From Dysgonomonas sp. ZJ279 (GTDB lineage Bacteria > Bacteroidota > Bacteroidia > Bacteroidales > Dysgonomonadaceae): a DNA stretch of 57,156 nucleotides. The DNA lies in the NCBI RefSeq assembly GCF_011039205.1, contig NZ_JAAKEL010000021.1:1-57156 (forward strand), given 5' to 3'. Position 1 is the first letter of the stretch. Every line of letters begins with the position of its first letter. Positions 1 to 57,156 of the stretch are shown in pieces. Under the pieces are notes generated by a model that did no database searches, was not told the DNA's origin, and saw only the letters and a list, made by a program, of their open reading frames with translations. Made by a program: the position numbers and the translations under genes.

Positions 1-53
1 GTTTTTTTACAATACTCTATTAATTTGTTATCTTGTTCGTCTTTATCTTTCAT
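1..53 (-). CDS. 5' end of an unknown minus-strand gene (partial)
   Basis: An ATG on the minus strand at position 53 opens a reading frame of 17 complete codons (MKDKDEQDNKLIEYCKK) that runs off the left edge without a stop. The peptide is charged and carries no signal sequence. It would be transcribed divergently from the acetyltransferase at 150. Too little is visible to name a family, and a chance open frame of this length is possible. Confidence 0.35.
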   Translation of the reverse strand, partial: MKDKDEQDNKLIEYCKK

Positions 54-78
54 GTTTTTTGTTTTTAAATTAGTGAGT

Positions 79-121
79 GGGGGTTAACCCCCTTGACATT
101 TTTTGTGTAAAGTACTATATA
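79..121 (+). promoter_or_regulatory. sigma70-like promoter with abutting perfect palindrome
   Basis: GGGGGTTAACCCCC at 79-92 is a perfect 14-bp palindrome. It directly abuts TTGACA (93-98), which is followed after 17 bp by TATATA (116-121). This matches the enterobacterial/Firmicute -35/-10 consensus rather than the TTTG/TAnnTTTG type found at other genes of this window. It lies 28 bp upstream of the acetyltransferase start at 150. The palindrome could be an operator or a hairpin at the end of the left-hand region; that role is inference. Confidence 0.5.
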
Positions 122-149
122 GTTACCTTAATTTGAAGCAAGGGTGTAC

Positions 150-899
150 ATGAATACTGATTTTGTAAATTTAACAACAGAAAATCTTGCTAATGAGCAT
201 TTATGCTGCATTATCCGCAGTAAAAAACCTCATCAAGGTGTTGACGCTAAGCGACAATGGCTTTCAGACCGACTAAATGAAGGTCATGTCTTTAGAAAGT
301 TAAATGCAAGAGCTACGGTTTTTATTGAATATGCTCCTCTTGAAACAGCTTGGGTTCCCATAACTGGTGACAACTATTATTACGTGTATTGCCTATGGGT
401 TTTAGGTGATCACAAAGGAAAAGGATATGCTAGATCGCTGATGGAGTATTGTTTGGCTGATGCCAAAGAAAAGGGTAAATCCGGCATTTGTATGCTTGGA
501 GCAAAAAAACAAAAATCTTGGCTTTCTGACCAATCATTTGCGAAGAAGTTCGGCTTTGAGGTGGTCGATACGACCGATAATGGATATGAATTGCTTGCAC
601 TTTCTTTTGACGGAACAACGCCAAAGTTCGCTCTAAATACTAAAAAACAAGAAATTGAAAGTGAAGATCTAACAATTTATTATGATATGCAATGCCCCTA
701 TGTCTATCAAAACATTGAGATGATAAAACAGTATTGTGAAATGAATGACGTTCCTCTATCTTTAATTCAAGTGGATACGCTACAAAAAGCAAAGGAACTG
801 CCTTGTGTTTTCAATAACTGGGGTGTGTTTTATAAAGGAAATTTTGAGACCGTAAATTTGCTAGATATCACCTACTTAAAGAGAATACTCAAAAAATGA
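150..899 (+). CDS. GNAT N-acetyltransferase with C-terminal YoaP-like domain
   Basis: The 249-residue product has a GNAT core in its first ~155 residues: the acetyl-CoA loop reads LGDHKGKGYARSLMEYC, after a beta strand YVYCLWVLG, and a helix/strand pair follows (KKFGFEVVD). Residues ~170-249 form a separate domain beginning ESEDLTIYYDMQCPYV, resembling the thioredoxin-fold YoaP-like C-terminal domain with a single Cys where a redox motif would sit. The substrate is unknown. I chose ATG at 150; a GTG two codons upstream is the alternative. The gene has its own sigma70-like promoter and its 3' end overlaps the truncated Crp/Fnr gene by 24 bp, suggesting arrival as a cassette. Confidence 0.8.
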   Translation: MNTDFVNLTTENLANEHLCCIIRSKKPHQGVDAKRQWLSDRLNEGHVFRKLNARATVFIEYAPLETAWVPITGDNYYYVYCLWVLGDHKGKGYARSLMEYCLADAKEKGKSGICMLGAKKQKSWLSDQSFAKKFGFEVVDTTDNGYELLALSFDGTTPKFALNTKKQEIESEDLTIYYDMQCPYVYQNIEMIKQYCEMNDVPLSLIQVDTLQKAKELPCVFNNWGVFYKGNFETVNLLDITYLKRILKK

Positions 900-1259
900 A
901 AATACGATTTCGTTTTTTTGATAAAATGTGCAGCGACCATAAAATAATTCACTTTCTTCTATTGCTTTGATATTAAGGATAGATGGGGATTTTTTCAGAC
1001 GACTAGGGTTATTTGTAACCCATTCTTCATCAAAAGCAAAGTCTGTAGTCACCTCATCTGCATTATCAAGAGTTTTTGTGTAGATTAAAACACCACTATT
1101 TACAAATGCAATAAAGTCTGATACTTGATCTTCCTTTAATAAATAGTCATTTTTCTTAAGTACCTTAGTATTTATATAACTAAGAAATAATGATAACTCA
1201 TCACTAGTCAATGATATTATCGAGTTTATACAATTTACTACTTTAGCTGTTTTATCCAA
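876..1259 (-). pseudogene. Crp/Fnr-type regulator, C-terminally truncated
   Basis: The first ~108 residues match the N-terminal cyclic-nucleotide-binding-type sensor domain of Bacteroidota Crp/Fnr proteins (segments LKKNDYLLKEDQ, FVNSGVLIY, DEVTTDFAFDEEWVTN, LNIKAIEESEL). After that the reading frame carries ~19 unrelated residues and stops inside the 3' end of the acetyltransferase gene. A full-length member is about 190 residues and ends with a winged-helix DNA-binding domain, which is absent here. There is no ATG; the frame starts with TTG at 1259 and is open further upstream. It is best read as the remnant of a regulator gene whose 3' half was replaced. Confidence 0.7.
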
Positions 1260-1393
1260 AAGTTCTCTAATTATTATAAAGCGTAAATTTAGCTTTTTTA
1301 CTTTATAATTTGGAAGAGTATGTATCTTATCATTTTCTACTCTCCTACTTTATTCGTTAATTTGTAACTATAACTTATAACTCTCATTCCCCT

Positions 1394-2029
1394 GTGGCAA
1401 AGAAAAAATTTTATACGGTATGGAACGGTGTCAAACCCGGTGTATACAGCGATTGGAAAGAATGTAAGAACCAGATTGATGGCTACGATGGGGCTATCTA
1501 TAAATCGTTCCCCACACTCGAAGATGCCGAAAGAGCCTATAATGACACACCATGGAGTTATGTAGGGAAAAATGCCGAAAAGAAGAAATCTTCCTCATCA
1601 GCCTCTATACAGAACAATCCGGAGATTATTAAAGACAGTTTGTCTGTAGATGCTGCGTGTAGTGGCAATCCGGGATTGATGGAATATCGTGGAGTATATG
1701 TAAAAACAGGCGAAGAGGTCTTCAAACAAGGACCATTCGAAATGGGAACTAACAATGTCGGCGAGTTTTTAGCATTGGTACATGGCTTAGCTCTATTAAA
1801 GCAAAAAAAGGCAACGATACCTCTCTATTCTGATAGTGCAAACGCTATAAAATGGGTGAAAGACAAAAAGTGCAAGACAAAATTGGAACGTCTGCCTGAA
1901 AACGTTTCTCTCTTTTATATGATTGAACGTGCCGAAAAATGGCTGAAAGAAAACTCATATACTACCCGTATTATTAAATGGGAAACGGCTAAGTGGGGTG
2001 AGATCCCCGCCGATTTTGGACGAAAATAG
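1394..2029 (+). CDS. Ribonuclease HI with viroplasmin N-terminal domain
   Basis: The 211-residue enzyme would cut the RNA strand of RNA-DNA hybrids in the cytoplasm. Residues ~4-50 are the viroplasmin/hybrid-binding domain (KFYTVWNGVKPGVYSDW, YKSFPTLEDAERAY). After a Ser/Lys-rich linker comes the RNase H fold with the expected acidic residues: Asp in SVDAACSGNPG, Glu in NVGEFLALVHGL, Asp in LYSDSANAIKWV, and a late Asp in PADFGRK. Translation starts at GTG 1394; no in-frame ATG preserves the hybrid-binding domain. It lies 26 bp upstream of the FRG gene in the same direction, probably one transcript. Confidence 0.92.
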   Translation: MAKKKFYTVWNGVKPGVYSDWKECKNQIDGYDGAIYKSFPTLEDAERAYNDTPWSYVGKNAEKKKSSSSASIQNNPEIIKDSLSVDAACSGNPGLMEYRGVYVKTGEEVFKQGPFEMGTNNVGEFLALVHGLALLKQKKATIPLYSDSANAIKWVKDKKCKTKLERLPENVSLFYMIERAEKWLKENSYTTRIIKWETAKWGEIPADFGRK

Positions 2030-2055
2030 AATTCCATAAACATAAAAGCTATATT

Positions 2056-2874
2056 ATGAGACGCATAACACCCGAACTTACAGCCGAGTTGTTCAACCAT
2101 TTTGGCAATCCTCAACAAGTACGTGTAGGGGCAGGTGAAGCGTACAAAATAGCGACCTTCAGAGAACTTGTAGAATGTATAGCAAAACTATCGTTCAAAA
2201 ATAAAGACCATCTGCTTTTCTATCGCGGACAAAATAAAGATTATAAAAATAAAGCTGGAGTATCATCTTTTTATCCAACCATCTATCGTGGAGATTATCT
2301 CCCACAAAAAGAACTAAATAAACGATTCGATACTTTAAAGACGGCAAGTAAAACACTAGTCGAATTATTCGAAACACAAAAAATAGAAGGTTATAAAGAT
2401 GTAAAACGCAGAAAATCCATTCAATGGAGCATACTCCAACATTATGAAGTATGCCCTACCCCATTACTCGACTTTACCCACTCGCTCCGTGTAGCATGCT
2501 CGTTCGCCACGATTGACAACAACACTGATAAGGCTTATATATCGGCCTTTGGATTACCTTATCTTACGAATCGAATAAGCGTCAATTCGGAACATGATAC
2601 TATTAATGTACGTTTACTGAGCATCTGTCCTCCAACAGCTTTACGTCCTTACTTTCAAGAAGGATATCTCATTGGGACAGATGGTATATCAAATAGTTAT
2701 GACACAAAGGGGGAATTGGATTTTAACAATAGACTTGTTGCAAAATTTGAAATACCAAACAACCCATCATTTTGGGGCGATGGCTTCCATCAAATACCTA
2801 GAAACTCTCTTTATCCACAAAACGATCCGATAGAAGATATTTGCAAACAGATAAAGAATATCATAAATAGATAA
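2056..2874 (+). CDS. FRG-domain protein
   Basis: The 272-residue protein contains the FRG domain: the signature LLFYRGQNKDYKN at ~residues 54-66, followed by YPTIYRGDYLPQKE, the central SILQHYEVCPTPLLDFTHS and the VACSFATID segment that corresponds to the usual LLDWT..AL.FA core. No signal peptide or membrane segment is present, so it should be cytoplasmic. The biochemical role of FRG domains is not settled; they are frequent in accessory and mobile regions. The gene follows RNase HI by 26 bp, so the two may be expressed together. The C-terminal ~70 residues show no motif I can name. Confidence 0.85.
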   Translation: MRRITPELTAELFNHFGNPQQVRVGAGEAYKIATFRELVECIAKLSFKNKDHLLFYRGQNKDYKNKAGVSSFYPTIYRGDYLPQKELNKRFDTLKTASKTLVELFETQKIEGYKDVKRRKSIQWSILQHYEVCPTPLLDFTHSLRVACSFATIDNNTDKAYISAFGLPYLTNRISVNSEHDTINVRLLSICPPTALRPYFQEGYLIGTDGISNSYDTKGELDFNNRLVAKFEIPNNPSFWGDGFHQIPRNSLYPQNDPIEDICKQIKNIINR

Positions 2875-2881
2875 CAAGTAT

Positions 2882-3211
2882 TTATTTTTTCTTATTCCTA
2901 TGGATATGAAATAAGACTAATACAAAAACAGCATTTAGTATAACCATTGATATAAATATGCCTCTGCCTATTGGAATAAGAGACTCGACTTCCGATGCAA
3001 TCATAAAAGATGGAATCAATCCGATTGCTCCAAGACTGAACCAAAAAATTCCCAATCTGTGATTGAACCGTTTAGCATCTACAATGTCATCGGTTTCGCG
3101 AGGACGCATCCGTAAAGGATCGAAAGGTATATCTGACAGATACGTTCTTAATGCTTGTATCCATACGACAGCAATTAGGGCGAAGAAAACCAGAAGAAGA
3201 ATATAGTCCAT
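2882..3211 (-). CDS. Small membrane protein of unknown function
   Basis: The 109-residue protein shows three hydrophobic segments: residues ~3-21 (ILLLVFFALIAVVWIQAL), ~52-70 (GIFWFSLGAIGLIPSFMIA) and ~83-103 (GIFISMVILNAVFVLVLFHI), with a basic C-terminal tail (HIHRNKKK). A charged loop of about 30 residues with DPLRMRPRETDD separates the first two. I do not recognise a family. It is convergent with the FRG gene (7 bp between stops) and divergent from pheS. Confidence 0.65.
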   Translation of the reverse strand: MDYILLLVFFALIAVVWIQALRTYLSDIPFDPLRMRPRETDDIVDAKRFNHRLGIFWFSLGAIGLIPSFMIASEVESLIPIGRGIFISMVILNAVFVLVLFHIHRNKKK

Positions 3212-3386
3212 GGATGTGTTCTTTTTGCGTAAAGTTAAGATAAAAGAAGAATGAAAAACATTCTACACTTAACAAATGTCCCTTACATCCATCGCCAATA
3301 GAAAAGAAAAATGTATTTTTGTATTCCATTAGAAAATTACAAAAACAGCCGTCAACTTATTACAGTTGACTGTTAACTGAAAAAAT

Positions 3387-4406
3387 ATGATTGACAAAAT
3401 TAACAAGCTACTTGCCGAAATTGAAACGATCAAGGCAGATAAAGCAGACGAAATTGAGAACATACGTATCAAATACCTCAGCAAAAAAGGCGAAATATCG
3501 ACATTGATGAACGATTTTCGCAATGTTGCAGCAGAGCAAAAGCGCGAAGTAGGTATGATGCTTAACGAACTGAAAGAAAAAGCTCAAGAGCGTATCAATA
3601 AACTGAAAGATGCACTTGAAAGCGGACAAACAGGTGACGATAGCATCGACCTTACACGTACTGCTGCTCCCGTAGCACTAGGCACTCGCCACCCTTTATC
3701 AATTGTAAAAAAAGAAATCTGTGATATATTTAAACGCCTTGGGTTTTCTATAGCCGAAGGTCCCGAAATAGAAGATGACTGGCATGTGTTCTCTTCGTTG
3801 AACTTTGCCGAAGATCATCCTGCTCGCGATATGCAAGATACATTTTTTATAGCTCGTGATCCTGAAATAGTATTACGTACACATACTTCTTCTGTACAAA
3901 CACGCGTTATGGAGAAACAACAACCTCCTATCCGTATTATTTGTCCCGGACGAGTATACCGTAACGAAGCTATTTCTTACCGAGCACATTGTTTCTTCCA
4001 TCAGGTAGAGGCACTATATATAGACAAAAACGTATCGTTTGCCGACCTTAAGCAAGTATTGATGTTCTTTGCCAAAGAAATGTTCGGTGCAGATACTAAA
4101 ATACGACTTCGTCCGTCCTACTTCCCATTTACAGAGCCTAGTGCCGAAATGGATATTTCATGTAATATCTGTGGAGGGAAAGGATGCCCGTTCTGTAAAC
4201 ACACAGGTTGGGTAGAAATACTTGGTTGTGGCATGGTAGATCCTAATGTTCTTGAAAATTGTGGTATAGACAGCAAGGTATATTCGGGTTATGCCCTAGG
4301 AATGGGTATTGAGCGTATTACTAATCTAAAATATAGGGTAAAAGACTTGCGCATGTTCTCGGAGAACGACAAACGCTTCTTAGAGCAATTTGAAAGCGCA
4401 CATTGA
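3387..4406 (+). CDS. pheS: Phenylalanyl-tRNA synthetase alpha subunit
   Basis: This is the catalytic alpha subunit of the (alpha-beta)2 PheRS that charges tRNA-Phe. The first ~90 residues are the coiled-coil tRNA-binding arm; the class II core follows with motif 1 around LGTRHPLSIVKKEICDIFKRLGF, motif 2 at RTHTSSVQTRVME and CPGRVYRNEAISYRAHCFFHQVE, and motif 3 GYALGMGIERITNLKY. Residues CNICGGKGCPFCKHTGW form a Cys-rich insertion common in this family. At 339 residues it is normal length. pheT is not adjacent, which is usual in Bacteroidota. Confidence 0.97.
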   Translation: MIDKINKLLAEIETIKADKADEIENIRIKYLSKKGEISTLMNDFRNVAAEQKREVGMMLNELKEKAQERINKLKDALESGQTGDDSIDLTRTAAPVALGTRHPLSIVKKEICDIFKRLGFSIAEGPEIEDDWHVFSSLNFAEDHPARDMQDTFFIARDPEIVLRTHTSSVQTRVMEKQQPPIRIICPGRVYRNEAISYRAHCFFHQVEALYIDKNVSFADLKQVLMFFAKEMFGADTKIRLRPSYFPFTEPSAEMDISCNICGGKGCPFCKHTGWVEILGCGMVDPNVLENCGIDSKVYSGYALGMGIERITNLKYRVKDLRMFSENDKRFLEQFESAH

Positions 4407-4492
4407 TATTTGCCGAATAAAAAATATTGAAAAGGTTATCCGGATGGGTGACCTTTTCTTTTTTAGGAAAGGAATTTATTATTCAACAGCAT

Positions 4493-5203
4493 ATGAAAAA
4501 CATATTAGCCGATATCCGCCAGACACTCATTGATGGTATTGACGAAAATACACAAAAGACCAGTCAGAATTACTTTAAAGAACAAATAAAGTTTTATGGA
4601 GTAAGAGTGACACTTGTTACCAAGATCAGTAAAGATGTTTATGGTCTGATTAAAGAAAAATCTAAAAAAGAGATATACATCCTTTGTGATGAATTATGGC
4701 AATCAGGATATATCGAAGAATCGTTCATTGCCTGTAATCTATCCTACTATATACATGAAAGGTATGAGTCTGGAGACATCGAAGTATTCGAAAAATGGGT
4801 AAACCAATATGTAACCAACTGGGCATCATGCGATACCTTATGTAACCATACGATAGGAACATTTATCGAGATGTTTCCCCAACATATATCTATTTTGAAG
4901 GAGTGGGCTAAATCTCATAATCGTTGGATGAGGCGGGCATCTGCCGTAACCCTTATCATCCCCTCTAGGAAGGGCCTATTTCTTAATGATATATTTGATA
5001 TTGCAAACACTTTATTACTTGACGAAGATGACCTTGTTCAAAAAGGCTATGGCTGGATGCTTAAAGCTACAAGCGAAGCTCACCAGAAAGAAGTATTTGG
5101 CTATGTAATATCTAAGAAAGCAATAATGCCACGAACATCACTTAGATATGCTATAGAAAAAATGCCGCAAAGCATGCGGGCTGAAGCAATGAAAAAAGAA
5201 TAG
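4493..5203 (+). CDS. DNA alkylation repair protein (AlkD-like)
   Basis: A 236-residue all-helical protein that fits the AlkD/AlkC family of HEAT-like-repeat DNA glycosylases, which remove bulky or positively charged alkylated bases. Recognisable blocks are FKEQIKFYGVRVTLV, LWQSGYIEESFIACNL, FEKWVNQYVTNWASCDTLC, HNRWMRRASAVTLIIP and a late RYAIEKMP. The Trp/Asp pair in NWASCD and the Arg-rich RWMRR element are placed as in AlkD proteins. I chose ATG 4493 because it begins MKNILADIRQ; a longer TTG-initiated frame at 4427 adds residues unlike the family. It lies downstream of pheS with its own short gap. Confidence 0.88.
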   Translation: MKNILADIRQTLIDGIDENTQKTSQNYFKEQIKFYGVRVTLVTKISKDVYGLIKEKSKKEIYILCDELWQSGYIEESFIACNLSYYIHERYESGDIEVFEKWVNQYVTNWASCDTLCNHTIGTFIEMFPQHISILKEWAKSHNRWMRRASAVTLIIPSRKGLFLNDIFDIANTLLLDEDDLVQKGYGWMLKATSEAHQKEVFGYVISKKAIMPRTSLRYAIEKMPQSMRAEAMKKE

Positions 5204-5216
5204 AATATTTTATTCG

Positions 5217-6308
5217 TTAGTTCTTCACGCAACGAACAGAAAAATAATTGAATGTATTATTAGTTCCTTGAGCCATTCCTACAACATTCAAAGCAAAATA
5301 GTTTGCAAAACCGTTAACAGCGATACTACTCCAAAAATAGCCTGTTGCACCATAACTACCTACATTTGCTGATGCATAACCTGCTAGTAATGCATTAAAA
5401 CCACCTTCTGCATAAGAACGGCTAGCTCCTTGAGTAGCTGTTGCACTTAGCGGTACTTTAGTCGGAGACTTCATATTTCTCACATAATCCGCTGTACTAG
5501 CACTATTGCCATGTAAACAAGGATTATTGGTTACAGAAGCAATCAATGCCGCTTGCTCTACAACATTGGGTATATGCCAACCATTAGGACAAATACCTTG
5601 GTATTTAACACCTTCTACAGATGATGAAATATCTATTGTGCCAGTTGCTGCAAACCAGTTATAAAGAAATCCCATTTCCTTCATTTGATTGAAATAATAA
5701 GGATCCGCACCATCTATCAACCCTGTGCCATAAGGATTCGGATTAAGAGCTGGATAACACCAATAAGGTGTTGTGGTTCTCATCGCCCAAGGGCCCTTTA
5801 GTGTAGGAGGAGAAACAATCCCTGTATCATATTGTGTTGCACGCAGATTCTCAAGCATCCACCAATTATCACCGAATTTCCCAATGTGATAAGTTATTGG
5901 ATTAGCTGGATCTCTTTTATCTACTAATACATCTACTTCTGCCGGAAAGCCATTACCAATGGCATCCCATTCATTTCCATCCCAAACATGAAGACCTTTG
6001 AATAAATTCTTACACAGATTTTCATTTATATTGTAAACAACAAGCCCTGTGTGATCCGCATTGAGAACTTTGCTTATTGTATCTGCCACCGATAACATCG
6101 GATATAAAGCGGTACGGCTTTGCAGTGCTACCCGAGGTAAACCCAAACCTTTTTCAGAATTAGCATTACCGGTAAATGTGCCATCCTGTTCGAGATCAAG
6201 CAAAGAACCTTTAACCGGCATTTTTCCAGAACCGATTGTAACCTGTGCTTTAACCGACATATTGCAAAAAACAATAATCGAAAGAATTAAAAATAAAAAT
6301 TGCTTCAT
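5217..6308 (-). CDS. Exported FISUMP-domain protein
   Basis: The 363-residue product starts with a signal peptide (MKQFLFLILSIIVFCNMSVKAQ) cleaved probably after KAQ. The C-terminal ~230 residues carry the 'Fibrobacter succinogenes major paralogous' pattern: YHIGKFGDNWWMLENLRA, GFLYNWFAAT, CPNGWHIPN, GGFNALLAGY, GYFWSSI and the terminal SVRCVKN. Such proteins are extracytoplasmic; no enzymatic role is established. The N-terminal ~100 residues (VTIGSGKMPVKGSLLDLEQ) match the leader region seen in other Bacteroidales members. ATG 6308 is chosen over an upstream frame extension because it puts the signal peptide at the start. Confidence 0.85.
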   Translation of the reverse strand: MKQFLFLILSIIVFCNMSVKAQVTIGSGKMPVKGSLLDLEQDGTFTGNANSEKGLGLPRVALQSRTALYPMLSVADTISKVLNADHTGLVVYNINENLCKNLFKGLHVWDGNEWDAIGNGFPAEVDVLVDKRDPANPITYHIGKFGDNWWMLENLRATQYDTGIVSPPTLKGPWAMRTTTPYWCYPALNPNPYGTGLIDGADPYYFNQMKEMGFLYNWFAATGTIDISSSVEGVKYQGICPNGWHIPNVVEQAALIASVTNNPCLHGNSASTADYVRNMKSPTKVPLSATATQGASRSYAEGGFNALLAGYASANVGSYGATGYFWSSIAVNGFANYFALNVVGMAQGTNNTFNYFSVRCVKN

Positions 6309-6356
6309 AGTGGGAATGTGTAATTTATGTAAACAATAACACTCAAAATCAAACAT

Positions 6357-6650
6357 TTGTCATCTAACTTACTTTTTTGCCATAACAAAGATATTTTATT
6401 TTAGTTATTTCACCACCATAGATTTACATTATTTTCTGCCAATTAATTTTCAATGCAACATCCTGATATATAATACCAATCGTCGGGACCAGCATCTTCA
6501 TATCTTCCATTATTTAGAAACAACAAAACTATTAGAAAAGAGTAGAGTATTACTAATCCACAAATAAGCTGTCTCTCCATAATAATGGATAGATATTAGA
6601 GATATTACACACACATTTTAGCTTAATAACTAAAAAATAACTGATAATCC
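6357..6650. other. Intergenic stretch without recognised feature
   Basis: About 300 bp between the FISUMP gene start region and the ilv promoter. It is AT-rich, has no convincing reading frame and no strong hairpin. It should include the promoter of the FISUMP gene on the minus strand, but I see no exact TTTG/TAnnTTTG pair. Confidence 0.5.
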
Positions 6651-6680
6651 TTGTTTATAAAAAAAGAATCTATAACTTTG
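6651..6680 (+). promoter_or_regulatory. ilv operon promoter (Bacteroidota type)
   Basis: TTG at 6651-6653 and TAACTTTG at 6673-6680 are separated by 19 bp, matching the Bacteroidota -33/-7 consensus (TTTG, TAnnTTTG). Transcription should begin near 6686-6688, about 17 bp before the leader-peptide ATG at 6704. Confidence 0.75.
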
Positions 6681-6703
6681 TGTAATACTTTTAGATGATA
6701 ATA

Positions 6704-6766
6704 ATGACAAATTGTATTCTACATGTCCTCGTCCTCAATGTTCTCCTCGTCGATCAGAGCAATTGA
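6704..6766 (+). CDS. ilv leader peptide
   Basis: A 20-codon reading frame, too short for normal gene calling, ends in TGA at 6764-6766. Ten of its twenty residues are branched-chain: Ile5, Leu6, Val8, Leu9, Val10, Leu11, Val13, Leu14, Leu15, Val16 (core ILHVLVLNVLLV). The codons are mostly CTC and GTC, which are uncommon in the neighbouring AT-rich genes. It lies between a consensus promoter and a terminator hairpin and 118 bp upstream of ilvD. Its stop codon is inside the antiterminator arm (6764-6773). This is the arrangement of a transcription-attenuation leader sensing charged tRNA-Leu/Val/Ile. Confidence 0.85.
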   Translation: MTNCILHVLVLNVLLVDQSN

Positions 6767-6851
6767 GAAAGGTATGTACATATGATAATGTATAAATATA
6801 AGGAAATAACAACATAGACCTTTCTCATTTGCGTGAGAAAGGTTTTTTTTT
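6734..6851 (+). promoter_or_regulatory. ilv transcription attenuator (antiterminator/terminator)
   Basis: Four segments can pair in alternation. Segment 1 CTCAAT (6734-6739) is complementary to ATTGAG in segment 2 (6762-6767). Segment 2 TGAGAAAGGT (6764-6773) is perfectly complementary to segment 3 ACCTTTCTCA (6818-6827), forming an antiterminator. Segment 3 is also perfectly complementary to segment 4 TGAGAAAGGT (6834-6843), forming a 10-bp hairpin with loop TTTGCG and nine Ts (6843-6851), an intrinsic terminator. A ribosome stalled on the Leu/Val codons would leave segment 2 free and permit read-through into ilvD; one reaching the stop codon would mask segment 2 and allow termination. Confidence 0.88.
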
Positions 6852-6884
6852 AGCAACTATCAAGAGATAAAATAGAATAAAATT

Positions 6885-8714
6885 ATGGGATTCCAACTAA
6901 GAAGTTCTACAAGTACACAAGGACGCCGCATGGCAGGGGCTAGAGCCCTATGGCGAGCCAATGGCATGAAAGAAGAACAGATGGGCAAACCACTGATCGC
7001 AATAGTAAACTCTTTCACACAATTTGTTCCGGGACACGTACATCTGCACGAGATAGGGCAAAAAGTAAAAGCTGAGATAGAGGCATTAGGTTGCTTTGCA
7101 GCCGAATTTAATACAATAGCTATTGACGATGGTATCGCTATGGGACACGATGGTATGTTATATTCCCTACCCTCTCGCGACCTGATAGCCGATAGCATAG
7201 AATATATGGTAAACGCACACAAAGCCGATGCAATGGTATGCATCAGCAATTGCGATAAAATCACTCCGGGTATGTTAATGGCCTCGATGAGATTAAACAT
7301 CCCTACTATTTTCGTTTCGGGTGGACCGATGGAAGCCGGTGAGTTAGATAATAAACACCTCGACTTGATAGATGCCATGATAAAGGCAGCCGATGACAGT
7401 GTATCGGACAAAGAAGTAAACGCAATAGAACGTGCTGCATGCCCTACTTGCGGTTCATGCTCGGGTATGTTTACTGCCAACTCGATGAACTGTCTTAACG
7501 AAGCAATAGGTTTGGCACTACCGGGTAATGGAACAATCCTTGCGACACATGCCAACAGACTAAAACTTTTTCATGATGCAGCAAAACAAATAGTAGAAAG
7601 TGCATACCGCTACTATCGCGATGGAGATGAGTCGGTTCTTCCACGTAAAATCGCTACTAAACAAGCCTTCCTTAATGCTATGACACTTGATATAGCAATG
7701 GGTGGCTCTACCAATACAATACTTCACTTACTGGCAATAGCACAAGAGGCTGAAACAGATTTTACGATGGATGATATCGACAGACTGTCACGTAAAACTC
7801 CTTGCTTGTGCAAAGTTGCACCCAATACTCAAAAATATCATATACAAGATGTAAACCGTGCAGGCGGCATACTCAGTATAATGAACGAATTGGCAAAAGC
7901 TAATCTGATAGATACATCTACCAGTCGTGCTGACGGACTTACACTGGCACAGGCTATTGACAAATATGATATAACAAAAGCTAATCCATCGGAAGAGGCT
8001 ATAAAATTATATAAATCTGCACCGGGCAATAAATTTAACTTGGTGATGGGTTCACAAGACAATTATTATAAAGAACTCGATACTGATAGAGCCGAAGGGT
8101 GTATTCGCGACGCAGAACATGCCTATACTAAAGATGGCGGCTTAGCTATCCTTAAAGGAAATATAGCACTTGATGGCTGTGTAGTTAAAACTGCAGGTGT
8201 AGACGAGAGCATATTCAAATTTTCAGGTATAGCCAAAGTATTTCATTCTCAAGATGCTGCATGCGAAGGAATCCTAAGAGACGAGGTAGTAGCAGGTGAT
8301 GTTGTAGTTATTACATACGAAGGACCGAAAGGTGGCCCTGGTATGCAAGAGATGTTATACCCAACCTCATATATAAAATCAAAACATTTAGGTAAAGAAT
8401 GTGCTTTGATTACCGATGGTCGGTTCTCAGGTGGTACATCAGGGCTATCTATCGGCCATGTTTCGCCCGAAGCAGCATCAGGAGGAGCAATCGGGCTAGT
8501 TCGTAATGGCGACATGATCGAAATAGATATACCGAATCGCTCTATAAATGTGAAGTTGACTGATGCCGAATTGCAATCGCGCCGCCAAGAGGAAGAAGCG
8601 AAGGGTCAGAATGCATTTAAGCCAAACAGAGAAAGGTATGTATCGAAAGCACTGAGAGCTTATGCAAGCATGGTTAGCTCAGCAGATTTGGGTGCTATAC
8701 GTATTATAGAATAA
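6885..8714 (+). CDS. ilvD: Dihydroxy-acid dehydratase
   Basis: The 609-residue Fe-S enzyme dehydrates 2,3-dihydroxy-isovalerate and -methylvalerate to the 2-keto acids, the third step of Val/Ile synthesis. Visible hallmarks are [17 protein letters not shown] (Cys123), [29 protein letters not shown] (Cys186 and nearby cysteines), [13 protein letters not shown] and the C-terminal [20 protein letters not shown]. Length is typical. It is the first structural gene after the attenuator; a 147-bp gap separates it from ilvB, without an obvious terminator, so the operon is expected to continue. Confidence 0.98.
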
Positions 8715-8861
8715 ATGAATATTACTATTCCACTGTTTTTTAACTTGGGCTAACTATGTATATAATAAAAAACAATATATACAATAGAAAGTACAAAAAC
8801 AGAGTTTGAATACAGAAAGTGAAATATTTAATCAAAGTTTCATAAGAAGAAAAATATAACC

Positions 8862-10562
8862 ATGAATAAAGAAATTACAGGAAGTGAAGCTCTTTTACAA
8901 TCGTTGGTAAACGAAGGGGCAGATACCATATTCGGGTATCCGGGTGGTGCCATCATGCCCGTATTCGATTGTTTATATGATTATAAAGATAAGATAAATC
9001 ATATCCTTGTTCGTCATGAACAGGGAGCAACTCATGCCGCACAAGGCTATGCACGTACTTCGGGCAAAGTAGGTATAGCATTAGTGACATCAGGTCCCGG
9101 TGCTACAAATGCCGTAACAGGCATCGCAGATGCTATGATAGACAGCACTCCACTGATCGTGATATCGGGACAGGTAGCTTCGTCACTATTGGGTAGCGAT
9201 GCTTTTCAGGAGGCTGATGTAGTTGGTATTACGCAACCAATAACCAAGTGGGCATATCAGATACGCCGCCCCGAAGATATACCATGGGCAGTAGCCAGAG
9301 CATTTTATATTGCCTCCACAGGTCGTCCCGGTCCGGTTATACTCGATATAACCAAAGATGCCCAATTTGGTAAAATGCCAAGTTATGAATACAAGAAAGA
9401 AACTTTCATACGTAGCTATCAACCTAAACCGGAAGTTCGCGATTCAGAAATAGAGGCAGCTGCGCAGATTATAAATCAAGCCAAGAGACCTTTGGCATTG
9501 GTAGGGCAAGGCGTAATACTTGGCAGTGCAGAAAAAGAGCTGCTTGCTCTTCTCAACAAATCGGGTATCCCTGCCGCATCTACAGTATTAGGACTTTCAG
9601 CTATCCCAACAAATCATCCGTTGAATGTGGGAATGTTGGGTATGCACGGTAATATTGGACCTAATAAAATGACAAACGAATGCGATGTGCTTATTGCCAT
9701 CGGCATGCGTTTCGACGACCGTGTAACGGGCGATCTAAAGACTTATGCCAAACAAGCTAAAGTAATACATTTCGATATAGACAAAGCTGAAATTAATAAG
9801 AACGTAGCTGTAACAGCCCGTGTATTGGGTGACGTGAAAGAAACATTACCCAGAGTTACAGAGTTGCTTCAAGACAATAGTCATACCGAATGGCTAAAAG
9901 GTTTTAAAGCATGTTACAAAAAAGAATACGATGTTGTTATCAATAACGAACTCCATCCTACTTCGGGTCAGCTCAAGATGGGCGAGGTAATCAATAAAGT
10001 ATCTGAAGCCACAGGCAACGACGCAGTTATGGTAACCGACGTAGGCCAACATCAGATGATGGGTGTTCGCTACTTCAAATATAACCAGACACGCAGTGTA
10101 GTTACATCAGGCGGACTAGGTACAATGGGATTCGGGCTTCCAGCCGCTATTGGTGCTAAATACGGAACTCCCGATCGCACAGTATGCCTCTTTGTCGGTG
10201 ATGGCGGTATACAGATGACAATACAGGAACTAGGCACAATCATGCAATACGATGTCGATGTAAAGATAATTATTCTCAATAATCACTTCTTAGGCATGGT
10301 ACGCCAATGGCAGGAATTATTTTTCGACGAAAGATATTCCGAAACTGTAATGAAGAATCCGGACTTTGTAAAGATATCCGAAGCATATAGCATCCCTGCC
10401 AAAAAGGTAGAAACACGTGAGGAACTTGATCTGGCAATAGCTGAAATGCTTAGCCATAAAGGACCTTACTTATTGGATGTACAGGTTGAAACAAAAGGAA
10501 TGGTATACCCGATGGTACCTGCCGGAACTTCTGTAACAAATATATTGCTGGGAAATGAGTAA
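8862..10562 (+). CDS. ilvB: Acetolactate synthase, large (catalytic) subunit
   Basis: The 566-residue ThDP-dependent enzyme condenses pyruvate with pyruvate or 2-ketobutyrate. The N-terminal domain has FGYPGGAIMPVFD and the catalytic Glu in RHEQGATHAAQGYAR; the ThDP-binding motif is GDGGIQMTIQELGTIMQY followed by IIILNNHFLGMVRQWQ. Central FAD-domain residues (GMLGMHGNIGPNK, DVLIAIGMRFDDRVTG) are present, consistent with a true anabolic AHAS. Its 3' end overlaps the VOC gene by 8 bp, implying translational coupling. Confidence 0.98.
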   Translation: MNKEITGSEALLQSLVNEGADTIFGYPGGAIMPVFDCLYDYKDKINHILVRHEQGATHAAQGYARTSGKVGIALVTSGPGATNAVTGIADAMIDSTPLIVISGQVASSLLGSDAFQEADVVGITQPITKWAYQIRRPEDIPWAVARAFYIASTGRPGPVILDITKDAQFGKMPSYEYKKETFIRSYQPKPEVRDSEIEAAAQIINQAKRPLALVGQGVILGSAEKELLALLNKSGIPAASTVLGLSAIPTNHPLNVGMLGMHGNIGPNKMTNECDVLIAIGMRFDDRVTGDLKTYAKQAKVIHFDIDKAEINKNVAVTARVLGDVKETLPRVTELLQDNSHTEWLKGFKACYKKEYDVVINNELHPTSGQLKMGEVINKVSEATGNDAVMVTDVGQHQMMGVRYFKYNQTRSVVTSGGLGTMGFGLPAAIGAKYGTPDRTVCLFVGDGGIQMTIQELGTIMQYDVDVKIIILNNHFLGMVRQWQELFFDERYSETVMKNPDFVKISEAYSIPAKKVETREELDLAIAEMLSHKGPYLLDVQVETKGMVYPMVPAGTSVTNILLGNE

Positions 10563-10947
10563 TCTATCTAGAATCCATCATATTGCTATTATTTGCTCGG
10601 ATTATGAGCAATCGAAAGATTTCTATGTCAACAAATTAGGATTAAAGATTATATTAGAAACTTATCGTGCCGAACGAAATTCGTATAAACTGGATTTGGC
10701 TGTTGGCGAGTGTGGACAAATAGAACTATTTTCGTTCGATAATCCCCCACCCCGACCTAGTTTTCCCGAAGCACGAGGATTAAGACATCTGGCTTTTGCG
10801 ACTAGTGATATAGAAAAAGAAATAGCTGATCTGGAAGCAAAAGGAATTAGTGTTGAGCCGATAAGAATAGATGAATTAACAAACTGTAGATTTGCTTTTT
10901 TTAGTGATCCCGATGGTTTACCATTAGAGTTGTATGAAACAAAATAA
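10555..10947 (+). CDS. VOC-superfamily metalloprotein (glyoxalase-like)
   Basis: A 130-residue single VOC unit of two beta-alpha-beta-beta-beta modules: LSRIHHIAIICSDYEQSKDFYVNKLGL and LRHLAFATSDIEKEIADLEAKG. Candidate metal ligands occupy the usual places: His in HHIAII, Glu in QIELFSF, His in LRHLAF and Glu in PLELYETK. It most resembles the YaeR/GloA2-like group, whose substrate is not established. The gene overlaps ilvB by 8 bp and ends exactly where ilvN begins (TAA followed by ATG), so it is embedded in the ilv operon. Its role there is unknown. Confidence 0.85.
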   Translation: MSNLSRIHHIAIICSDYEQSKDFYVNKLGLKIILETYRAERNSYKLDLAVGECGQIELFSFDNPPPRPSFPEARGLRHLAFATSDIEKEIADLEAKGISVEPIRIDELTNCRFAFFSDPDGLPLELYETK

Positions 10948-11505
10948 ATGTCTGTTATGGAAAATAAAACATTATATACAGTAACTATATTTTCAGAAAA
11001 CACCGTTGGCTTACTAAGCCAGGTAACAAGTGTGTTTACTCGTCGACAATTGAATATTGAAACACTTTCAGTATCCCCCTCTGCAATACCGGGCATACAC
11101 AAGTTTACAATAACAATCTTTTGTGATGAAGAAATGATCAAAAAGGTCGTTCTCCAAATAGACAAACGTGTCGATGTACTGAAATCGTATTATAACACCG
11201 ATGACGAACTGATACATCAGGAGATAGCACTTTACAAGCTTTCTACTCCCGATTTCTTAAAAATAGACTCGGCAGAAGCACTTATCCGTACATACAATGC
11301 ACGCATTCTCGAAATTAACGAAGTATGCGTGGTTATCGAAAAAACCGGTCATCATGCCGAAACTCAAGCCTTGTTTAAGGATTTGAGTGAAAAGATCGGT
11401 GTGCTACAATTTATCCGTTCGGGACGTGTAGCTATAACAAAATCGAAGATTGAACGATTGAGTGACATGCTTTCAGAATTAGATAAAAAAACATTAAATC
11501 AGTAA
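10948..11505 (+). CDS. ilvN: Acetolactate synthase, small (regulatory) subunit
   Basis: The 185-residue protein begins with an ACT domain (TLYTVTIFSENTVGLLSQVTSVFTRRQLNIETLSV), the site of feedback inhibition by Val in characterised AHAS enzymes, followed by the C-terminal activation domain (LYKLSTPD, VVIEKTGHHAETQALFKDL, FIRSGRVAITK). The start overlaps no sequence but abuts the VOC stop codon; ATG at 10957 (MENKTLY) is an alternative. It would bind and stimulate IlvB. Confidence 0.95.
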   Translation: MSVMENKTLYTVTIFSENTVGLLSQVTSVFTRRQLNIETLSVSPSAIPGIHKFTITIFCDEEMIKKVVLQIDKRVDVLKSYYNTDDELIHQEIALYKLSTPDFLKIDSAEALIRTYNARILEINEVCVVIEKTGHHAETQALFKDLSEKIGVLQFIRSGRVAITKSKIERLSDMLSELDKKTLNQ

Positions 11506-11517
11506 TTTATTAGATTA

Positions 11518-12255
11518 ATGCAAGCTCCTATAGGAATATACGAATTTAGAATAGACGCATATCTTACAGATTTTAGAGGTAAAGCAACTCTACCGATGAT
11601 CGGAGGCTTTATGCTACAAGCTGCAACAAAACATGCCGAAGAACGTGGGTTTGGCTATTCGTTTATGACAGCAAAGAAAAGAGCATGGGTACTGTCACGA
11701 ATGGCGATAGAGATATTCGAATATCCCAAAAATGATAGTATATTTATTATCAAAACCTGGGTCGCTGGCGTAAACAGGCTATTTACAGAGCGTTATTTTT
11801 CATTTGAAAACAGCGAAGGTAAAGAAATCGGTTTTGCTAAATCACTATGGGCCTTGATAGACCTTGTGAGCCGTAAACCGACTAATGTACTGGAACTTGA
11901 TGGACTCACGAGCTATATAGATAATAATAAAAGTTGCCCGATAGAAGGCATGACAAAAATCCCTGTATTAAAAGAGAATTATACTAAAGAAGGCGATTTC
12001 GTTGTTAGGTATAGTGATGTAGATATTAATAAACATTTGAACAGTATGAAATATATTGAGCATTTTGTAGATATATTTGATATTGATATGTTCAGAGAAA
12101 AAGAAATAGAACGCTTCGAGATAAATTATGTATCAGAGGGTCGCTATGGAGCGAAATTAGATATACTCAAAAGAGAAGAAAGCGATTCTAAATTTATTTT
12201 AGAGATGAAAGAAGGTGACACCGATGTGTGTTCATCAAGAGTGATTTGGAAATAA
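11518..12255 (+). CDS. Acyl-ACP thioesterase
   Basis: The 245-residue protein is a double hot-dog thioesterase of the FatA/FatB (PF01643) type. The N-terminal half shows LTDFRGKATLPMIGGFMLQAATKHAEERG and the WVLSRMAIEI strand; the second half has the catalytic/substrate region RYSDVDINKHLNSMKYIEHFVD with the Asp, Asn and His expected in this family. It would release fatty acids from acyl-ACP in the cytoplasm. It sits 12 bp after ilvN and 41 bp before ilvC, so it is co-transcribed with branched-chain amino acid genes. Confidence 0.9.
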   Translation: MQAPIGIYEFRIDAYLTDFRGKATLPMIGGFMLQAATKHAEERGFGYSFMTAKKRAWVLSRMAIEIFEYPKNDSIFIIKTWVAGVNRLFTERYFSFENSEGKEIGFAKSLWALIDLVSRKPTNVLELDGLTSYIDNNKSCPIEGMTKIPVLKENYTKEGDFVVRYSDVDINKHLNSMKYIEHFVDIFDIDMFREKEIERFEINYVSEGRYGAKLDILKREESDSKFILEMKEGDTDVCSSRVIWK

Positions 12256-12296
12256 TTTTCAGACTAAATAATATTTTATTAAACAATTAATCAATT

Positions 12297-13343
12297 ATGG
12301 CAGAAATGAATTTTGGTGGCACATTAGAACAAGTTGCTACCCGTGATGAATTCCCTTTGGAAAAAGCAAGAGAAGTACTAAAAGACGAAACTATTGCAGT
12401 TATTGGCTATGGCGTACAAGGTCCCGGTCAAGCACTTAACCTACGCGATAACGGATTCAATGTAATCATTGGCCAACGCAAAGGTGGCAAAACTTGGGAT
12501 AAAGCTATTGCTGACGGATGGGTTCCGGGAGAAACATTATTTGATATAGAAGAAGCTGCCGAAAAAGGTACAATCATTCAATACCTATTGTCTGATGCTG
12601 CTCAAATAGAAGTATGGCCAAGACTTAAACCGTATCTGACTGCGGGTAAAGCTCTTTACTTCTCTCATGGCTTTGGTATCACATACAAAGAACGTACAAA
12701 CATTATTCCTCCTGCTGATATTGACGTAATCCTTGTTGCTCCTAAAGGATCGGGAACAAGCCTTCGTCGTATGTTCCTTGAAGGACGTGGATTGAATTCT
12801 AGCTATGCTATTTTCCAAGATGCTACAGGACGTGCTAAAGAACGTGTTATCGCTCTTGGTATCGGTGTAGGTTCAGGATATTTGTTCGAAACAGATTTCA
12901 AACGTGAAGTATATTCTGACCTTACAGGTGAGCGTGGAACATTGATGGGTGCTATACAAGGTATCCTTCTTGCTCAATACGAAGTATTACGTGAAAACGG
13001 TCATTCTCCATCAGAAGCATTTAATGAAACAGTAGAAGAATTGACTCAATCGTTAATGCCTCTTTTCGCTGAAAAAGGTATGGACTGGATGTATGCAAAC
13101 TGCTCTACTACAGCTCAACGTGGCGCACTAGACTGGATGACTCCTTTCCACGATGCAACTAAACCTGTATTTGCTAAATTATACTCGGAAGTGGCTAACG
13201 GAAACGAAGCTCAACGTTCTATCGATACAAATTCAAAACCTGATTACCGCGAAAAACTAGAAGAAGAACTTAAAGCTCTTCGCGAAAGTGAAATGTGGCG
13301 TACAGGTGCAGTTGTTAGACAACTAAGACCAGAGAATAACTAA
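12297..13343 (+). CDS. ilvC: Ketol-acid reductoisomerase (NADP+)
   Basis: The 348-residue enzyme converts acetolactate and acetohydroxybutyrate to dihydroxy acids. The Rossmann motif VIGYGVQGPGQALNLRDNG is followed by the NADPH-selecting loop GQRKGGKTW, the LLSDAAQIEVWPRLKPYL segment, APKGSG, and the metal-binding DLTGERGTLMG. The C-terminal helical domain includes VEELTQSLMPLFAEKGMDWM and NCSTTAQRGALDW. It is the last gene of the operon; a strong terminator follows 24 bp after the stop. Confidence 0.98.
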   Translation: MAEMNFGGTLEQVATRDEFPLEKAREVLKDETIAVIGYGVQGPGQALNLRDNGFNVIIGQRKGGKTWDKAIADGWVPGETLFDIEEAAEKGTIIQYLLSDAAQIEVWPRLKPYLTAGKALYFSHGFGITYKERTNIIPPADIDVILVAPKGSGTSLRRMFLEGRGLNSSYAIFQDATGRAKERVIALGIGVGSGYLFETDFKREVYSDLTGERGTLMGAIQGILLAQYEVLRENGHSPSEAFNETVEELTQSLMPLFAEKGMDWMYANCSTTAQRGALDWMTPFHDATKPVFAKLYSEVANGNEAQRSIDTNSKPDYREKLEEELKALRESEMWRTGAVVRQLRPENN

Positions 13344-13367
13344 TAGTTAATCTGCACTATATAAGGA

Positions 13368-13398
13368 AGGCTACTTGAGAAATCGAGTAGCCTTTTTT
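13368..13398 (+). terminator. Terminator of the ilv operon
   Basis: AGGCTACTTGA (13368-13378), loop GAAA, TCGAGTAGCCT (13383-13393), one G-U pair, then six Ts. It closes the operon beginning at ilvD. Confidence 0.9.
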
Positions 13399-13407
13399 GT
13401 TAAAATT

Positions 13408-13436
13408 TTGCTTTTTTTATTTTATTACTATCTTTG
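13408..13436 (+). promoter_or_regulatory. Promoter of the frameshifted lipoprotein gene
   Basis: TTG (13408-13410) and TATCTTTG (13429-13436), 18 bp apart, match the Bacteroidota consensus; the ATG of the lipoprotein is at 13471. Confidence 0.65.
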
Positions 13437-13470
13437 CATTTATTCACAAATCTCAAACTACATATAATAA

Positions 13471-14102
13471 ATGAAAAAATCCCTTGCCTTTTTATCTCTA
13501 ATTTGTATTGTTATATTAGGGTTTTCATCTTGTTCAAGTTGTGTAAAAAGGTTTCTAAATCAGTTACAGAATTAGGTCTTGATGCCGTTGAAGGTGTTGC
13601 TGAAGCTGTCGATGAACATGGTGCCAAAGTTGCGGAGAAAGCAACAGATGCAGCAGGAACGTTAGCTGAAGGTGTTGGACGTAGCCTTGATCGTCAATTG
13701 AATGAACATGCTGCTACTGTAGCTTCAGCTGCAGGTAGAACATTTGTTCAAAGTGTTGATGGATTCACACAAGGATTTAATGAAGAAGTAGAAAAACACT
13801 ATGATGTTATACCCCACACCGAAGCTTTTTGTTCAGGTGTTTCATTAGATTATTTTGCTAAATACAAAACAATTGCTGTAGTAGATGCATACTTTATTAT
13901 TTTCGAAAAAGGAGTATATAAATGTAAGTTCGAATGTTACGATTCTAACAATAAGCTATTCTTGACAAAAGATATAGAGGCTGATAAAACAAAAGAAATT
14001 GAACGTAAATATACACTTGTCAGTTTCGCTTTGAATGCACAGGAAGCTGCCGATTTCAAGGATATTAAAGAAGTAAAAATAACGGTTACAAAGAAAAAAT
14101 AA
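13471..14102 (+). pseudogene. Lipoprotein gene with an apparent -1 frameshift
   Basis: ATG 13471 encodes a clear lipoprotein signal (MKKSLAFLSLICIVILGFSSC), but this frame stops at 13573-13575 after 34 residues. The main body, about 184 residues from ~13548 to 14102, lies in the -1 frame and has no good start of its own. The two join perfectly if one nucleotide is gained (or the ribosome slips back one) at the A5 run 13545-13549, giving SSCSSCVKKVSKSVTELG. The body has an Ala/Val/Glu-rich helical part (EKATDAAGTLAEGVGRSL) and a C-terminal beta-rich part (KYKTIAVVDAYFIIFEKG). Family not recognised. It could be a pseudogene, a phase-variable gene or an assembly error. Confidence 0.7.
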
Positions 14103-14127
14103 CAGACTTAAAATACCAATTATATTA

Positions 14128-14165
14128 GCGGCTATTCTTCGATAATTAGAGAATAGTCGCTTTTT
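14128..14165 (+). terminator. Terminator after the lipoprotein gene
   Basis: GCGGCTATTCT (14128-14138) pairs with AGAATAGTCGC (14150-14160), one G-U pair, followed by five Ts. Confidence 0.8.
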
Positions 14166-14222
14166 CTATCATCAAAAGGCAATTAAAGGATAATATCATA
14201 TTATAATTCAAAAAGTTATTCT

Positions 14223-14230
14223 TATCTTCG
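14223..14230 (+). promoter_or_regulatory. Likely -7 element of rpsP
   Basis: TATCTTCG differs from TAnnTTTG at one position and lies 46 bp upstream of the rpsP ATG. No clear TTTG is seen at the -33 position. Confidence 0.45.
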
Positions 14231-14275
14231 CACCCGCTAATAACAATTATGTATTAATTAAAAATTAACAAAAAA

Positions 14276-14887
14276 ATGGCTACAAAGATCCGTTTACAAA
14301 GACGAGGACGTAAAGGTTATCCTTTTTATCACATCGTCATTGCAGATAGCAGAGCTCCACGTGATGGAAAATTTATTGAAAAAGTTGGTTCGTACAACCC
14401 GAACACTAATCCTGCTACAATAACTTTAGATTTCGACAGGGCTTTGTATTGGCTACAAGTTGGTGCTCAACCAACTGACACAACACGCAACATTCTTTCT
14501 GACGAAGGAGTATTGTACAAAAAACATCTTTTAGGTGGTGTTACCAAAGGTGCTTTCACAGAGGCTGATGCTGACAAGAAATTCGAAGCATGGAAATCTA
14601 ACAAAGACAAAGGTACACTAGCTCAAATCAACAAAAATGATGCTAAAGCTAAAGCAGAAGAAAAAGCTCGTCACGAAGCTGAAGTAGCTGCCAACAAAGC
14701 TAAAGCAGAAACTGTAGCTCAAAAGAAAGCTGAAGAGAATGCTGCACAAGCAGAGGCTGAAGCTGAAGCTGCTCCGGAAGTAGAAGTGGTTGCTGAAACA
14801 ACAGAAGTAGAAGCTGCTCCGGCAGAGGCTCCAGTTGTTGCAGAAGAAGCACCGGCTGCTACAGAAGAAGAAAAAAGTGCTGAGTAA
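14276..14887 (+). CDS. rpsP: 30S ribosomal protein S16 with long C-terminal tail
   Basis: The first ~85 residues are the conserved S16 domain ([59 protein letters not shown]). S16 is ~80 residues in E. coli; this protein has 203. The extra part is first Lys/Ala-rich ([23 protein letters not shown]) and then almost pure Ala/Glu/Val/Pro, ending EEKSAE. A long tail is known for S16 of Bacteroidota; its function is not established. The gene has its own terminator and is monocistronic here. Confidence 0.97.
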
Positions 14888-14910
14888 TTTAAATTTACCG
14901 CATAATGAAA

Positions 14911-14938
14911 AATGCTCTATTAAATAGAGCATTTTTTT
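14911..14938 (+). terminator. Terminator of rpsP
   Basis: AATGCTCTAT (14911-14920), loop TAA, ATAGAGCATT (14924-14933), then seven Ts. Confidence 0.9.
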
Positions 14939-14970
14939 GTTTTAAAGTGGCATTTTTTCTTCCGTAAGGC

Positions 14971-15000
14971 TTGCAAATACAATAAAAATGCATATCTTTG
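14971..15000 (+). promoter_or_regulatory. Promoter of tRNA-His
   Basis: TTG (14971-14973), 19 bp, TATCTTTG (14993-15000). The tRNA begins 27 bp downstream of the -7 element. Confidence 0.75.
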
Positions 15001-15026
15001 CAGCGCAATAATAGTTATTGCAACAC

Positions 15027-15101
<75 letters not shown>

Positions 15102-15103
15102 CT

Positions 15104-15424
15104 AGAGGGCATCTTTGGTAATTCAAGGGTGCTCTTTTTATTTATATAAATTCAACTTTAGAGTATAAAGAAAGAGACTACCACCATTGGTTCTTCACTT
15201 GTAAAAGCTATTCTCTACCCATACATGTTACTCAATATCTCACTACAAGTTTGCTATCCGCTTTAATGATTCAATTGTACTACATGGCGATAGCAATGAG
15301 TCTAACCTGAGCGATATGGAAATAAATAATACTTTATTATTATAGTTTTTATTTAAATTCTTGCTAAAGAGAAATTTCCTTAAGGAACTCAGTCTTTAAA
15401 TAATGCACAAGTAAAATTCAAAAC
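15104..15424. other. Intergenic stretch with little structure
   Basis: About 320 bp. Its left end has a weak imperfect hairpin followed by TCTTTTTATT (15104-15142) that could terminate tRNA-His. The rest has no convincing gene, tRNA or repeat. Confidence 0.45.
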
Positions 15425-15456
15425 AAAAAAAAGGAACTAACCTTTCGGATAGTTCC
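15425..15456 (-). terminator. Terminator of the ferredoxin gene
   Basis: On the minus strand GGAACTA (15456-15450) and TAGTTCC (15439-15433) close a 10-nt loop that can pair further, followed by a run of eight Ts. Confidence 0.8.
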
Positions 15457-15485
15457 CTTCTTTTATTTCTATTACCAACGCGATA

Positions 15486-15653
15486 TTAAGCCGGATGAAT
15501 TGCTTCAGTTGGACAAGCATCGGCACAAGTACCACAATCTGTACAAGCATCCGGATCAATTGTATAAATATCTCCTTCTGATATAGCATTTACCGGGCAC
15601 TCATCGATACAAGTACCACAAGCAATACAATCTTCATTAATTACGTAAGCCAT
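15486..15653 (-). CDS. 2[4Fe-4S] ferredoxin
   Basis: A 55-residue protein starting MAYVINEDC. Two complete cluster motifs are present: C9-x2-C12-x2-C15-x3-C19-P and C37-x2-C40-x2-C43-x3-C47-P, each followed by the usual Ala-Ile turn. This is a clostridial-type low-potential electron carrier of the cytoplasm, serving pyruvate:ferredoxin oxidoreductase or hydrogenase-type enzymes in anaerobes. The gene is monocistronic, with a terminator 30 bp after its stop. Confidence 0.96.
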   Translation of the reverse strand: MAYVINEDCIACGTCIDECPVNAISEGDIYTIDPDACTDCGTCADACPTEAIHPA

Positions 15654-15931
15654 GATTTTTAATTTTTAATATTATTACTAACTTTGATGGAACAAATATA
15701 TAGAGTTTTTTCGTTCATCCAAAATGGATAGTGTTAGATATTATTAATATAGATATAACTTTCATCTATAAGACATAAATATAAAATATCAACCCACTGT
15801 TTATTAACATATTACAATTAAATTTGTTTTTTAAGTGGGAAGAACATTAAATGCTTATTTTTAATCTTTCTAAGTAATAAAATAATATAATAAGCAGACA
15901 GAAATAACGTTACAATTAAAAGCAAACAGCA

Positions 15932-16645
15932 GTGAAACAAAACAAAATATACGTACTACTAATAATCGTATTCAGCTTATTAGCCATAAGTATGGAAGCT
16001 CAGATACAGAAGCCTAAAAAACAACCTTTTGCTGACCAGAAGTTATATCATTTTGGCTTTTTGGTAGGTATACACACTCAGGATATGATATTGTCGCATA
16101 CGGGTTATACATCGCCTACCGGAGAAGCCTGGTTTGCCGAAATTCCATCATATTCTGTTGGATTTAGTGTAGGAATTATTGCAGATAGGTATATCAGCGA
16201 GCATTTTAATTTAAGGGTAAGTCCTAGTTTACACTTTGGTGAAAAAGGTTTTGTATTCAGAGAGCAGAAAACAGGTGAAGAGTATAAAAATACATTTAAA
16301 ACTAATTATTTTTCAATCCCTCTTCATCTCAAGTTTAGCGCTAATCGTATACAAGACTATCGTCCTTATCTCTTAGCAGGGGGATATGCCAACATGGATA
16401 TGAGTTCGAAAAAGGATCAGGCTTTACGCTTTAAGAGGGTTGATTATGGTTTAGAATTCGGTGTAGGATGTAATTTCTATTTAGCAATGTTCAAGTTGTG
16501 TCCCGAATTAAGATTTTCATTTGGATTAACAGATATAATCAGCAAAGATAATTCTGACCTAACGGATAAAGATCTATTAAAATTCAGGGATTCTATGTCG
16601 TCGGGTAAGACACGTATGATTTCACTGATCTTCAACTTTGAATAA
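15932..16645 (+). CDS. porT: PorT-family outer membrane beta-barrel protein
   Basis: The 237-residue protein has a signal peptide (residues ~1-23, ending SMEAQ) and a beta-barrel-type body with alternating aromatic strands (YHFGFLVGIHTQDMIL, YFSIPLHLKFSANRI, YRPYLLAGGYANMDM) and a final strand ending in Phe (RMISLIFNFE). The opening KPKKQPFADQKLYHFGF is characteristic of PorT, a component needed for type IX secretion in Bacteroidota. The start is GTG at 15932; there is no ATG that keeps the signal peptide. It is 14 bp upstream of a GNAT gene. Confidence 0.82.
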   Translation: MKQNKIYVLLIIVFSLLAISMEAQIQKPKKQPFADQKLYHFGFLVGIHTQDMILSHTGYTSPTGEAWFAEIPSYSVGFSVGIIADRYISEHFNLRVSPSLHFGEKGFVFREQKTGEEYKNTFKTNYFSIPLHLKFSANRIQDYRPYLLAGGYANMDMSSKKDQALRFKRVDYGLEFGVGCNFYLAMFKLCPELRFSFGLTDIISKDNSDLTDKDLLKFRDSMSSGKTRMISLIFNFE

Positions 16646-16659
16646 AATAGCATTAAATC

Positions 16660-17085
16660 ATGAATTTACGATATCAAGATAATTGCCAAAATATACCATG
16701 GCAAAGAGTACCTATTCTGCTCAATAAAGTAGGCATGTCATTTACTGATGCAGATAAGCATCGAATATCCTTTGAATCCAGTTATTCGGTCATTTTTGTT
16801 TTCGATGAGAATGAACTTATTGGATTCGGCAGAATTCTCTCAGATGGAGTTCGTCAATCAGCTGTATACGATATTGCTGTTGACCCATCCTATCAGGGGA
16901 AGAAGATTGGACTAGAAATAGTCGAAAAACTTATTGCAACAACTCCCGATTGTAATTTTATACTATATGCATCTCCAGGCAAAGAAGGATTCTACAAGAA
17001 ATTGAACTTCAAGAAAATGAAAACAGGAATGGCACTCTTCTCTAATCCGCAAAGGATGGTAGATGGTGGATTTATAGAAGAATGA
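16660..17085 (+). CDS. GNAT-family N-acetyltransferase
   Basis: A 141-residue cytoplasmic acetyltransferase. The core shows FSSYSVIFVFDENELIGFGRILSDG, YDIAVDPSYQGKKIGLEIVEKL (acetyl-CoA loop QGKKIG) and the late GFYKKLNFKKM. Substrate unknown. It follows porT closely and overlaps the next gene by 4 bp (ATGA). Confidence 0.9.
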   Translation: MNLRYQDNCQNIPWQRVPILLNKVGMSFTDADKHRISFESSYSVIFVFDENELIGFGRILSDGVRQSAVYDIAVDPSYQGKKIGLEIVEKLIATTPDCNFILYASPGKEGFYKKLNFKKMKTGMALFSNPQRMVDGGFIEE

Positions 17086-17378
17086 ATACTACAGAGAAAA
17101 AAACGGTCGGAAAAATGATCTATATTTACTGTGCTGCAATGCATGGTACGTCACATAGTTTGTGCAACGAATGTTCTGAACTGAATAAATACGCTCAGAA
17201 ACGTCTTACGCACTGTAAATATGGAGAGCAAAAACCCACCTGCAAGAAATGCCCGACACATTGCTATGCTTCCGAAATGAAAACTAAAATGCAGGAGATT
17301 ATGCGATTTTCGGGACCTCGAATGATTTATCGAAATCCGATATTAGCTATAAAGCACTTACTTAAGAGCTTTAAATAA
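17082..17378 (+). CDS. Nitrous-oxide-stimulated-promoter family protein
   Basis: A 98-residue Cys-rich protein ([43 protein letters not shown]) that matches the PF11756 family, named after an E. coli promoter and of unknown function. The regularly spaced cysteines suggest metal binding. It starts within the stop codon region of the GNAT gene and its 3' end overlaps convergently with aroC by 8 bp. Confidence 0.88.
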
Positions 17379-18447
17379 GTGCTTTGTTCAATTTACTCAA
17401 TAAATAATAGTCCAATATAGTCATTGCTGCCATTGCCTCAACAATCGGCACTGCACGTGGTAATACACAAGCATCGTGACGTCCACGAGCTTTCAGATTC
17501 GTATCTTCACCTTTCGTATCGACAGTATCCTGAAGCATTAAGACTGTTGCTACGGGTTTGAATGCTACCCGGAAATAAATATCCTGTCCGTTCGATATGC
17601 CGCCCTGAACACCACCTGAATGATTGGTACGAGTATTTATCTTTCCATTATCGTTATAGAAAACATCATTTATTTCAGAACCTCTATGATTCACATCGAA
17701 ACCATCGCCATATTCGAAGCCTTTTACAGCATTAATTCCAAGCATAGCAAATCCTAGGGCTGCATGTAGTTTGCCGAATACAGGCTCTCCAAGACCTACT
17801 GGTGTTCCTTTTATAACACAGGTAATTACACCTCCGATAGTATCACCCTTCGATTTCACGTCTTCGATCAGGGTAATCATTTCATTTGCTTTATCCATAT
17901 CGGGACAACGAACAGGTGTCGATTCTATCTGAGATAGATCGTATAATGAGTAATCATTTTCTAGTTTGATATGACCCACTTGCGATGTGTAACCTGTCAC
18001 ATCGATCCCTAGTTGCTTAAGTGCTAGCTTAGCTAATGCACCACCTACACAGCGAGCTATAGTTTCGCGTGCAGAAGAACGTCCTCCTCCCCTATGGTCA
18101 CGAACACCATATTTCTGGGCATAGGTATAATCGGCATGCGAAGGTCGGTATATATCTTTCAGATTGTCATAGTCCGACGAATGCTGATTATTATTCCGAA
18201 TAACAAAACCAATCGGTGTGCCCGTAGTCATACCTTCGTATATCCCTGACAAAAACTCAACCTCATCAGATTCTTTACGTGGAGTTGTTATCTTAGACTG
18301 TCCGGGACGACGGCGATTCAGTTCTTCCTGAACAAATGCCATATCTACTTCTATCCCCGACGGGCAACCGTCAATAACTCCACCAATAGCAATACCATGC
18401 GATTCACCGTATGATGTCAATCTAAATATATTTCCAAATGTATTCAT
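17371..18447 (-). CDS. aroC: Chorismate synthase
   Basis: The 358-residue FMN-dependent enzyme makes chorismate from EPSP, the last shikimate-pathway step. Signatures: [79 protein letters not shown] and [15 protein letters not shown]. Length is normal. It lies 35 bp downstream of tsaC on the same strand and may be the last gene of the recR-tsaC cluster. Confidence 0.98.
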
Positions 18448-18482
18448 TCCTATAATTCTAACCGTTTGTAAAAAAGATTATT

Positions 18483-19046
18483 CTATTCACGAATAATCTT
18501 TATCTCGCCACCTTTTCCTAATTTAATAATCCCCGATGGCTTGGGTCTACTGGTTTCTTCCTGACGAAAATTAACAATGTAATCAACGCCATTTTTGATC
18601 TCATCGCTTATCTCATCGAAACGTGATGGTGCAGGCTCTCCACTTATATTGGCAGAAGTGGAAACAATCGCCTTGCGGAAACGTTTACACAATTCCTGAG
18701 AGAATTTCTCCTGAGTAACACGAATAGCGATACTTCCATCATCAGCTATAAGATTGGGTGCAAGATTTCGTGCATCATCATATATTATAGTAAGCGGCTT
18801 ATCGGCAACTTCTATCAAATCCCATGCAATAGGCGGTACACCGTCCACATAAAAATCGAGCTTAACCGAATTATCAACAAGCACAATTAAAGCCTTGCTA
18901 TCTGTGCGTTTCTTTAATTCATATACTCTTCTTACAGCATCTTCGTTAGTAGCATCACAACCAATGCCCCAAATAGTGTCGGTAGGATATAGAACCAATC
19001 CTCCGGCAACCAATACGTCAAATGCTTTTTTTATCTCTTCATTCAT
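18483..19046 (-). CDS. tsaC: L-threonylcarbamoyladenylate synthase
   Basis: The 187-residue YrdC/Sua5-type enzyme makes threonylcarbamoyl-AMP for the t6A37 modification of ANN-decoding tRNAs. Hallmarks are GGLVLYPTDTIWGIGCDATNEDAV, ELKKRTDSKALIVLV, KPLTIIYD, SIAIRVT and VSTSANISGEPAPSRFDEI. It is the short TsaC form without the Sua5 extension. Its start overlaps the upstream GNAT gene by 8 bp. Confidence 0.96.
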   Translation of the reverse strand: MNEEIKKAFDVLVAGGLVLYPTDTIWGIGCDATNEDAVRRVYELKKRTDSKALIVLVDNSVKLDFYVDGVPPIAWDLIEVADKPLTIIYDDARNLAPNLIADDGSIAIRVTQEKFSQELCKRFRKAIVSTSANISGEPAPSRFDEISDEIKNGVDYIVNFRQEETSRPKPSGIIKLGKGGEIKIIRE

Positions 19047-19578
19047 TTATTTGACCATTAATCAGTTGTGTTACCAAAACATCTTCATAATTATCATCCA
19101 TCAATTGTATCCAATCTTTCAGAATACCAACAGGACTATAACCTATATTTTCGAAAAGTTTTAAACTTGGTTTATTATTCACCCCTATATATGCATATAA
19201 CTGATGCAGCTTCAAAAAATTAAAAGCATATTCACGCATCAACTCTAAAGCTTGCGATGCATACTTTCTATTTCGGTATGCTTCATCTATAAGAATACCT
19301 ATACCGGCATTTTTGTTACGCATATTTATATCGTACAGATCGACTGTACCGATCGTTGTATTTTCCCCGACAATATCTATCATCAGCCGCAATTGTTTAC
19401 TCTGATAGATATCCATTTCGAGAGAATCGTTAATATACTGACGCAATGCTAACTTCGAATATGGCGAAACGGTGCTGCCGTATATCCACAATTCGGAATT
19501 ATTCTCCCATTGATAAAGTAATTCTAAATCTTCCGGCTCTAATGCACGCAGTCTTATCTGCGAATTTTCAAGAAGCAT
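19039..19578 (-). CDS. GNAT-family N-acetyltransferase (RimJ/RimL-like)
   Basis: A 179-residue acetyltransferase. It opens with IRLRALEPEDLELLYQWENN, typical of the Acetyltransf_3 group, and has the acetyl-CoA region GIGILIDEAYRNRKYASQALELMREYAF and a late HQLYAYIGVNNKPSLKLFENIGY. Substrate (protein N-terminus or small molecule) unknown. It sits 3 bp downstream of the HAD gene and overlaps tsaC by 8 bp. Confidence 0.93.
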   Translation of the reverse strand: MLLENSQIRLRALEPEDLELLYQWENNSELWIYGSTVSPYSKLALRQYINDSLEMDIYQSKQLRLMIDIVGENTTIGTVDLYDINMRNKNAGIGILIDEAYRNRKYASQALELMREYAFNFLKLHQLYAYIGVNNKPSLKLFENIGYSPVGILKDWIQLMDDNYEDVLVTQLINGQINE

Positions 19579-19581
19579 AAA

Positions 19582-20037
19582 TTAATAACCGTCTTTTTCG
19601 AACATTTCTCCTAAGCGGATAAAGAAGTTCTTCTTTCTGCGGCGCATTCTCTGATTTTCGCCCGATGCCATCATTATTTTCTCATACGATGTCTCTCCTT
19701 TTTCCATTGCTTTGATAGCATGGTAAATAACTCCCCAATCGGGTAAGCCACCTAAATTACGATCGTCAATAAACAAATCTGCGTCCAATTTTCTCGATGC
19801 TTGAGCAGGATCTTCCTCCGGATGATTCTTATTAGCTGCATAAAACCTCAGACCTTTGCTCTGACAGTAATCGACTGCTTCTTGAAGTAAACTTCCACTA
19901 CGTACCGACCACATAAGAAGTGTATGTCCTTCTTTTTGAAGCTGAAGTAATGTTTCTATTGCAAAAGGTATTGCACGTCCAATCTTTGGGTATTCATGCT
20001 CAACGACAGTTCCGTCAAAATCTACTGCTATAATCAT
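19582..20037 (-). CDS. HAD-superfamily hydrolase (BT0820-like)
   Basis: A 151-residue capless HAD protein. Motif I is MIIAVDFDGTVVEHEYP (nucleophile Asp and acid/base Asp), motif II is the SVRSG segment in LLMWSVRSGSLL, and the C-terminal acidic motif is DLFIDDRNLGGLPDW. This matches a Bacteroidales group whose physiological substrate I do not know; a small-molecule phosphatase is likely. It is 3 bp from both neighbours in a tight minus-strand cluster. Confidence 0.88.
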   Translation of the reverse strand: MIIAVDFDGTVVEHEYPKIGRAIPFAIETLLQLQKEGHTLLMWSVRSGSLLQEAVDYCQSKGLRFYAANKNHPEEDPAQASRKLDADLFIDDRNLGGLPDWGVIYHAIKAMEKGETSYEKIMMASGENQRMRRRKKNFFIRLGEMFEKDGY

Positions 20038-20040
20038 AGT

Positions 20041-20514
20041 TTATTCGTTATTTTTATTTTCTTCTGTTTCTATTAATGGTTCTTGTTCTGATTCTTTAAT
20101 CAATAAAGAGTTCTTATTCGGATAGCAGAACATAAGTGCAAATATAGTAATAACAGTCATATAGATGCAGTTTTGCGATTCGAATAAATAAAGACCAATC
20201 ATATTTAATACAATTACCGCGTCTAATATAGCCATACGGATCGAGTATATTAACATATACTTACCTAGATATTGTTCCAAAGATAATAGTCGAATCTTCT
20301 CATGTTGCGAATGAAAAAATTTCAAAGCCAGCGGTATTCCAATCATTGTGAAGACAATAGCATAACGCTCGAAAGTAACATTCGTTCCTGCACTCTCTCC
20401 AATATTAGGACCTTTAGAGTATAGTAATGCCAAAAAGATGAAGACGACAGACAGGATATTTATCCAAAAGAATGTCATGAGACGTAATTGTATTTTTTTC
20501 TGTGAATTTTCCAT
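20041..20514 (-). CDS. Four-helix membrane protein of unknown function
   Basis: The 157-residue protein has four hydrophobic segments (approx. residues 11-29 FFWINILSVVFIFLALLY, 46-62 AIVFTMIGIPLALKF, 88-110 MLIYSIRMAILDAVIVLNMIGLYLF and 115-133 IYMTVITIFALMFCYP) and an acidic C-terminal tail (ESEQEPLIETEENKNNE). No family recognised. It lies between recR (8 bp) and the HAD gene (3 bp), so it is probably co-transcribed with them. Confidence 0.75.
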   Translation of the reverse strand: MENSQKKIQLRLMTFFWINILSVVFIFLALLYSKGPNIGESAGTNVTFERYAIVFTMIGIPLALKFFHSQHEKIRLLSLEQYLGKYMLIYSIRMAILDAVIVLNMIGLYLFESQNCIYMTVITIFALMFCYPNKNSLLIKESEQEPLIETEENKNNE

Positions 20515-20522
20515 AGTTCAGG

Positions 20523-21146
20523 TTACATTCTGTATGATTCGTTAAAAAGAGTTCTGTTTAAGATGGAACGCCCTAATGTGATTTCATCTGCATATTCAAT
20601 TTCATCCCCAATTGAAATTCCACGGGCTATCATAGAAACTTTAACATCGTAAGGAGCAAGTTTTTTATATATGTAAAAATTAGTCGTATCTCCTTCCATT
20701 GTGGTACTCAAAGCCAATATAATTTCTTTTATGCTACCATCTGCCACGCGCTCTATCAAACTATTTATTTCGAGATCGGCGGGACCTATTCCGTCTATCG
20801 GTGAGATAATCCCCCCTAGTACATGATATAAGCCTTTGAATTGCATCGTGTTTTCAACAGCCATTACTTCCTTAATATTTTCTACAACACATATAGTCGA
20901 CGAGTCTCTTGATTTATCGAGACATATAGGGCAAACATCATTATCGCAGATATTATGACACGATTTACAATATTTTACAGTGTGCTTGAGCTCAGTCAGA
21001 GCCTGAGCAAATCCATCTACAGTAGTATTATCTTGCCGAAGCAAATGTAAGATAAGACGTAAGGCTGTCTTGCGACCAATCCCAGGGAGTTTGGCAAATT
21101 CATTTACAGCATTTTCAAGTAATACAGATGGGTATTTTGGATTCAT
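20523..21146 (-). CDS. recR: Recombination mediator protein RecR
   Basis: The 207-residue protein loads RecA in the RecFOR pathway. It has the helix-hairpin-helix [24 protein letters not shown], the zinc-binding [16 protein letters not shown], and the Toprim domain ([49 protein letters not shown]). The C-terminal region [21 protein letters not shown] is complete. It leads a minus-strand cluster of closely spaced genes. Confidence 0.98.
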
Positions 21147-21206
21147 AAACAGCTATTTCTATAGGTACAAAGATAGTAATAATTTAGTTTTTCTCTATAC
21201 ATAAAA

Positions 21207-21235
21207 AAAGAGACTGTACATCACACAGTCTCTTT
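21207..21235 (-). terminator. Terminator of the 21258-21743 lipoprotein gene
   Basis: AAAGAGACTGT (21207-21217) and ACAGTCTCTTT (21225-21235) form a perfect 11-bp stem; the minus-strand T-run corresponds to the A-run at 21203-21209. Confidence 0.85.
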
Positions 21236-21257
21236 CCTCAATACATATTAGTATATT

Positions 21258-21743
21258 TTAGCGAAGATCATAATTCTGATCTTTAGCAAAAGCAGCTTGA
21301 ATACCACCCATTGCATCCACTTTAGTCGAGTAGTCATTCATTTGGGCGTTATACTCTTCTATAAGTTTATTAAAATCTTCCTCTGTTGAATTTTCTGTAA
21401 GAGTTGAAAATTTACCACCTACTTCGATTAACTTTCTAACAGCATCGAATGTAGTAAGTGCTGATTCTTTGAATGCTTCGCCACCTTTAGCGGTTCCCAT
21501 TTCTTTAATTATCGCAATTTCTCTATCAACTCTAGCCAATGCACTATCGTTTTCTACCTTAAGAGCAGAATACGAATCCGACTCAATAGCATTAGTTAGT
21601 TTTGAATCGTATTCTATTTGTTGCTGTGCAATTTTTGCATTAGCATTAACAATTGCATCGTTAAATTCAATTGCACTTGGTCCATTACTACAAGATGTGA
21701 AGGCAGCTACTGCTACAACTAGAGAGAATAATACTTTTTTCAT
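21258..21743 (-). CDS. Helical lipoprotein
   Basis: The 161-residue protein has a lipoprotein signal peptide with lipobox AFTSC at Cys18 (MKKVLFSLVVAVAAFTSC). The mature part is predicted all-alpha and rich in Ala, Asn and Glu (NDAIVNANAKIAQQQIEYDSKL, YNAQMNDYSTKVDAMGG). It resembles LIC11966-type surface proteins but I am not sure of the family. It is transcribed alone, between recR and the next lipoprotein. Confidence 0.75.
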   Translation of the reverse strand: MKKVLFSLVVAVAAFTSCSNGPSAIEFNDAIVNANAKIAQQQIEYDSKLTNAIESDSYSALKVENDSALARVDREIAIIKEMGTAKGGEAFKESALTTFDAVRKLIEVGGKFSTLTENSTEEDFNKLIEEYNAQMNDYSTKVDAMGGIQAAFAKDQNYDLR

Positions 21744-21930
21744 GTTTTGAAAATTTGATGTTTTAAATAAATAAAATAAGTTTTGTAAAAGTTTTTTAGA
21801 ATGAACTGCAAAGGTAAATAAAAAATATCAAATAATTATCACTTTGCTTCTACATGGGGTATATCACTATTTCCTGTATATTACACAATCCAAATTTTGA
21901 ATTTAACTTTAGCTATTAACATATTGATGA

Positions 21931-22767
21931 TCAACAATCAAACTCATATGTTGATTCACCGGCGCAATGTACAATTTCACCCTTCTGTGCTTTTGATGAC
22001 AAGAATAGCACCACATGCCTCGATTCATAGTCTCGTGACACACTGAATATAAAATCAGGCTTACCATCTTGATCCATGTCTCCCAACCATAGTAATTGGG
22101 CAAAAGTATAATTAAACGAGGGAATGGCAATAATAAACTGCTCGCCTTCCACTCCCTTCTCAGATAAATAGAGTCGATAGTTTATAACCTCGTCCCATCT
22201 TGCCGGATCTTCATCATCGCCCATAGAAGCTATACCACTCTTAGTGGTAATACCATCGCCACGTAGCATGTAGCTGTGATTATTAAAGTCGAACAGATAT
22301 TTTTCACCTACCCAAATATAACTTTTTCGTTCGGGTACCTGAATACTTGCGATATGTTTGTTAGCAGGGCGTAAACCCTTTATTAAAAACAAACTTTTTC
22401 TTTTTGAACCTACATAAGTAGTTGAATCGTCAAGACAGTCATCATAAAACTTTCCTGTTTCTATCTCCGCACGTTCCATGTAGTATTTTCCGGAAATACT
22501 ATCCTGATAAAAATCATACCATTCTTCTGCAAACATATGAGCATAATCGGATGGTTCTGTACCACGATATCCGGCAGGTTCCAGAAAATCGATCCCTATG
22601 TTTACAAAAATTGGCAATAGAAGGGTATCCGGCTTAACCTCAATTTCATCATTTACTATGGCAGAGGCTGTATCCGACAATAAGGAGTATAATCTGTTTT
22701 CCTGTATTGTTTCTTTTTGTTTGCAAGATAATAGGCAAATTACAGATAAAAGGAGTATTAATTTCAT
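21931..22767 (-). CDS. Lipoprotein with a C-terminal FG-GAP-like motif
   Basis: From ATG 22767 the 278-residue product begins MKLILLLSVICLLSCKQ, a lipoprotein signal with Cys at 15; an ATG three codons upstream is the alternative. The mature part has no enzyme motif I recognise. Near the C terminus the segment WLGDMDQDGKPDFIFSVS is an Asp-rich calcium-binding-type loop like those of FG-GAP/VCBS repeats. It is likely a surface or periplasmic protein. No close neighbours on its strand suggest a pathway. Confidence 0.72.
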   Translation of the reverse strand: MKLILLLSVICLLSCKQKETIQENRLYSLLSDTASAIVNDEIEVKPDTLLLPIFVNIGIDFLEPAGYRGTEPSDYAHMFAEEWYDFYQDSISGKYYMERAEIETGKFYDDCLDDSTTYVGSKRKSLFLIKGLRPANKHIASIQVPERKSYIWVGEKYLFDFNNHSYMLRGDGITTKSGIASMGDDEDPARWDEVINYRLYLSEKGVEGEQFIIAIPSFNYTFAQLLWLGDMDQDGKPDFIFSVSRDYESRHVVLFLSSKAQKGEIVHCAGESTYEFDC

Positions 22768-22845
22768 GTAGTCCATATGCTTGTGTATCTTATATTATTC
22801 TTTTTATGGCTGATATCTGCAAAGATATAATTTCTTAAATAAAAA

Positions 22846-22874
22846 AAAGAGACCATGCAGTACATGGCCTCTTT
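22846..22874 (-). terminator. Terminator of the ABC-F gene
   Basis: AAAGAGACCATG (22846-22857) and CATGGCCTCTTT (22863-22874) pair with one G-U on the RNA; the A-run at 22841-22848 supplies the T-tract on the minus strand. Confidence 0.8.
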
Positions 22875-22920
22875 CTATATATTACTTACTCATTATGTCA
22901 TCGAACAAATATCAGTAGCA

Positions 22921-24537
22921 TCAAGAAGACAAAACACGTTTCTTTGCCAAGAATTCTTTTATTCCACCAATATGCTCTCTTACCTTTTTATCTGAAAATT
23001 CGAACACTTTAGTTACAAGACCATCCAAGAAATCCCTGTCATGCGATACAAGTATAACTGTACCGGCATAGTCTAACAAGGCATTTTTCAACACCTCTTT
23101 TGTTTTCAAATCCAGATGATTAGTCGGCTCATCGAGAATAAGCAGATTAACAGGTTCCAGTAATAGTTTAATCATTGCCAGACGAGTCTTCTCTCCTCCC
23201 GACAATACCTTTACTTTTTTCTCCGAATCATCTCTGTTAAACATAAATGCTCCTAATATACTACGTATTTGTGTACGTATATCTCCTTCTGCGACACGAT
23301 CTATCGTTTCGAAAACAGTAAGATCTTCATCTAACAATTCAGCTTGATTCTGCGCAAAATAGCCTACCTGAACATTATGTCCAAGCATCATGGTTCCATC
23401 GTAAGGGGTCTCTCCCATTACACATTTTACGAATGTCGATTTACCTTCGCCATTTTTTCCGGCTAATGCTATTTTTTCTCCACGCTCGATCATCAGATTA
23501 GCGTTTTCAAAAACCAAATAGTCATCATATTTCTTAGTAACACTATCTACAGTCAGCGGATAATCACCCGAACGGGTTGCAGGTTGAAAACGAATACGAA
23601 TCTGTGATTTGTCTTCTTCATCAATTTCCACACGTTCCATTTTTTCTAACTGGCGAACACGACTTTGTACAAGAACAGCTTTCGCTGCCTGTGCTCTGAA
23701 TCGCTCCACAAACTCCTCTATTTCGGCAATTTGCTTTTGCTGCGACTCCCAAGCATGAATTTGCTGCAAACGGCGCTCCTGACGAAGTTCTACATATTTA
23801 GTATAATTTACTTTATAATCATAAATACGCCCCATAGTCAGTTCGATAGTACGGGTAGTGACAGCATCTATAAAAGCACGGTCATGCGATATTAACACGA
23901 CGGCTTTAGCTTGTGTCATAATAAAGTCTTCTAACCAACCTATAGACTCGATATCAAGGTGATTAGTCGGCTCATCGAGTAACATCACATCAGGATTACG
24001 TAATAAGAGTTTAGCCAATTCGATACGCATACGCCACCCTCCGCTAAATTCGCTGGTAGAACGATCAAGGTCTTCTCTCTTGAAACCTAATCCAAGCAAT
24101 GCTTTCTCAACCTCTCCTTCGAAGTTGATACCTTCGACCATCCCTAGGCGCTCGTGAGCATGTGTGAAATCGTCTATCAACTTGGCATAATCGTCAGATT
24201 CGTAATCGGTACGAGTTTCCAATTGTTTGTTCATATCCTCAATCTGCATCTGCAAATCGGAAATATGTGAAAAAGCCAATGAAGCTTCTTCTCTTACAGT
24301 TCGCTCGTCCGTTACCTTCATTACCTGAGGAAGATACCCGACTGTTACTCCATCAGGTCCGGTTACTGTTCCTTTATAATGCGTGTTGACACCAGCCAGA
24401 ATTTTAAGCATGGTACTCTTACCTGCTCCATTTTTTCCAACCAATGCAATTTTATCTTTATCGTTAATTATAAAACTGATATTATCGAATAGAGTTCTGT
24501 CCCCTAATTCTACTTTTAAGCTATCTATTATTAGCAT
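22921..24537 (-). CDS. ABC-F family ATPase (ribosome-associated type)
   Basis: The 538-residue soluble protein contains two ABC domains and no membrane segments. NBD1 has ALVGKNGAGKSTMLKILAG, signature FSGGWRMRIELAKLLL and VMLLDEPTNHLD; NBD2 has LAGKNGEGKSTFVKCVMG, LSGGEKTRLAMIKLLL and LLILDEPTNHLD. The helical linker between them is moderately long and rich in Gln/Arg (QQIHAWESQQKQIAEIEEFVERFRAQ). Family members act on translating ribosomes. The sequence alone does not tell whether this one is housekeeping or antibiotic-related. Start ATG 24537 (MLIIDSLKVEL). Confidence 0.93.
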   Translation of the reverse strand: MLIIDSLKVELGDRTLFDNISFIINDKDKIALVGKNGAGKSTMLKILAGVNTHYKGTVTGPDGVTVGYLPQVMKVTDERTVREEASLAFSHISDLQMQIEDMNKQLETRTDYESDDYAKLIDDFTHAHERLGMVEGINFEGEVEKALLGLGFKREDLDRSTSEFSGGWRMRIELAKLLLRNPDVMLLDEPTNHLDIESIGWLEDFIMTQAKAVVLISHDRAFIDAVTTRTIELTMGRIYDYKVNYTKYVELRQERRLQQIHAWESQQKQIAEIEEFVERFRAQAAKAVLVQSRVRQLEKMERVEIDEEDKSQIRIRFQPATRSGDYPLTVDSVTKKYDDYLVFENANLMIERGEKIALAGKNGEGKSTFVKCVMGETPYDGTMMLGHNVQVGYFAQNQAELLDEDLTVFETIDRVAEGDIRTQIRSILGAFMFNRDDSEKKVKVLSGGEKTRLAMIKLLLEPVNLLILDEPTNHLDLKTKEVLKNALLDYAGTVILVSHDRDFLDGLVTKVFEFSDKKVREHIGGIKEFLAKKRVLSS

Positions 24538-24580
24538 TCTATGTCGTATTTTATTTTGAAGGTGCAAAGGTAATTAAAAA

Positions 24581-24620
24581 AGTAAACCGTACGAATTTAG
24601 AATCACTCGCACGGCTTACT
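24581..24620 (-). terminator. Terminator of the lactonase gene
   Basis: AGTAAACCGTACGA (24581-24594) and TCGCACGGCTTACT (24607-24620) form a 14-bp stem with two wobble pairs on the minus-strand RNA, followed by Ts corresponding to the A-run 24575-24581. Confidence 0.75.
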
Positions 24621-24636
24621 TTTTATATTTAGTATT

Positions 24637-25830
24637 TTATTTAAATGAAGCGAACTTCAAACAAACAGGCATGTCGAGTTTAATATCTTTATATACATTC
24701 TCTAATAAACCCGTTTTTTTATCGATCTCGAAAATTTGAATAATATCGTTGTCACGACTAGCTACAAGCAAATATTTGCCATTTGGTGTAATTGCAAAAT
24801 TACGAGGGTGGATGCCCGTATCCTGATAACCGACTTTAGTAAGCTTTCCATCAGTTTGATTGATTGAATATATTGCCAATCCATCGCCTTTCAAACGATT
24901 AGATGCGTATAAGAACCGCCCATCGGGTGATATATGTATATCGCCACTTCCTTTTGCATTAAGTGTATCTGCTTGTATTGATTGGAATTCTTTCAAATCT
25001 CCGTTATTATATTCGAAAGCAATAACAGAACCTGATAATTCAGTTATGAGGTATGCGTACTTTCCATTGGGATGAAACTCTAAATGACGAGGTCCCGATC
25101 CGTCTTTTATTTTAAAAGCGGGAGGTGTACTGATCTTCAAAAAGTCTTCGGTACTATTATCGTTAACTTCAAATTTATGTATTTTATCTGTTCCTAGATC
25201 GCTCGCAAATAAATACTTTTCGTCTGGTGAAAATACTACACAATGCAAGTGAGGTTGACTCTGGCGCTCATCAACACCTTTACCCATAAAGCTTATAACA
25301 CTCGACGCAGGCGCTAATGTTCCATCTTCATTTGTATTAAACAAAGTAATGCTTGCTCCAAGATAATTCGCTGTTACCACATGCTTTCCCGCTCTGTCTA
25401 CAGTAATATAGCAAGGGGCTCCCCCACCCGTCAGCTGGGTATTTAACAATTTGAGTTTACCATCCTTTTTATCGAAAGATAGAGCATTGGCAGCAGAAGT
25501 ATTATCATCGTTCTCTGTTACTGCATACACAAACTTCTCATCTTTACTTATAGCTAGATAAGACGGATTGTCTACCTTCGCCATACTTACATATTTAGAG
25601 TATCCGGAAATTGTGTCGAATTGATAAACATATATACCATCACTTTCGCCCGATGTATACGTGCCTACCAGAAGATACATACTTGTGTCGTCAGAAATTG
25701 ATTCCATAGCCAGTTTAATTGAGTCAGCTTCGGTTAAAGCTTTATTTTCAGTAGTATTTGTCGTCCCTTTATTGGTACATGCAATCATTGACAAAGCAAT
25801 AATAGGTGCTATAAAATATTGTTTCAACAT
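24637..25830 (-). CDS. Lactonase-family (6-phosphogluconolactonase-like) lipoprotein
   Basis: The 397-residue protein has a lipoprotein signal (MLKQYFIAPIIALSMIAC, Cys18) and a seven-bladed beta-propeller of the PF10282 family. Repeated blade segments are visible: LAISKDEKFVYAVTEND, ITVDRAGKHVVTANY, VVFSPDEKYLFASDLGTDKI, LEFHPNGKYAYLITEL, IHISPDGRFLYASNRL and FAITPNGKYLLVASRDND. Cytoplasmic members hydrolyse 6-phosphogluconolactone; an exported lipoprotein form must act on another ligand, so enzymatic assignment is only by family. Confidence 0.88.
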   Translation of the reverse strand: MLKQYFIAPIIALSMIACTNKGTTNTTENKALTEADSIKLAMESISDDTSMYLLVGTYTSGESDGIYVYQFDTISGYSKYVSMAKVDNPSYLAISKDEKFVYAVTENDDNTSAANALSFDKKDGKLKLLNTQLTGGGAPCYITVDRAGKHVVTANYLGASITLFNTNEDGTLAPASSVISFMGKGVDERQSQPHLHCVVFSPDEKYLFASDLGTDKIHKFEVNDNSTEDFLKISTPPAFKIKDGSGPRHLEFHPNGKYAYLITELSGSVIAFEYNNGDLKEFQSIQADTLNAKGSGDIHISPDGRFLYASNRLKGDGLAIYSINQTDGKLTKVGYQDTGIHPRNFAITPNGKYLLVASRDNDIIQIFEIDKKTGLLENVYKDIKLDMPVCLKFASFK

Positions 25831-25923
25831 ACTTATTATTCAGTTTTAATTTATTCAATAAACAAAAGAAACGAAAAAATATCAATTTAAAGACTATTTG
25901 CGAACAAAATCAAATAGAATATT

Positions 25924-25954
25924 TTTGTTTAATTAGATAAATAGTCTATCTTTG
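25924..25954 (+). promoter_or_regulatory. Promoter of rpmE2
   Basis: TTTG (25924-25927), exactly 19 bp, TATCTTTG (25947-25954): a perfect Bacteroidota promoter, 40 bp before the rpmE2 ATG. Confidence 0.85.
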
Positions 25955-25994
25955 TCGTCCGAAAAAGAAGAAATAATTTAAAATACACTATAAA

Positions 25995-26255
25995 ATGAAG
26001 AAAGATATTCATCCTGAAAATTACCGCGCAGTTGTTTTCAAAGATATGTCAAACGAAGAGATTTTCATCACTCGCTCAACTGTAAATGCAAAAGAAACAA
26101 TTGAAGTTGATGGTGTAACTTATCCTCTTGTAAAACTTGAAATCACTAGTTCTTCTCATCCATTCTATACAGGTAAACAAACACTTGTGGATACAGCAGG
26201 ACGTGTTGATAAGTTTATGAATCGCTACGCTAAACGTACGCAACCTAAGAAATAA
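25995..26255 (+). CDS. rpmE2: 50S ribosomal protein L31 type B
   Basis: The 86-residue protein starts [20 protein letters not shown] and contains [30 protein letters not shown], the L31 core. It lacks the zinc-binding cysteines of L31 type A, making it the zinc-independent type B form. It is monocistronic between its own promoter and terminator. Confidence 0.97.
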
Positions 26256-26280
26256 TATTTTATTTCACACGAATAATAAA

Positions 26281-26313
26281 AAAGCCCTAATGTTCAAACA
26301 TTAGGGCTTTTTT
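26281..26313 (+). terminator. Terminator of rpmE2
   Basis: AAAGCCCTAATGTT (26281-26294) pairs perfectly with AACATTAGGGCTTT (26297-26310), followed by Ts. The flanking A-run means it could also serve the convergent gene at 26331. Confidence 0.9.
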
Positions 26314-26330
26314 ATATCTGATAGTGTTTA

Positions 26331-27044
26331 TTATTTTCTATTCTTTGTCTTCTCGAGAACTTTTATCAGCCTGTTTAAGGGAGCGATCTCGTAACGAATA
26401 TTTTTCATAATGTTATTAAAGTCCAGCTTACTTACTATTTTTTCGGTCTGTCCATAACGTTTTGTATACGACCTCCCCACCAATTGATAGATATTATCCA
26501 AGTCTTTAGCCGGATGCACTCTTGCTTCGGGATTCATCACATAAGGATCGATACCTAAATGTTTCTTTATAAAATTACCATCTAAGCGTCTGTCAATTTT
26601 CTTAAAATGATTTACTTCAGCCAAGAACCATGCTTCTATTTCGTGTACTGCTACAATAACGTCAAAATACGGTGCTTCATGCTTAAACCTGTTAGGCAAG
26701 AATCTCAAACCCATCTCCAATTTACCCAACTCGGCAAACGGGATTGGATAAAGATCTCTTAGTCCCACTATCTTACTGTACCCTCTCTCGCGTAGATTCT
26801 GTATATTCTCCAATATTTCAGATTTAACACGGTTATCCGAACCGCAATCGAATATCAGAACTTCATATAGCGGGGTACGCGACAATGATAAACTTCTAAC
26901 AATCTCCTGCTTAGGAATATTTGTCCCTCCGCGAAATTGTTTCTGTATTATATTGGTGTCTTGTGGGCCTAAAATTTCTCTGACTAAGCGATTAACGAAA
27001 ATTTGTTCCGTTTGCCCTTCAACAAAAAAAGCAATTCTATTCAT
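26331..27044 (-). CDS. Toprim-like protein (DUF4276-like), partner of AAA ATPase
   Basis: The 237-residue protein begins with a Toprim-type strand and acidic motif, MNRIAFFVEGQTEQIFVNRLVREIL (Glu in VEGQTE), followed by a second acidic strand YEVLIFDCGSDNRVKSEIL and the HEIEAWFLAE block typical of DUF4276-like proteins. Toprim domains use such acidic residues to bind metal for DNA/RNA cleavage. It follows the AAA ATPase gene by 6 bp on the same strand. This organisation resembles split OLD or PARIS-like systems (ATPase plus Toprim effector), but the present pair is not assigned to a named system. Confidence 0.78.
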   Translation of the reverse strand: MNRIAFFVEGQTEQIFVNRLVREILGPQDTNIIQKQFRGGTNIPKQEIVRSLSLSRTPLYEVLIFDCGSDNRVKSEILENIQNLRERGYSKIVGLRDLYPIPFAELGKLEMGLRFLPNRFKHEAPYFDVIVAVHEIEAWFLAEVNHFKKIDRRLDGNFIKKHLGIDPYVMNPEARVHPAKDLDNIYQLVGRSYTKRYGQTEKIVSKLDFNNIMKNIRYEIAPLNRLIKVLEKTKNRK

Positions 27045-27050
27045 TAATAT

Positions 27051-28196
27051 TTATCCGTTCTCCTCTTCTTCTATGTTACCAAATCCTTTTTTATAAAAGT
27101 CAGTTGTCAGAAAGTCGAAATTATTCAATCCTGTATATTTGAAATCGTCAAATTTTTCTGTCGAATTTACAATGTCATAAAATATTGACTTATTTTTTTC
27201 TCTTTCAATAACAGACCAAAACCGTAAAGGAATATGATTCATTATATGACGATCATTAGTCGTCATAAAATATTGAATATTTGAGTTATGTATTTTATTT
27301 GTAACAATATCAATCAATCCTTTCGAGCGTTCAAAATCAAGTCCTTCACCCATATCGTCTACTAATATGCAAACAGACATATTACTCATATGAGCGTAGG
27401 TAAGAAATATAAATAAAGCTAACGCCCGAAACATGCCTTGCGACATATCACGCTGAGAAACAATATAACGACCATCCTCCTCGACACAAATACCGTATCC
27501 TCCTTTGGCTTCCTGTATATCGATATCAGATATTTGAGAATATCCCAATTCATACATACAAGATTTCACTTCGGAAATAAATTTATCGCCGAATGTTTTT
27601 TTACCCATATAGAGAGTATAGACCAGAATACTCGTATCCTCTACATCCTGATCTTTTTCTTCGATCACTCTATAATCCTTAACCAAATGAGCTTTTTCGA
27701 TCTGATTGGAGAAAAAATAATTCTTCAATGACTTTCCCCACTGCACGAATGGTTTATAATAATTATTACCATTCACATCTGTAGCTGTAATAGCCAGATG
27801 AGTGTCATCTACTGAAATAGAAACATTCTTGCTTTCTGCCAGTTCTATAAATAAACCTTTCGCTCTATTCATATATTCTTTCCCATCGACAAGCAGTATT
27901 TCGGAGACAACAATTCTATCTTTAAAATCAAGAAAATAATTATATTCTTTCTTATCTCCTTCGAATATAAGTTCAAATCGCTGCGTTGCTGTATTTGCTT
28001 TACTCAACGAAATTTTACCCGATAATAATCCAGCAATCTCCCTGACAACATTCAATGTACGGCTTTTGCCCGATGCATTTTTACCGACCAGTAGATTAAT
28101 ATTGCCAAAATATGCAAAATCATCTCCATTGCCGACAATACTCCATTCGCGGGCATCTTTGGTGTAACGTGTATATTTTAAAGCTCTTAATATCAT
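27051..28196 (-). CDS. AAA ATPase (AAA_15/21-type), partner of Toprim protein
   Basis: The 381-residue protein has an ABC/SMC-like ATPase core of the OLD-type. Walker A is NLLVGKNASGKSRTLNVV (GKNASGKS), close to the N terminus; Walker B is SVCILVDDMGEGLDFERSKGL near residue 270; a switch-like segment QYFMTTNDRHIMNHIP follows. The region QRDMSQGMFRALALFIFL occupies the signature-helix position. No membrane segment. It is the first gene of a two-gene unit that runs against both flanking genes (rpmE2 and the antiporter). Confidence 0.82.
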   Translation of the reverse strand: MILRALKYTRYTKDAREWSIVGNGDDFAYFGNINLLVGKNASGKSRTLNVVREIAGLLSGKISLSKANTATQRFELIFEGDKKEYNYFLDFKDRIVVSEILLVDGKEYMNRAKGLFIELAESKNVSISVDDTHLAITATDVNGNNYYKPFVQWGKSLKNYFFSNQIEKAHLVKDYRVIEEKDQDVEDTSILVYTLYMGKKTFGDKFISEVKSCMYELGYSQISDIDIQEAKGGYGICVEEDGRYIVSQRDMSQGMFRALALFIFLTYAHMSNMSVCILVDDMGEGLDFERSKGLIDIVTNKIHNSNIQYFMTTNDRHIMNHIPLRFWSVIEREKNKSIFYDIVNSTEKFDDFKYTGLNNFDFLTTDFYKKGFGNIEEEENG

Positions 28197-28297
28197 AAGA
28201 AAATAGTTAAGCTAATACATATTATATCCCCCAAATATACACATAATTTACTACAACATGAGTATAAATCTATATAACGTATTGTCATATTTAATTG

Positions 28298-28305
28298 TAT
28301 CTTTG
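28298..28305 (+). promoter_or_regulatory. Likely -7 element of the antiporter gene
   Basis: TATCTTTG lies 44 bp upstream of the antiporter ATG. A -33 TTTG at the standard distance is not evident. Confidence 0.5.
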
Positions 28306-28348
28306 TACCAAATAGATTATCAAATAATCATAAACATGTTTTTCGTTT

Positions 28349-30631
28349 ATGAAAAATTATAAAAACCTCATTTTTTATGCTTCAGTAGTAAGCATTTTTT
28401 CTATTCTGGTATATATTATTATTAACCTTGGATCAGAAAATCTCGAAATTACACATGCCCCGCAAGACATTGTTTCTGAAGGGAGTGCATGGTTTAATTT
28501 CATACGGAATATGGCCTCGAATTTATTGAGCCCCTTATCGATTTTACTCCTCCAGATAGTCGTTATTCTTCTTGCTGTTCGTATTTTTGGATGGATATGT
28601 CAAAAAATAGGACAACCCACTGTTGTAGGTGAGATATTTGCCGGTGTAGTATTGGGTCCTTCCCTTCTAGGTGCATACTTCCCCGAAATTTCAGATATGT
28701 TATTTCCGGTTTCATCACTCGATAACATCAAGTTTCTAAGCCAAATAGGGCTAGTTCTTTTCATGTTTATCGTAGGTATGGAATTGGACTTGAAGACGAT
28801 AAGAAATAAAGCTCACAATGCCGTTATTATAAGTCATACGAGCATTGTTGTTCCTTTCACATTGGGTGTATTCCTTTCCTACATATTGTATGGTGAATTC
28901 ACAAATAAAGATACACAATTCTTACCCTTTGCTCTATTTATGGGAATAGCAATGAGTATTGCCGCCTTTCCTGTCATGGCTCGTATTGTGCACGAAAGAG
29001 GTATAAACAAAACTCCGTTAGGTCCTGTAATAATTACATGTGCAGCCATAGACGACATTACTGCATGGTGTCTATTAGCCGCGGTAATTGCGATTGTAAA
29101 CGCGGGCTCGTTCAGTAGTTCATTCTTTGTAATTCTATCTGCTATTATATATGTCATCGTTATGTTTAAGGTAGTACGTCCATTCCTGAAACGTATAGCA
29201 GATCTTCAAACATCAAAAAGAGTAATAAATAAATCCGTAATAGCTGTATTCTTCCTCGTTCTCTTCCTATCGGCTTATGCTACCGAGGTAATTGGCATTC
29301 ATGCCTTATTCGGCGCTTTCCTTGCCGGAGTAATTATGCCATCCAATATGGGGTTCAGAAGCTTATTTACAGACAAGATAGAAGATGTAGCCCTTGTATT
29401 ACTGCTACCGATGTTCTTCGTATATACCGGATTAAGAACACACATCGGACTGCTCAACGAGCCGCATTTGTGGATAATGTGTGGAGGTATTATATTCCTT
29501 GCCGTTGCCGGAAAATCTATGGGGAGCGCCTTAGCTGCACGCTTCGTAGGTAACACATGGAAAGACAGCCTTACCATAGGTGCTTTGATGAACACACGCG
29601 GATTGATGGAGCTGGTTGTACTCAACATAGGGCTCGACTTAGGCATACTTACCCCCGAAGTATTTGCAATGATGGTTGTTATGGCTTTAACCACCACATT
29701 TATGACATCGCCTCTATTAACACTGATAGACAAGATATTTAAGAAGAGGCAAACAGAAACAGGAGAAGTCGAACAAAAGAAATACAAGATACTTGTTTCA
29801 TTCGACAATTCCGATATGGGACGTAAACTTCTGTTCTTAGCCAATTGCTTTATCAGAAAGAGGCAAGCTCATTCCGAACTAACGATGCTTCATCTATCGG
29901 AAGGTAGTTTATTATATCAAAATACGCTGGACGAAGAGGAAGAAGAAATGTTTCAACCTGTTATAGATGAAGCTAATTCTTTGAGTCAGACCATTGTTCC
30001 GATGTTCAAGATTGGCAGTGATCCTCATGCCAATGTGGCAAAGATTGCCAATAAAGGCGATTATGACTTTTTAATCATCGGGCTTAAAGAATCTGTTTTT
30101 TCAAAAAATATGTTTGGTCGCTTTTTAGGATTCTCTAATCAACTGATACACATCCCCAACTACCTGCTTTCGAGGTTAGCCAACTATAAAAGATGGCGCA
30201 AGACCATCACAGCTCCGATCATGGATGAAGGCACACGTACCATTGTTTCCAAAACAGACATGCCGGTTGGCATATTTATTGATAAGGGAATAGTAGGTAT
30301 AAGAACAGTATTTGTACCTATATTAGATGAAGGTGACATTTTTGTTGGAGAGTTCATGGAACGATTGGCTGAAAATTCATATGTGAGGATAACACTATGG
30401 GATCCCATTGGGCTTACTGATAGCTCCATAGAATTTATAAAATCGGTCAGAGCCATTAAAGCAGTTAATCCATATCTATTCCAATTATGGAATAATAATA
30501 TCCCTATCGATAGTGATATTCTGAAGAAACAAGATCTGATGATGATAAGTTTAAACAGCTGGAAAAAACTGGAAGATAAAGGAACTCGATGGATTAAAGA
30601 TGCACCATCTACTTTTGTTTTGACTAACTGA
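28349..30631 (+). CDS. CPA2-type cation:proton antiporter with USP-like C-terminus
   Basis: The 760-residue protein has an N-terminal membrane anchor, then about twelve hydrophobic segments of the Na+/H+ exchanger domain (residues ~60-460): IGQPTVVGEIFAGVVLGPSLLG, IGLVLFMFIVGMELDL, AAIDDITAWCLLA with the functionally important paired Asp, and ALMNTRGLMELVVLNIG. The C-terminal ~280 residues are cytoplasmic and resemble tandem universal-stress-protein domains (YKILVSFDNSDMGRKLLFLANCF; YDFLIIGLKES). Such proteins exchange K+ or Na+ for H+; the ion is not predictable here. The TPR gene follows after 20 bp. Confidence 0.92.
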   Translation: MKNYKNLIFYASVVSIFSILVYIIINLGSENLEITHAPQDIVSEGSAWFNFIRNMASNLLSPLSILLLQIVVILLAVRIFGWICQKIGQPTVVGEIFAGVVLGPSLLGAYFPEISDMLFPVSSLDNIKFLSQIGLVLFMFIVGMELDLKTIRNKAHNAVIISHTSIVVPFTLGVFLSYILYGEFTNKDTQFLPFALFMGIAMSIAAFPVMARIVHERGINKTPLGPVIITCAAIDDITAWCLLAAVIAIVNAGSFSSSFFVILSAIIYVIVMFKVVRPFLKRIADLQTSKRVINKSVIAVFFLVLFLSAYATEVIGIHALFGAFLAGVIMPSNMGFRSLFTDKIEDVALVLLLPMFFVYTGLRTHIGLLNEPHLWIMCGGIIFLAVAGKSMGSALAARFVGNTWKDSLTIGALMNTRGLMELVVLNIGLDLGILTPEVFAMMVVMALTTTFMTSPLLTLIDKIFKKRQTETGEVEQKKYKILVSFDNSDMGRKLLFLANCFIRKRQAHSELTMLHLSEGSLLYQNTLDEEEEEMFQPVIDEANSLSQTIVPMFKIGSDPHANVAKIANKGDYDFLIIGLKESVFSKNMFGRFLGFSNQLIHIPNYLLSRLANYKRWRKTITAPIMDEGTRTIVSKTDMPVGIFIDKGIVGIRTVFVPILDEGDIFVGEFMERLAENSYVRITLWDPIGLTDSSIEFIKSVRAIKAVNPYLFQLWNNNIPIDSDILKKQDLMMISLNSWKKLEDKGTRWIKDAPSTFVLTN

Positions 30632-30651
30632 TAACCAAAATAAGTTGATAA

Positions 30652-32865
30652 ATGGAGAATCGAGATATAATATCGTTAAAGAAAGACATACTGCATTTTC
30701 TGTCAAAAAGGCAGTTAAAAGATGCGTTCGAATCACTTATTAAGTTGACAGTTAACACGCAAGACTGGCAAATATCAGAGCATTTGAGCGAACTTGAGAC
30801 CAATTATAAATACATGCTTCACTATCTTATTGAAGGTATTGAAGACCCTCTACGTGAAGATGTATACCGCAATCTGCTTCGCTCGTTATATGAACTGACT
30901 GACGATTCTGCCGATGAATTATTAAAAATAACATCATCTAATGTATTCTACGAGAAACAACGTATTAATGATTTAAAAACAACCACATTACTCGATTATC
31001 GTAATTTACTAAAAGATATATCAGACTCTATTTCCTTAACCGACTTAGTAGCTAATGGCCCTGAACAGGAAGCCAGAAAAAGAGATTTATCTATCAAAAG
31101 AGAACGTATAGCATCCGATATGTTCAATTGTGTATTTGTTTCGCCACGTGCAGATGAAAAAGCATTACAAGATTATTATTCTATTATAGATAGTTTGGAT
31201 TTACCAAGCAGAGAGAAATCTTTATTTATATCAGCATTAAGTCTAAGTGTTTTTCACCGCTTCGATGCCCGTAAAGTACAAGCATTAATGCATGCATGCG
31301 GATCAGAGAATGTAGGTTTGCGCGTTAGAGCCATTGTAGCTCTGGTTATTGTGATGCAAATGTACGACATTCGTTGGTCGCTGTATCCCGAATTGCAGCA
31401 TCGGTTAGATACTTTATCCGAAAGACCGGAATTTAGAAAAGGAATATTAAGCGTTATTATACAACTGATTCGCTCTCGCGAAACAGAAAAAATAAGTAAA
31501 CGATTGACAGAGGAAATCATTCCTGAAATGATGAAATTCAATAATTTAGCCGGCAAAAAGCTAAACATGGAAGATATGATGGGTGAAACCGACTTTGCCG
31601 ATAAAAATCCCGAATGGCAAAAAGAACTTGAAGAATCAGGCTTAAGCAAAAAATTGCAGGAGTACTCGAACTTACAAATGGAAGGAGCCGATGTGTTTCA
31701 TTCCACATTTTCGGGATTGAAAAGCTTTCCTTTCTTTTCAGATATGTGTAACTGGTTTCTGCCATTCGATCCCTCCTACTCCGAATTGACACCACTATTT
31801 ACCAACGATCATAAGAATAATCTATTGCACGCTGCCATTGTCGATTCAGGACATATGTGTAATTCAGATAAATATTCTTTTTGCCTTAGCTTATTGCAAA
31901 TATCATCAACACAACGTGAAATGATGATGGGGCGTCTGAATGCAGAATCGGAAGAAATAAAGCAACTTCAAAAAGATGCGAAAGATTTAAACCCTACTAT
32001 TGACGACGAAGTTATTTCAAATCAATACATACAAGATCTTTATCGTTTTTTCAAACTAAATCCTCATCGTAACAGTTTTTTCGATATATTCAATTTGAGT
32101 CTCAATTTCTACGAAAAGAAATCAATATCTCCATTGATATCTGATACTGATAGCATGAAGAAGATTGCACTCTACTACTTCGAAAAAAATAATTTCAAAG
32201 AAGCATTAGATGTATTTACCCGTTTGGTAGAAACTGATGAAATGAGTGATAATATTTGGCAAAAAATAGCTTACTGCAAGCAAATGCTCAATGATCTGCA
32301 AGGAGCATTAGATGCATATTTACAAGCGGATCTTATTACGCCCAGCAATTCATGGATTATCAAGCATATTGCACAGCTATATCGTACATTAAAAAAACCG
32401 GAACTAGCACTGGATTATTACAAAAAAGCTGCTCAATTAACACCTGACAATCTAGGCATAGAACTAAATATAGGACATTGTTATTTAGAACTAAAAGATT
32501 ATGACAGCGCATTAAACAGCTACTTCAAGGTTGAATTACTGGACGCGAAAAGTACCAAGACATTACGCCCGATAGCATGGACCGCATTCTTGCTCCATAA
32601 ATTTGACTTATCGCAGAAATATTATCAAAAGATAATAACCAGCAAACCTAATGTACATGACTACCTCAATGCAGGACATGTTGAATTATGTATAGGGAAC
32701 AAAAAGACGGCAATTGCCTTTTATAAAGAAGCAGCCGTAATGGAAGGCAGTTTTGAACAATTTATAAATTTATTCGAAGCTGATAGAGATGTTTTGATCA
32801 ATAGTGGAGTTGAGGAACAATTATTTCCATTTCTTTTCGACCAAATAAAGTACGAATTAGATTAA
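30652..32865 (+). CDS. Large TPR-repeat protein
   Basis: The 737-residue protein lacks a signal peptide and membrane segment. The first ~450 residues are helical without a named domain; from ~residue 490 on there are tandem TPR units (ALYYFEKNNFKEALDVFTRLVE, IAYCKQMLNDLQGALDAYLQAD, IAQLYRTLKKPELALDYYKKAA, IGHCYLELKDYDSALNSYFKVE). TPRs mediate protein-protein contacts. It is 20 bp downstream of the antiporter and may be co-transcribed. Homologues are common in Bacteroidales but no function is known to me. Confidence 0.85.
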   Translation: MENRDIISLKKDILHFLSKRQLKDAFESLIKLTVNTQDWQISEHLSELETNYKYMLHYLIEGIEDPLREDVYRNLLRSLYELTDDSADELLKITSSNVFYEKQRINDLKTTTLLDYRNLLKDISDSISLTDLVANGPEQEARKRDLSIKRERIASDMFNCVFVSPRADEKALQDYYSIIDSLDLPSREKSLFISALSLSVFHRFDARKVQALMHACGSENVGLRVRAIVALVIVMQMYDIRWSLYPELQHRLDTLSERPEFRKGILSVIIQLIRSRETEKISKRLTEEIIPEMMKFNNLAGKKLNMEDMMGETDFADKNPEWQKELEESGLSKKLQEYSNLQMEGADVFHSTFSGLKSFPFFSDMCNWFLPFDPSYSELTPLFTNDHKNNLLHAAIVDSGHMCNSDKYSFCLSLLQISSTQREMMMGRLNAESEEIKQLQKDAKDLNPTIDDEVISNQYIQDLYRFFKLNPHRNSFFDIFNLSLNFYEKKSISPLISDTDSMKKIALYYFEKNNFKEALDVFTRLVETDEMSDNIWQKIAYCKQMLNDLQGALDAYLQADLITPSNSWIIKHIAQLYRTLKKPELALDYYKKAAQLTPDNLGIELNIGHCYLELKDYDSALNSYFKVELLDAKSTKTLRPIAWTAFLLHKFDLSQKYYQKIITSKPNVHDYLNAGHVELCIGNKKTAIAFYKEAAVMEGSFEQFINLFEADRDVLINSGVEEQLFPFLFDQIKYELD

Positions 32866-32920
32866 ATTAAAAGAATCGTACTTTTCATTCGTATTTTGAT
32901 GCGAATTTTAAATAGTTTAT

Positions 32921-32928
32921 TACTTTTG
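32921..32928 (+). promoter_or_regulatory. Likely -7 element of the phosphohexomutase gene
   Basis: TACTTTTG (TAnnTTTG type), 31 bp before the ATG. A TTTG at 32895-32898 lies 22 bp upstream, slightly longer than the usual spacing. Confidence 0.45.
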
Positions 32929-32959
32929 TTATATATAGAAACTCTTAAATCACCATAAA

Positions 32960-34705
32960 ATGGACAACAAGGATTTGATCGCACAAGTAACAGCCAAAGC
33001 ACAAACATGGCTTTCAGATAAGTATGATGCTGAAACCAAAAAAGAAGTACAAGCATTATTAGATAATGAAGATAAAACAGAACTGATAGAATCTTTTTAC
33101 AAAGATCTTGAATTCGGCACGGGCGGTCTTCGTGGTGTTATGGGAGTGGGTACAAACCGGGTAAATATTTATACAATTGGTGGTGCAACACAAGGACTAG
33201 CAAACTATTTACTAAAAGAATTTGCTGCCATAGAACAAATAAAGGTCGTTATCGGACACGACTGTCGTAATAACAGCCGCAAATATGCAGAAATATCGGC
33301 TAACATATTTTCAGCTAACGGAATCAAGGCGTATCTTTTCGAAGATTTACGCCCTACTCCCGAGGTATCTTATGCCATTCGCCATCTAGGTTGCCAAAGT
33401 GGTATTATGATCACTGCTTCGCATAATCCTAAAAAGTATAACGGATATAAAGTTTATTGGGATGATGGAGCACAAGTAATCCCTCCTCACGACAAGAACA
33501 TTATAGCTCAAGTAAACCGCGTTACTGTCGATGATATTAAATTTAAAGGCAATAAAGCCCTGATAGAAATAATGGGTAAAGAGATGGATGATAAATATAT
33601 CAAAGATCTTAAAACAATCCTTTTGTCTCCCGACTCCATTAAACGTCATGGCGATCTTGGTATTGTATATACTCCGCTACATGGAACAGGGTTTACAATT
33701 ATCCCTAAAGCAATGAAAGCTTGCGGATTTACCAATATAATAAATGTGCCCGAACAAGATGTATTAAGTGGTGATTTCCCAACAGTGGTTTCTCCAAACC
33801 CCGAAGATCCTGCAGCAATGGCTCTTGCAGTTAAAAAAGCTGTGGAAACAAATGCTGATCTTGTGTTTGCAACCGATCCTGATGCCGACCGTTTTGGCGC
33901 AGGTATTCGTAATAGCAAAGGAGAATTCATTCTATTGAATGGTAACCAAACCATGCTAATTCTTATCTACTACATCATTACTCGCAGAAAAGAATTAGGA
34001 CTGTTGACAGGAAATGAATATACAGTACGTACTATAGTTACCAGTATGTTAACTCAAACAGTATCAGAAAAAAATGGTGTAGAAATGTTTGAATGCTATA
34101 CCGGATTTAAATGGATCGCAGCTGTAATCAGAGAACTCGAAGGTAAACGTAAATATATAGGTGGTGGTGAAGAAAGCTATGGCTTCCTTGCTCAGGACTT
34201 TGTCAGAGACAAGGATTCGGTATCTGCTGCTATTCTGTTTGGTGAAATTGCCGCGTGGGCTAAAGATAACGGTAAAACTCTTTACGAAATGCTACAAGAT
34301 ATATATGTAGAGTACGGCTTCTCGAAAGAGATAGGTATATCTGTTACCAAAGAAGGGCGTAGCGGAGCTGAAGAGATAGAGGCGATGATGAAAACATTCA
34401 GAGAAAACCCTATTAAAGAAATAGCAGGCTCTAAAATAGTGCTTATAAAAGATTTTGCAACTCTAAAAGCTCAAGATTTAGATCTTAACGAGACATTTAC
34501 CCTCGAAATGCCGACAACCTCTAATGTATTACAATATTTAACTCAGGATAATACAAAGATATCCATTCGTCCATCAGGAACGGAGCCGAAGATTAAATTC
34601 TACATAGAAGTTCATTGTAAATTAAAGTCTAGAGAAGAGTTCGATACAGTAGACGAAGCTATGGAGGAAAAAGTAAAACAAATCTGTGCCGACTTGGGAA
34701 TATAA
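32960..34705 (+). CDS. Phosphoglucomutase/phosphomannomutase family enzyme
   Basis: The 581-residue enzyme belongs to the alpha-D-phosphohexomutase superfamily and interconverts hexose 1- and 6-phosphates. All four functional loops are present: the phosphoserine loop TASHNPKKYNGYKVYW, the metal loop DPDADRFGAG, the sugar-binding loop GGEESYGF and the phosphate-binding loop RPSGTEPKIKFY. The length and GTGGLRGVMGVGTNRVN start fit the PGM2-like subgroup. Specificity for glucose versus mannose cannot be decided from sequence. It is monocistronic with a strong terminator. Confidence 0.95.
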   Translation: MDNKDLIAQVTAKAQTWLSDKYDAETKKEVQALLDNEDKTELIESFYKDLEFGTGGLRGVMGVGTNRVNIYTIGGATQGLANYLLKEFAAIEQIKVVIGHDCRNNSRKYAEISANIFSANGIKAYLFEDLRPTPEVSYAIRHLGCQSGIMITASHNPKKYNGYKVYWDDGAQVIPPHDKNIIAQVNRVTVDDIKFKGNKALIEIMGKEMDDKYIKDLKTILLSPDSIKRHGDLGIVYTPLHGTGFTIIPKAMKACGFTNIINVPEQDVLSGDFPTVVSPNPEDPAAMALAVKKAVETNADLVFATDPDADRFGAGIRNSKGEFILLNGNQTMLILIYYIITRRKELGLLTGNEYTVRTIVTSMLTQTVSEKNGVEMFECYTGFKWIAAVIRELEGKRKYIGGGEESYGFLAQDFVRDKDSVSAAILFGEIAAWAKDNGKTLYEMLQDIYVEYGFSKEIGISVTKEGRSGAEEIEAMMKTFRENPIKEIAGSKIVLIKDFATLKAQDLDLNETFTLEMPTTSNVLQYLTQDNTKISIRPSGTEPKIKFYIEVHCKLKSREEFDTVDEAMEEKVKQICADLGI

Positions 34706-34723
34706 TTAAATTAATCGTAATAT

Positions 34724-34761
34724 AAAATAGGCTGAATAGGATTAACTATTCAGCCTATTTT
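34724..34761 (+). terminator. Terminator of the phosphohexomutase gene
   Basis: AAAATAGGCTGAATAG (34724-34739), loop GATTAA, CTATTCAGCCTATTTT (34746-34761): a perfect 16-bp stem. It may act in both directions. Confidence 0.9.
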
Positions 34762-34884
34762 CGTATTTAGACAAACAACTACTTGTCAATATATTAGTTA
34801 AAACAAATGTGAATTTAATGTTAAATTAATGTTAAAGAACATATTTTACCAATGTCAACGCACACTTATTATAAGCATACTTAC

Positions 34885-34892
34885 TATATTTG
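34885..34892 (+). promoter_or_regulatory. Likely -7 element of the marR-efflux operon
   Basis: TATATTTG fits TAnnTTTG and lies 53 bp upstream of the MarR ATG. No clear -33 TTTG; no obvious MarR-type palindrome overlaps it. Confidence 0.5.
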
Positions 34893-34945
34893 CATCCAAA
34901 ATAAACTAAAAATAGAAATGGAAATAGAAAAGAAGGTATAACATA

Positions 34946-35410
34946 ATGGAAGCAAATTGCAAATTTGGAAATCCAACAGACGATGTTGGATACTTAATAT
35001 GGCGAGTTTCTAAATTTTGGCAAAGGGGAAAACATCGGGTATTAGAGGAATTTGGCCTTACTGGACCACAACTGGAAATACTTGGTGCTATATATCATAT
35101 GACAATGTGTAAAATAGAAATTACCCAGATAATTCTGTCGCAAGAAACCGATATAGATCCAATGACCACGTCTACAATTATTAGGAATCTTCAAAAAAAA
35201 GGACTAATAAGTAGGCGAGAAAGCAAAACAGATACTCGCGCACGTATTGTAGGAATAACAGATGCTGGTGAACAATTATTTCAGAGAGCAATAACGAAGG
35301 TTAGAGAAATTCAGGAAGTATTATTCGAAGATATTGATAAAGATGCGTTGAAGACGCAATTAGTGATATTATTAAATGTATTAGATAAACAAAAAAAGGT
35401 AAACAATTAA
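34946..35410 (+). CDS. MarR-family transcriptional regulator
   Basis: The 154-residue protein has the MarR winged helix: FGLTGPQLEILGAIYHM, recognition region IDPMTTSTIIRNLQKKGLISRRESKTDTRARIVGITDAG and the dimerisation helices at both ends. It lies 14 bp upstream of an RND efflux operon and is most likely its autoregulatory local repressor. The ligand is unknown. Confidence 0.95.
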   Translation: MEANCKFGNPTDDVGYLIWRVSKFWQRGKHRVLEEFGLTGPQLEILGAIYHMTMCKIEITQIILSQETDIDPMTTSTIIRNLQKKGLISRRESKTDTRARIVGITDAGEQLFQRAITKVREIQEVLFEDIDKDALKTQLVILLNVLDKQKKVNN

Positions 35411-35424
35411 AATAGGTATTAGGT

Positions 35425-36531
35425 ATGAAATTTAAGAAGATTGTTTTTGGGGCAACGGCCCTTATGGTTATGGTTTCTTGCGGTAATAAGCAGGCAAACA
35501 TGGGGCAGCAGGCTGAGGCTACTGAATATCCCACTATGGTTCTGAGCAAAGAGGAGGCAACATTAGAATCGGTTTATCCCGTTACAATCAAAGGTGCAGA
35601 AGATATCGAAATCAGACCACGTATAGATGGTTTTATCGATGCTATTTATGTCGATGAAGGTTCTGTTGTGAGAAAAGGACAGGCATTGTTCAGAATTAAT
35701 TCTCCACAAGCTGAACAAGCGTTAAAATCGGCGAAAGCAGCTATTACAAGCTCTCAAGCATCTGTTAATACAGCTAAACTAAATGTTGACAGAATACGTC
35801 CGTTAGCAGATAAAGGAATTGTAAGTAAAGTACAATTAGACACTTACGAAAATGCCTATCAAACAGCTGTTGCTAGTATGGCTCAAGCACAAGCTTCGTT
35901 AGAAAATGCTCAGGCTACTATGAGTTGGACAAATGTTACTAGCCCTGTGGATGGCGTAGTTGGTACAATACCTTTCCGTCAAGGAAGTTTAGTAAATAGT
36001 ACCAATGCATTGACTACTGTTGCAAATACAGGAAATGTTTTTGCATATTTCTCTTTAAATGAAAAAGACCTGATGGCATTCTTAGGTAATACAGAAGGTA
36101 AAACTCAAGTTGAGAAAATCAAAAACTTGCCACCCGTAACACTAGTTCTAGCTGATGGTACAATATATCCTGAAAAAGGAAAAATAGAAACAATATCTGG
36201 TGTGATCAGTGTAAGTACCGGTTCTGCAAATTTCAGAGCAGAATTTCCTAACTCTCACGGATTATTGCGCAGCGGGTCTAGTGGTAAAATATCTATCCCG
36301 AGAACATTGAAGGATGTATTTGTTATTCCACAAAAAGCAACTTTTGCACAACAAGATAAAATTCTAGTATACAAAGTTCAAGGAGATTCTGTGGTTCAAA
36401 CTATCATTTCTGCAATTGGAATGCCGGAAGGTAAAAATTACGCAGTAACCGCTGGTCTAAATGAAGGTGAAAGAATAGTATCAGACAATGTTGCTACTCT
36501 TAGAAATAATATGAAAATAAAAGTGAAATAA
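35425..36531 (+). CDS. RND efflux periplasmic adaptor lipoprotein
   Basis: The 368-residue membrane fusion protein has a lipoprotein signal (MKFKKIVFGATALMVMVSC, Cys19). The body shows the lipoyl/barrel-sandwich halves (EIRPRIDGFIDAIYVDEGSVVRKGQALFRIN and the return VTSPVDGVVGTIPFRQGSLV) flanking a short helical hairpin (SAKAAITSSQASVNTAKLNVDRIRP). It would bridge the inner-membrane pump and the outer-membrane channel. Second gene of the operon, 54 bp before the pump. Confidence 0.96.
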   Translation: MKFKKIVFGATALMVMVSCGNKQANMGQQAEATEYPTMVLSKEEATLESVYPVTIKGAEDIEIRPRIDGFIDAIYVDEGSVVRKGQALFRINSPQAEQALKSAKAAITSSQASVNTAKLNVDRIRPLADKGIVSKVQLDTYENAYQTAVASMAQAQASLENAQATMSWTNVTSPVDGVVGTIPFRQGSLVNSTNALTTVANTGNVFAYFSLNEKDLMAFLGNTEGKTQVEKIKNLPPVTLVLADGTIYPEKGKIETISGVISVSTGSANFRAEFPNSHGLLRSGSSGKISIPRTLKDVFVIPQKATFAQQDKILVYKVQGDSVVQTIISAIGMPEGKNYAVTAGLNEGERIVSDNVATLRNNMKIKVK

Positions 36532-36585
36532 TTATTTGTAAAAGTAGTTAGCACTATTATTCTTTTAATTTAAAATAAAAAATCG

Positions 36586-39500
36586 ATGTTAAAAACATTT
36601 ATAGATAGACCCGTATTATCAACTGTAATATCCATTATTATAGTTGTATTGGGTATCATAGGCCTATTCACACTGCCTGTTGAGCAATATCCAAATATTG
36701 CACCACCCACAATACAAATTCAAGCCTTTTATAGTGGTGCGAATGCTGACGTGGTGATGAAAAGTGTTGTAATCCCAATTGAGGAGCAAGTCAATGGTGT
36801 GGAAGGTATGACATACATGACCTCTTCGGCAACAAATAATGGTCAGGCAAATATCACTGTTTATTTCAAGCAAGGTATAAATCCTGATATTGCCGCTGTA
36901 AACGTTCAAAATCTTGTAGCCAGAGCGAATCCTTTGCTACCTCAAGAGGTGTTGAATACAGGAGTAACAGTAAGGAAACAACAAAGTAGTACAATCCTGT
37001 TTATAGCCTTGTCTAGTGACAATCCGGACTATAACAGACGATTCATTCAGAACTATGCGAACATCAATATTCTGCCGCAAATCAAGCGTGTATATGGTGT
37101 TGGTGATGCAAATGTATATGGAGCAGAAGACTACTCTATGCGTATCTGGTTGAAACCTGATGTAATGTCTACATATAGAATTACACCTACAGAAGTTATT
37201 GCAGCATTACAAGATCAAAATATAGAGGCTGCACCGGGTGAATTAGGACAAAATAGTAATCAAACATTTCAGTATACACTTAAATACACTGGCCGCCTTC
37301 AAACAGCAGAGCAATTTGGTGACATTGTCATTCGTTCTAATGAAGGTCAGGTATTGAGAGTAAAAGACGTAGCTAACGTAGAATTAGCTTCGCTTAACTA
37401 TACCATAATATCTCAAACTAATGGAGCTGAATCTGTCGTTATTGCTATTAGCCAAACTGCCGGTTCTAATGCACAAGAGGTTATTAACAATGTTCAGGCT
37501 GAAATAAATAAAACTGCAGAATCATTTCCTCCAGGAATGAAAGTTGTTTACTTAATGAATGCCAACGAATTCTTAAGTGCATCCATTAATAAGGTTATAC
37601 ATACACTGATAGAAGCTTTCATTCTTGTATTTATAGTAGTATTCGTATTCCTTCAAGATTTCAGGTCTACATTAATTCCTGCTATTGCAGTACCGGTAGC
37701 AATTATTGGTACATTCTTCTTCCTTCAAGTATTTGGGTTCTCGATTAACTTACTTACGTTGTTTGCTTTGGTTCTCGCAATCGGTATCGTAGTCGATGAT
37801 GCGATAGTCGTCGTCGAGGCAGTCCATGCACAACTCGATGCAGGAGAAACCGACCCGAGAGCAGCAACAATGAAAGCGATGAAGGAAATTGCTCCGGCAA
37901 TTGTATCTATCACCCTTGTTATGTCAGCTGTATTCGTTCCGGTTAGTTTTATTGGAGGAACTAGCGGGATATTTTACAAGCAATTCGGTTTAACACTCGC
38001 TATAGCAATTTTGATTTCGGCAGTAAATGCATTGACATTAAGTCCGGCTCTATGTGCTTTATTCCTAAAACCGCACAAAGAAGGTGAACATGAAAAGAAA
38101 AGTTTCTTAAAACGTTTCTATTATGCTTTCAATGTTGGATTTAGTTCTGCTACTCAAAAATACAAGTCTTCGCTACAATTCTTAGGAAAAAAAGGCCATC
38201 GTTGGATTACAGTAGCTATTATATTAGTTAGTGGCGGTATATTATTCGGCTTGATGGGAATGATTCCAAAAGGATTTGTTCCTCAAGAAGATGGTGGAGG
38301 TGTTATGGGTATGGTTACATTACCACCGGGAGCATCACTAGAAAGATCTGATTCGCTTGTACAAGACATTATTAAGATAGCACAAGACATAGAAGGTGTA
38401 GAATATGTGACTAATATTACCGGGATGAGCTTCATGAGCGGTATGGGTAGTTCATACGCCTCTCTCATTATAAAAATGGTTCCGTGGGATGAACGAGATA
38501 TTACTGCTGACCAACTATCTGCAATATTAAAAGAGAAAACAGATTCTATAAAGGATGCTACTTTTATGTTCTTCGGTATGCCTACAATCCAAGGGTTCGG
38601 TTTAAGTACAGGGGTTGAATTACAATTACAAGATAAAACCGGTGGAGATATTCATGAATTTTATGATATAACCAATAATTTCTTGGATAAGATGAAGGCT
38701 CGTGACGATGTAATGATGGCAATGACCACATTTAATCCAAACTTCCCTCAAAAACAAATTGATGCCGATATACCTAAAATAAAAGCAGCAGGCCTTACTC
38801 TTAATGAAGTTATGACCACAATGCAAGCCTATGTAGGTAGTATGTATATCTCGAACTTCAATCTATACGGTAAGCAATTTAGGGTTATGGTACAAGCACC
38901 ACCTGAATATAGATCAAAACTGGATGACTTGAATGGTATGTTTATTAGAACAGCAGATGGTGAAATGGCTCCGATAACTGAATTTTTAACTATTACAGAT
39001 GTTACTGGCCCACAAACATTGAATCGTTTCAATATGTTCTCGTCTATGAGTCTTACCATTATACCTAATTTCTTTAAAGGATATAGTTCGGGTGACGTTA
39101 TCAAGGCGGTTGAAGAAGTTGGCGCAAGCACACTCCCTGCCGGTTATGGTTATGACTATTCGGGTATGACCAGAGAAGAAGCAAGCAGTGGTAGTGAAAC
39201 GGTATTGATCTTTGCTTTATGTTTGATCTTCGTTTACTTACTATTAGCAGCTCTATACGAAAGTTATATATTGCCACTTGCCGTATTGTTCTCTTTACCT
39301 GTAGGTCTGGCGGGCGTATTTATCTTCATATTTATTAGTATGATGTCAGGTACCGGTATTGTAAATAATATCTATGTACAGATATCGCTAATCATGCTAA
39401 TCGGACTCTTGGCTAAAAATGCTATCCTAATTGTGGAATATGCGATTCAGCGTCGTCAACAAGGTATGAGTATTGTAGACGCTGCGGTAAATGGTGCGGT

Positions 39501-39759
39501 AGCCCGTTTACGTCCGATCTTGATGACATCATTTGCATTTATATTTGGTCTAATGCCTCTTGCTTTCGCTTCGGGTGCAGGTGCTATCGGTAACAGATCG
39601 ATCGGTATCAGTGCTATTGGAGGTATGTTCATTGGAACAATGATTGGAGTATTGGTTATACCATCATTATACATCATATTCCAAACTATACAGGATAAAG
39701 TAAGTAAGTCGGGTATGATAAACTCCACTGACGAAGTTGTAACTAAGAAAAAAGATTAA
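36586..39759 (+). CDS. RND efflux pump, HAE1-type inner-membrane permease
   Basis: The 1057-residue AcrB-like pump has the expected 12 membrane segments and two large periplasmic loops. TM1 begins MLKTFIDRPVLSTVISIIIVVLGI; the proton-relay Asp pair is in LALVLAIGIVVDDAIVVVEAV in TM4; the second half has GLLAKNAILIVEYAIQRRQQG and ARLRPILMTSFAFIFGLMPL. HAE1 members export hydrophobic and amphiphilic compounds by proton exchange. It forms a tripartite system with the flanking adaptor and outer-membrane genes. Confidence 0.98.
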   Translation: MLKTFIDRPVLSTVISIIIVVLGIIGLFTLPVEQYPNIAPPTIQIQAFYSGANADVVMKSVVIPIEEQVNGVEGMTYMTSSATNNGQANITVYFKQGINPDIAAVNVQNLVARANPLLPQEVLNTGVTVRKQQSSTILFIALSSDNPDYNRRFIQNYANINILPQIKRVYGVGDANVYGAEDYSMRIWLKPDVMSTYRITPTEVIAALQDQNIEAAPGELGQNSNQTFQYTLKYTGRLQTAEQFGDIVIRSNEGQVLRVKDVANVELASLNYTIISQTNGAESVVIAISQTAGSNAQEVINNVQAEINKTAESFPPGMKVVYLMNANEFLSASINKVIHTLIEAFILVFIVVFVFLQDFRSTLIPAIAVPVAIIGTFFFLQVFGFSINLLTLFALVLAIGIVVDDAIVVVEAVHAQLDAGETDPRAATMKAMKEIAPAIVSITLVMSAVFVPVSFIGGTSGIFYKQFGLTLAIAILISAVNALTLSPALCALFLKPHKEGEHEKKSFLKRFYYAFNVGFSSATQKYKSSLQFLGKKGHRWITVAIILVSGGILFGLMGMIPKGFVPQEDGGGVMGMVTLPPGASLERSDSLVQDIIKIAQDIEGVEYVTNITGMSFMSGMGSSYASLIIKMVPWDERDITADQLSAILKEKTDSIKDATFMFFGMPTIQGFGLSTGVELQLQDKTGGDIHEFYDITNNFLDKMKARDDVMMAMTTFNPNFPQKQIDADIPKIKAAGLTLNEVMTTMQAYVGSMYISNFNLYGKQFRVMVQAPPEYRSKLDDLNGMFIRTADGEMAPITEFLTITDVTGPQTLNRFNMFSSMSLTIIPNFFKGYSSGDVIKAVEEVGASTLPAGYGYDYSGMTREEASSGSETVLIFALCLIFVYLLLAALYESYILPLAVLFSLPVGLAGVFIFIFISMMSGTGIVNNIYVQISLIMLIGLLAKNAILIVEYAIQRRQQGMSIVDAAVNGAVARLRPILMTSFAFIFGLMPLAFASGAGAIGNRSIGISAIGGMFIGTMIGVLVIPSLYIIFQTIQDKVSKSGMINSTDEVVTKKKD

Positions 39760-39766
39760 TAACAAG

Positions 39767-41176
39767 ATGAACAGAAAATATATTAAAGGAGCAGTTCTAT
39801 TGGGAGTTACACTCTCAATAGGATTTACATCCTGCCAGGTTGTTAATAAATACAAATCGCCTGAAGTCGATAGTCAGGATTTATTCAGAGAAGAAAACTC
39901 TACGGATACAACTACTATTGCAAATATTCCTTGGAATGAGTACTTCAAAGATCCTATTCTACAAAGTTTGATAGAAGAAGGTTTAGATAAAAATTATGAT
40001 TTACTAATTGCTTCAACGCGTATTCAACAAGCCGAAGCAGGACTTAGCATGGCTAGAGCAGCCTACTTTCCTGATGTAGCTTTGGTTGGTCAAGTGCAGC
40101 AAACAAGAACTAGTTCGGATAAAGGTAAGAATCAAGATATATTTGGTTATCATTCTACTAATATACAACTAGGTATTGCTGCTACATGGGAAGCCGATAT
40201 CTGGGGTAAGTTGAACAGAAAATCGAGAGCAGCTTATGCTCAATTTTTAGGAACTCATGCTTATCGTAACTTGGTACAAACATCTCTGATTTCGAACATT
40301 GCTACTTCTTACTATTCTTTGATGGCTCTTGACGAGCAATTGAAGATTACCAAAGAAACTGTAGAATTACTGAAAGTGAATACTGAAACTACAGAGGCTA
40401 TGAAAGAAGCCGGTCTTCTTAACGGTGCTGCTGTGGAGCAAACGAGAGCATTACTTTACAGTACTCAAGTAACTATTCCTGATCTTGAAATGCAAATCAA
40501 TCAATTAGAGAATAATATATGTGTACTATTGGGCAGAAAGCCCGGATATATAGCTAGAACAAGCATTGATACTCAAACTGTTCCTGCTGAACTTGAGCAT
40601 GGTATTCCTGTTCAAATGCTAGCAAAACGACCTGACGTTCAACAAGCCGAGTTAGCATTCAGATCAGCATTTGAATTAACAAATGCTGCACAAGCAAGCT
40701 TCTATCCTTCTATTACATTAGGTACAGGTTCTATGATCGGATATAGCAGTTCGGCATTAGCAGGATTCTTCAGACCAGAAAATCTGTTAGCAAATATTAT
40801 CGGTGGACTTACTCAACCAATATTTGCAAGAAAACAACTGATCGGTAATCTGAGAATCGCTAAGGCTCAACAACAAGAAGCATTATATACATTCGAGGAA
40901 TCTGTCCTATCAGCAAGTGCAGAAGTATCGAATATTGTTTTCTCTTATAAGGCATCGTTAAGCAAAAACGAAATCCGTGAAAAACAAGTACAAGCATTAA
41001 GTACATCTGTCGAATTTACTCAAGAGCTACTAAAAGCAGGCGAGGCTAACTACATAGAGGTATTGAACGCCGAACAAAATTCACTGAATGCGCAATTAGG
41101 ACAAGTAAGTGATAAATTGGAGCAACTTCAATATAGTGTATCTCTATACAGAGCTTTAGGTGGAGGTATTGAGTAA
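39767..41176 (+). CDS. Outer-membrane efflux lipoprotein (TolC/OprM-type)
   Basis: The 469-residue protein has a lipoprotein signal (GVTLSIGFTSC, Cys23) and the OEP repeat architecture of two coiled-coil-bearing halves: YDLLIASTRIQQAEAGLSMARAAYFP, the ATWEADIWGKLNRKSRAAYAQF segment characteristic of NodT/OprM-like factors, and AKRPDVQQAELAFRSAFELTNAAQASFYPSI. It is the last gene of the marR-adaptor-pump operon, 7 bp downstream of the pump, and is followed by a terminator. Confidence 0.97.
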   Translation: MNRKYIKGAVLLGVTLSIGFTSCQVVNKYKSPEVDSQDLFREENSTDTTTIANIPWNEYFKDPILQSLIEEGLDKNYDLLIASTRIQQAEAGLSMARAAYFPDVALVGQVQQTRTSSDKGKNQDIFGYHSTNIQLGIAATWEADIWGKLNRKSRAAYAQFLGTHAYRNLVQTSLISNIATSYYSLMALDEQLKITKETVELLKVNTETTEAMKEAGLLNGAAVEQTRALLYSTQVTIPDLEMQINQLENNICVLLGRKPGYIARTSIDTQTVPAELEHGIPVQMLAKRPDVQQAELAFRSAFELTNAAQASFYPSITLGTGSMIGYSSSALAGFFRPENLLANIIGGLTQPIFARKQLIGNLRIAKAQQQEALYTFEESVLSASAEVSNIVFSYKASLSKNEIREKQVQALSTSVEFTQELLKAGEANYIEVLNAEQNSLNAQLGQVSDKLEQLQYSVSLYRALGGGIE

Positions 41177-41202
41177 TCTATAATTGATATATAAAAAGCA
41201 TT

Positions 41203-41241
41203 TAAGGCTGTTTTCTTTAGAGAGAACAGCCTTATTTTTTT
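41203..41241 (+). terminator. Terminator of the efflux operon
   Basis: TAAGGCTGTTTTCT (41203-41216) and AGAGAACAGCCTTA (41221-41234), one G-U pair, then seven Ts. Confidence 0.88.
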
Positions 41242-41336
41242 CGCGAAAAACTTGTTCTCCGACAATCGGTGAAAATTAATATGCTTTATTTTATAAGCAA
41301 CAATCGTTCAACATTTTTTATTACATTTGCGATCAT

Positions 41337-42464
41337 ATGGAGAAAAGTAAGAAGGGTAAGAAACCGTACGATTATCTCGTTGTAGGAACTGGAATTTTCG
41401 GTGCCGTATTCGCCTATATGGCTAAGCAAAAAGGAAAAACTTGTTTATTGATAGACAAACGCCCACATACCGGAGGGAACATATATTGCGATAGTATCAA
41501 TTCGATCAATGTGCATAAATATGGTGCACATATATTTCATACAGCAAACAAAGAGGTTTGGGATTTTGTAAATTCTTTCGTTGAATTTAATCATTATATC
41601 AACTCTCCTTTGGCCAACTATGAAGGAAAGCTTTATAACCTTCCTTTCAATATGAATACATTCTGCAAATTATGGGGAGTAAATACTCCGGCCGAAGCCA
41701 TGATAAAGCTCGAAGAGCAACGTAAAAATTATGCGGACATAGTGGAGCCTGCAAATCTAGAAGAACAAGCATTAAAACTATGTGGAGAAGATATATACAA
41801 CATATTTATAAAAGGATACACGGAAAAGCAATGGGGACGGTCTGCACTCGAACTGCCTGCCTTTATTATCAAACGCATTCCTTTTCGGTTCACATTCGAT
41901 AATAATTATTTTAACGATCCTTACCAGGGTATTCCCAAAGGTGGCTACAATAAATTGACTGACGGTTTGCTTGAAGGAATAGAAGTCAGACTCGATACAA
42001 ATTATTTTTACGATAGAGATTACTTTGATTCTTTAGCAGAGAAAGTTATTTTCACAGGACGCATCGATGAATTCTTTGGGTTTGAATATGGTGAACTCGA
42101 ATATAGAGGGTTGCACTTCGAACACAAATGCCTTGAAACAGATAACTATCAAGGAAATGCCGTAGTCAACTACAATGAGCGTAAAGTTCCTTATACAAGA
42201 ATTATAGAACATAAGCACTTTGAATTTGGAACTCAGCCAACAACAGTTATCACACACGAATATCCGGGAGAATTCGCAAAAGATAATGAACCTTATTATC
42301 CTATAAATGACGAGAGAAATACTGTAATTTATAAAAAGTACAAAGAAAAAGCCGATCAGATTCCACATCTATATATTGGTGGGCGCCTAGGGCAGTACGC
42401 TTACTTTGATATGGACGATTCGGTAGAAGCAGCGATGAACCTCGCTAAAAAAGAATTAAAATAA
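41337..42464 (+). CDS. glf: UDP-galactopyranose mutase
   Basis: The 375-residue flavoenzyme ring-contracts UDP-galactopyranose to UDP-galactofuranose. The FAD-binding Rossmann motif is YDYLVVGTGIFGAVFAYMAKQKGKT followed by IDKRPHTGGNIY; YGAHIFHTANKEVWDFVNSF, GYTEKQWGRSALELPA and the C-terminal HLYIGGRLGQYAYFDMDDSVEAA are typical of bacterial Glf. A TACATTTG element at 41322-41329 ends only 7 bp before the ATG, so the mRNA may be almost leaderless. The galactofuranosyltransferase follows by 4 bp. Confidence 0.97.
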   Translation: MEKSKKGKKPYDYLVVGTGIFGAVFAYMAKQKGKTCLLIDKRPHTGGNIYCDSINSINVHKYGAHIFHTANKEVWDFVNSFVEFNHYINSPLANYEGKLYNLPFNMNTFCKLWGVNTPAEAMIKLEEQRKNYADIVEPANLEEQALKLCGEDIYNIFIKGYTEKQWGRSALELPAFIIKRIPFRFTFDNNYFNDPYQGIPKGGYNKLTDGLLEGIEVRLDTNYFYDRDYFDSLAEKVIFTGRIDEFFGFEYGELEYRGLHFEHKCLETDNYQGNAVVNYNERKVPYTRIIEHKHFEFGTQPTTVITHEYPGEFAKDNEPYYPINDERNTVIYKKYKEKADQIPHLYIGGRLGQYAYFDMDDSVEAAMNLAKKELK

Positions 42465-42468
42465 GATT

Positions 42469-43500
42469 ATGAATAAATGTTACCTTTCTAAAAATTACAA
42501 AGGTCTCGGTAGTGCCGGTAATAAAGCTAAAACCGATATAGAAGCTATCCTTAAAGAAATCGGATATAGAAATGTAGGACTTAAACAAAGTTCTTATGAC
42601 AATAAAATAATCGGCTTCCTTGTTACTCTGTTGGGCGTACTCAAAACTCCCTTTAGCTTGCGCAAAGGTGACATATTGGTATTGCAATATCCGTTGAAAA
42701 AATATTACGAACTTGTATGTAATATTGCTCACATGAAAGGATGTAAAGTTGTTACCATTATTCACGATCTGGGCTCATTTCGCCGTGGACGACTGACTAT
42801 CGAACAAGAGATCGAGCGCCTGAATCATTCCGACTACATCATTGCTCATAATGAAGCAATGGCTCAATGGCTCCAACAGCATAAGACCTCAGCACAGATA
42901 GGCTGTCTTCAAATATTCGATTATCTCTCTAAAGATAAGGCTCAATTTAAAGAGACTGCTCCCACTCCGTATTCAGTAGTATATGCAGGTGCATTGAGCA
43001 GCAAAAAGAATGCATTTCTGTACGAGTTAGGTAACTATATGCATTCTTATCGATTCAATCTTTATGGCGGTGGTTTCGATGCCTCGTCTGCAAAAAATGA
43101 AGAGTTATTTACTTACAAAGGCTTTATTCCTTCGGATGAGCTTATAACAAGTGCTTGCGGACATTTCGGGTTAGTTTGGGACGGAGATTCAACATCTACA
43201 TGCAGCGGTACTTATGGAGAATACTTACAATATAATAATCCGCACAAAACATCACTTTATATACGTTGCCTACTACCTGTTATTATCTGGAAAAAGGCGG
43301 CATTAGCACCATTTATAAAAGAGAATAATATTGGTATCTGTATCGACTCTCTTGAAAATCTCGACGAAGTTCTTTCATCTGTTAGTCAAGAAGAATATGA
43401 AACAATGAAGAAAAATATCGTTACAATCAGTGACCGATTATCCACAGGATATTATCTCACACATGCTGTAGACGAGGCATATCAGTATTTTAAGAAATAG
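42469..43500 (+). CDS. Putative galactofuranosyltransferase
   Basis: The 343-residue protein matches the beta-1,6-galactofuranosyltransferase/WbbI-like family. It begins CYLSKNYKGLGSAGNKAKTDIE and has VLQYPLKKYYELVCNIAHMKGCKVVTIIHDLGSFRR, a Rossmann-like second half (YSVVYAGALSSKKNAFLYEL, FNLYGGGFDA) and HFGLVWDGDSTSTCSGTYGEYLQYNNPHK, which in this family lines the donor pocket. Its position 4 bp after glf supports use of UDP-Galf. The acceptor glycan is unknown; no polysaccharide cluster flanks it. Confidence 0.88.
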   Translation: MNKCYLSKNYKGLGSAGNKAKTDIEAILKEIGYRNVGLKQSSYDNKIIGFLVTLLGVLKTPFSLRKGDILVLQYPLKKYYELVCNIAHMKGCKVVTIIHDLGSFRRGRLTIEQEIERLNHSDYIIAHNEAMAQWLQQHKTSAQIGCLQIFDYLSKDKAQFKETAPTPYSVVYAGALSSKKNAFLYELGNYMHSYRFNLYGGGFDASSAKNEELFTYKGFIPSDELITSACGHFGLVWDGDSTSTCSGTYGEYLQYNNPHKTSLYIRCLLPVIIWKKAALAPFIKENNIGICIDSLENLDEVLSSVSQEEYETMKKNIVTISDRLSTGYYLTHAVDEAYQYFKK

Positions 43501-43529
43501 AGTGGTTAAAACAGAAAGATACGCTATAA

Positions 43530-45233
43530 TTATTTGGCATTTATTTCTGTTAAGACAACTTCAGCCCTGTCAATCGCAACTTTGATATTATTGCAGATAT
43601 TCTCCTCTCCTATCATCGAAGGAATTATCGATTTTTCGATCATCTTATGAACTTTAGGTTTTACGCCCGATAAGATAATATGTATTCCATCATTTATAGA
43701 TTTTTCGCACAGGCTTTCGAGATTGTGCAAACCGGTAGAATCTATAAACGGAACCTTTCGCATACGAATAATCCGGATTTTAGACTTATCCCCTATCTCG
43801 CGCATACTTTCATCAAATTTATTAGCTATTCCAAAAAAGAATGGCCCGTCTATCTCGTAAATCTCAACTCCTTTGGGTAAAGTAAATATATCATCGTCAT
43901 GTCCAAATTCATTTTCATCAGTCAAATCCAATTCATCTTTGATAACAGACACATGAGTCACTTCGTTCATCCGTTTTAAGAATAAGAACACAGCTAAAAG
44001 TATACCGATCTCAATAGCAATCGTCAGATCGAATATAAGCGTCAAAGAGAATGTGGTGAGCAATACAGCAACATCCGCCTTAGAGTTCCTTAAAAGATCT
44101 ACAAACGACCTCCATTCACTCATGTTGTAGGATACAATAATCAATATTGCGGCAAGACATGCCATCGGGATATGTTTGGTAAGACTGCCCAGAAACAATA
44201 CAATCATCATTAGAAAAATAGAATGAATGACTCCTGCAACAGGACTACGACCTCCATTGTTTACGTTGGTCATAGTACGTGCCAGTGCACCTGTAGCCGG
44301 TATTCCACCAAAGAGAGGTGTCACTATATTTGCAACCCCTTGTGCTATTAATTCAACATTCGAATTATGTTTTTCACCTGTTACACCATCTGCAACACTG
44401 GCAGATATGAGAGATTCAATCGATCCTAACATGGCAAGGGTAAAAGCTGTAGGAAACAGGTCATTAATCAGACCTATGTTAATGGAAAAACCATCTGTAA
44501 CAGTCGGCAGATCACTGCTAATATTAAATTTGTCTCCAATTGTAGAAATAGATGTAATATCTAAATAATTTCTAAGTAGGTATACAAGAACGGTAACAAC
44601 TACTACTGCGAGTAATGAGCCGGGAATCTTTTTTGATATTTTATGAGAAAACACTATAATCAAGACACTTAAGACCCCTATTATCAAAGTATATATATCA
44701 GTTGTACTAAAATGGTTAATATACACCGACCATTTACCAATAAAATCAGGAGGTATAGCTTCTGTGATAGTCATACCAAAGAAATCTTTCATTTGAGTCG
44801 AGAATATAATGACGGCAATACCACTCATATACCCTACAATAATAGGATAAGGGATAAACCGGATAACAGCACCTAATTTTAAAACACCCATCAGTATAAG
44901 CATCAACCCCGACATTACCGTTGTTACGATAAGCCCTTCAAATCCATAGTTCTCGATTGTATTATATACGACAACAATAAAAGCTCCCGTAGGTCCTGCA
45001 ATTTGGACAGAACTTCCGCCAAGCATCGATACTATAAATCCGGCAATAATAGACGTCATCAGCCCTTTTTCGGGACTAACGCCTGACGCGATACCAAAAG
45101 CCAAAGCAAGAGGTAAAGCTACAATACCAACAATAAGACCTGCCATGAGGTCATTTAAGAATTTCTCCTTATTATAAGTTCTAAGTGATTTTATTAATTG
45201 AGGAGTGAAGTCTTGGAAAATATCTTTTTTCAT
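43530..45233 (-). CDS. SulP-family anion transporter with STAS domain
   Basis: The 567-residue protein has about 12-14 membrane segments of the sulfate permease/bicarbonate transporter family (DLMAGLIVGIVALPLALAFGIASG, SIIAGFIVSMLGGSSVQIAGPTGAFIVVV, ELIAQGVANIVTPLFGGIPATGALARTMTNVNNGG) and a C-terminal STAS domain (GVEIYEIDGPFFFGIANKFDESM, RIIRMRKVPFIDSTGLHNLESL). The substrate may be sulfate, bicarbonate or another anion. Start ATG 45233 (MKKDIFQDF) is preferred over an upstream in-frame ATG because family members begin close to the first helix. Confidence 0.95.
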   Translation of the reverse strand: MKKDIFQDFTPQLIKSLRTYNKEKFLNDLMAGLIVGIVALPLALAFGIASGVSPEKGLMTSIIAGFIVSMLGGSSVQIAGPTGAFIVVVYNTIENYGFEGLIVTTVMSGLMLILMGVLKLGAVIRFIPYPIIVGYMSGIAVIIFSTQMKDFFGMTITEAIPPDFIGKWSVYINHFSTTDIYTLIIGVLSVLIIVFSHKISKKIPGSLLAVVVVTVLVYLLRNYLDITSISTIGDKFNISSDLPTVTDGFSINIGLINDLFPTAFTLAMLGSIESLISASVADGVTGEKHNSNVELIAQGVANIVTPLFGGIPATGALARTMTNVNNGGRSPVAGVIHSIFLMMIVLFLGSLTKHIPMACLAAILIIVSYNMSEWRSFVDLLRNSKADVAVLLTTFSLTLIFDLTIAIEIGILLAVFLFLKRMNEVTHVSVIKDELDLTDENEFGHDDDIFTLPKGVEIYEIDGPFFFGIANKFDESMREIGDKSKIRIIRMRKVPFIDSTGLHNLESLCEKSINDGIHIILSGVKPKVHKMIEKSIIPSMIGEENICNNIKVAIDRAEVVLTEINAK

Positions 45234-45420
45234 GTTAAAAATTGATAGCAAATAGATTTTAACTATTAACACTTATTGAAACTTAACACATGGATGGATA
45301 ATTATCTATTAAAGAATGGTTTGTTTGCTTAACAAATCTCTTTGTTTAGAATGAGTCTAAGTAACTTGTTTTAAGCACATTTTATTTAATATTTTTAAGC
45401 ATTGCAAAGGTATGAAATCA

Positions 45421-45451
45421 TTTGATCATAGCACAATAAATATTACTTTTG
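45421..45451 (+). promoter_or_regulatory. Promoter of rubrerythrin
   Basis: TTTG (45421-45424), exactly 19 bp, TACTTTTG (45444-45451): full Bacteroidota consensus, 41 bp before the ATG at 45493. Confidence 0.8.
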
Positions 45452-45492
45452 TATTATCTAAAGCTAAAAACTATCATTAAAATATCATAATT

Positions 45493-46071
45493 ATGGAAAA
45501 AAGTATTAAAGGCACCGAAACTGAAAAGTGTCTATTAAAATCTTTTGCTGGTGAATCACAAGCAAGAATGCGCTACACTATGTTCGCAAGTGCTGCTAAA
45601 AAAGAAGGTTTTGAACAAATTGCTGCAATTTTCTTAGAAACTGCAGACCAAGAAAAAGAACATGCTAAACGTATGTTTAAATTTCTGGAGGGTGGAATGG
45701 TTGAAATTACAGCCTCTTATCCTGCCGGTAAAATCGGAACTACTGCTGAAAACTTAGAAGAAGCTGCCGCAGGAGAACACGAAGAGTGGGCACTAGATTA
45801 TCCTGCTTTTGCAGAAATTGCAGAAAAAGAAGGATTTAAAGAAATCGCTGTAATGTATCGCATGGTTGCTAAAGTAGAAAACATGCACGAAGATCGTTAC
45901 AGAGCTCTTCTAGCAAGAGTTACCAGCAATGGTGTATTCTCTCGCGAAGAGGCTATCGACTGGCAATGTCGCAATTGTGGATGGGTAATAAAGAGCAAAA
46001 GCGCTCCTAAAACATGTCCTGCCTGTCTTCATTCTCAAGCATACTTCGAGCCGCTTAAATGGAATTTCTAA
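45493..46071 (+). CDS. rbr: Rubrerythrin
   Basis: The 192-residue protein reduces hydrogen peroxide in anaerobes. The N-terminal four-helix diiron domain carries the ligand glutamates in [48 protein letters not shown] and [16 protein letters not shown]; the C-terminal rubredoxin-like domain has [20 protein letters not shown]. It is expressed from its own consensus promoter and ends at its own terminator, and is divergent from the SulP gene. Confidence 0.98.
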
Positions 46072-46092
46072 AAAGAAATGTTTGAAATACAT

Positions 46093-46121
46093 AAAAGGTC
46101 GCAAAATTTGCGACCTTTTTT
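46093..46121 (+). terminator. Terminator of rubrerythrin
   Basis: AAAAGGTCGC (46093-46102), loop AAAATTT, GCGACCTTTT (46110-46119), then Ts. Confidence 0.88.
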
Positions 46122-46264
46122 CGTTTTAAAATACTTACCAATAATCAGTTTCTAATGTGTCGCTTCACCGATCGTCAACTGTAACAACTAAACTTTTAGT
46201 ACAACAAAGGAGCATGAGAAACCAGTTAATACGAAAAAAGAAAGAATCAATTTTATCATATTCT

Positions 46265-47017
46265 TCACCAGTATAAAGAACTATATTTGTGTAATGCCGA
46301 AGTATCACTCACAGACCATTCGTTATTAGTGAATATATAAGGAATAGTAACTTCAGTCTTTGATTCCACCTTGAAATCAAAAAAACCATCGTCCAGTTGT
46401 ACGATGATACCATCTTCTAAGAAATAATGCATTTTTAATGTATCATTAATTATTTCAAATTCAGATGTAAATGCATGGCACTGTTCACCAAGTGTCGCAT
46501 TCCATAACGATTCTATTATGGGATTTCCCATGTTATTAATATCTTTAAACAGATAAAAACACTCAGAATCATACGCTGGTCCTTTATCGCAGACCATTGT
46601 TAAATAGTAATAATCACCTCTTTTAAGAAAGCTTGTTGAAAAATCCTTCTCATAATCAGTACTAAATGAGTAATCACCGACTAGAATAGTTCTATCAACT
46701 ATATTCACCTTCAGCAGTTGATATCTATTTAATTGGGAGTTATAAACATAGGCTATAAAATTATTTTTCGATAAATCTTTATAGTATTTTCCAGAATAAA
46801 CAACGCTATCACTATTTTCTTTTAGGTATAAGGTATCTAAAACCTTGGCTTCCTTCAGCAATAGACGGGTATCTTGGATTGATATATACCCCGAATCCTG
46901 AGTAAATATCGTAGCAAATATATTTGAATTAGAATTGTTTGTACGAACACATCCAAAGCTACTATATAACAATATAATAGCAATGAAGACAAACACGAAT
47001 AATATAGATTTTCTCAC
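46265..47017 (-). CDS. Lipoprotein of unknown function
   Basis: The 250-residue product from GTG 47017 has a signal peptide VRKSILFVFVFIAIILLY with lipobox SSFGC (Cys23). The frame is open upstream to 47101, but that would overlap the start of the S9 peptidase gene and bury the signal peptide, so GTG is preferred. The mature protein is beta-rich and Asp/Tyr-rich (NSDSVVYSGKYYKDLSKNNFIAYVYN, FLKRGDYYYLTMVCDKGPAYDSECFYLF). No family recognised. Confidence 0.65.
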   Translation of the reverse strand: MRKSILFVFVFIAIILLYSSFGCVRTNNSNSNIFATIFTQDSGYISIQDTRLLLKEAKVLDTLYLKENSDSVVYSGKYYKDLSKNNFIAYVYNSQLNRYQLLKVNIVDRTILVGDYSFSTDYEKDFSTSFLKRGDYYYLTMVCDKGPAYDSECFYLFKDINNMGNPIIESLWNATLGEQCHAFTSEFEIINDTLKMHYFLEDGIIVQLDDGFFDFKVESKTEVTIPYIFTNNEWSVSDTSALHKYSSLYW

Positions 47018-47085
47018 CTGAAATAATAAACTTGTAGTTATTGTAAAAAAGGAATAACTTTGAAACCATAAAATTAATAAATAAT

Positions 47086-49182
47086 ATGAAATACGGATCA
47101 ATTATGGCACTAGCTTTAAGTGCAACTATGCTTGCTTGTAATTCGACTACTCAAAAGAATGAAAAGGAGGCAGAAGCTCCTATCATCGAAAAATCTACTA
47201 TTAAAGTAGAAAATGGCATCATGACTCCAGAAGTACTTTATAGTTTTGGTCGTCTATCAGATGTGCAAATCTCACCTGACAAATCAAAAATTTTATATGG
47301 TGTCACCTATGTTGGTATAGAGCAAAACAAAACAAATAAGGAATTATTTGTAATGAATGTAGATGGTTCTGACAAGAATCAAATAACTAAAACCGCAAAA
47401 AGCGAAAACAATGCAGTATGGGTAAAAGATGGCTCTAAAATAGCTTTTTTAAGCGTCGAGAGTGGTTCTTCTCAGATATGGGAAATGGATACCGATGGGT
47501 CTAGCCGGAAGCAAATTAGTGATATAGAAGGTGGAGTAAATGGCTTTATCTATTCACCTGACGGTAAAAAAATATTATATATAAAGAATGTAAAATCGGG
47601 TGAACGCACTGTTGATAAATACCCTGATCTGCCAAATGCATCCGGACGTATTATAGATGACTTGATGTACAAACACTGGTCCGAATGGATAGACGAAATT
47701 CCACATAGTTTTGTAGCCGATTTTGATGGTGAAAAATTATCTAATGATACTGACATATTAAATGGAGAACCTTACGAATGCCCTATGCTTCCCTTTGGTG
47801 GAACTGAACAACTGGCGTGGAGTCCCGATAGTAAAACCATAGCTTATACTTGTCGTAAGAAAAAAGGCCTAGATTATGCCCTTTCTACAAATTCTGACAT
47901 ATATCTATATAATGTCGATACTAAAGAAACAAGTAATATGACCGAAGGCATGATGGGATATGACATAAATCCGATCTTCTCGCCTGATGGTAAATATATC
48001 GCTTGGCAGAGTATGGAGCGTGAAGGTTACGAATCAGACAAGAATCGCCTATTTGTAATGAGCTTGGAGACTAAAGAGAAAATATATGTAACCGAAAATT
48101 TTGATTACAATACCGATAATGCTATTTGGAACGATGATAATCAGAGTCTGCATATTGTCTCTTGTGTAGAAGCTAAAACCCAATTATATAAAGTTTTTAT
48201 CCACACTAAAGAGATCAAATCTATAACAACGGGTATTCATGACTATGAGTCGTGTGCTATTGCAGGAGATAAGCTAATCGCTGTCAGACACTCTATGTCT
48301 AAACCGAATGAGATATACTCTGTCAACATATCTTCGGGCGAGGCTACTGAATTGAGTTTTGAAAATAAAGAGATTTTAGATCAATTACAGATGGGTAAAG
48401 TTGAAGAACGATGGATAACAACCACAGATGGAAAGAAGATGCTTACATGGGTTGTTTATCCGCCAAACTTCGACCCAAATAAGAAGTACCCTACCCTACT
48501 CTATTGCCAAGGCGGTCCCCAAAGTACTGTAAGCCAATTCTGGTCTTACCGTTGGAACTTGCAGATGATGGCTGCAAATAATTATATTATTGTTGCTCCT
48601 AATCGTCGAGGATTACCCGGATTTGGTCAGGAATGGCTAGAGCAAATAAGTGGTGATTATGGTGGCCAAAATATGAAAGATTATTTATCAGCGATTGATA
48701 CTGTCTCGAAAGAGCCTTATGTTGATGCCAATAAATTGGGTTGCACTGGTGCTAGCTATGGAGGCTTTTCAGTTTATTGGTTAGCTGGCAACCACAACAA
48801 ACGTTTCAAGGCATTTTTAGCACATGCCGGAATATTTAATTTAGAGGCTCAGTATTTGGAGACTGAAGAGATGTGGTTCGCAAACTGGGATTTAGGTGGC
48901 TCATACTGGGATCGTAATAATAGTATTGCACAACGTAGCTATGCTAATTCACCACACCTTTTTGTTGAAAAATGGGATACCCCAATTATGATTACTCATG
49001 GTGAATTAGATTTCAGGATCTTAGCATCGCAAGGTATGCAGGCTTTTAATGCCGCCAAATTAAGAGGTATTCCTGCCCGCATGCTTATTTATCCAAATGA
49101 GAACCACTGGATATCTCAACCTCAAAATGGGATATTATTTCAAAGAGAATTTTTCAGATGGTTTGATACTTATCTGAAATAA
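47086..49182 (+). CDS. S9-family prolyl oligopeptidase-like peptidase (lipoprotein)
   Basis: The 698-residue protein has a lipoprotein signal (MKYGSIMALALSATMLAC, Cys18), an N-terminal beta-propeller (DVQISPDKSKILYGVTY, VWVKDGSKIAFLSVESG, FSPDGKYIAWQSMEREG) and a C-terminal alpha/beta-hydrolase domain. The catalytic triad is visible: Ser in GCTGASYGGFSVYWLAG, Asp in THGELDFRI and His in YPNENHWI. It would cleave dipeptides or oligopeptides outside the cytoplasm, similar to the DPP-type S9 enzymes of Bacteroidales that live on peptides. Confidence 0.95.
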   Translation: MKYGSIMALALSATMLACNSTTQKNEKEAEAPIIEKSTIKVENGIMTPEVLYSFGRLSDVQISPDKSKILYGVTYVGIEQNKTNKELFVMNVDGSDKNQITKTAKSENNAVWVKDGSKIAFLSVESGSSQIWEMDTDGSSRKQISDIEGGVNGFIYSPDGKKILYIKNVKSGERTVDKYPDLPNASGRIIDDLMYKHWSEWIDEIPHSFVADFDGEKLSNDTDILNGEPYECPMLPFGGTEQLAWSPDSKTIAYTCRKKKGLDYALSTNSDIYLYNVDTKETSNMTEGMMGYDINPIFSPDGKYIAWQSMEREGYESDKNRLFVMSLETKEKIYVTENFDYNTDNAIWNDDNQSLHIVSCVEAKTQLYKVFIHTKEIKSITTGIHDYESCAIAGDKLIAVRHSMSKPNEIYSVNISSGEATELSFENKEILDQLQMGKVEERWITTTDGKKMLTWVVYPPNFDPNKKYPTLLYCQGGPQSTVSQFWSYRWNLQMMAANNYIIVAPNRRGLPGFGQEWLEQISGDYGGQNMKDYLSAIDTVSKEPYVDANKLGCTGASYGGFSVYWLAGNHNKRFKAFLAHAGIFNLEAQYLETEEMWFANWDLGGSYWDRNNSIAQRSYANSPHLFVEKWDTPIMITHGELDFRILASQGMQAFNAAKLRGIPARMLIYPNENHWISQPQNGILFQREFFRWFDTYLK

Positions 49183-49230
49183 AAAATCTTTTGACGAAAC
49201 TGATACTAAATGTAGAAATACTAATTATAT

Positions 49231-49275
49231 ACATTAAAAAAGCAACTGGAACATATCCAGTTGCTTTTTTAATGT
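49231..49275 (+). terminator. Terminator of the S9 peptidase gene
   Basis: A perfect 20-bp inverted repeat: 49231-49250 pairs with 49256-49275 around loop ACATA, core AGCAACTGGA/TCCAGTTGCT and a six-T run inside the 3' arm. Long stem with T-run; works as a bidirectional terminator in form. Confidence 0.9.
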
Positions 49276-49528
49276 GAGATTCTGAATGTTTGAGATCGTT
49301 GAATGGATAGCAATAATATTTATAGTTTATTGTAAAGCTTAGATTCTAACAAATCCTCCCCTATTTAATGATTTTTATAATTCACCTATTCAATAGAGAA
49401 ATTTATTATTTTACAGGTATGAGTACTACTTACACATGTCACCCTTTGTTCCCAATAAAATTCTTTCATTTTTAACTCTTTGAAAAGCAACATCTTGTCA
49501 TTTTTATTAAAAAATATCCTCAAACCTA
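49276..49528. other. Intergenic stretch without recognised feature
   Basis: About 250 bp of AT-rich sequence between the S9 terminator and the tRNA-Asp promoter. I see no gene or repeat here. Confidence 0.5.
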
Positions 49529-49559
49529 TTGCAGGAATCAAATTCTTATCATATCTTTG
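49529..49559 (+). promoter_or_regulatory. Promoter of tRNA-Asp
   Basis: TTG (49529-49531), 20 bp, TATCTTTG (49552-49559). The tRNA starts 54 bp downstream. Confidence 0.7.
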
Positions 49560-49612
49560 CATCGCATTTCAGAGGAAATGACACTTCTAATAAGAAGTAA
49601 AAAAATAAAAAT

Positions 49613-49686
49613 GGTGTGGTAGTTCAGTTGGTTAGAATACCTGCCTGTCACGCAGGGGGTCGCGGGTTCGAGTCCCGTCCATACCG
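49613..49686 (+). tRNA. tRNA-Asp (GTC)
   Basis: Acceptor GGTGTGG/CCATACC with one G-U, discriminator G; anticodon stem CCTGC/GCAGG and loop CTGTCAC with anticodon GTC; T arm GCGGG-TTCGAGT-CCCGT. CCA is not encoded. Its 3' end borders sequence of accessory character, suggesting that it serves as an integration site. Confidence 0.96.
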
Positions 49687-49696
49687 CCTCTTAATT

Positions 49697-49730
49697 AAGC
49701 AATCTATTGATTATCAATAGATTGCTTTTT
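49697..49730 (+). terminator. Terminator of tRNA-Asp
   Basis: AAGCAATCTATTGA (49697-49710), loop TTA, TCAATAGATTGCTT (49714-49727), then Ts. Perfect 14-bp stem directly after the tRNA. Confidence 0.85.
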
Positions 49731-49742
49731 GCATTTATGCAG

Positions 49743-49764
49743 TTGTGTTGCATTTGTGTTGCAA
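49743..49764. repeat. Two 11-bp direct repeats next to tRNA-Asp
   Basis: TTGTGTTGCAT (49743-49753) is followed immediately by TTGTGTTGCAA (49754-49764), 10 of 11 identical. Short direct repeats beside a tRNA attachment site are what tyrosine-integrase arm-type sites look like; this interpretation is inference. Confidence 0.55.
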
Positions 49765-49873
49765 ATTGGAAAAATATTACCCTTTTACCCCTCCTAGGAA
49801 GCTATTAGTAATTGATAGAAATTACGAGAAAAACAAAAAAACTTGCTACTTTTATATTTAAATAATTACAACC

Positions 49874-51205
49874 ATGGATAAGCAGTCGGTAGAGAGGTTC
49901 GAATATAAAGGGTATTGGTTTTTACCTAATGATAATGAAAATCGTATTGCCGGATATCTAACTTTTATACCTAATGAAAGAATGGAGTTAGAACTGATTG
50001 GAGGTTTTGAAAAAGACTTTTTCAAAAAGCAACCACGTTACGCTATTATACACGGTATAACATCTGATTCGCAAAAAGTAACTTTAGTTCATTGTCATTC
50101 TTATGGATCTATAAATCTCAGTTGTTCCTTTCCGATAACAAAATATTCTTGTCGATACCTAATAGTGGGCAAGCATCTAACAGATATAAATGAGCATTGT
50201 TTTAATAGAATTAAAGTTCATGCGCCTTTCTTAACGAAATGGATACATCCGGCACTTATTCAACCAATCATACAACTAGTTGATAATAATAACAAAGAAG
50301 AATCAATTAGCTATTCATTCTCTAGCGATCATAAAATGAAATGCGAAGTTGACATTGATTCTCAATTCAGACTGGTTATTAAAAGTTGCGTCGATTTAAA
50401 TGAATCAAATAATCTATTAGATGTTTCGTTATCACAATTTACCTATTTTGAGATAGAGAGCATCTCAAACAAAACAAATATTGATAACCTATTAAGCAGA
50501 GCTAGGCTTTTCCTCGAATTTATATCTTTAGCATCTTTGCATCTAGCCAATTTATCAAGCATTACATTATATGACAGTGATAATTTTCAGGAGTTCAAAA
50601 ATGGTGCAAAATCAGAATATCCCATTCAGTTTTTTGAACGTTATGAAAATTTCAGAGGTAATAGAACAAAGAATATTAAGATTTATGACTTCTTATTTAT
50701 ATATTCAGATATAAAAGAAATATTTTCTGATATTCTCATTAAGTGGTTTGAAACTAAGTCTGATATGGCTCCAATCAGAGGGCATTTAATAAAGAGTGTC
50801 CAAGAGAAAGAATATTTTGACAGCTTAGATTTCTTAATTATTGTACAGGCTTTGGAGGGTTATCACACAAGGTTTTTACCTCAAAATAGACCTACTAAAG
50901 CGAATGGGACGCTCGGATATATTAAATTACCTCAGCGAATAAAAGAATTGTTATTGCTGTTCCACAATGTTGTAAAAATAAATGGATCACAAATAGACGA
51001 AAAAGCGACAGTTGATTCTCGTAATTATTACTCACATTTTTATAAAAGAAATAAAAATCATAAGATTCTAGATGGGATTGAATTATTTGAACTTTCAAAA
51101 AAGTTGAGAATATTGCTGATTTGTTGTGTATTACATTTTGTAGGGTTTGAAAATGATAAAATAAACGAGTTGCTAAATAAAAGCAATAACAATAAATTGA
51201 GATAG
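49874..51205 (+). CDS. ApeA-like anti-phage HEPN protein
   Basis: The 443-residue protein fits the ApeA family of single-gene anti-phage HEPN proteins: a beta-rich N-terminal domain (FEYKGYWFLPNDNENRIAGYLTFIPN, LIGGFEKDFF, IHGITSDSQKVTLVHCHS) and a helical C-terminal HEPN-like domain. The HEPN nuclease motif R-x4-H is at Arg383 to His388 in VDSRNYYSHFYKR. HEPN proteins of this type are RNases that act during infection. No signal peptide. The next gene begins immediately after its stop codon. Confidence 0.82.
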   Translation: MDKQSVERFEYKGYWFLPNDNENRIAGYLTFIPNERMELELIGGFEKDFFKKQPRYAIIHGITSDSQKVTLVHCHSYGSINLSCSFPITKYSCRYLIVGKHLTDINEHCFNRIKVHAPFLTKWIHPALIQPIIQLVDNNNKEESISYSFSSDHKMKCEVDIDSQFRLVIKSCVDLNESNNLLDVSLSQFTYFEIESISNKTNIDNLLSRARLFLEFISLASLHLANLSSITLYDSDNFQEFKNGAKSEYPIQFFERYENFRGNRTKNIKIYDFLFIYSDIKEIFSDILIKWFETKSDMAPIRGHLIKSVQEKEYFDSLDFLIIVQALEGYHTRFLPQNRPTKANGTLGYIKLPQRIKELLLLFHNVVKINGSQIDEKATVDSRNYYSHFYKRNKNHKILDGIELFELSKKLRILLICCVLHFVGFENDKINELLNKSNNNKLR

Positions 51206-51943
51206 ATGACAACCGATCTAATGTCTATATTCAAATCAATATACCTGTTTTTGATGGATAACCTCCATCAATCACTCTACCTTGAATACAGGCTTTTAAA
51301 GCGTGGATATCTATTATATAGACATGAGGTCTTGAAGAAGGGTAAAACATTCGAAATATATGTAAAGGATTACTTGGCTGAAATATATAACTTCAGCTAT
51401 AAAAACCCGAGGGAACTAGCCGAAAAAACACGCATTCACTCCAAAGTAATAGATATATTTACTCTTCGCCCCGACCTTATACAACAATATTTTGCTGAAG
51501 ACTTTGATTTCAATTCATATAAACAATTGATAAAGGAATATGATACTTCAGAATTTATCCCTAGCAAAGTTGACATACCAGATTCTACTTATATTGAATT
51601 AGCTGAACCAAATCCAATCGTTGAACAATTTCCCATATTAGATAAAGAAGAGCAGCTTGCTAAAGTTCGTACAGAAATACTTAAATATGAATCAGGAGAA
51701 AAACAACCTAAGCATATAGGACAGCGAATGTTCGGTTATTTACTCAAAGCTAATTATTTTAGTGCATATAACGATGAACAACGAAATGAAGCTTGGCAAA
51801 AGTTCACAGGATTAGATTCTAAACCGGAAATGAGTTATCTACGTGATCCCTCTTATAATAAAAATTCAATAGTAAAAGAAAAATTTTCAGCACAACTTAA
51901 GCAGATTGATGAGTTTTTCTATTTAGTGGGGCTAAAAATGTAG
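51206..51943 (+). CDS. Unknown protein abutting the ApeA-like gene
   Basis: The 245-residue protein starts directly after the ApeA stop codon (TAG then ATG), so the two are translated from one mRNA. I do not recognise a family. The N-terminal third is helical and basic (YLEYRLLKRGYLLYRHEVLKKGKTFEIYVKDYLAEIY); the middle has an acidic, Pro-rich stretch (ELAEPNPIVEQFPILDKEEQ); the end has QRMFGYLLKANYFSAYNDEQRNEAWQKF. No signal peptide, membrane segment or nuclease motif is visible. A later ATG at 51221 (MSIFKSI) is a possible start. Confidence 0.65.
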   Translation: MTTDLMSIFKSIYLFLMDNLHQSLYLEYRLLKRGYLLYRHEVLKKGKTFEIYVKDYLAEIYNFSYKNPRELAEKTRIHSKVIDIFTLRPDLIQQYFAEDFDFNSYKQLIKEYDTSEFIPSKVDIPDSTYIELAEPNPIVEQFPILDKEEQLAKVRTEILKYESGEKQPKHIGQRMFGYLLKANYFSAYNDEQRNEAWQKFTGLDSKPEMSYLRDPSYNKNSIVKEKFSAQLKQIDEFFYLVGLKM

Positions 51944-51970
51944 TTTGTCAAAAATACCTAATCTTAATAT

Positions 51971-53434
51971 ATGAAACCAATAAGTAAATATTTTCACATC
52001 GCATTTTTGGTTTGCCTTGTAAACAATCCGATACAAAGTCAAACGCTTTCTCAGAAGCAAATGCAGGACGATCTGTCCTTTTTGCAAGGACACATTCACC
52101 AATATTTCTTTCCGTTATCATTATTGGAGCAACGGACAGGCGTAAATGTGGATAATGAATTCAAAAAATTAAACGAAGAAATAACACCTGCAACCTCTAT
52201 CGAAGACTTTGTCCAAATCATCCGACAAGGATTAAATCTACTGAATGATGCACACTCCCAAATCATACCCGGTTCTTCTCTAGTAAACTATGTTTCGCCC
52301 GATTATTATTTATCATCGATAGGAAACGTTTCATTGTCAGATACGACCAATGCCGATTATTATTACCGTTTACTTAACAAAAGTATGAATGGAAAGCTAC
52401 AAATCAATATCATGACTAAATTCATGAATGGAGAATATTACAATATACGTCCTTTTCGATACAATAGTGTCCGTGTTAATGGAGGAGAAAAAATAAGCAG
52501 CATTGACGGTCTACCGATGAACCAGTTTGTTGGGGACAATTCCGCTAAAATGTACTATTTATTTTGGGATCCAATCAGTCAAAAATACTATTCGCGGCTT
52601 TTCACAATGGCTTTACCGCTTTTGAATATAGAGAAATTTACCCTAAACATGGGGGATAAAGATATAGCATTATCATTGGATACAACAGTAGAGACTTTGC
52701 AAGAAAGACACTCTCAATCCAATTATGGAAACGTAATGCTTATCGACAATAATATTCTTTATTTACGAATGCCTGCAATGTCTGACAGAGAGTGGTACAT
52801 CAGCGAATTACTTCGTATATATACACCTAATGTAGAAAAAATAATATTTGACATAAGAGGGAATTCAGGAGGTTATGACGGTGTATGGATTGATCTGCTT
52901 CGCAAAATAATCGATAAACCCTTAGAATATAAGTATCATGTAGGGATGAACCATAATCCAGCCATTGAAAATTCAATTTTATCTTCGTTCAGTGAATTAA
53001 AAATGATACGAAAAGGAGATAAAACAGAAATGTACAGGCAAACGGTGCAATTACCTGACAGCAATAGCGTCCACTTTAAAGGTAAAATGTATGTATTGCA
53101 AGATGAATTCACTTACTCAGCTGCGGCAGCATTAGCATCTGTAGCATGGCAAAGCGAAAATATGGAGGTGGTAGGTGCTCCCTCTGCTATGATAGGAGGC
53201 TATACCCTACCTGCAATCGCATTTAAACTCCCGAATTCGGAAATCGTTTTCACTTTAGCATTCACCGCTGATCTGGCAGGAGAAGAAAAGAATCCGTATA
53301 TGGATAAAGTAGAAGTGGAAATTTTGGAAAATGATATAGATGCCTATGTTGACAAAATATTGAACTACGATTGTTACAGTGAAGAATACCTGTTGAATAA
53401 GGATAAGCTGATAGAATATGTAAGAGAAAGATAA
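51971..53434 (+). CDS. Exported S41-family peptidase-like protein
   Basis: The 487-residue protein has a signal peptide (MKPISKYFHIAFLVCLVNNPIQSQ) and no lipobox. It carries the tail-specific-protease fold of S41: VEKIIFDIRGNSGGYDGVWIDLL and the nucleophile region LQDEFTYSAAAALASVAWQ with Ser in TYSAA. A PDZ-like part may lie around residues 160-190 (VNGGEKISSIDGLPMNQFVG). The N-terminal helical region (MQDDLSFLQGHIHQYFFPLS) is typical of Bacteroidota S41 proteins. It is 27 bp after the unknown gene and is followed by a terminator. Substrate unknown. Confidence 0.87.
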   Translation: MKPISKYFHIAFLVCLVNNPIQSQTLSQKQMQDDLSFLQGHIHQYFFPLSLLEQRTGVNVDNEFKKLNEEITPATSIEDFVQIIRQGLNLLNDAHSQIIPGSSLVNYVSPDYYLSSIGNVSLSDTTNADYYYRLLNKSMNGKLQINIMTKFMNGEYYNIRPFRYNSVRVNGGEKISSIDGLPMNQFVGDNSAKMYYLFWDPISQKYYSRLFTMALPLLNIEKFTLNMGDKDIALSLDTTVETLQERHSQSNYGNVMLIDNNILYLRMPAMSDREWYISELLRIYTPNVEKIIFDIRGNSGGYDGVWIDLLRKIIDKPLEYKYHVGMNHNPAIENSILSSFSELKMIRKGDKTEMYRQTVQLPDSNSVHFKGKMYVLQDEFTYSAAAALASVAWQSENMEVVGAPSAMIGGYTLPAIAFKLPNSEIVFTLAFTADLAGEEKNPYMDKVEVEILENDIDAYVDKILNYDCYSEEYLLNKDKLIEYVRER

Positions 53435-53471
53435 ATGATTATAGAATTTGGTCTTCATTATAACCATATCT

Positions 53472-53497
53472 AGCAGGCTCTCCGCCTGCTTTTTTTA
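53472..53497 (+). terminator. Terminator of the S41 gene
   Basis: AGCAGGC (53472-53478), loop TCTCC, GCCTGCT (53484-53490), then eight Ts. Closes the ApeA-unknown-S41 transcript. Confidence 0.88.
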
Positions 53498-53653
53498 TGC
53501 CTGTTTTCTAAAATTTCACCCTATTTCCCTATGACGAAAACAAAGGATATAGCACAAAAATGTCATATATTATCATTAAATATCGCAAACTTTAGAAAGC
53601 TGATTTACAGCCTTATATTGCATAAAAATTCGGAAAACTAAATTCTTATTTTT

Positions 53654-53938
53654 ATGCGAAACAAAAACTATTCATGTTGGCAAAAGCCGGAAAAAGAAGA
53701 AACTATCAAGGATAATTCTTCTACCGAAAAAATGTCGCTTATAGATATAGCGATGAGTAACCTAATCAAAATGAAAGAAGCGACCAGACTTCTCAAAGCC
53801 TCTGCTCCCACTGTTCGTAAATACGCCCGGCTAGGTCACTACAAAGAATACCGATTCGGGGAGAAACTTGTCTTCTATGATAAAGAAGAAATATTAAACT
53901 TTATCCTAAAGAGATTCAAAACCGCAGAAGATAGCTAA
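53654..53938 (+). CDS. Excisionase-like helix-turn-helix protein
   Basis: The 94-residue protein has a MerR/excisionase-type winged helix: IKMKEATRLLKASAPTVRKYARLGHYKEYRFGEKLVFYDKEEILNFIL, preceded by ~35 polar residues. Proteins of this kind precede VapE and primase genes in Bacteroidales mobilizable elements and act in excision or regulation. It is 5 bp upstream of the VapE-like gene. Confidence 0.88.
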   Translation: MRNKNYSCWQKPEKEETIKDNSSTEKMSLIDIAMSNLIKMKEATRLLKASAPTVRKYARLGHYKEYRFGEKLVFYDKEEILNFILKRFKTAEDS

Positions 53939-53943
53939 CTACC

Positions 53944-55158
53944 ATGAAAGGAAAAGAAACTACTTCCGCCCGTCAATCGAAAAACGAACGGATCGAGCAG
54001 CAGTTACGTACGCTGTATAGCTTTCGTTACAATAGCGTAAAGAGCCGTACGGAGTATAGGGAAGTCCATGCACAAGGGGAGTTCAAGCCTGTAACCAAAT
54101 ATTTTTTGAACTCCCTTCGCAGGGAAATTGATGTTAAAGTGGGTATTACAACCTCTGCGGATAATATTCGGACTATCCTCGAAAGTAATTTTGCAGAGAA
54201 GATACATCCTATCAGGGAATATCTCTCTCAACTGCCAATGCTGAATCCTCGGGAATCTTGTTATACGGAACAGCTTTTACAGACAGTGATTGTGTCCAAT
54301 CCTGACAAATGGGAAGAATATCTGATTAAATGGCTGATAGGTGTTGTCGCCAATGCGATGAACGATGTCGGTTGTCAGAACCATACCTGTTTGGTTCTGA
54401 CAGGCGAACAGGGCAAATTTAAAACGACATGGCTCGATCACCTTTGTCCTACACCCTTAAAAAGCTATCTCTTTACAGGTAAAATAGACCCGCAATGCAA
54501 AGATGTACTGACCTTGATAGCCGAATATTTGTTTATCAACATTGACGACCAGTTAAGGGCATTGAATAAACGGGACGAAAACGAACTGAAGAACCTGATA
54601 ACCACTCCGGCAGTAAAATATCGCAGACCATATGATACGTATATTGAAGAATATCCACACTTAGCCAGTTTTATGGCATCTGTAAACGGAAATGACTTCT
54701 TGACAGACCCGACAGGCAGCAGACGCTTTCTGCCTTTTGAGGTTGTCCGCATTGATATTGACAAAGCCCTCTCTATCAATATGGATCATGTATTCTCTGA
54801 AATTATGTATTTGTACAAACAGGGAGTACGTTATTGGTTTGATGATTCGGAAATAGAAGAGCTACACCGTTTAAGTTCAGGCTTCCATGTGCAGACCGTA
54901 GAGTTTGAGATGCTGATGCAGGGATTTGAAAAACCAACTATGGAGAATGAAAGTGAACATTTTATGACTACCGCCCAAATACTAAATTATCTGCGGATGT
55001 TCACCAATGTACCATTGTCAGAAAAACGGATGGGTGAAGCGATTCGAAAAGCAGGATTCAAACGGTTGCAAAAGCGAATTAACAACAATCCATCTCCTGT
55101 ATATGGTTATCGGATAAAGAAGATTAAACCCAATCCCTTTATTGATTATGAACTGTAA
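53944..55158 (+). CDS. VapE-like helicase/ATPase (DUF3874-type)
   Basis: The 404-residue protein matches the virulence-associated-E superfamily 3-type helicase. Walker A is TGEQGKFKTTWLDHLCP (~residues 154-162), preceded by EEYLIKWLIGVVANAMNDVGCQNH; the Walker-B-like strand LFINIDDQLRALNKRDENELKNLIT and the sensor segment PHLASFMASVNGNDFLTDPTGSRRFLPFEV are intact. The C-terminal part is a winged-helix-like domain (TAQILNYLRMFTNVPLSEKRMGEAIRKAGF). It probably drives element replication together with the downstream primase. Confidence 0.93.
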   Translation: MKGKETTSARQSKNERIEQQLRTLYSFRYNSVKSRTEYREVHAQGEFKPVTKYFLNSLRREIDVKVGITTSADNIRTILESNFAEKIHPIREYLSQLPMLNPRESCYTEQLLQTVIVSNPDKWEEYLIKWLIGVVANAMNDVGCQNHTCLVLTGEQGKFKTTWLDHLCPTPLKSYLFTGKIDPQCKDVLTLIAEYLFINIDDQLRALNKRDENELKNLITTPAVKYRRPYDTYIEEYPHLASFMASVNGNDFLTDPTGSRRFLPFEVVRIDIDKALSINMDHVFSEIMYLYKQGVRYWFDDSEIEELHRLSSGFHVQTVEFEMLMQGFEKPTMENESEHFMTTAQILNYLRMFTNVPLSEKRMGEAIRKAGFKRLQKRINNNPSPVYGYRIKKIKPNPFIDYEL

Positions 55159-55188
55159 TTAATAGACATTATTTTCTCACATTACTAT

Positions 55189-55374
55189 CTTACTACATGA
55201 CAAGCTAATCCCATGAAAGAAAAAAGATTAGTTGTAGTAAGTGAAGAAAGTGCCGTCTTACTCTCTTGTTACTACTTACTACATTTTAAGATATGTAGTT
55301 ACACTATTACTTATAAAAAATACACTTTATATGCTATCAATAAGCGAGTTAAAGTGACTGTAGTATGTAGTAAG
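55189..55374. repeat. Iteron-like repeats between helicase and primase genes
   Basis: The decamer CTTACTACAT occurs at 55189-55198 and 55275-55284 and inverted as ATGTAGTAAG at 55365-55374; near copies are TTGTAGTAAG (55232-55241) and ATGTAGTTAC (55293-55302). TGTAGTAAGT (55233-55242) and ACTTACTACA (55274-55283) make a perfect 10-bp stem. TTACTAC is in tandem at 55269-55282. Five copies within ~190 bp of an otherwise non-coding gap suggest a binding-site cluster or replication origin. A 62-codon reading frame across it looks spurious. Confidence 0.6.
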
Positions 55375-55415
55375 AATATATCTGTAAAAAACAAAATCTA
55401 AAAAGAATAAACATC

Positions 55416-56390
55416 ATGACCACAATAGAGTTAAACAACCTGTCCATTAAAAACTATCTAGCCGAGCTAAACATCCATCCCGTCAAAGACAGAGGATACT
55501 ACGGCATGTACCACTCACCATTCAGAACAGATAACAACGCCAGTCTCAAAGTAGACTATCAAAAGAACCTATGGATAGACTTTGGCAGCAACCAAGGAGG
55601 CACAATGATAGACCTTGTTATGCGATTGGATAACAGCACCCTAAAAGAAGCAATAAGCAAGCTTGAATGCAGATACGCAGACCTGCAAACAGGCAACAAT
55701 CCAAGTAATCAGCCCGAATCCTTTTCTTTTCACGGTAATAACCATTTGGAAAAAGTCGAAAACAATCAACAATCAGGAATATCCATCCAAAAGATAGTAC
55801 CCATTACCAACCAAGCATTACTCGATTATCTCACAGAACGAAAAATCAATATTGATATCGCTAAGCATCACTGTAACGAAGTCCATTACTCAGCCAACAA
55901 CAAACCCTATTTTGCCATCGGATTCAAAAACGATGCAGACGGCTATACCCTCAGAAATAAATATGCAAAAGTATGTACCGCAAGCGATATAACCACCCAC
56001 AAAAAATCCGACACCAATACCGAAGCCTGTATCGTTTTTGAAGGCTTTATGGACTACCTCTCCTATCTGACCATGAAAAACATCCAACACTCAAAAGTAG
56101 ACGTTGTCGTGTTAAACTCCATATCCAACCTGTCCAAAGCCATGGACTTTATAACATCCCATCAAAAAATATATACCTATTTAGATAATGACGGAGCAGG
56201 AAAAAACGCAACCCAACAGATCAACAAGTATAGCAGTACACACAACTGTATACACATAGACAAGTCAACAGACTATGCCAATTACAAAGACCTGAACGAC
56301 TGGCTCTGTAAAACCAAGCTAAAAGAGAAAGAACAGCAAGTACAAAAACAAGAGCAGACACGGAAACCCTCCAGAGGAATCAGGCGGTAA
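55416..56390 (+). CDS. Toprim-domain DNA primase of the mobile element
   Basis: The 324-residue protein starts with a region that resembles the CHC2 zinc-finger of DnaG-type primases (LAELNIHPVKDRGYYGMYHSPFRTDNNASLKVDYQKNLWIDFGSNQGG) but lacks the Cys ligands. The Toprim domain follows: CIVFEGFMDYLSYLTM (Glu), KIYTYLDNDGAGKNATQQI (Asp-x-Asp). The C-terminus is basic (RKPSRGIRR). It would synthesise primers for transfer or rolling-circle/theta replication of the element. Confidence 0.9.
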   Translation: MTTIELNNLSIKNYLAELNIHPVKDRGYYGMYHSPFRTDNNASLKVDYQKNLWIDFGSNQGGTMIDLVMRLDNSTLKEAISKLECRYADLQTGNNPSNQPESFSFHGNNHLEKVENNQQSGISIQKIVPITNQALLDYLTERKINIDIAKHHCNEVHYSANNKPYFAIGFKNDADGYTLRNKYAKVCTASDITTHKKSDTNTEACIVFEGFMDYLSYLTMKNIQHSKVDVVVLNSISNLSKAMDFITSHQKIYTYLDNDGAGKNATQQINKYSSTHNCIHIDKSTDYANYKDLNDWLCKTKLKEKEQQVQKQEQTRKPSRGIRR

Positions 56391-56490
56391 TCTTCCTTAG
56401 CTACCAACGGGCTTTTAAAGAAAAGCCATAGCTCATTAGGGCATTTTCTTAACGCTCCGTTGCACTACACTAAAAAAGCCCTCCTGAGTC

Positions 56491-56597
56491 AAGGGGTTTC
56501 ACCCCTTTGAAATCCCCTTAGCGGTCTGGTGACCGCAGTCGCCTTAGCGACTTGAAGAAGGCTAAAGGTAAAAATAAAGATCGGGAATCTTCCCGAT
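56491..56597. other. Hairpin cluster upstream of the relaxase gene (oriT candidate)
   Basis: Four perfect inverted repeats lie within ~110 bp: AAGGGGT/ACCCCTT (56491-56507), GCGGTC/GACCGC (56521-56536), AGTCGC/GCGACT (56537-56552) and ATCGGGAA/TTCCCGAT (56580-56597). The stretch is non-coding, GC-richer than its surroundings and ends 58 bp before the mobV start. MobV relaxases nick at hairpins just upstream of their own gene, so an oriT is a reasonable guess. Confidence 0.55.
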
Positions 56598-56654
56598 TTA
56601 TATAAGGATGATCAGTAATTATATTAATACAAACCGATAATTATTACTTAAGAT

Positions 56655-57041
56655 ATGGGATATGCAGTACTTCATTTACAGAAAGCCAAAGGGAACGATG
56701 CCCCTATGTCGGCACATATCGAACGGACAATCGATCCGCATAATGTCGATAAAACCCGTACACACCTCAATAAGGAATTAATACACTTTCCTGAAGGAGT
56801 TAATAGCCGGACAGAAGCAATCCAACATAGAATAGAAAACGCAGATATCAAACGAAAGATATCCAAAGATCAGGTACGTGCTATCCGTATTATGCTCTCA
56901 GGAACACATGAAGATATGAAAGACATCGAAGAGTCAGGAAATCTCGATAACTGGTGTACTGATAATATCGATTGGTTAAAACAAACCTACGGAGAAAAGA
57001 ACCTTGTATCTGCCGTTTTGCATATGGATTGTATAATATAA
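56655..57041 (+). pseudogene. MobV-type relaxase, truncated
   Basis: The first ~125 residues match the N-terminal end of MobV/Pre relaxases: MGYAVLHLQKAKGNDAPMSAHIERT, motif region THLNKELIHFP and the HxxR-like EAIQHRIENA, then NLVSAVLHMD, which in intact relaxases runs on into the metal-binding HMDExTPHxH. Here it is cut after HMD at 57029 and ends in three foreign codons and TAA. The catalytic His pair and the rest (full length ~400+ residues) are missing, so the gene is dead. The break coincides with the start of repeat-bearing sequence typical of an IS end. Confidence 0.8.
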
Positions 57042-57156
57042 TTGAAAAGTAGTCCACTTAGTAATTGAAAAGTATACCACTAAGTGTCTCGGATGAGATT
57101 GGCTAAAGATATTTATTCTTCATCAGGTTGTAACATTTTTTTAGTTTCTTTAACTC
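57030..57156. mobile_element. End of an insertion sequence (IS21-like) inside mobV
   Basis: Sequence unrelated to mobV starts with TGTATAATA at 57030. It contains two tandem 23-bp direct repeats, TAATTGAAAAGTAGTCCACT (57039-57058 and on to 57061) and TAATTGAAAAGTATACCACT (57062-57081 and on to 57084), 20 of 23 identical. A TG terminus and multiple internal terminal repeats are hallmarks of IS21-family ends. The element continues beyond the window, so family assignment is tentative. Confidence 0.6.
57113..57156 (-). CDS. C-terminal end of a minus-strand gene in the IS (partial)
   Basis: Fourteen codons on the minus strand ending VKETKKMLQPDEE and TAA (57113-57115), open to the right edge. It lies about 85 bp inside the IS end, where the last transposition gene of an IS would finish. 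The peptide is too short to identify; it may be a chance frame. Confidence 0.3.
   Translation of the reverse strand, partial: VKETKKMLQPDEE

Follow-up and report, generated by a model that had tools for sequence, protein, structure and literature searches.

A probable ribosome-mediated transcription attenuator ahead of ilvD in Dysgonomonas sp. ZJ279 and its counterparts in the Bacteroidales

The leader region of ilvD in Dysgonomonas sp. ZJ279 is very probably a classical ribosome-mediated transcription attenuator. This reading is founded on sequence, on computed alternative pairings, on conservation, on covariation and on codon bias. The analysis starts from one stretch of 57,156 nucleotides, called here the window, in which all parts of the element lie on the + strand, and extends to related loci in the family, in the order and beyond.

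The element begins with a putative promoter of the Bacteroidota type (6651–6680), in which TTG (6651–6653) is separated by a spacer of 19 nt from TAACTTTG (6673–6680). It is followed by a putatively translated leader ORF, MTNCILHVLVLNVLLVDQSN (6704–6766), running from an ATG at 6704 to a TGA at 6764–6766. Ten of its 20 codons specify isoleucine, leucine or valine (I/L/V), the amino acids of the operon ilvD, B, N, C that it precedes. An alternative in-frame ATG at 6695 would give a leader of 23 codons; of the two starts, the one at 6704 aligns in relatives. Two runs are candidate regulatory codons: GTC CTC GTC CTC (6725–6736) and GTT CTC CTC GTC, that is, Val-Leu-Leu-Val (6740–6751). Both are marked by codon enrichment, and a modelled stall at either leaves the next part of the device, strand 2, exposed. 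Strand 2 (TGAGAAAGGT, 6764–6773) is the 5' arm of the predicted antiterminator and has the leader stop codon as its first bases. Strand 3 (ACCTTTCTCA, 6818–6827) is common to antiterminator and terminator, while strand 4 (again TGAGAAAGGT, 6834–6843) and a T-tract (6843–6851) constitute the 3' part of an intrinsic terminator. On folding, the terminator hairpin (6816–6845) reaches -15.8 kcal/mol and, with its T-tract, lies between the leader ORF and ilvD. A sequence-only reading had described the promoter, the 20-codon leader with its ten Ile/Leu/Val codons, the three 10-mers and the T-tract, as well as a leader stop codon inside the first 10-mer, and every one of these was recovered in its place. 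Folding added a fourth strand that was absent from that description: strand 1, or protector arm (about 6734–6744), which pairs with 6756–6767 in the minimum-energy and centroid folds of the window. In both folds, the protector hairpin 1:2 overlaps the control codons. Two further stretches outside the pairing strands, between 6773 and 6817, are seen again in many family sequences: TATGTATA behind strand 2 and AAGGAA ahead of strand 3.

The first gene behind the attenuator is ilvD, encoding dihydroxy-acid dehydratase (6885–8714; NCBIfam NF009103). It is followed on the same strand by ilvB (8862–10562), a YaeR-like VOC (glyoxalase-fold) gene (10555–10947), ilvN (10948–11505), an acyl-ACP thioesterase gene (11518–12255; Pfam PF01643 and PF20791) and ilvC (12297–13343), with a terminator-like hairpin behind the latter (13366–13395). 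The genes from ilvD through ilvC (6885–13343) probably form one operon. Since the thioesterase gene sits between ilvN and ilvC, it may be under the same amino acid control.

The effect of ribosome position was modelled by masked folding, in which the RNA is exposed from the start of the A-site codon plus 12 nt, equal to the start of the P-site codon plus 15 nt; a ribosome footprint of 12–15 nt from the P site has been described (PMC3641672). As long as the A site lies no further than Asp17 (6752), the full 10 bp antiterminator remains possible. At Gln18, 7 bp are left, and from Ser19 to the stop codon there are none, so that a ribosome at the leader stop masks the 5' arm of an antiterminator that is mutually exclusive with the terminator. 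Hairpin 1:2 retains no pairs with the A site from Asn12 on. A modelled stall from Asn12 to Asp17, a range that includes the Val-Leu-Leu-Val run, keeps hairpin 1:2 open and the antiterminator free to form. These predicted alternative pairings agree with the earlier proposal that ribosome position selects antiterminator or terminator. The antiterminator (-15.0 kcal/mol) and the terminator are nearly equal in energy, and in RNA made up to strand 3 the antiterminator is predicted to form even when the ribosome is still at an early codon or when there is no ribosome. Therefore, equilibrium folding does not predict termination without translation, and in this model the outcome in the absence of translation depends on kinetics.

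From these elements we infer that the leader is translated, that the ribosome can stall on it, that transcription can terminate ahead of ilvD depending on amino acid supply and that the operon is read as a single transcript. RNA polymerase would start a few bases past 6680 and produce a leader RNA of about 165 nt, with a ribosome following the polymerase and translating the 20-codon leader. When charged Leu, Val (and Ile) tRNA is plentiful, the ribosome would reach the stop codon and cover strand 2; strand 3 would pair with strand 4 and transcription would stop at about 6848–6851, where the 3' end of a short RNA is predicted. Under a shortage of Leu or Val, the ribosome would stall on the GTC/CTC codons, thereby opening hairpin 1:2 and freeing strand 2. 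The latter would pair with strand 3 while strand 4 is still to be transcribed, no terminator would form and ilvD-ilvB-(VOC)-ilvN-(thioesterase)-ilvC would be transcribed.

Not every part of the device is equally distinctive. A triple of 10-mers of the form X / reverse complement of X / X, with each step at most 90 nt, occurs once in the window, at the ilv site, and in none of 50 dinucleotide shuffles of the window. A fixed detector was defined that requires a leader with at least 5 of 8 codons for I/L/V, a hairpin of -7.5 kcal/mol or better with a T-tract, and an antiterminator of at least 7 bp near the leader stop; it finds a match upstream of just one of 47 window ORFs, which is ilvD. The I/L/V-rich leader is not decisive alone, because at least half of the residues are I/L/V in 10 of the window's 287 ATG ORFs of 15–30 aa. 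Neither is the promoter, since 6651–6680 is missing from the list of an E. coli-type sigma-70 promoter scan (5 sites versus 4.3 expected). The promoter assignment draws on the Bacteroidota motif and on its presence in relatives: TTG-N17-21-TAnnTTTG, which we take to be the Bacteroides promoter consensus, stands ahead of the leader in 34/34 detected family loci.

Within the family, ilvD is present in 91 of 101 genomes, and 89 upstream regions were read (those of G042 and G077, without a start, were left out, and that of L164 comprises just 67 nt). The detector matches 34 of these regions and finds nothing in the other 55. The 34 loci, picked by a detector that itself demands an I/L/V-rich short ORF, have leaders of 18–25 codons and a distance of 91–157 nt from leader stop to ilvD start. 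Leader, antiterminator and terminator occur in the same order with similar spacing. Conservation of the leader frame in the ilvD 5' regions of relatives, the check that the sequence-only reading had called for, is found across these loci: the leaders can be aligned in frame, and all their indels are multiples of three, save in the divergent L113. Ten of the 55 match-free regions, with ilvD in a leu operon, were traced further upstream. In eight of them the first gene, which is leuA-like, has an I/L/V leader with terminator and antiterminator ahead of it; of the remaining two, L175 has no match and L178 offers just 186 nt upstream. An additional match in L179, which precedes a different ORF and has a hairpin of -8.1 kcal/mol, was left out of this count. 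In one typed region, the genes ahead of ilvD are leuA-leuC-leuD-cimA-like-leuB.

The device is also found well beyond the family. Among 80 named loci, 35 are matched, two of which (L074 and L108) were judged spurious and removed before later counts, and 45 are not. The matches include Bacteroides graminisolvens, Phocaeicola, Heminiphilus, Tannerella and Paludibacter, and further Azobacteroides, Prolixibacteraceae, Alistipes and Marinifilum; of ten Prevotella/Prevotellaceae loci, one is matched (L037). There are no matches in 16 named loci of other phyla (Desulfobulbaceae and kin, Spirochaetes and Treponema, Fibrobacter, Akkermansiaceae, Acidobacteria and Gallionellaceae), three of which have less than 200 nt upstream. 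Shuffles are matched in 13 of 1610 cases. A sample of the order comprised 295 genomes, of which 119 carry this IlvD type and 176 have no match at E<=1e-150. From the 119, 107 regions were read; those of G000, G013 and G092, already in the family set, two at contig edges and seven others were left out, and G034 was read in both sets. The detector matches 82 of the 107 regions, in 39 of 47 families, and finds none in 25, versus 10 matches in 535 shuffles. In 68 of the 82, the leader stop codon starts between -10 and +12 nt from the start of strand 2. L277, still within the 82, looks spurious, as do the second matches of L218 and L238. The named and order sets share some genomes, and their counts are therefore not to be summed. 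Outside the class, the 30 best-scoring of 68 matching phylum-sample genomes, none from the same class, were considered; four matches among them were judged spurious, having weak hairpins or poor T-tracts. Three loci of the same phylum and another class (L297, L299 and L300) have I/L/V-rich short ORFs with an LLGII motif upstream of ilvD. No convincing terminator was found near these ORFs, which possibly represent another kind of leader.

The conservation bears on a rival explanation, in which the hairpin merely ends the transcript of an upstream gene or of a stand-alone small RNA, as an ordinary terminator, and the leader ORF and the first 10-mer are incidental. Intrinsic terminators are common in the window, and the ten I/L/V-rich short ORFs mentioned above would allow for an incidental leader. 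However, upstream of the element the listed + strand genes stop at 5203, and the intervening gene (5217–6356) is on the - strand, so that the terminator serves no earlier listed + strand gene. The constant order and similar spacing of the parts in the 34 family loci, and their recurrence in 39 of the 47 families of the order that were read, at a rate far above that of the shuffles, also speak against this explanation, which we consider very unlikely.

For the attenuator, the two competing helices make a further prediction on how the strands should vary. In an alignment of the 34 family loci (33 distinct), the terminator helix 3:4 is paired in 98.8% of cells. Two pairs are changed on both sides, a number reached by 159 of 500 shuffles, and 8 cells are changed, which is reached by none of 500. 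The antiterminator helix 2:3 is paired in 99.4% of cells, with no change on both sides and a covariation score that is reached by 433 of 500 shuffles. In a wider set of 67 loci, strands 2, 3 and 4 do change in concert, namely in more distant Bacteroidales. Counting just the loci where both pairings hold at a position, the triplets 2-3-4 at base 4 of strand 3 are A-T-A in 51, G-T-A in 3, G-C-G in 3, T-A-T in 1 and T-G-C in 1 (59 of 67 loci). At base 10 they are T-A-T in 39 and G-C-G in 4, and at base 9 G-C-G in 58 and A-T-A in 2. Such three-way changes are the pattern expected of two competing helices with a common strand, in loci found by a detector that itself demands complementarity. The covarying stems that had been suggested as a check are thus seen as concerted changes in distant Bacteroidales, while helix 2:3 shows no double change within the family; support for this helix comes from the wider set of loci, in which the strands were chosen by the same complementarity-requiring detector.

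Codon usage in the leaders is strongly biased. CTC and GTC are the least used codons for Leu and Val, respectively, in 41 window ORFs (7.6% and 9.5%), but account for 63% of Leu and 82% of Val codons in the 34 family leaders. In a simulation that takes the codons of related leaders as independent and each locus's own ilvD as reference, GTC is observed 57 times versus 8.1 expected in 30 family loci and 71 versus 24.8 in 33 named loci. CTC is observed 91 times versus 14.8 in the family loci and is not enriched in the named loci (16 versus 23.5 expected), where CTA is (24 versus 3.8). ATT exceeds expectation in both sets (62 versus 24.3 in the family and 89 versus 54.0 in the named loci). The mean probability that the wobble base is paired amounts to 0.38–0.55 for GTC and CTC and to 0.82 for ATT in the family; RNA structure may therefore be a cause of the bias. 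As to the earlier suggestion that clustered CTC/GTC codons reflect tuning, the enrichment of the rarest codons bears it out in part, and the pairing values are compatible with tuning as well as with RNA constraint. In PMC1183508, leader codon bias is described as strong and leu as the paradigm for rare codons, an explanation called an oversimplification there, and starvation-sensitive codons are preferred over rarity as the determinant. By analogy, the same account may hold for the ilvD leader. In a tRNA list of the genome that covers 38 places and may be incomplete, Leu tRNAs with anticodons GAG, TAG, TAA and CAA and a Val tRNA with TAC are present, and a Val GAC tRNA is not seen, with one gene unassigned.

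Alternative hairpins by themselves do not identify the sensor. A riboswitch, a T-box or an RNA-binding protein could switch both hairpins, with the leader peptide being secondary. Against this, the element has no Rfam match at or above a gathering score. The scan of the window (Rfam release 15) gave just two tRNAs at gathering score and no T-box or riboswitch, and a relaxed scan of the element gave eight sub-threshold matches, taken as chance, of which PyrR has most bits (26.9 of 54 gathering). The loci L181, L184, L087, L283 and L171 likewise gave no match at gathering score. Moreover, leaders are rich in I/L/V across the order despite differing sequences, and leaders in the same genome fit the gene behind them. 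A Leu/Ile leader, MEMTLHSSIISTLILLWKNLE, with a terminator and a 7 bp antiterminator stands before leuA (L181 1323–1457, G000:C56; leuA by NCBIfam), and a His leader, MKKTIFHHHCELLTTGK, containing HHH, also with a terminator and a 7 bp antiterminator, before hisG (L184 1348–1457, G000:C12). A sensor other than the translated leader is accordingly very improbable. When strands 2 and 3 were combined into one DNA pattern, the ilvD site was its sole match in the genome, so that a separate search at the protein level was needed for the leu copy. The covariance model of Bacteroid-trp RNA (RF01692) has no match in the window and one in the same genome, covering a leader identified by eye, MQFQLLNTYWWWRSQLKKS, with WWW, and a terminator; a fragment of the gene behind it has no match at 1e-60. 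Least probable of all is that the leader acts on ilvD by translational coupling or reinitiation and not by transcription termination, since, even though leader genes in Bacteroidetes peak at 11–14 bp from the next gene (PMC4833913), the leader stop here lies 91–157 nt from ilvD in the 34 family loci, with a terminator and T-tract in between.

Attenuators may also be stacked. Two leader-terminator units in series occur in 4 of 187 order and named loci: L087, L099 and L100 (Marinifilum, Labilibaculum and a Marinifilaceae MAG) and L283, from another family. In the first three, the units span about -410 to -70 before ilvD, and the first leader contains Ile, Val and Leu codons, the second Ile and Val only; the antiterminators have just 6 bp in L099 and in the first unit of L100. 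Taking these observations together, it is possible to propose, tentatively, that attenuation is an old, order-wide control of branched-chain, his, leu and trp operons in the Bacteroidales, that the codons used in the leaders (GTC with CTC or CTA) are the most starvation-sensitive ones and that stacked attenuators in some lineages act as an AND gate. If so, both units would have to be relieved for expression, and the answer to Ile or Val shortage would be fuller than that to Leu shortage. It would also follow that the Bacteroidales need a close coupling of translation to transcription.

Classical attenuation needs a ribosome close behind RNA polymerase. As the complete device, codon bias and three-way changes included, is found in 39 of 47 families read that have this ilvD type, coupling in the Bacteroidales becomes directly testable with simple reporters. 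Furthermore, amino acid synthesis is predicted to be under such control in common gut genera with matches (Bacteroides, Phocaeicola and Alistipes), and the ilvD element is a candidate for an Rfam family. A full-text literature search, to which subscription papers were mostly inaccessible, found no description of the ilv element. Vitreschak et al. reportedly predicted attenuators, the same kind of device, in Bacteroidetes/Chlorobi in 2004. In 2010, the authors of one paper stated that they knew of no demonstrated leader-peptide system beyond the Proteobacteria and Actinobacteria (PMC2965389). In Bacteroides thetaiotaomicron, short ORFs reminiscent of leader peptides are described (PMC7366714), and for Flavobacterium psychrophilum there are strong clues for leader-peptide attenuation before amino acid biosynthesis operons (PMC9723704). 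The latter leaders are from the same phylum as the ilvD element, but from the Flavobacteriaceae. The phylum is also said to lack Shine-Dalgarno sequences (PMC6847099). Bacteroid-trp RNA is marked as cis-regulatory in Bacteroidetes (PMC2864571); it has Trp codons and another sequence, and the ilvD element does not match its model.

In the enterobacterial ilvGMEDA, ilvBN and leu operons, an I/L/V-rich leader is combined with four RNA strands and a terminator with a T-tract, and all these features are shared by the ilvD element. These operons are listed as attenuators in PMC1183508, and the codon bias is strong in enterobacterial leaders as it is in the ilvD element. The mechanism is that of textbook attenuation, to which the ilvD element adds a further case. 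In view of this and of the prior Bacteroidetes leaders, it is therefore an addition to a known class, which differs from the enterobacterial members in its occurrence in another phylum, in the stop codon inside strand 2 and in the order ilvD-B-VOC-N-thioesterase-C of the genes behind it.
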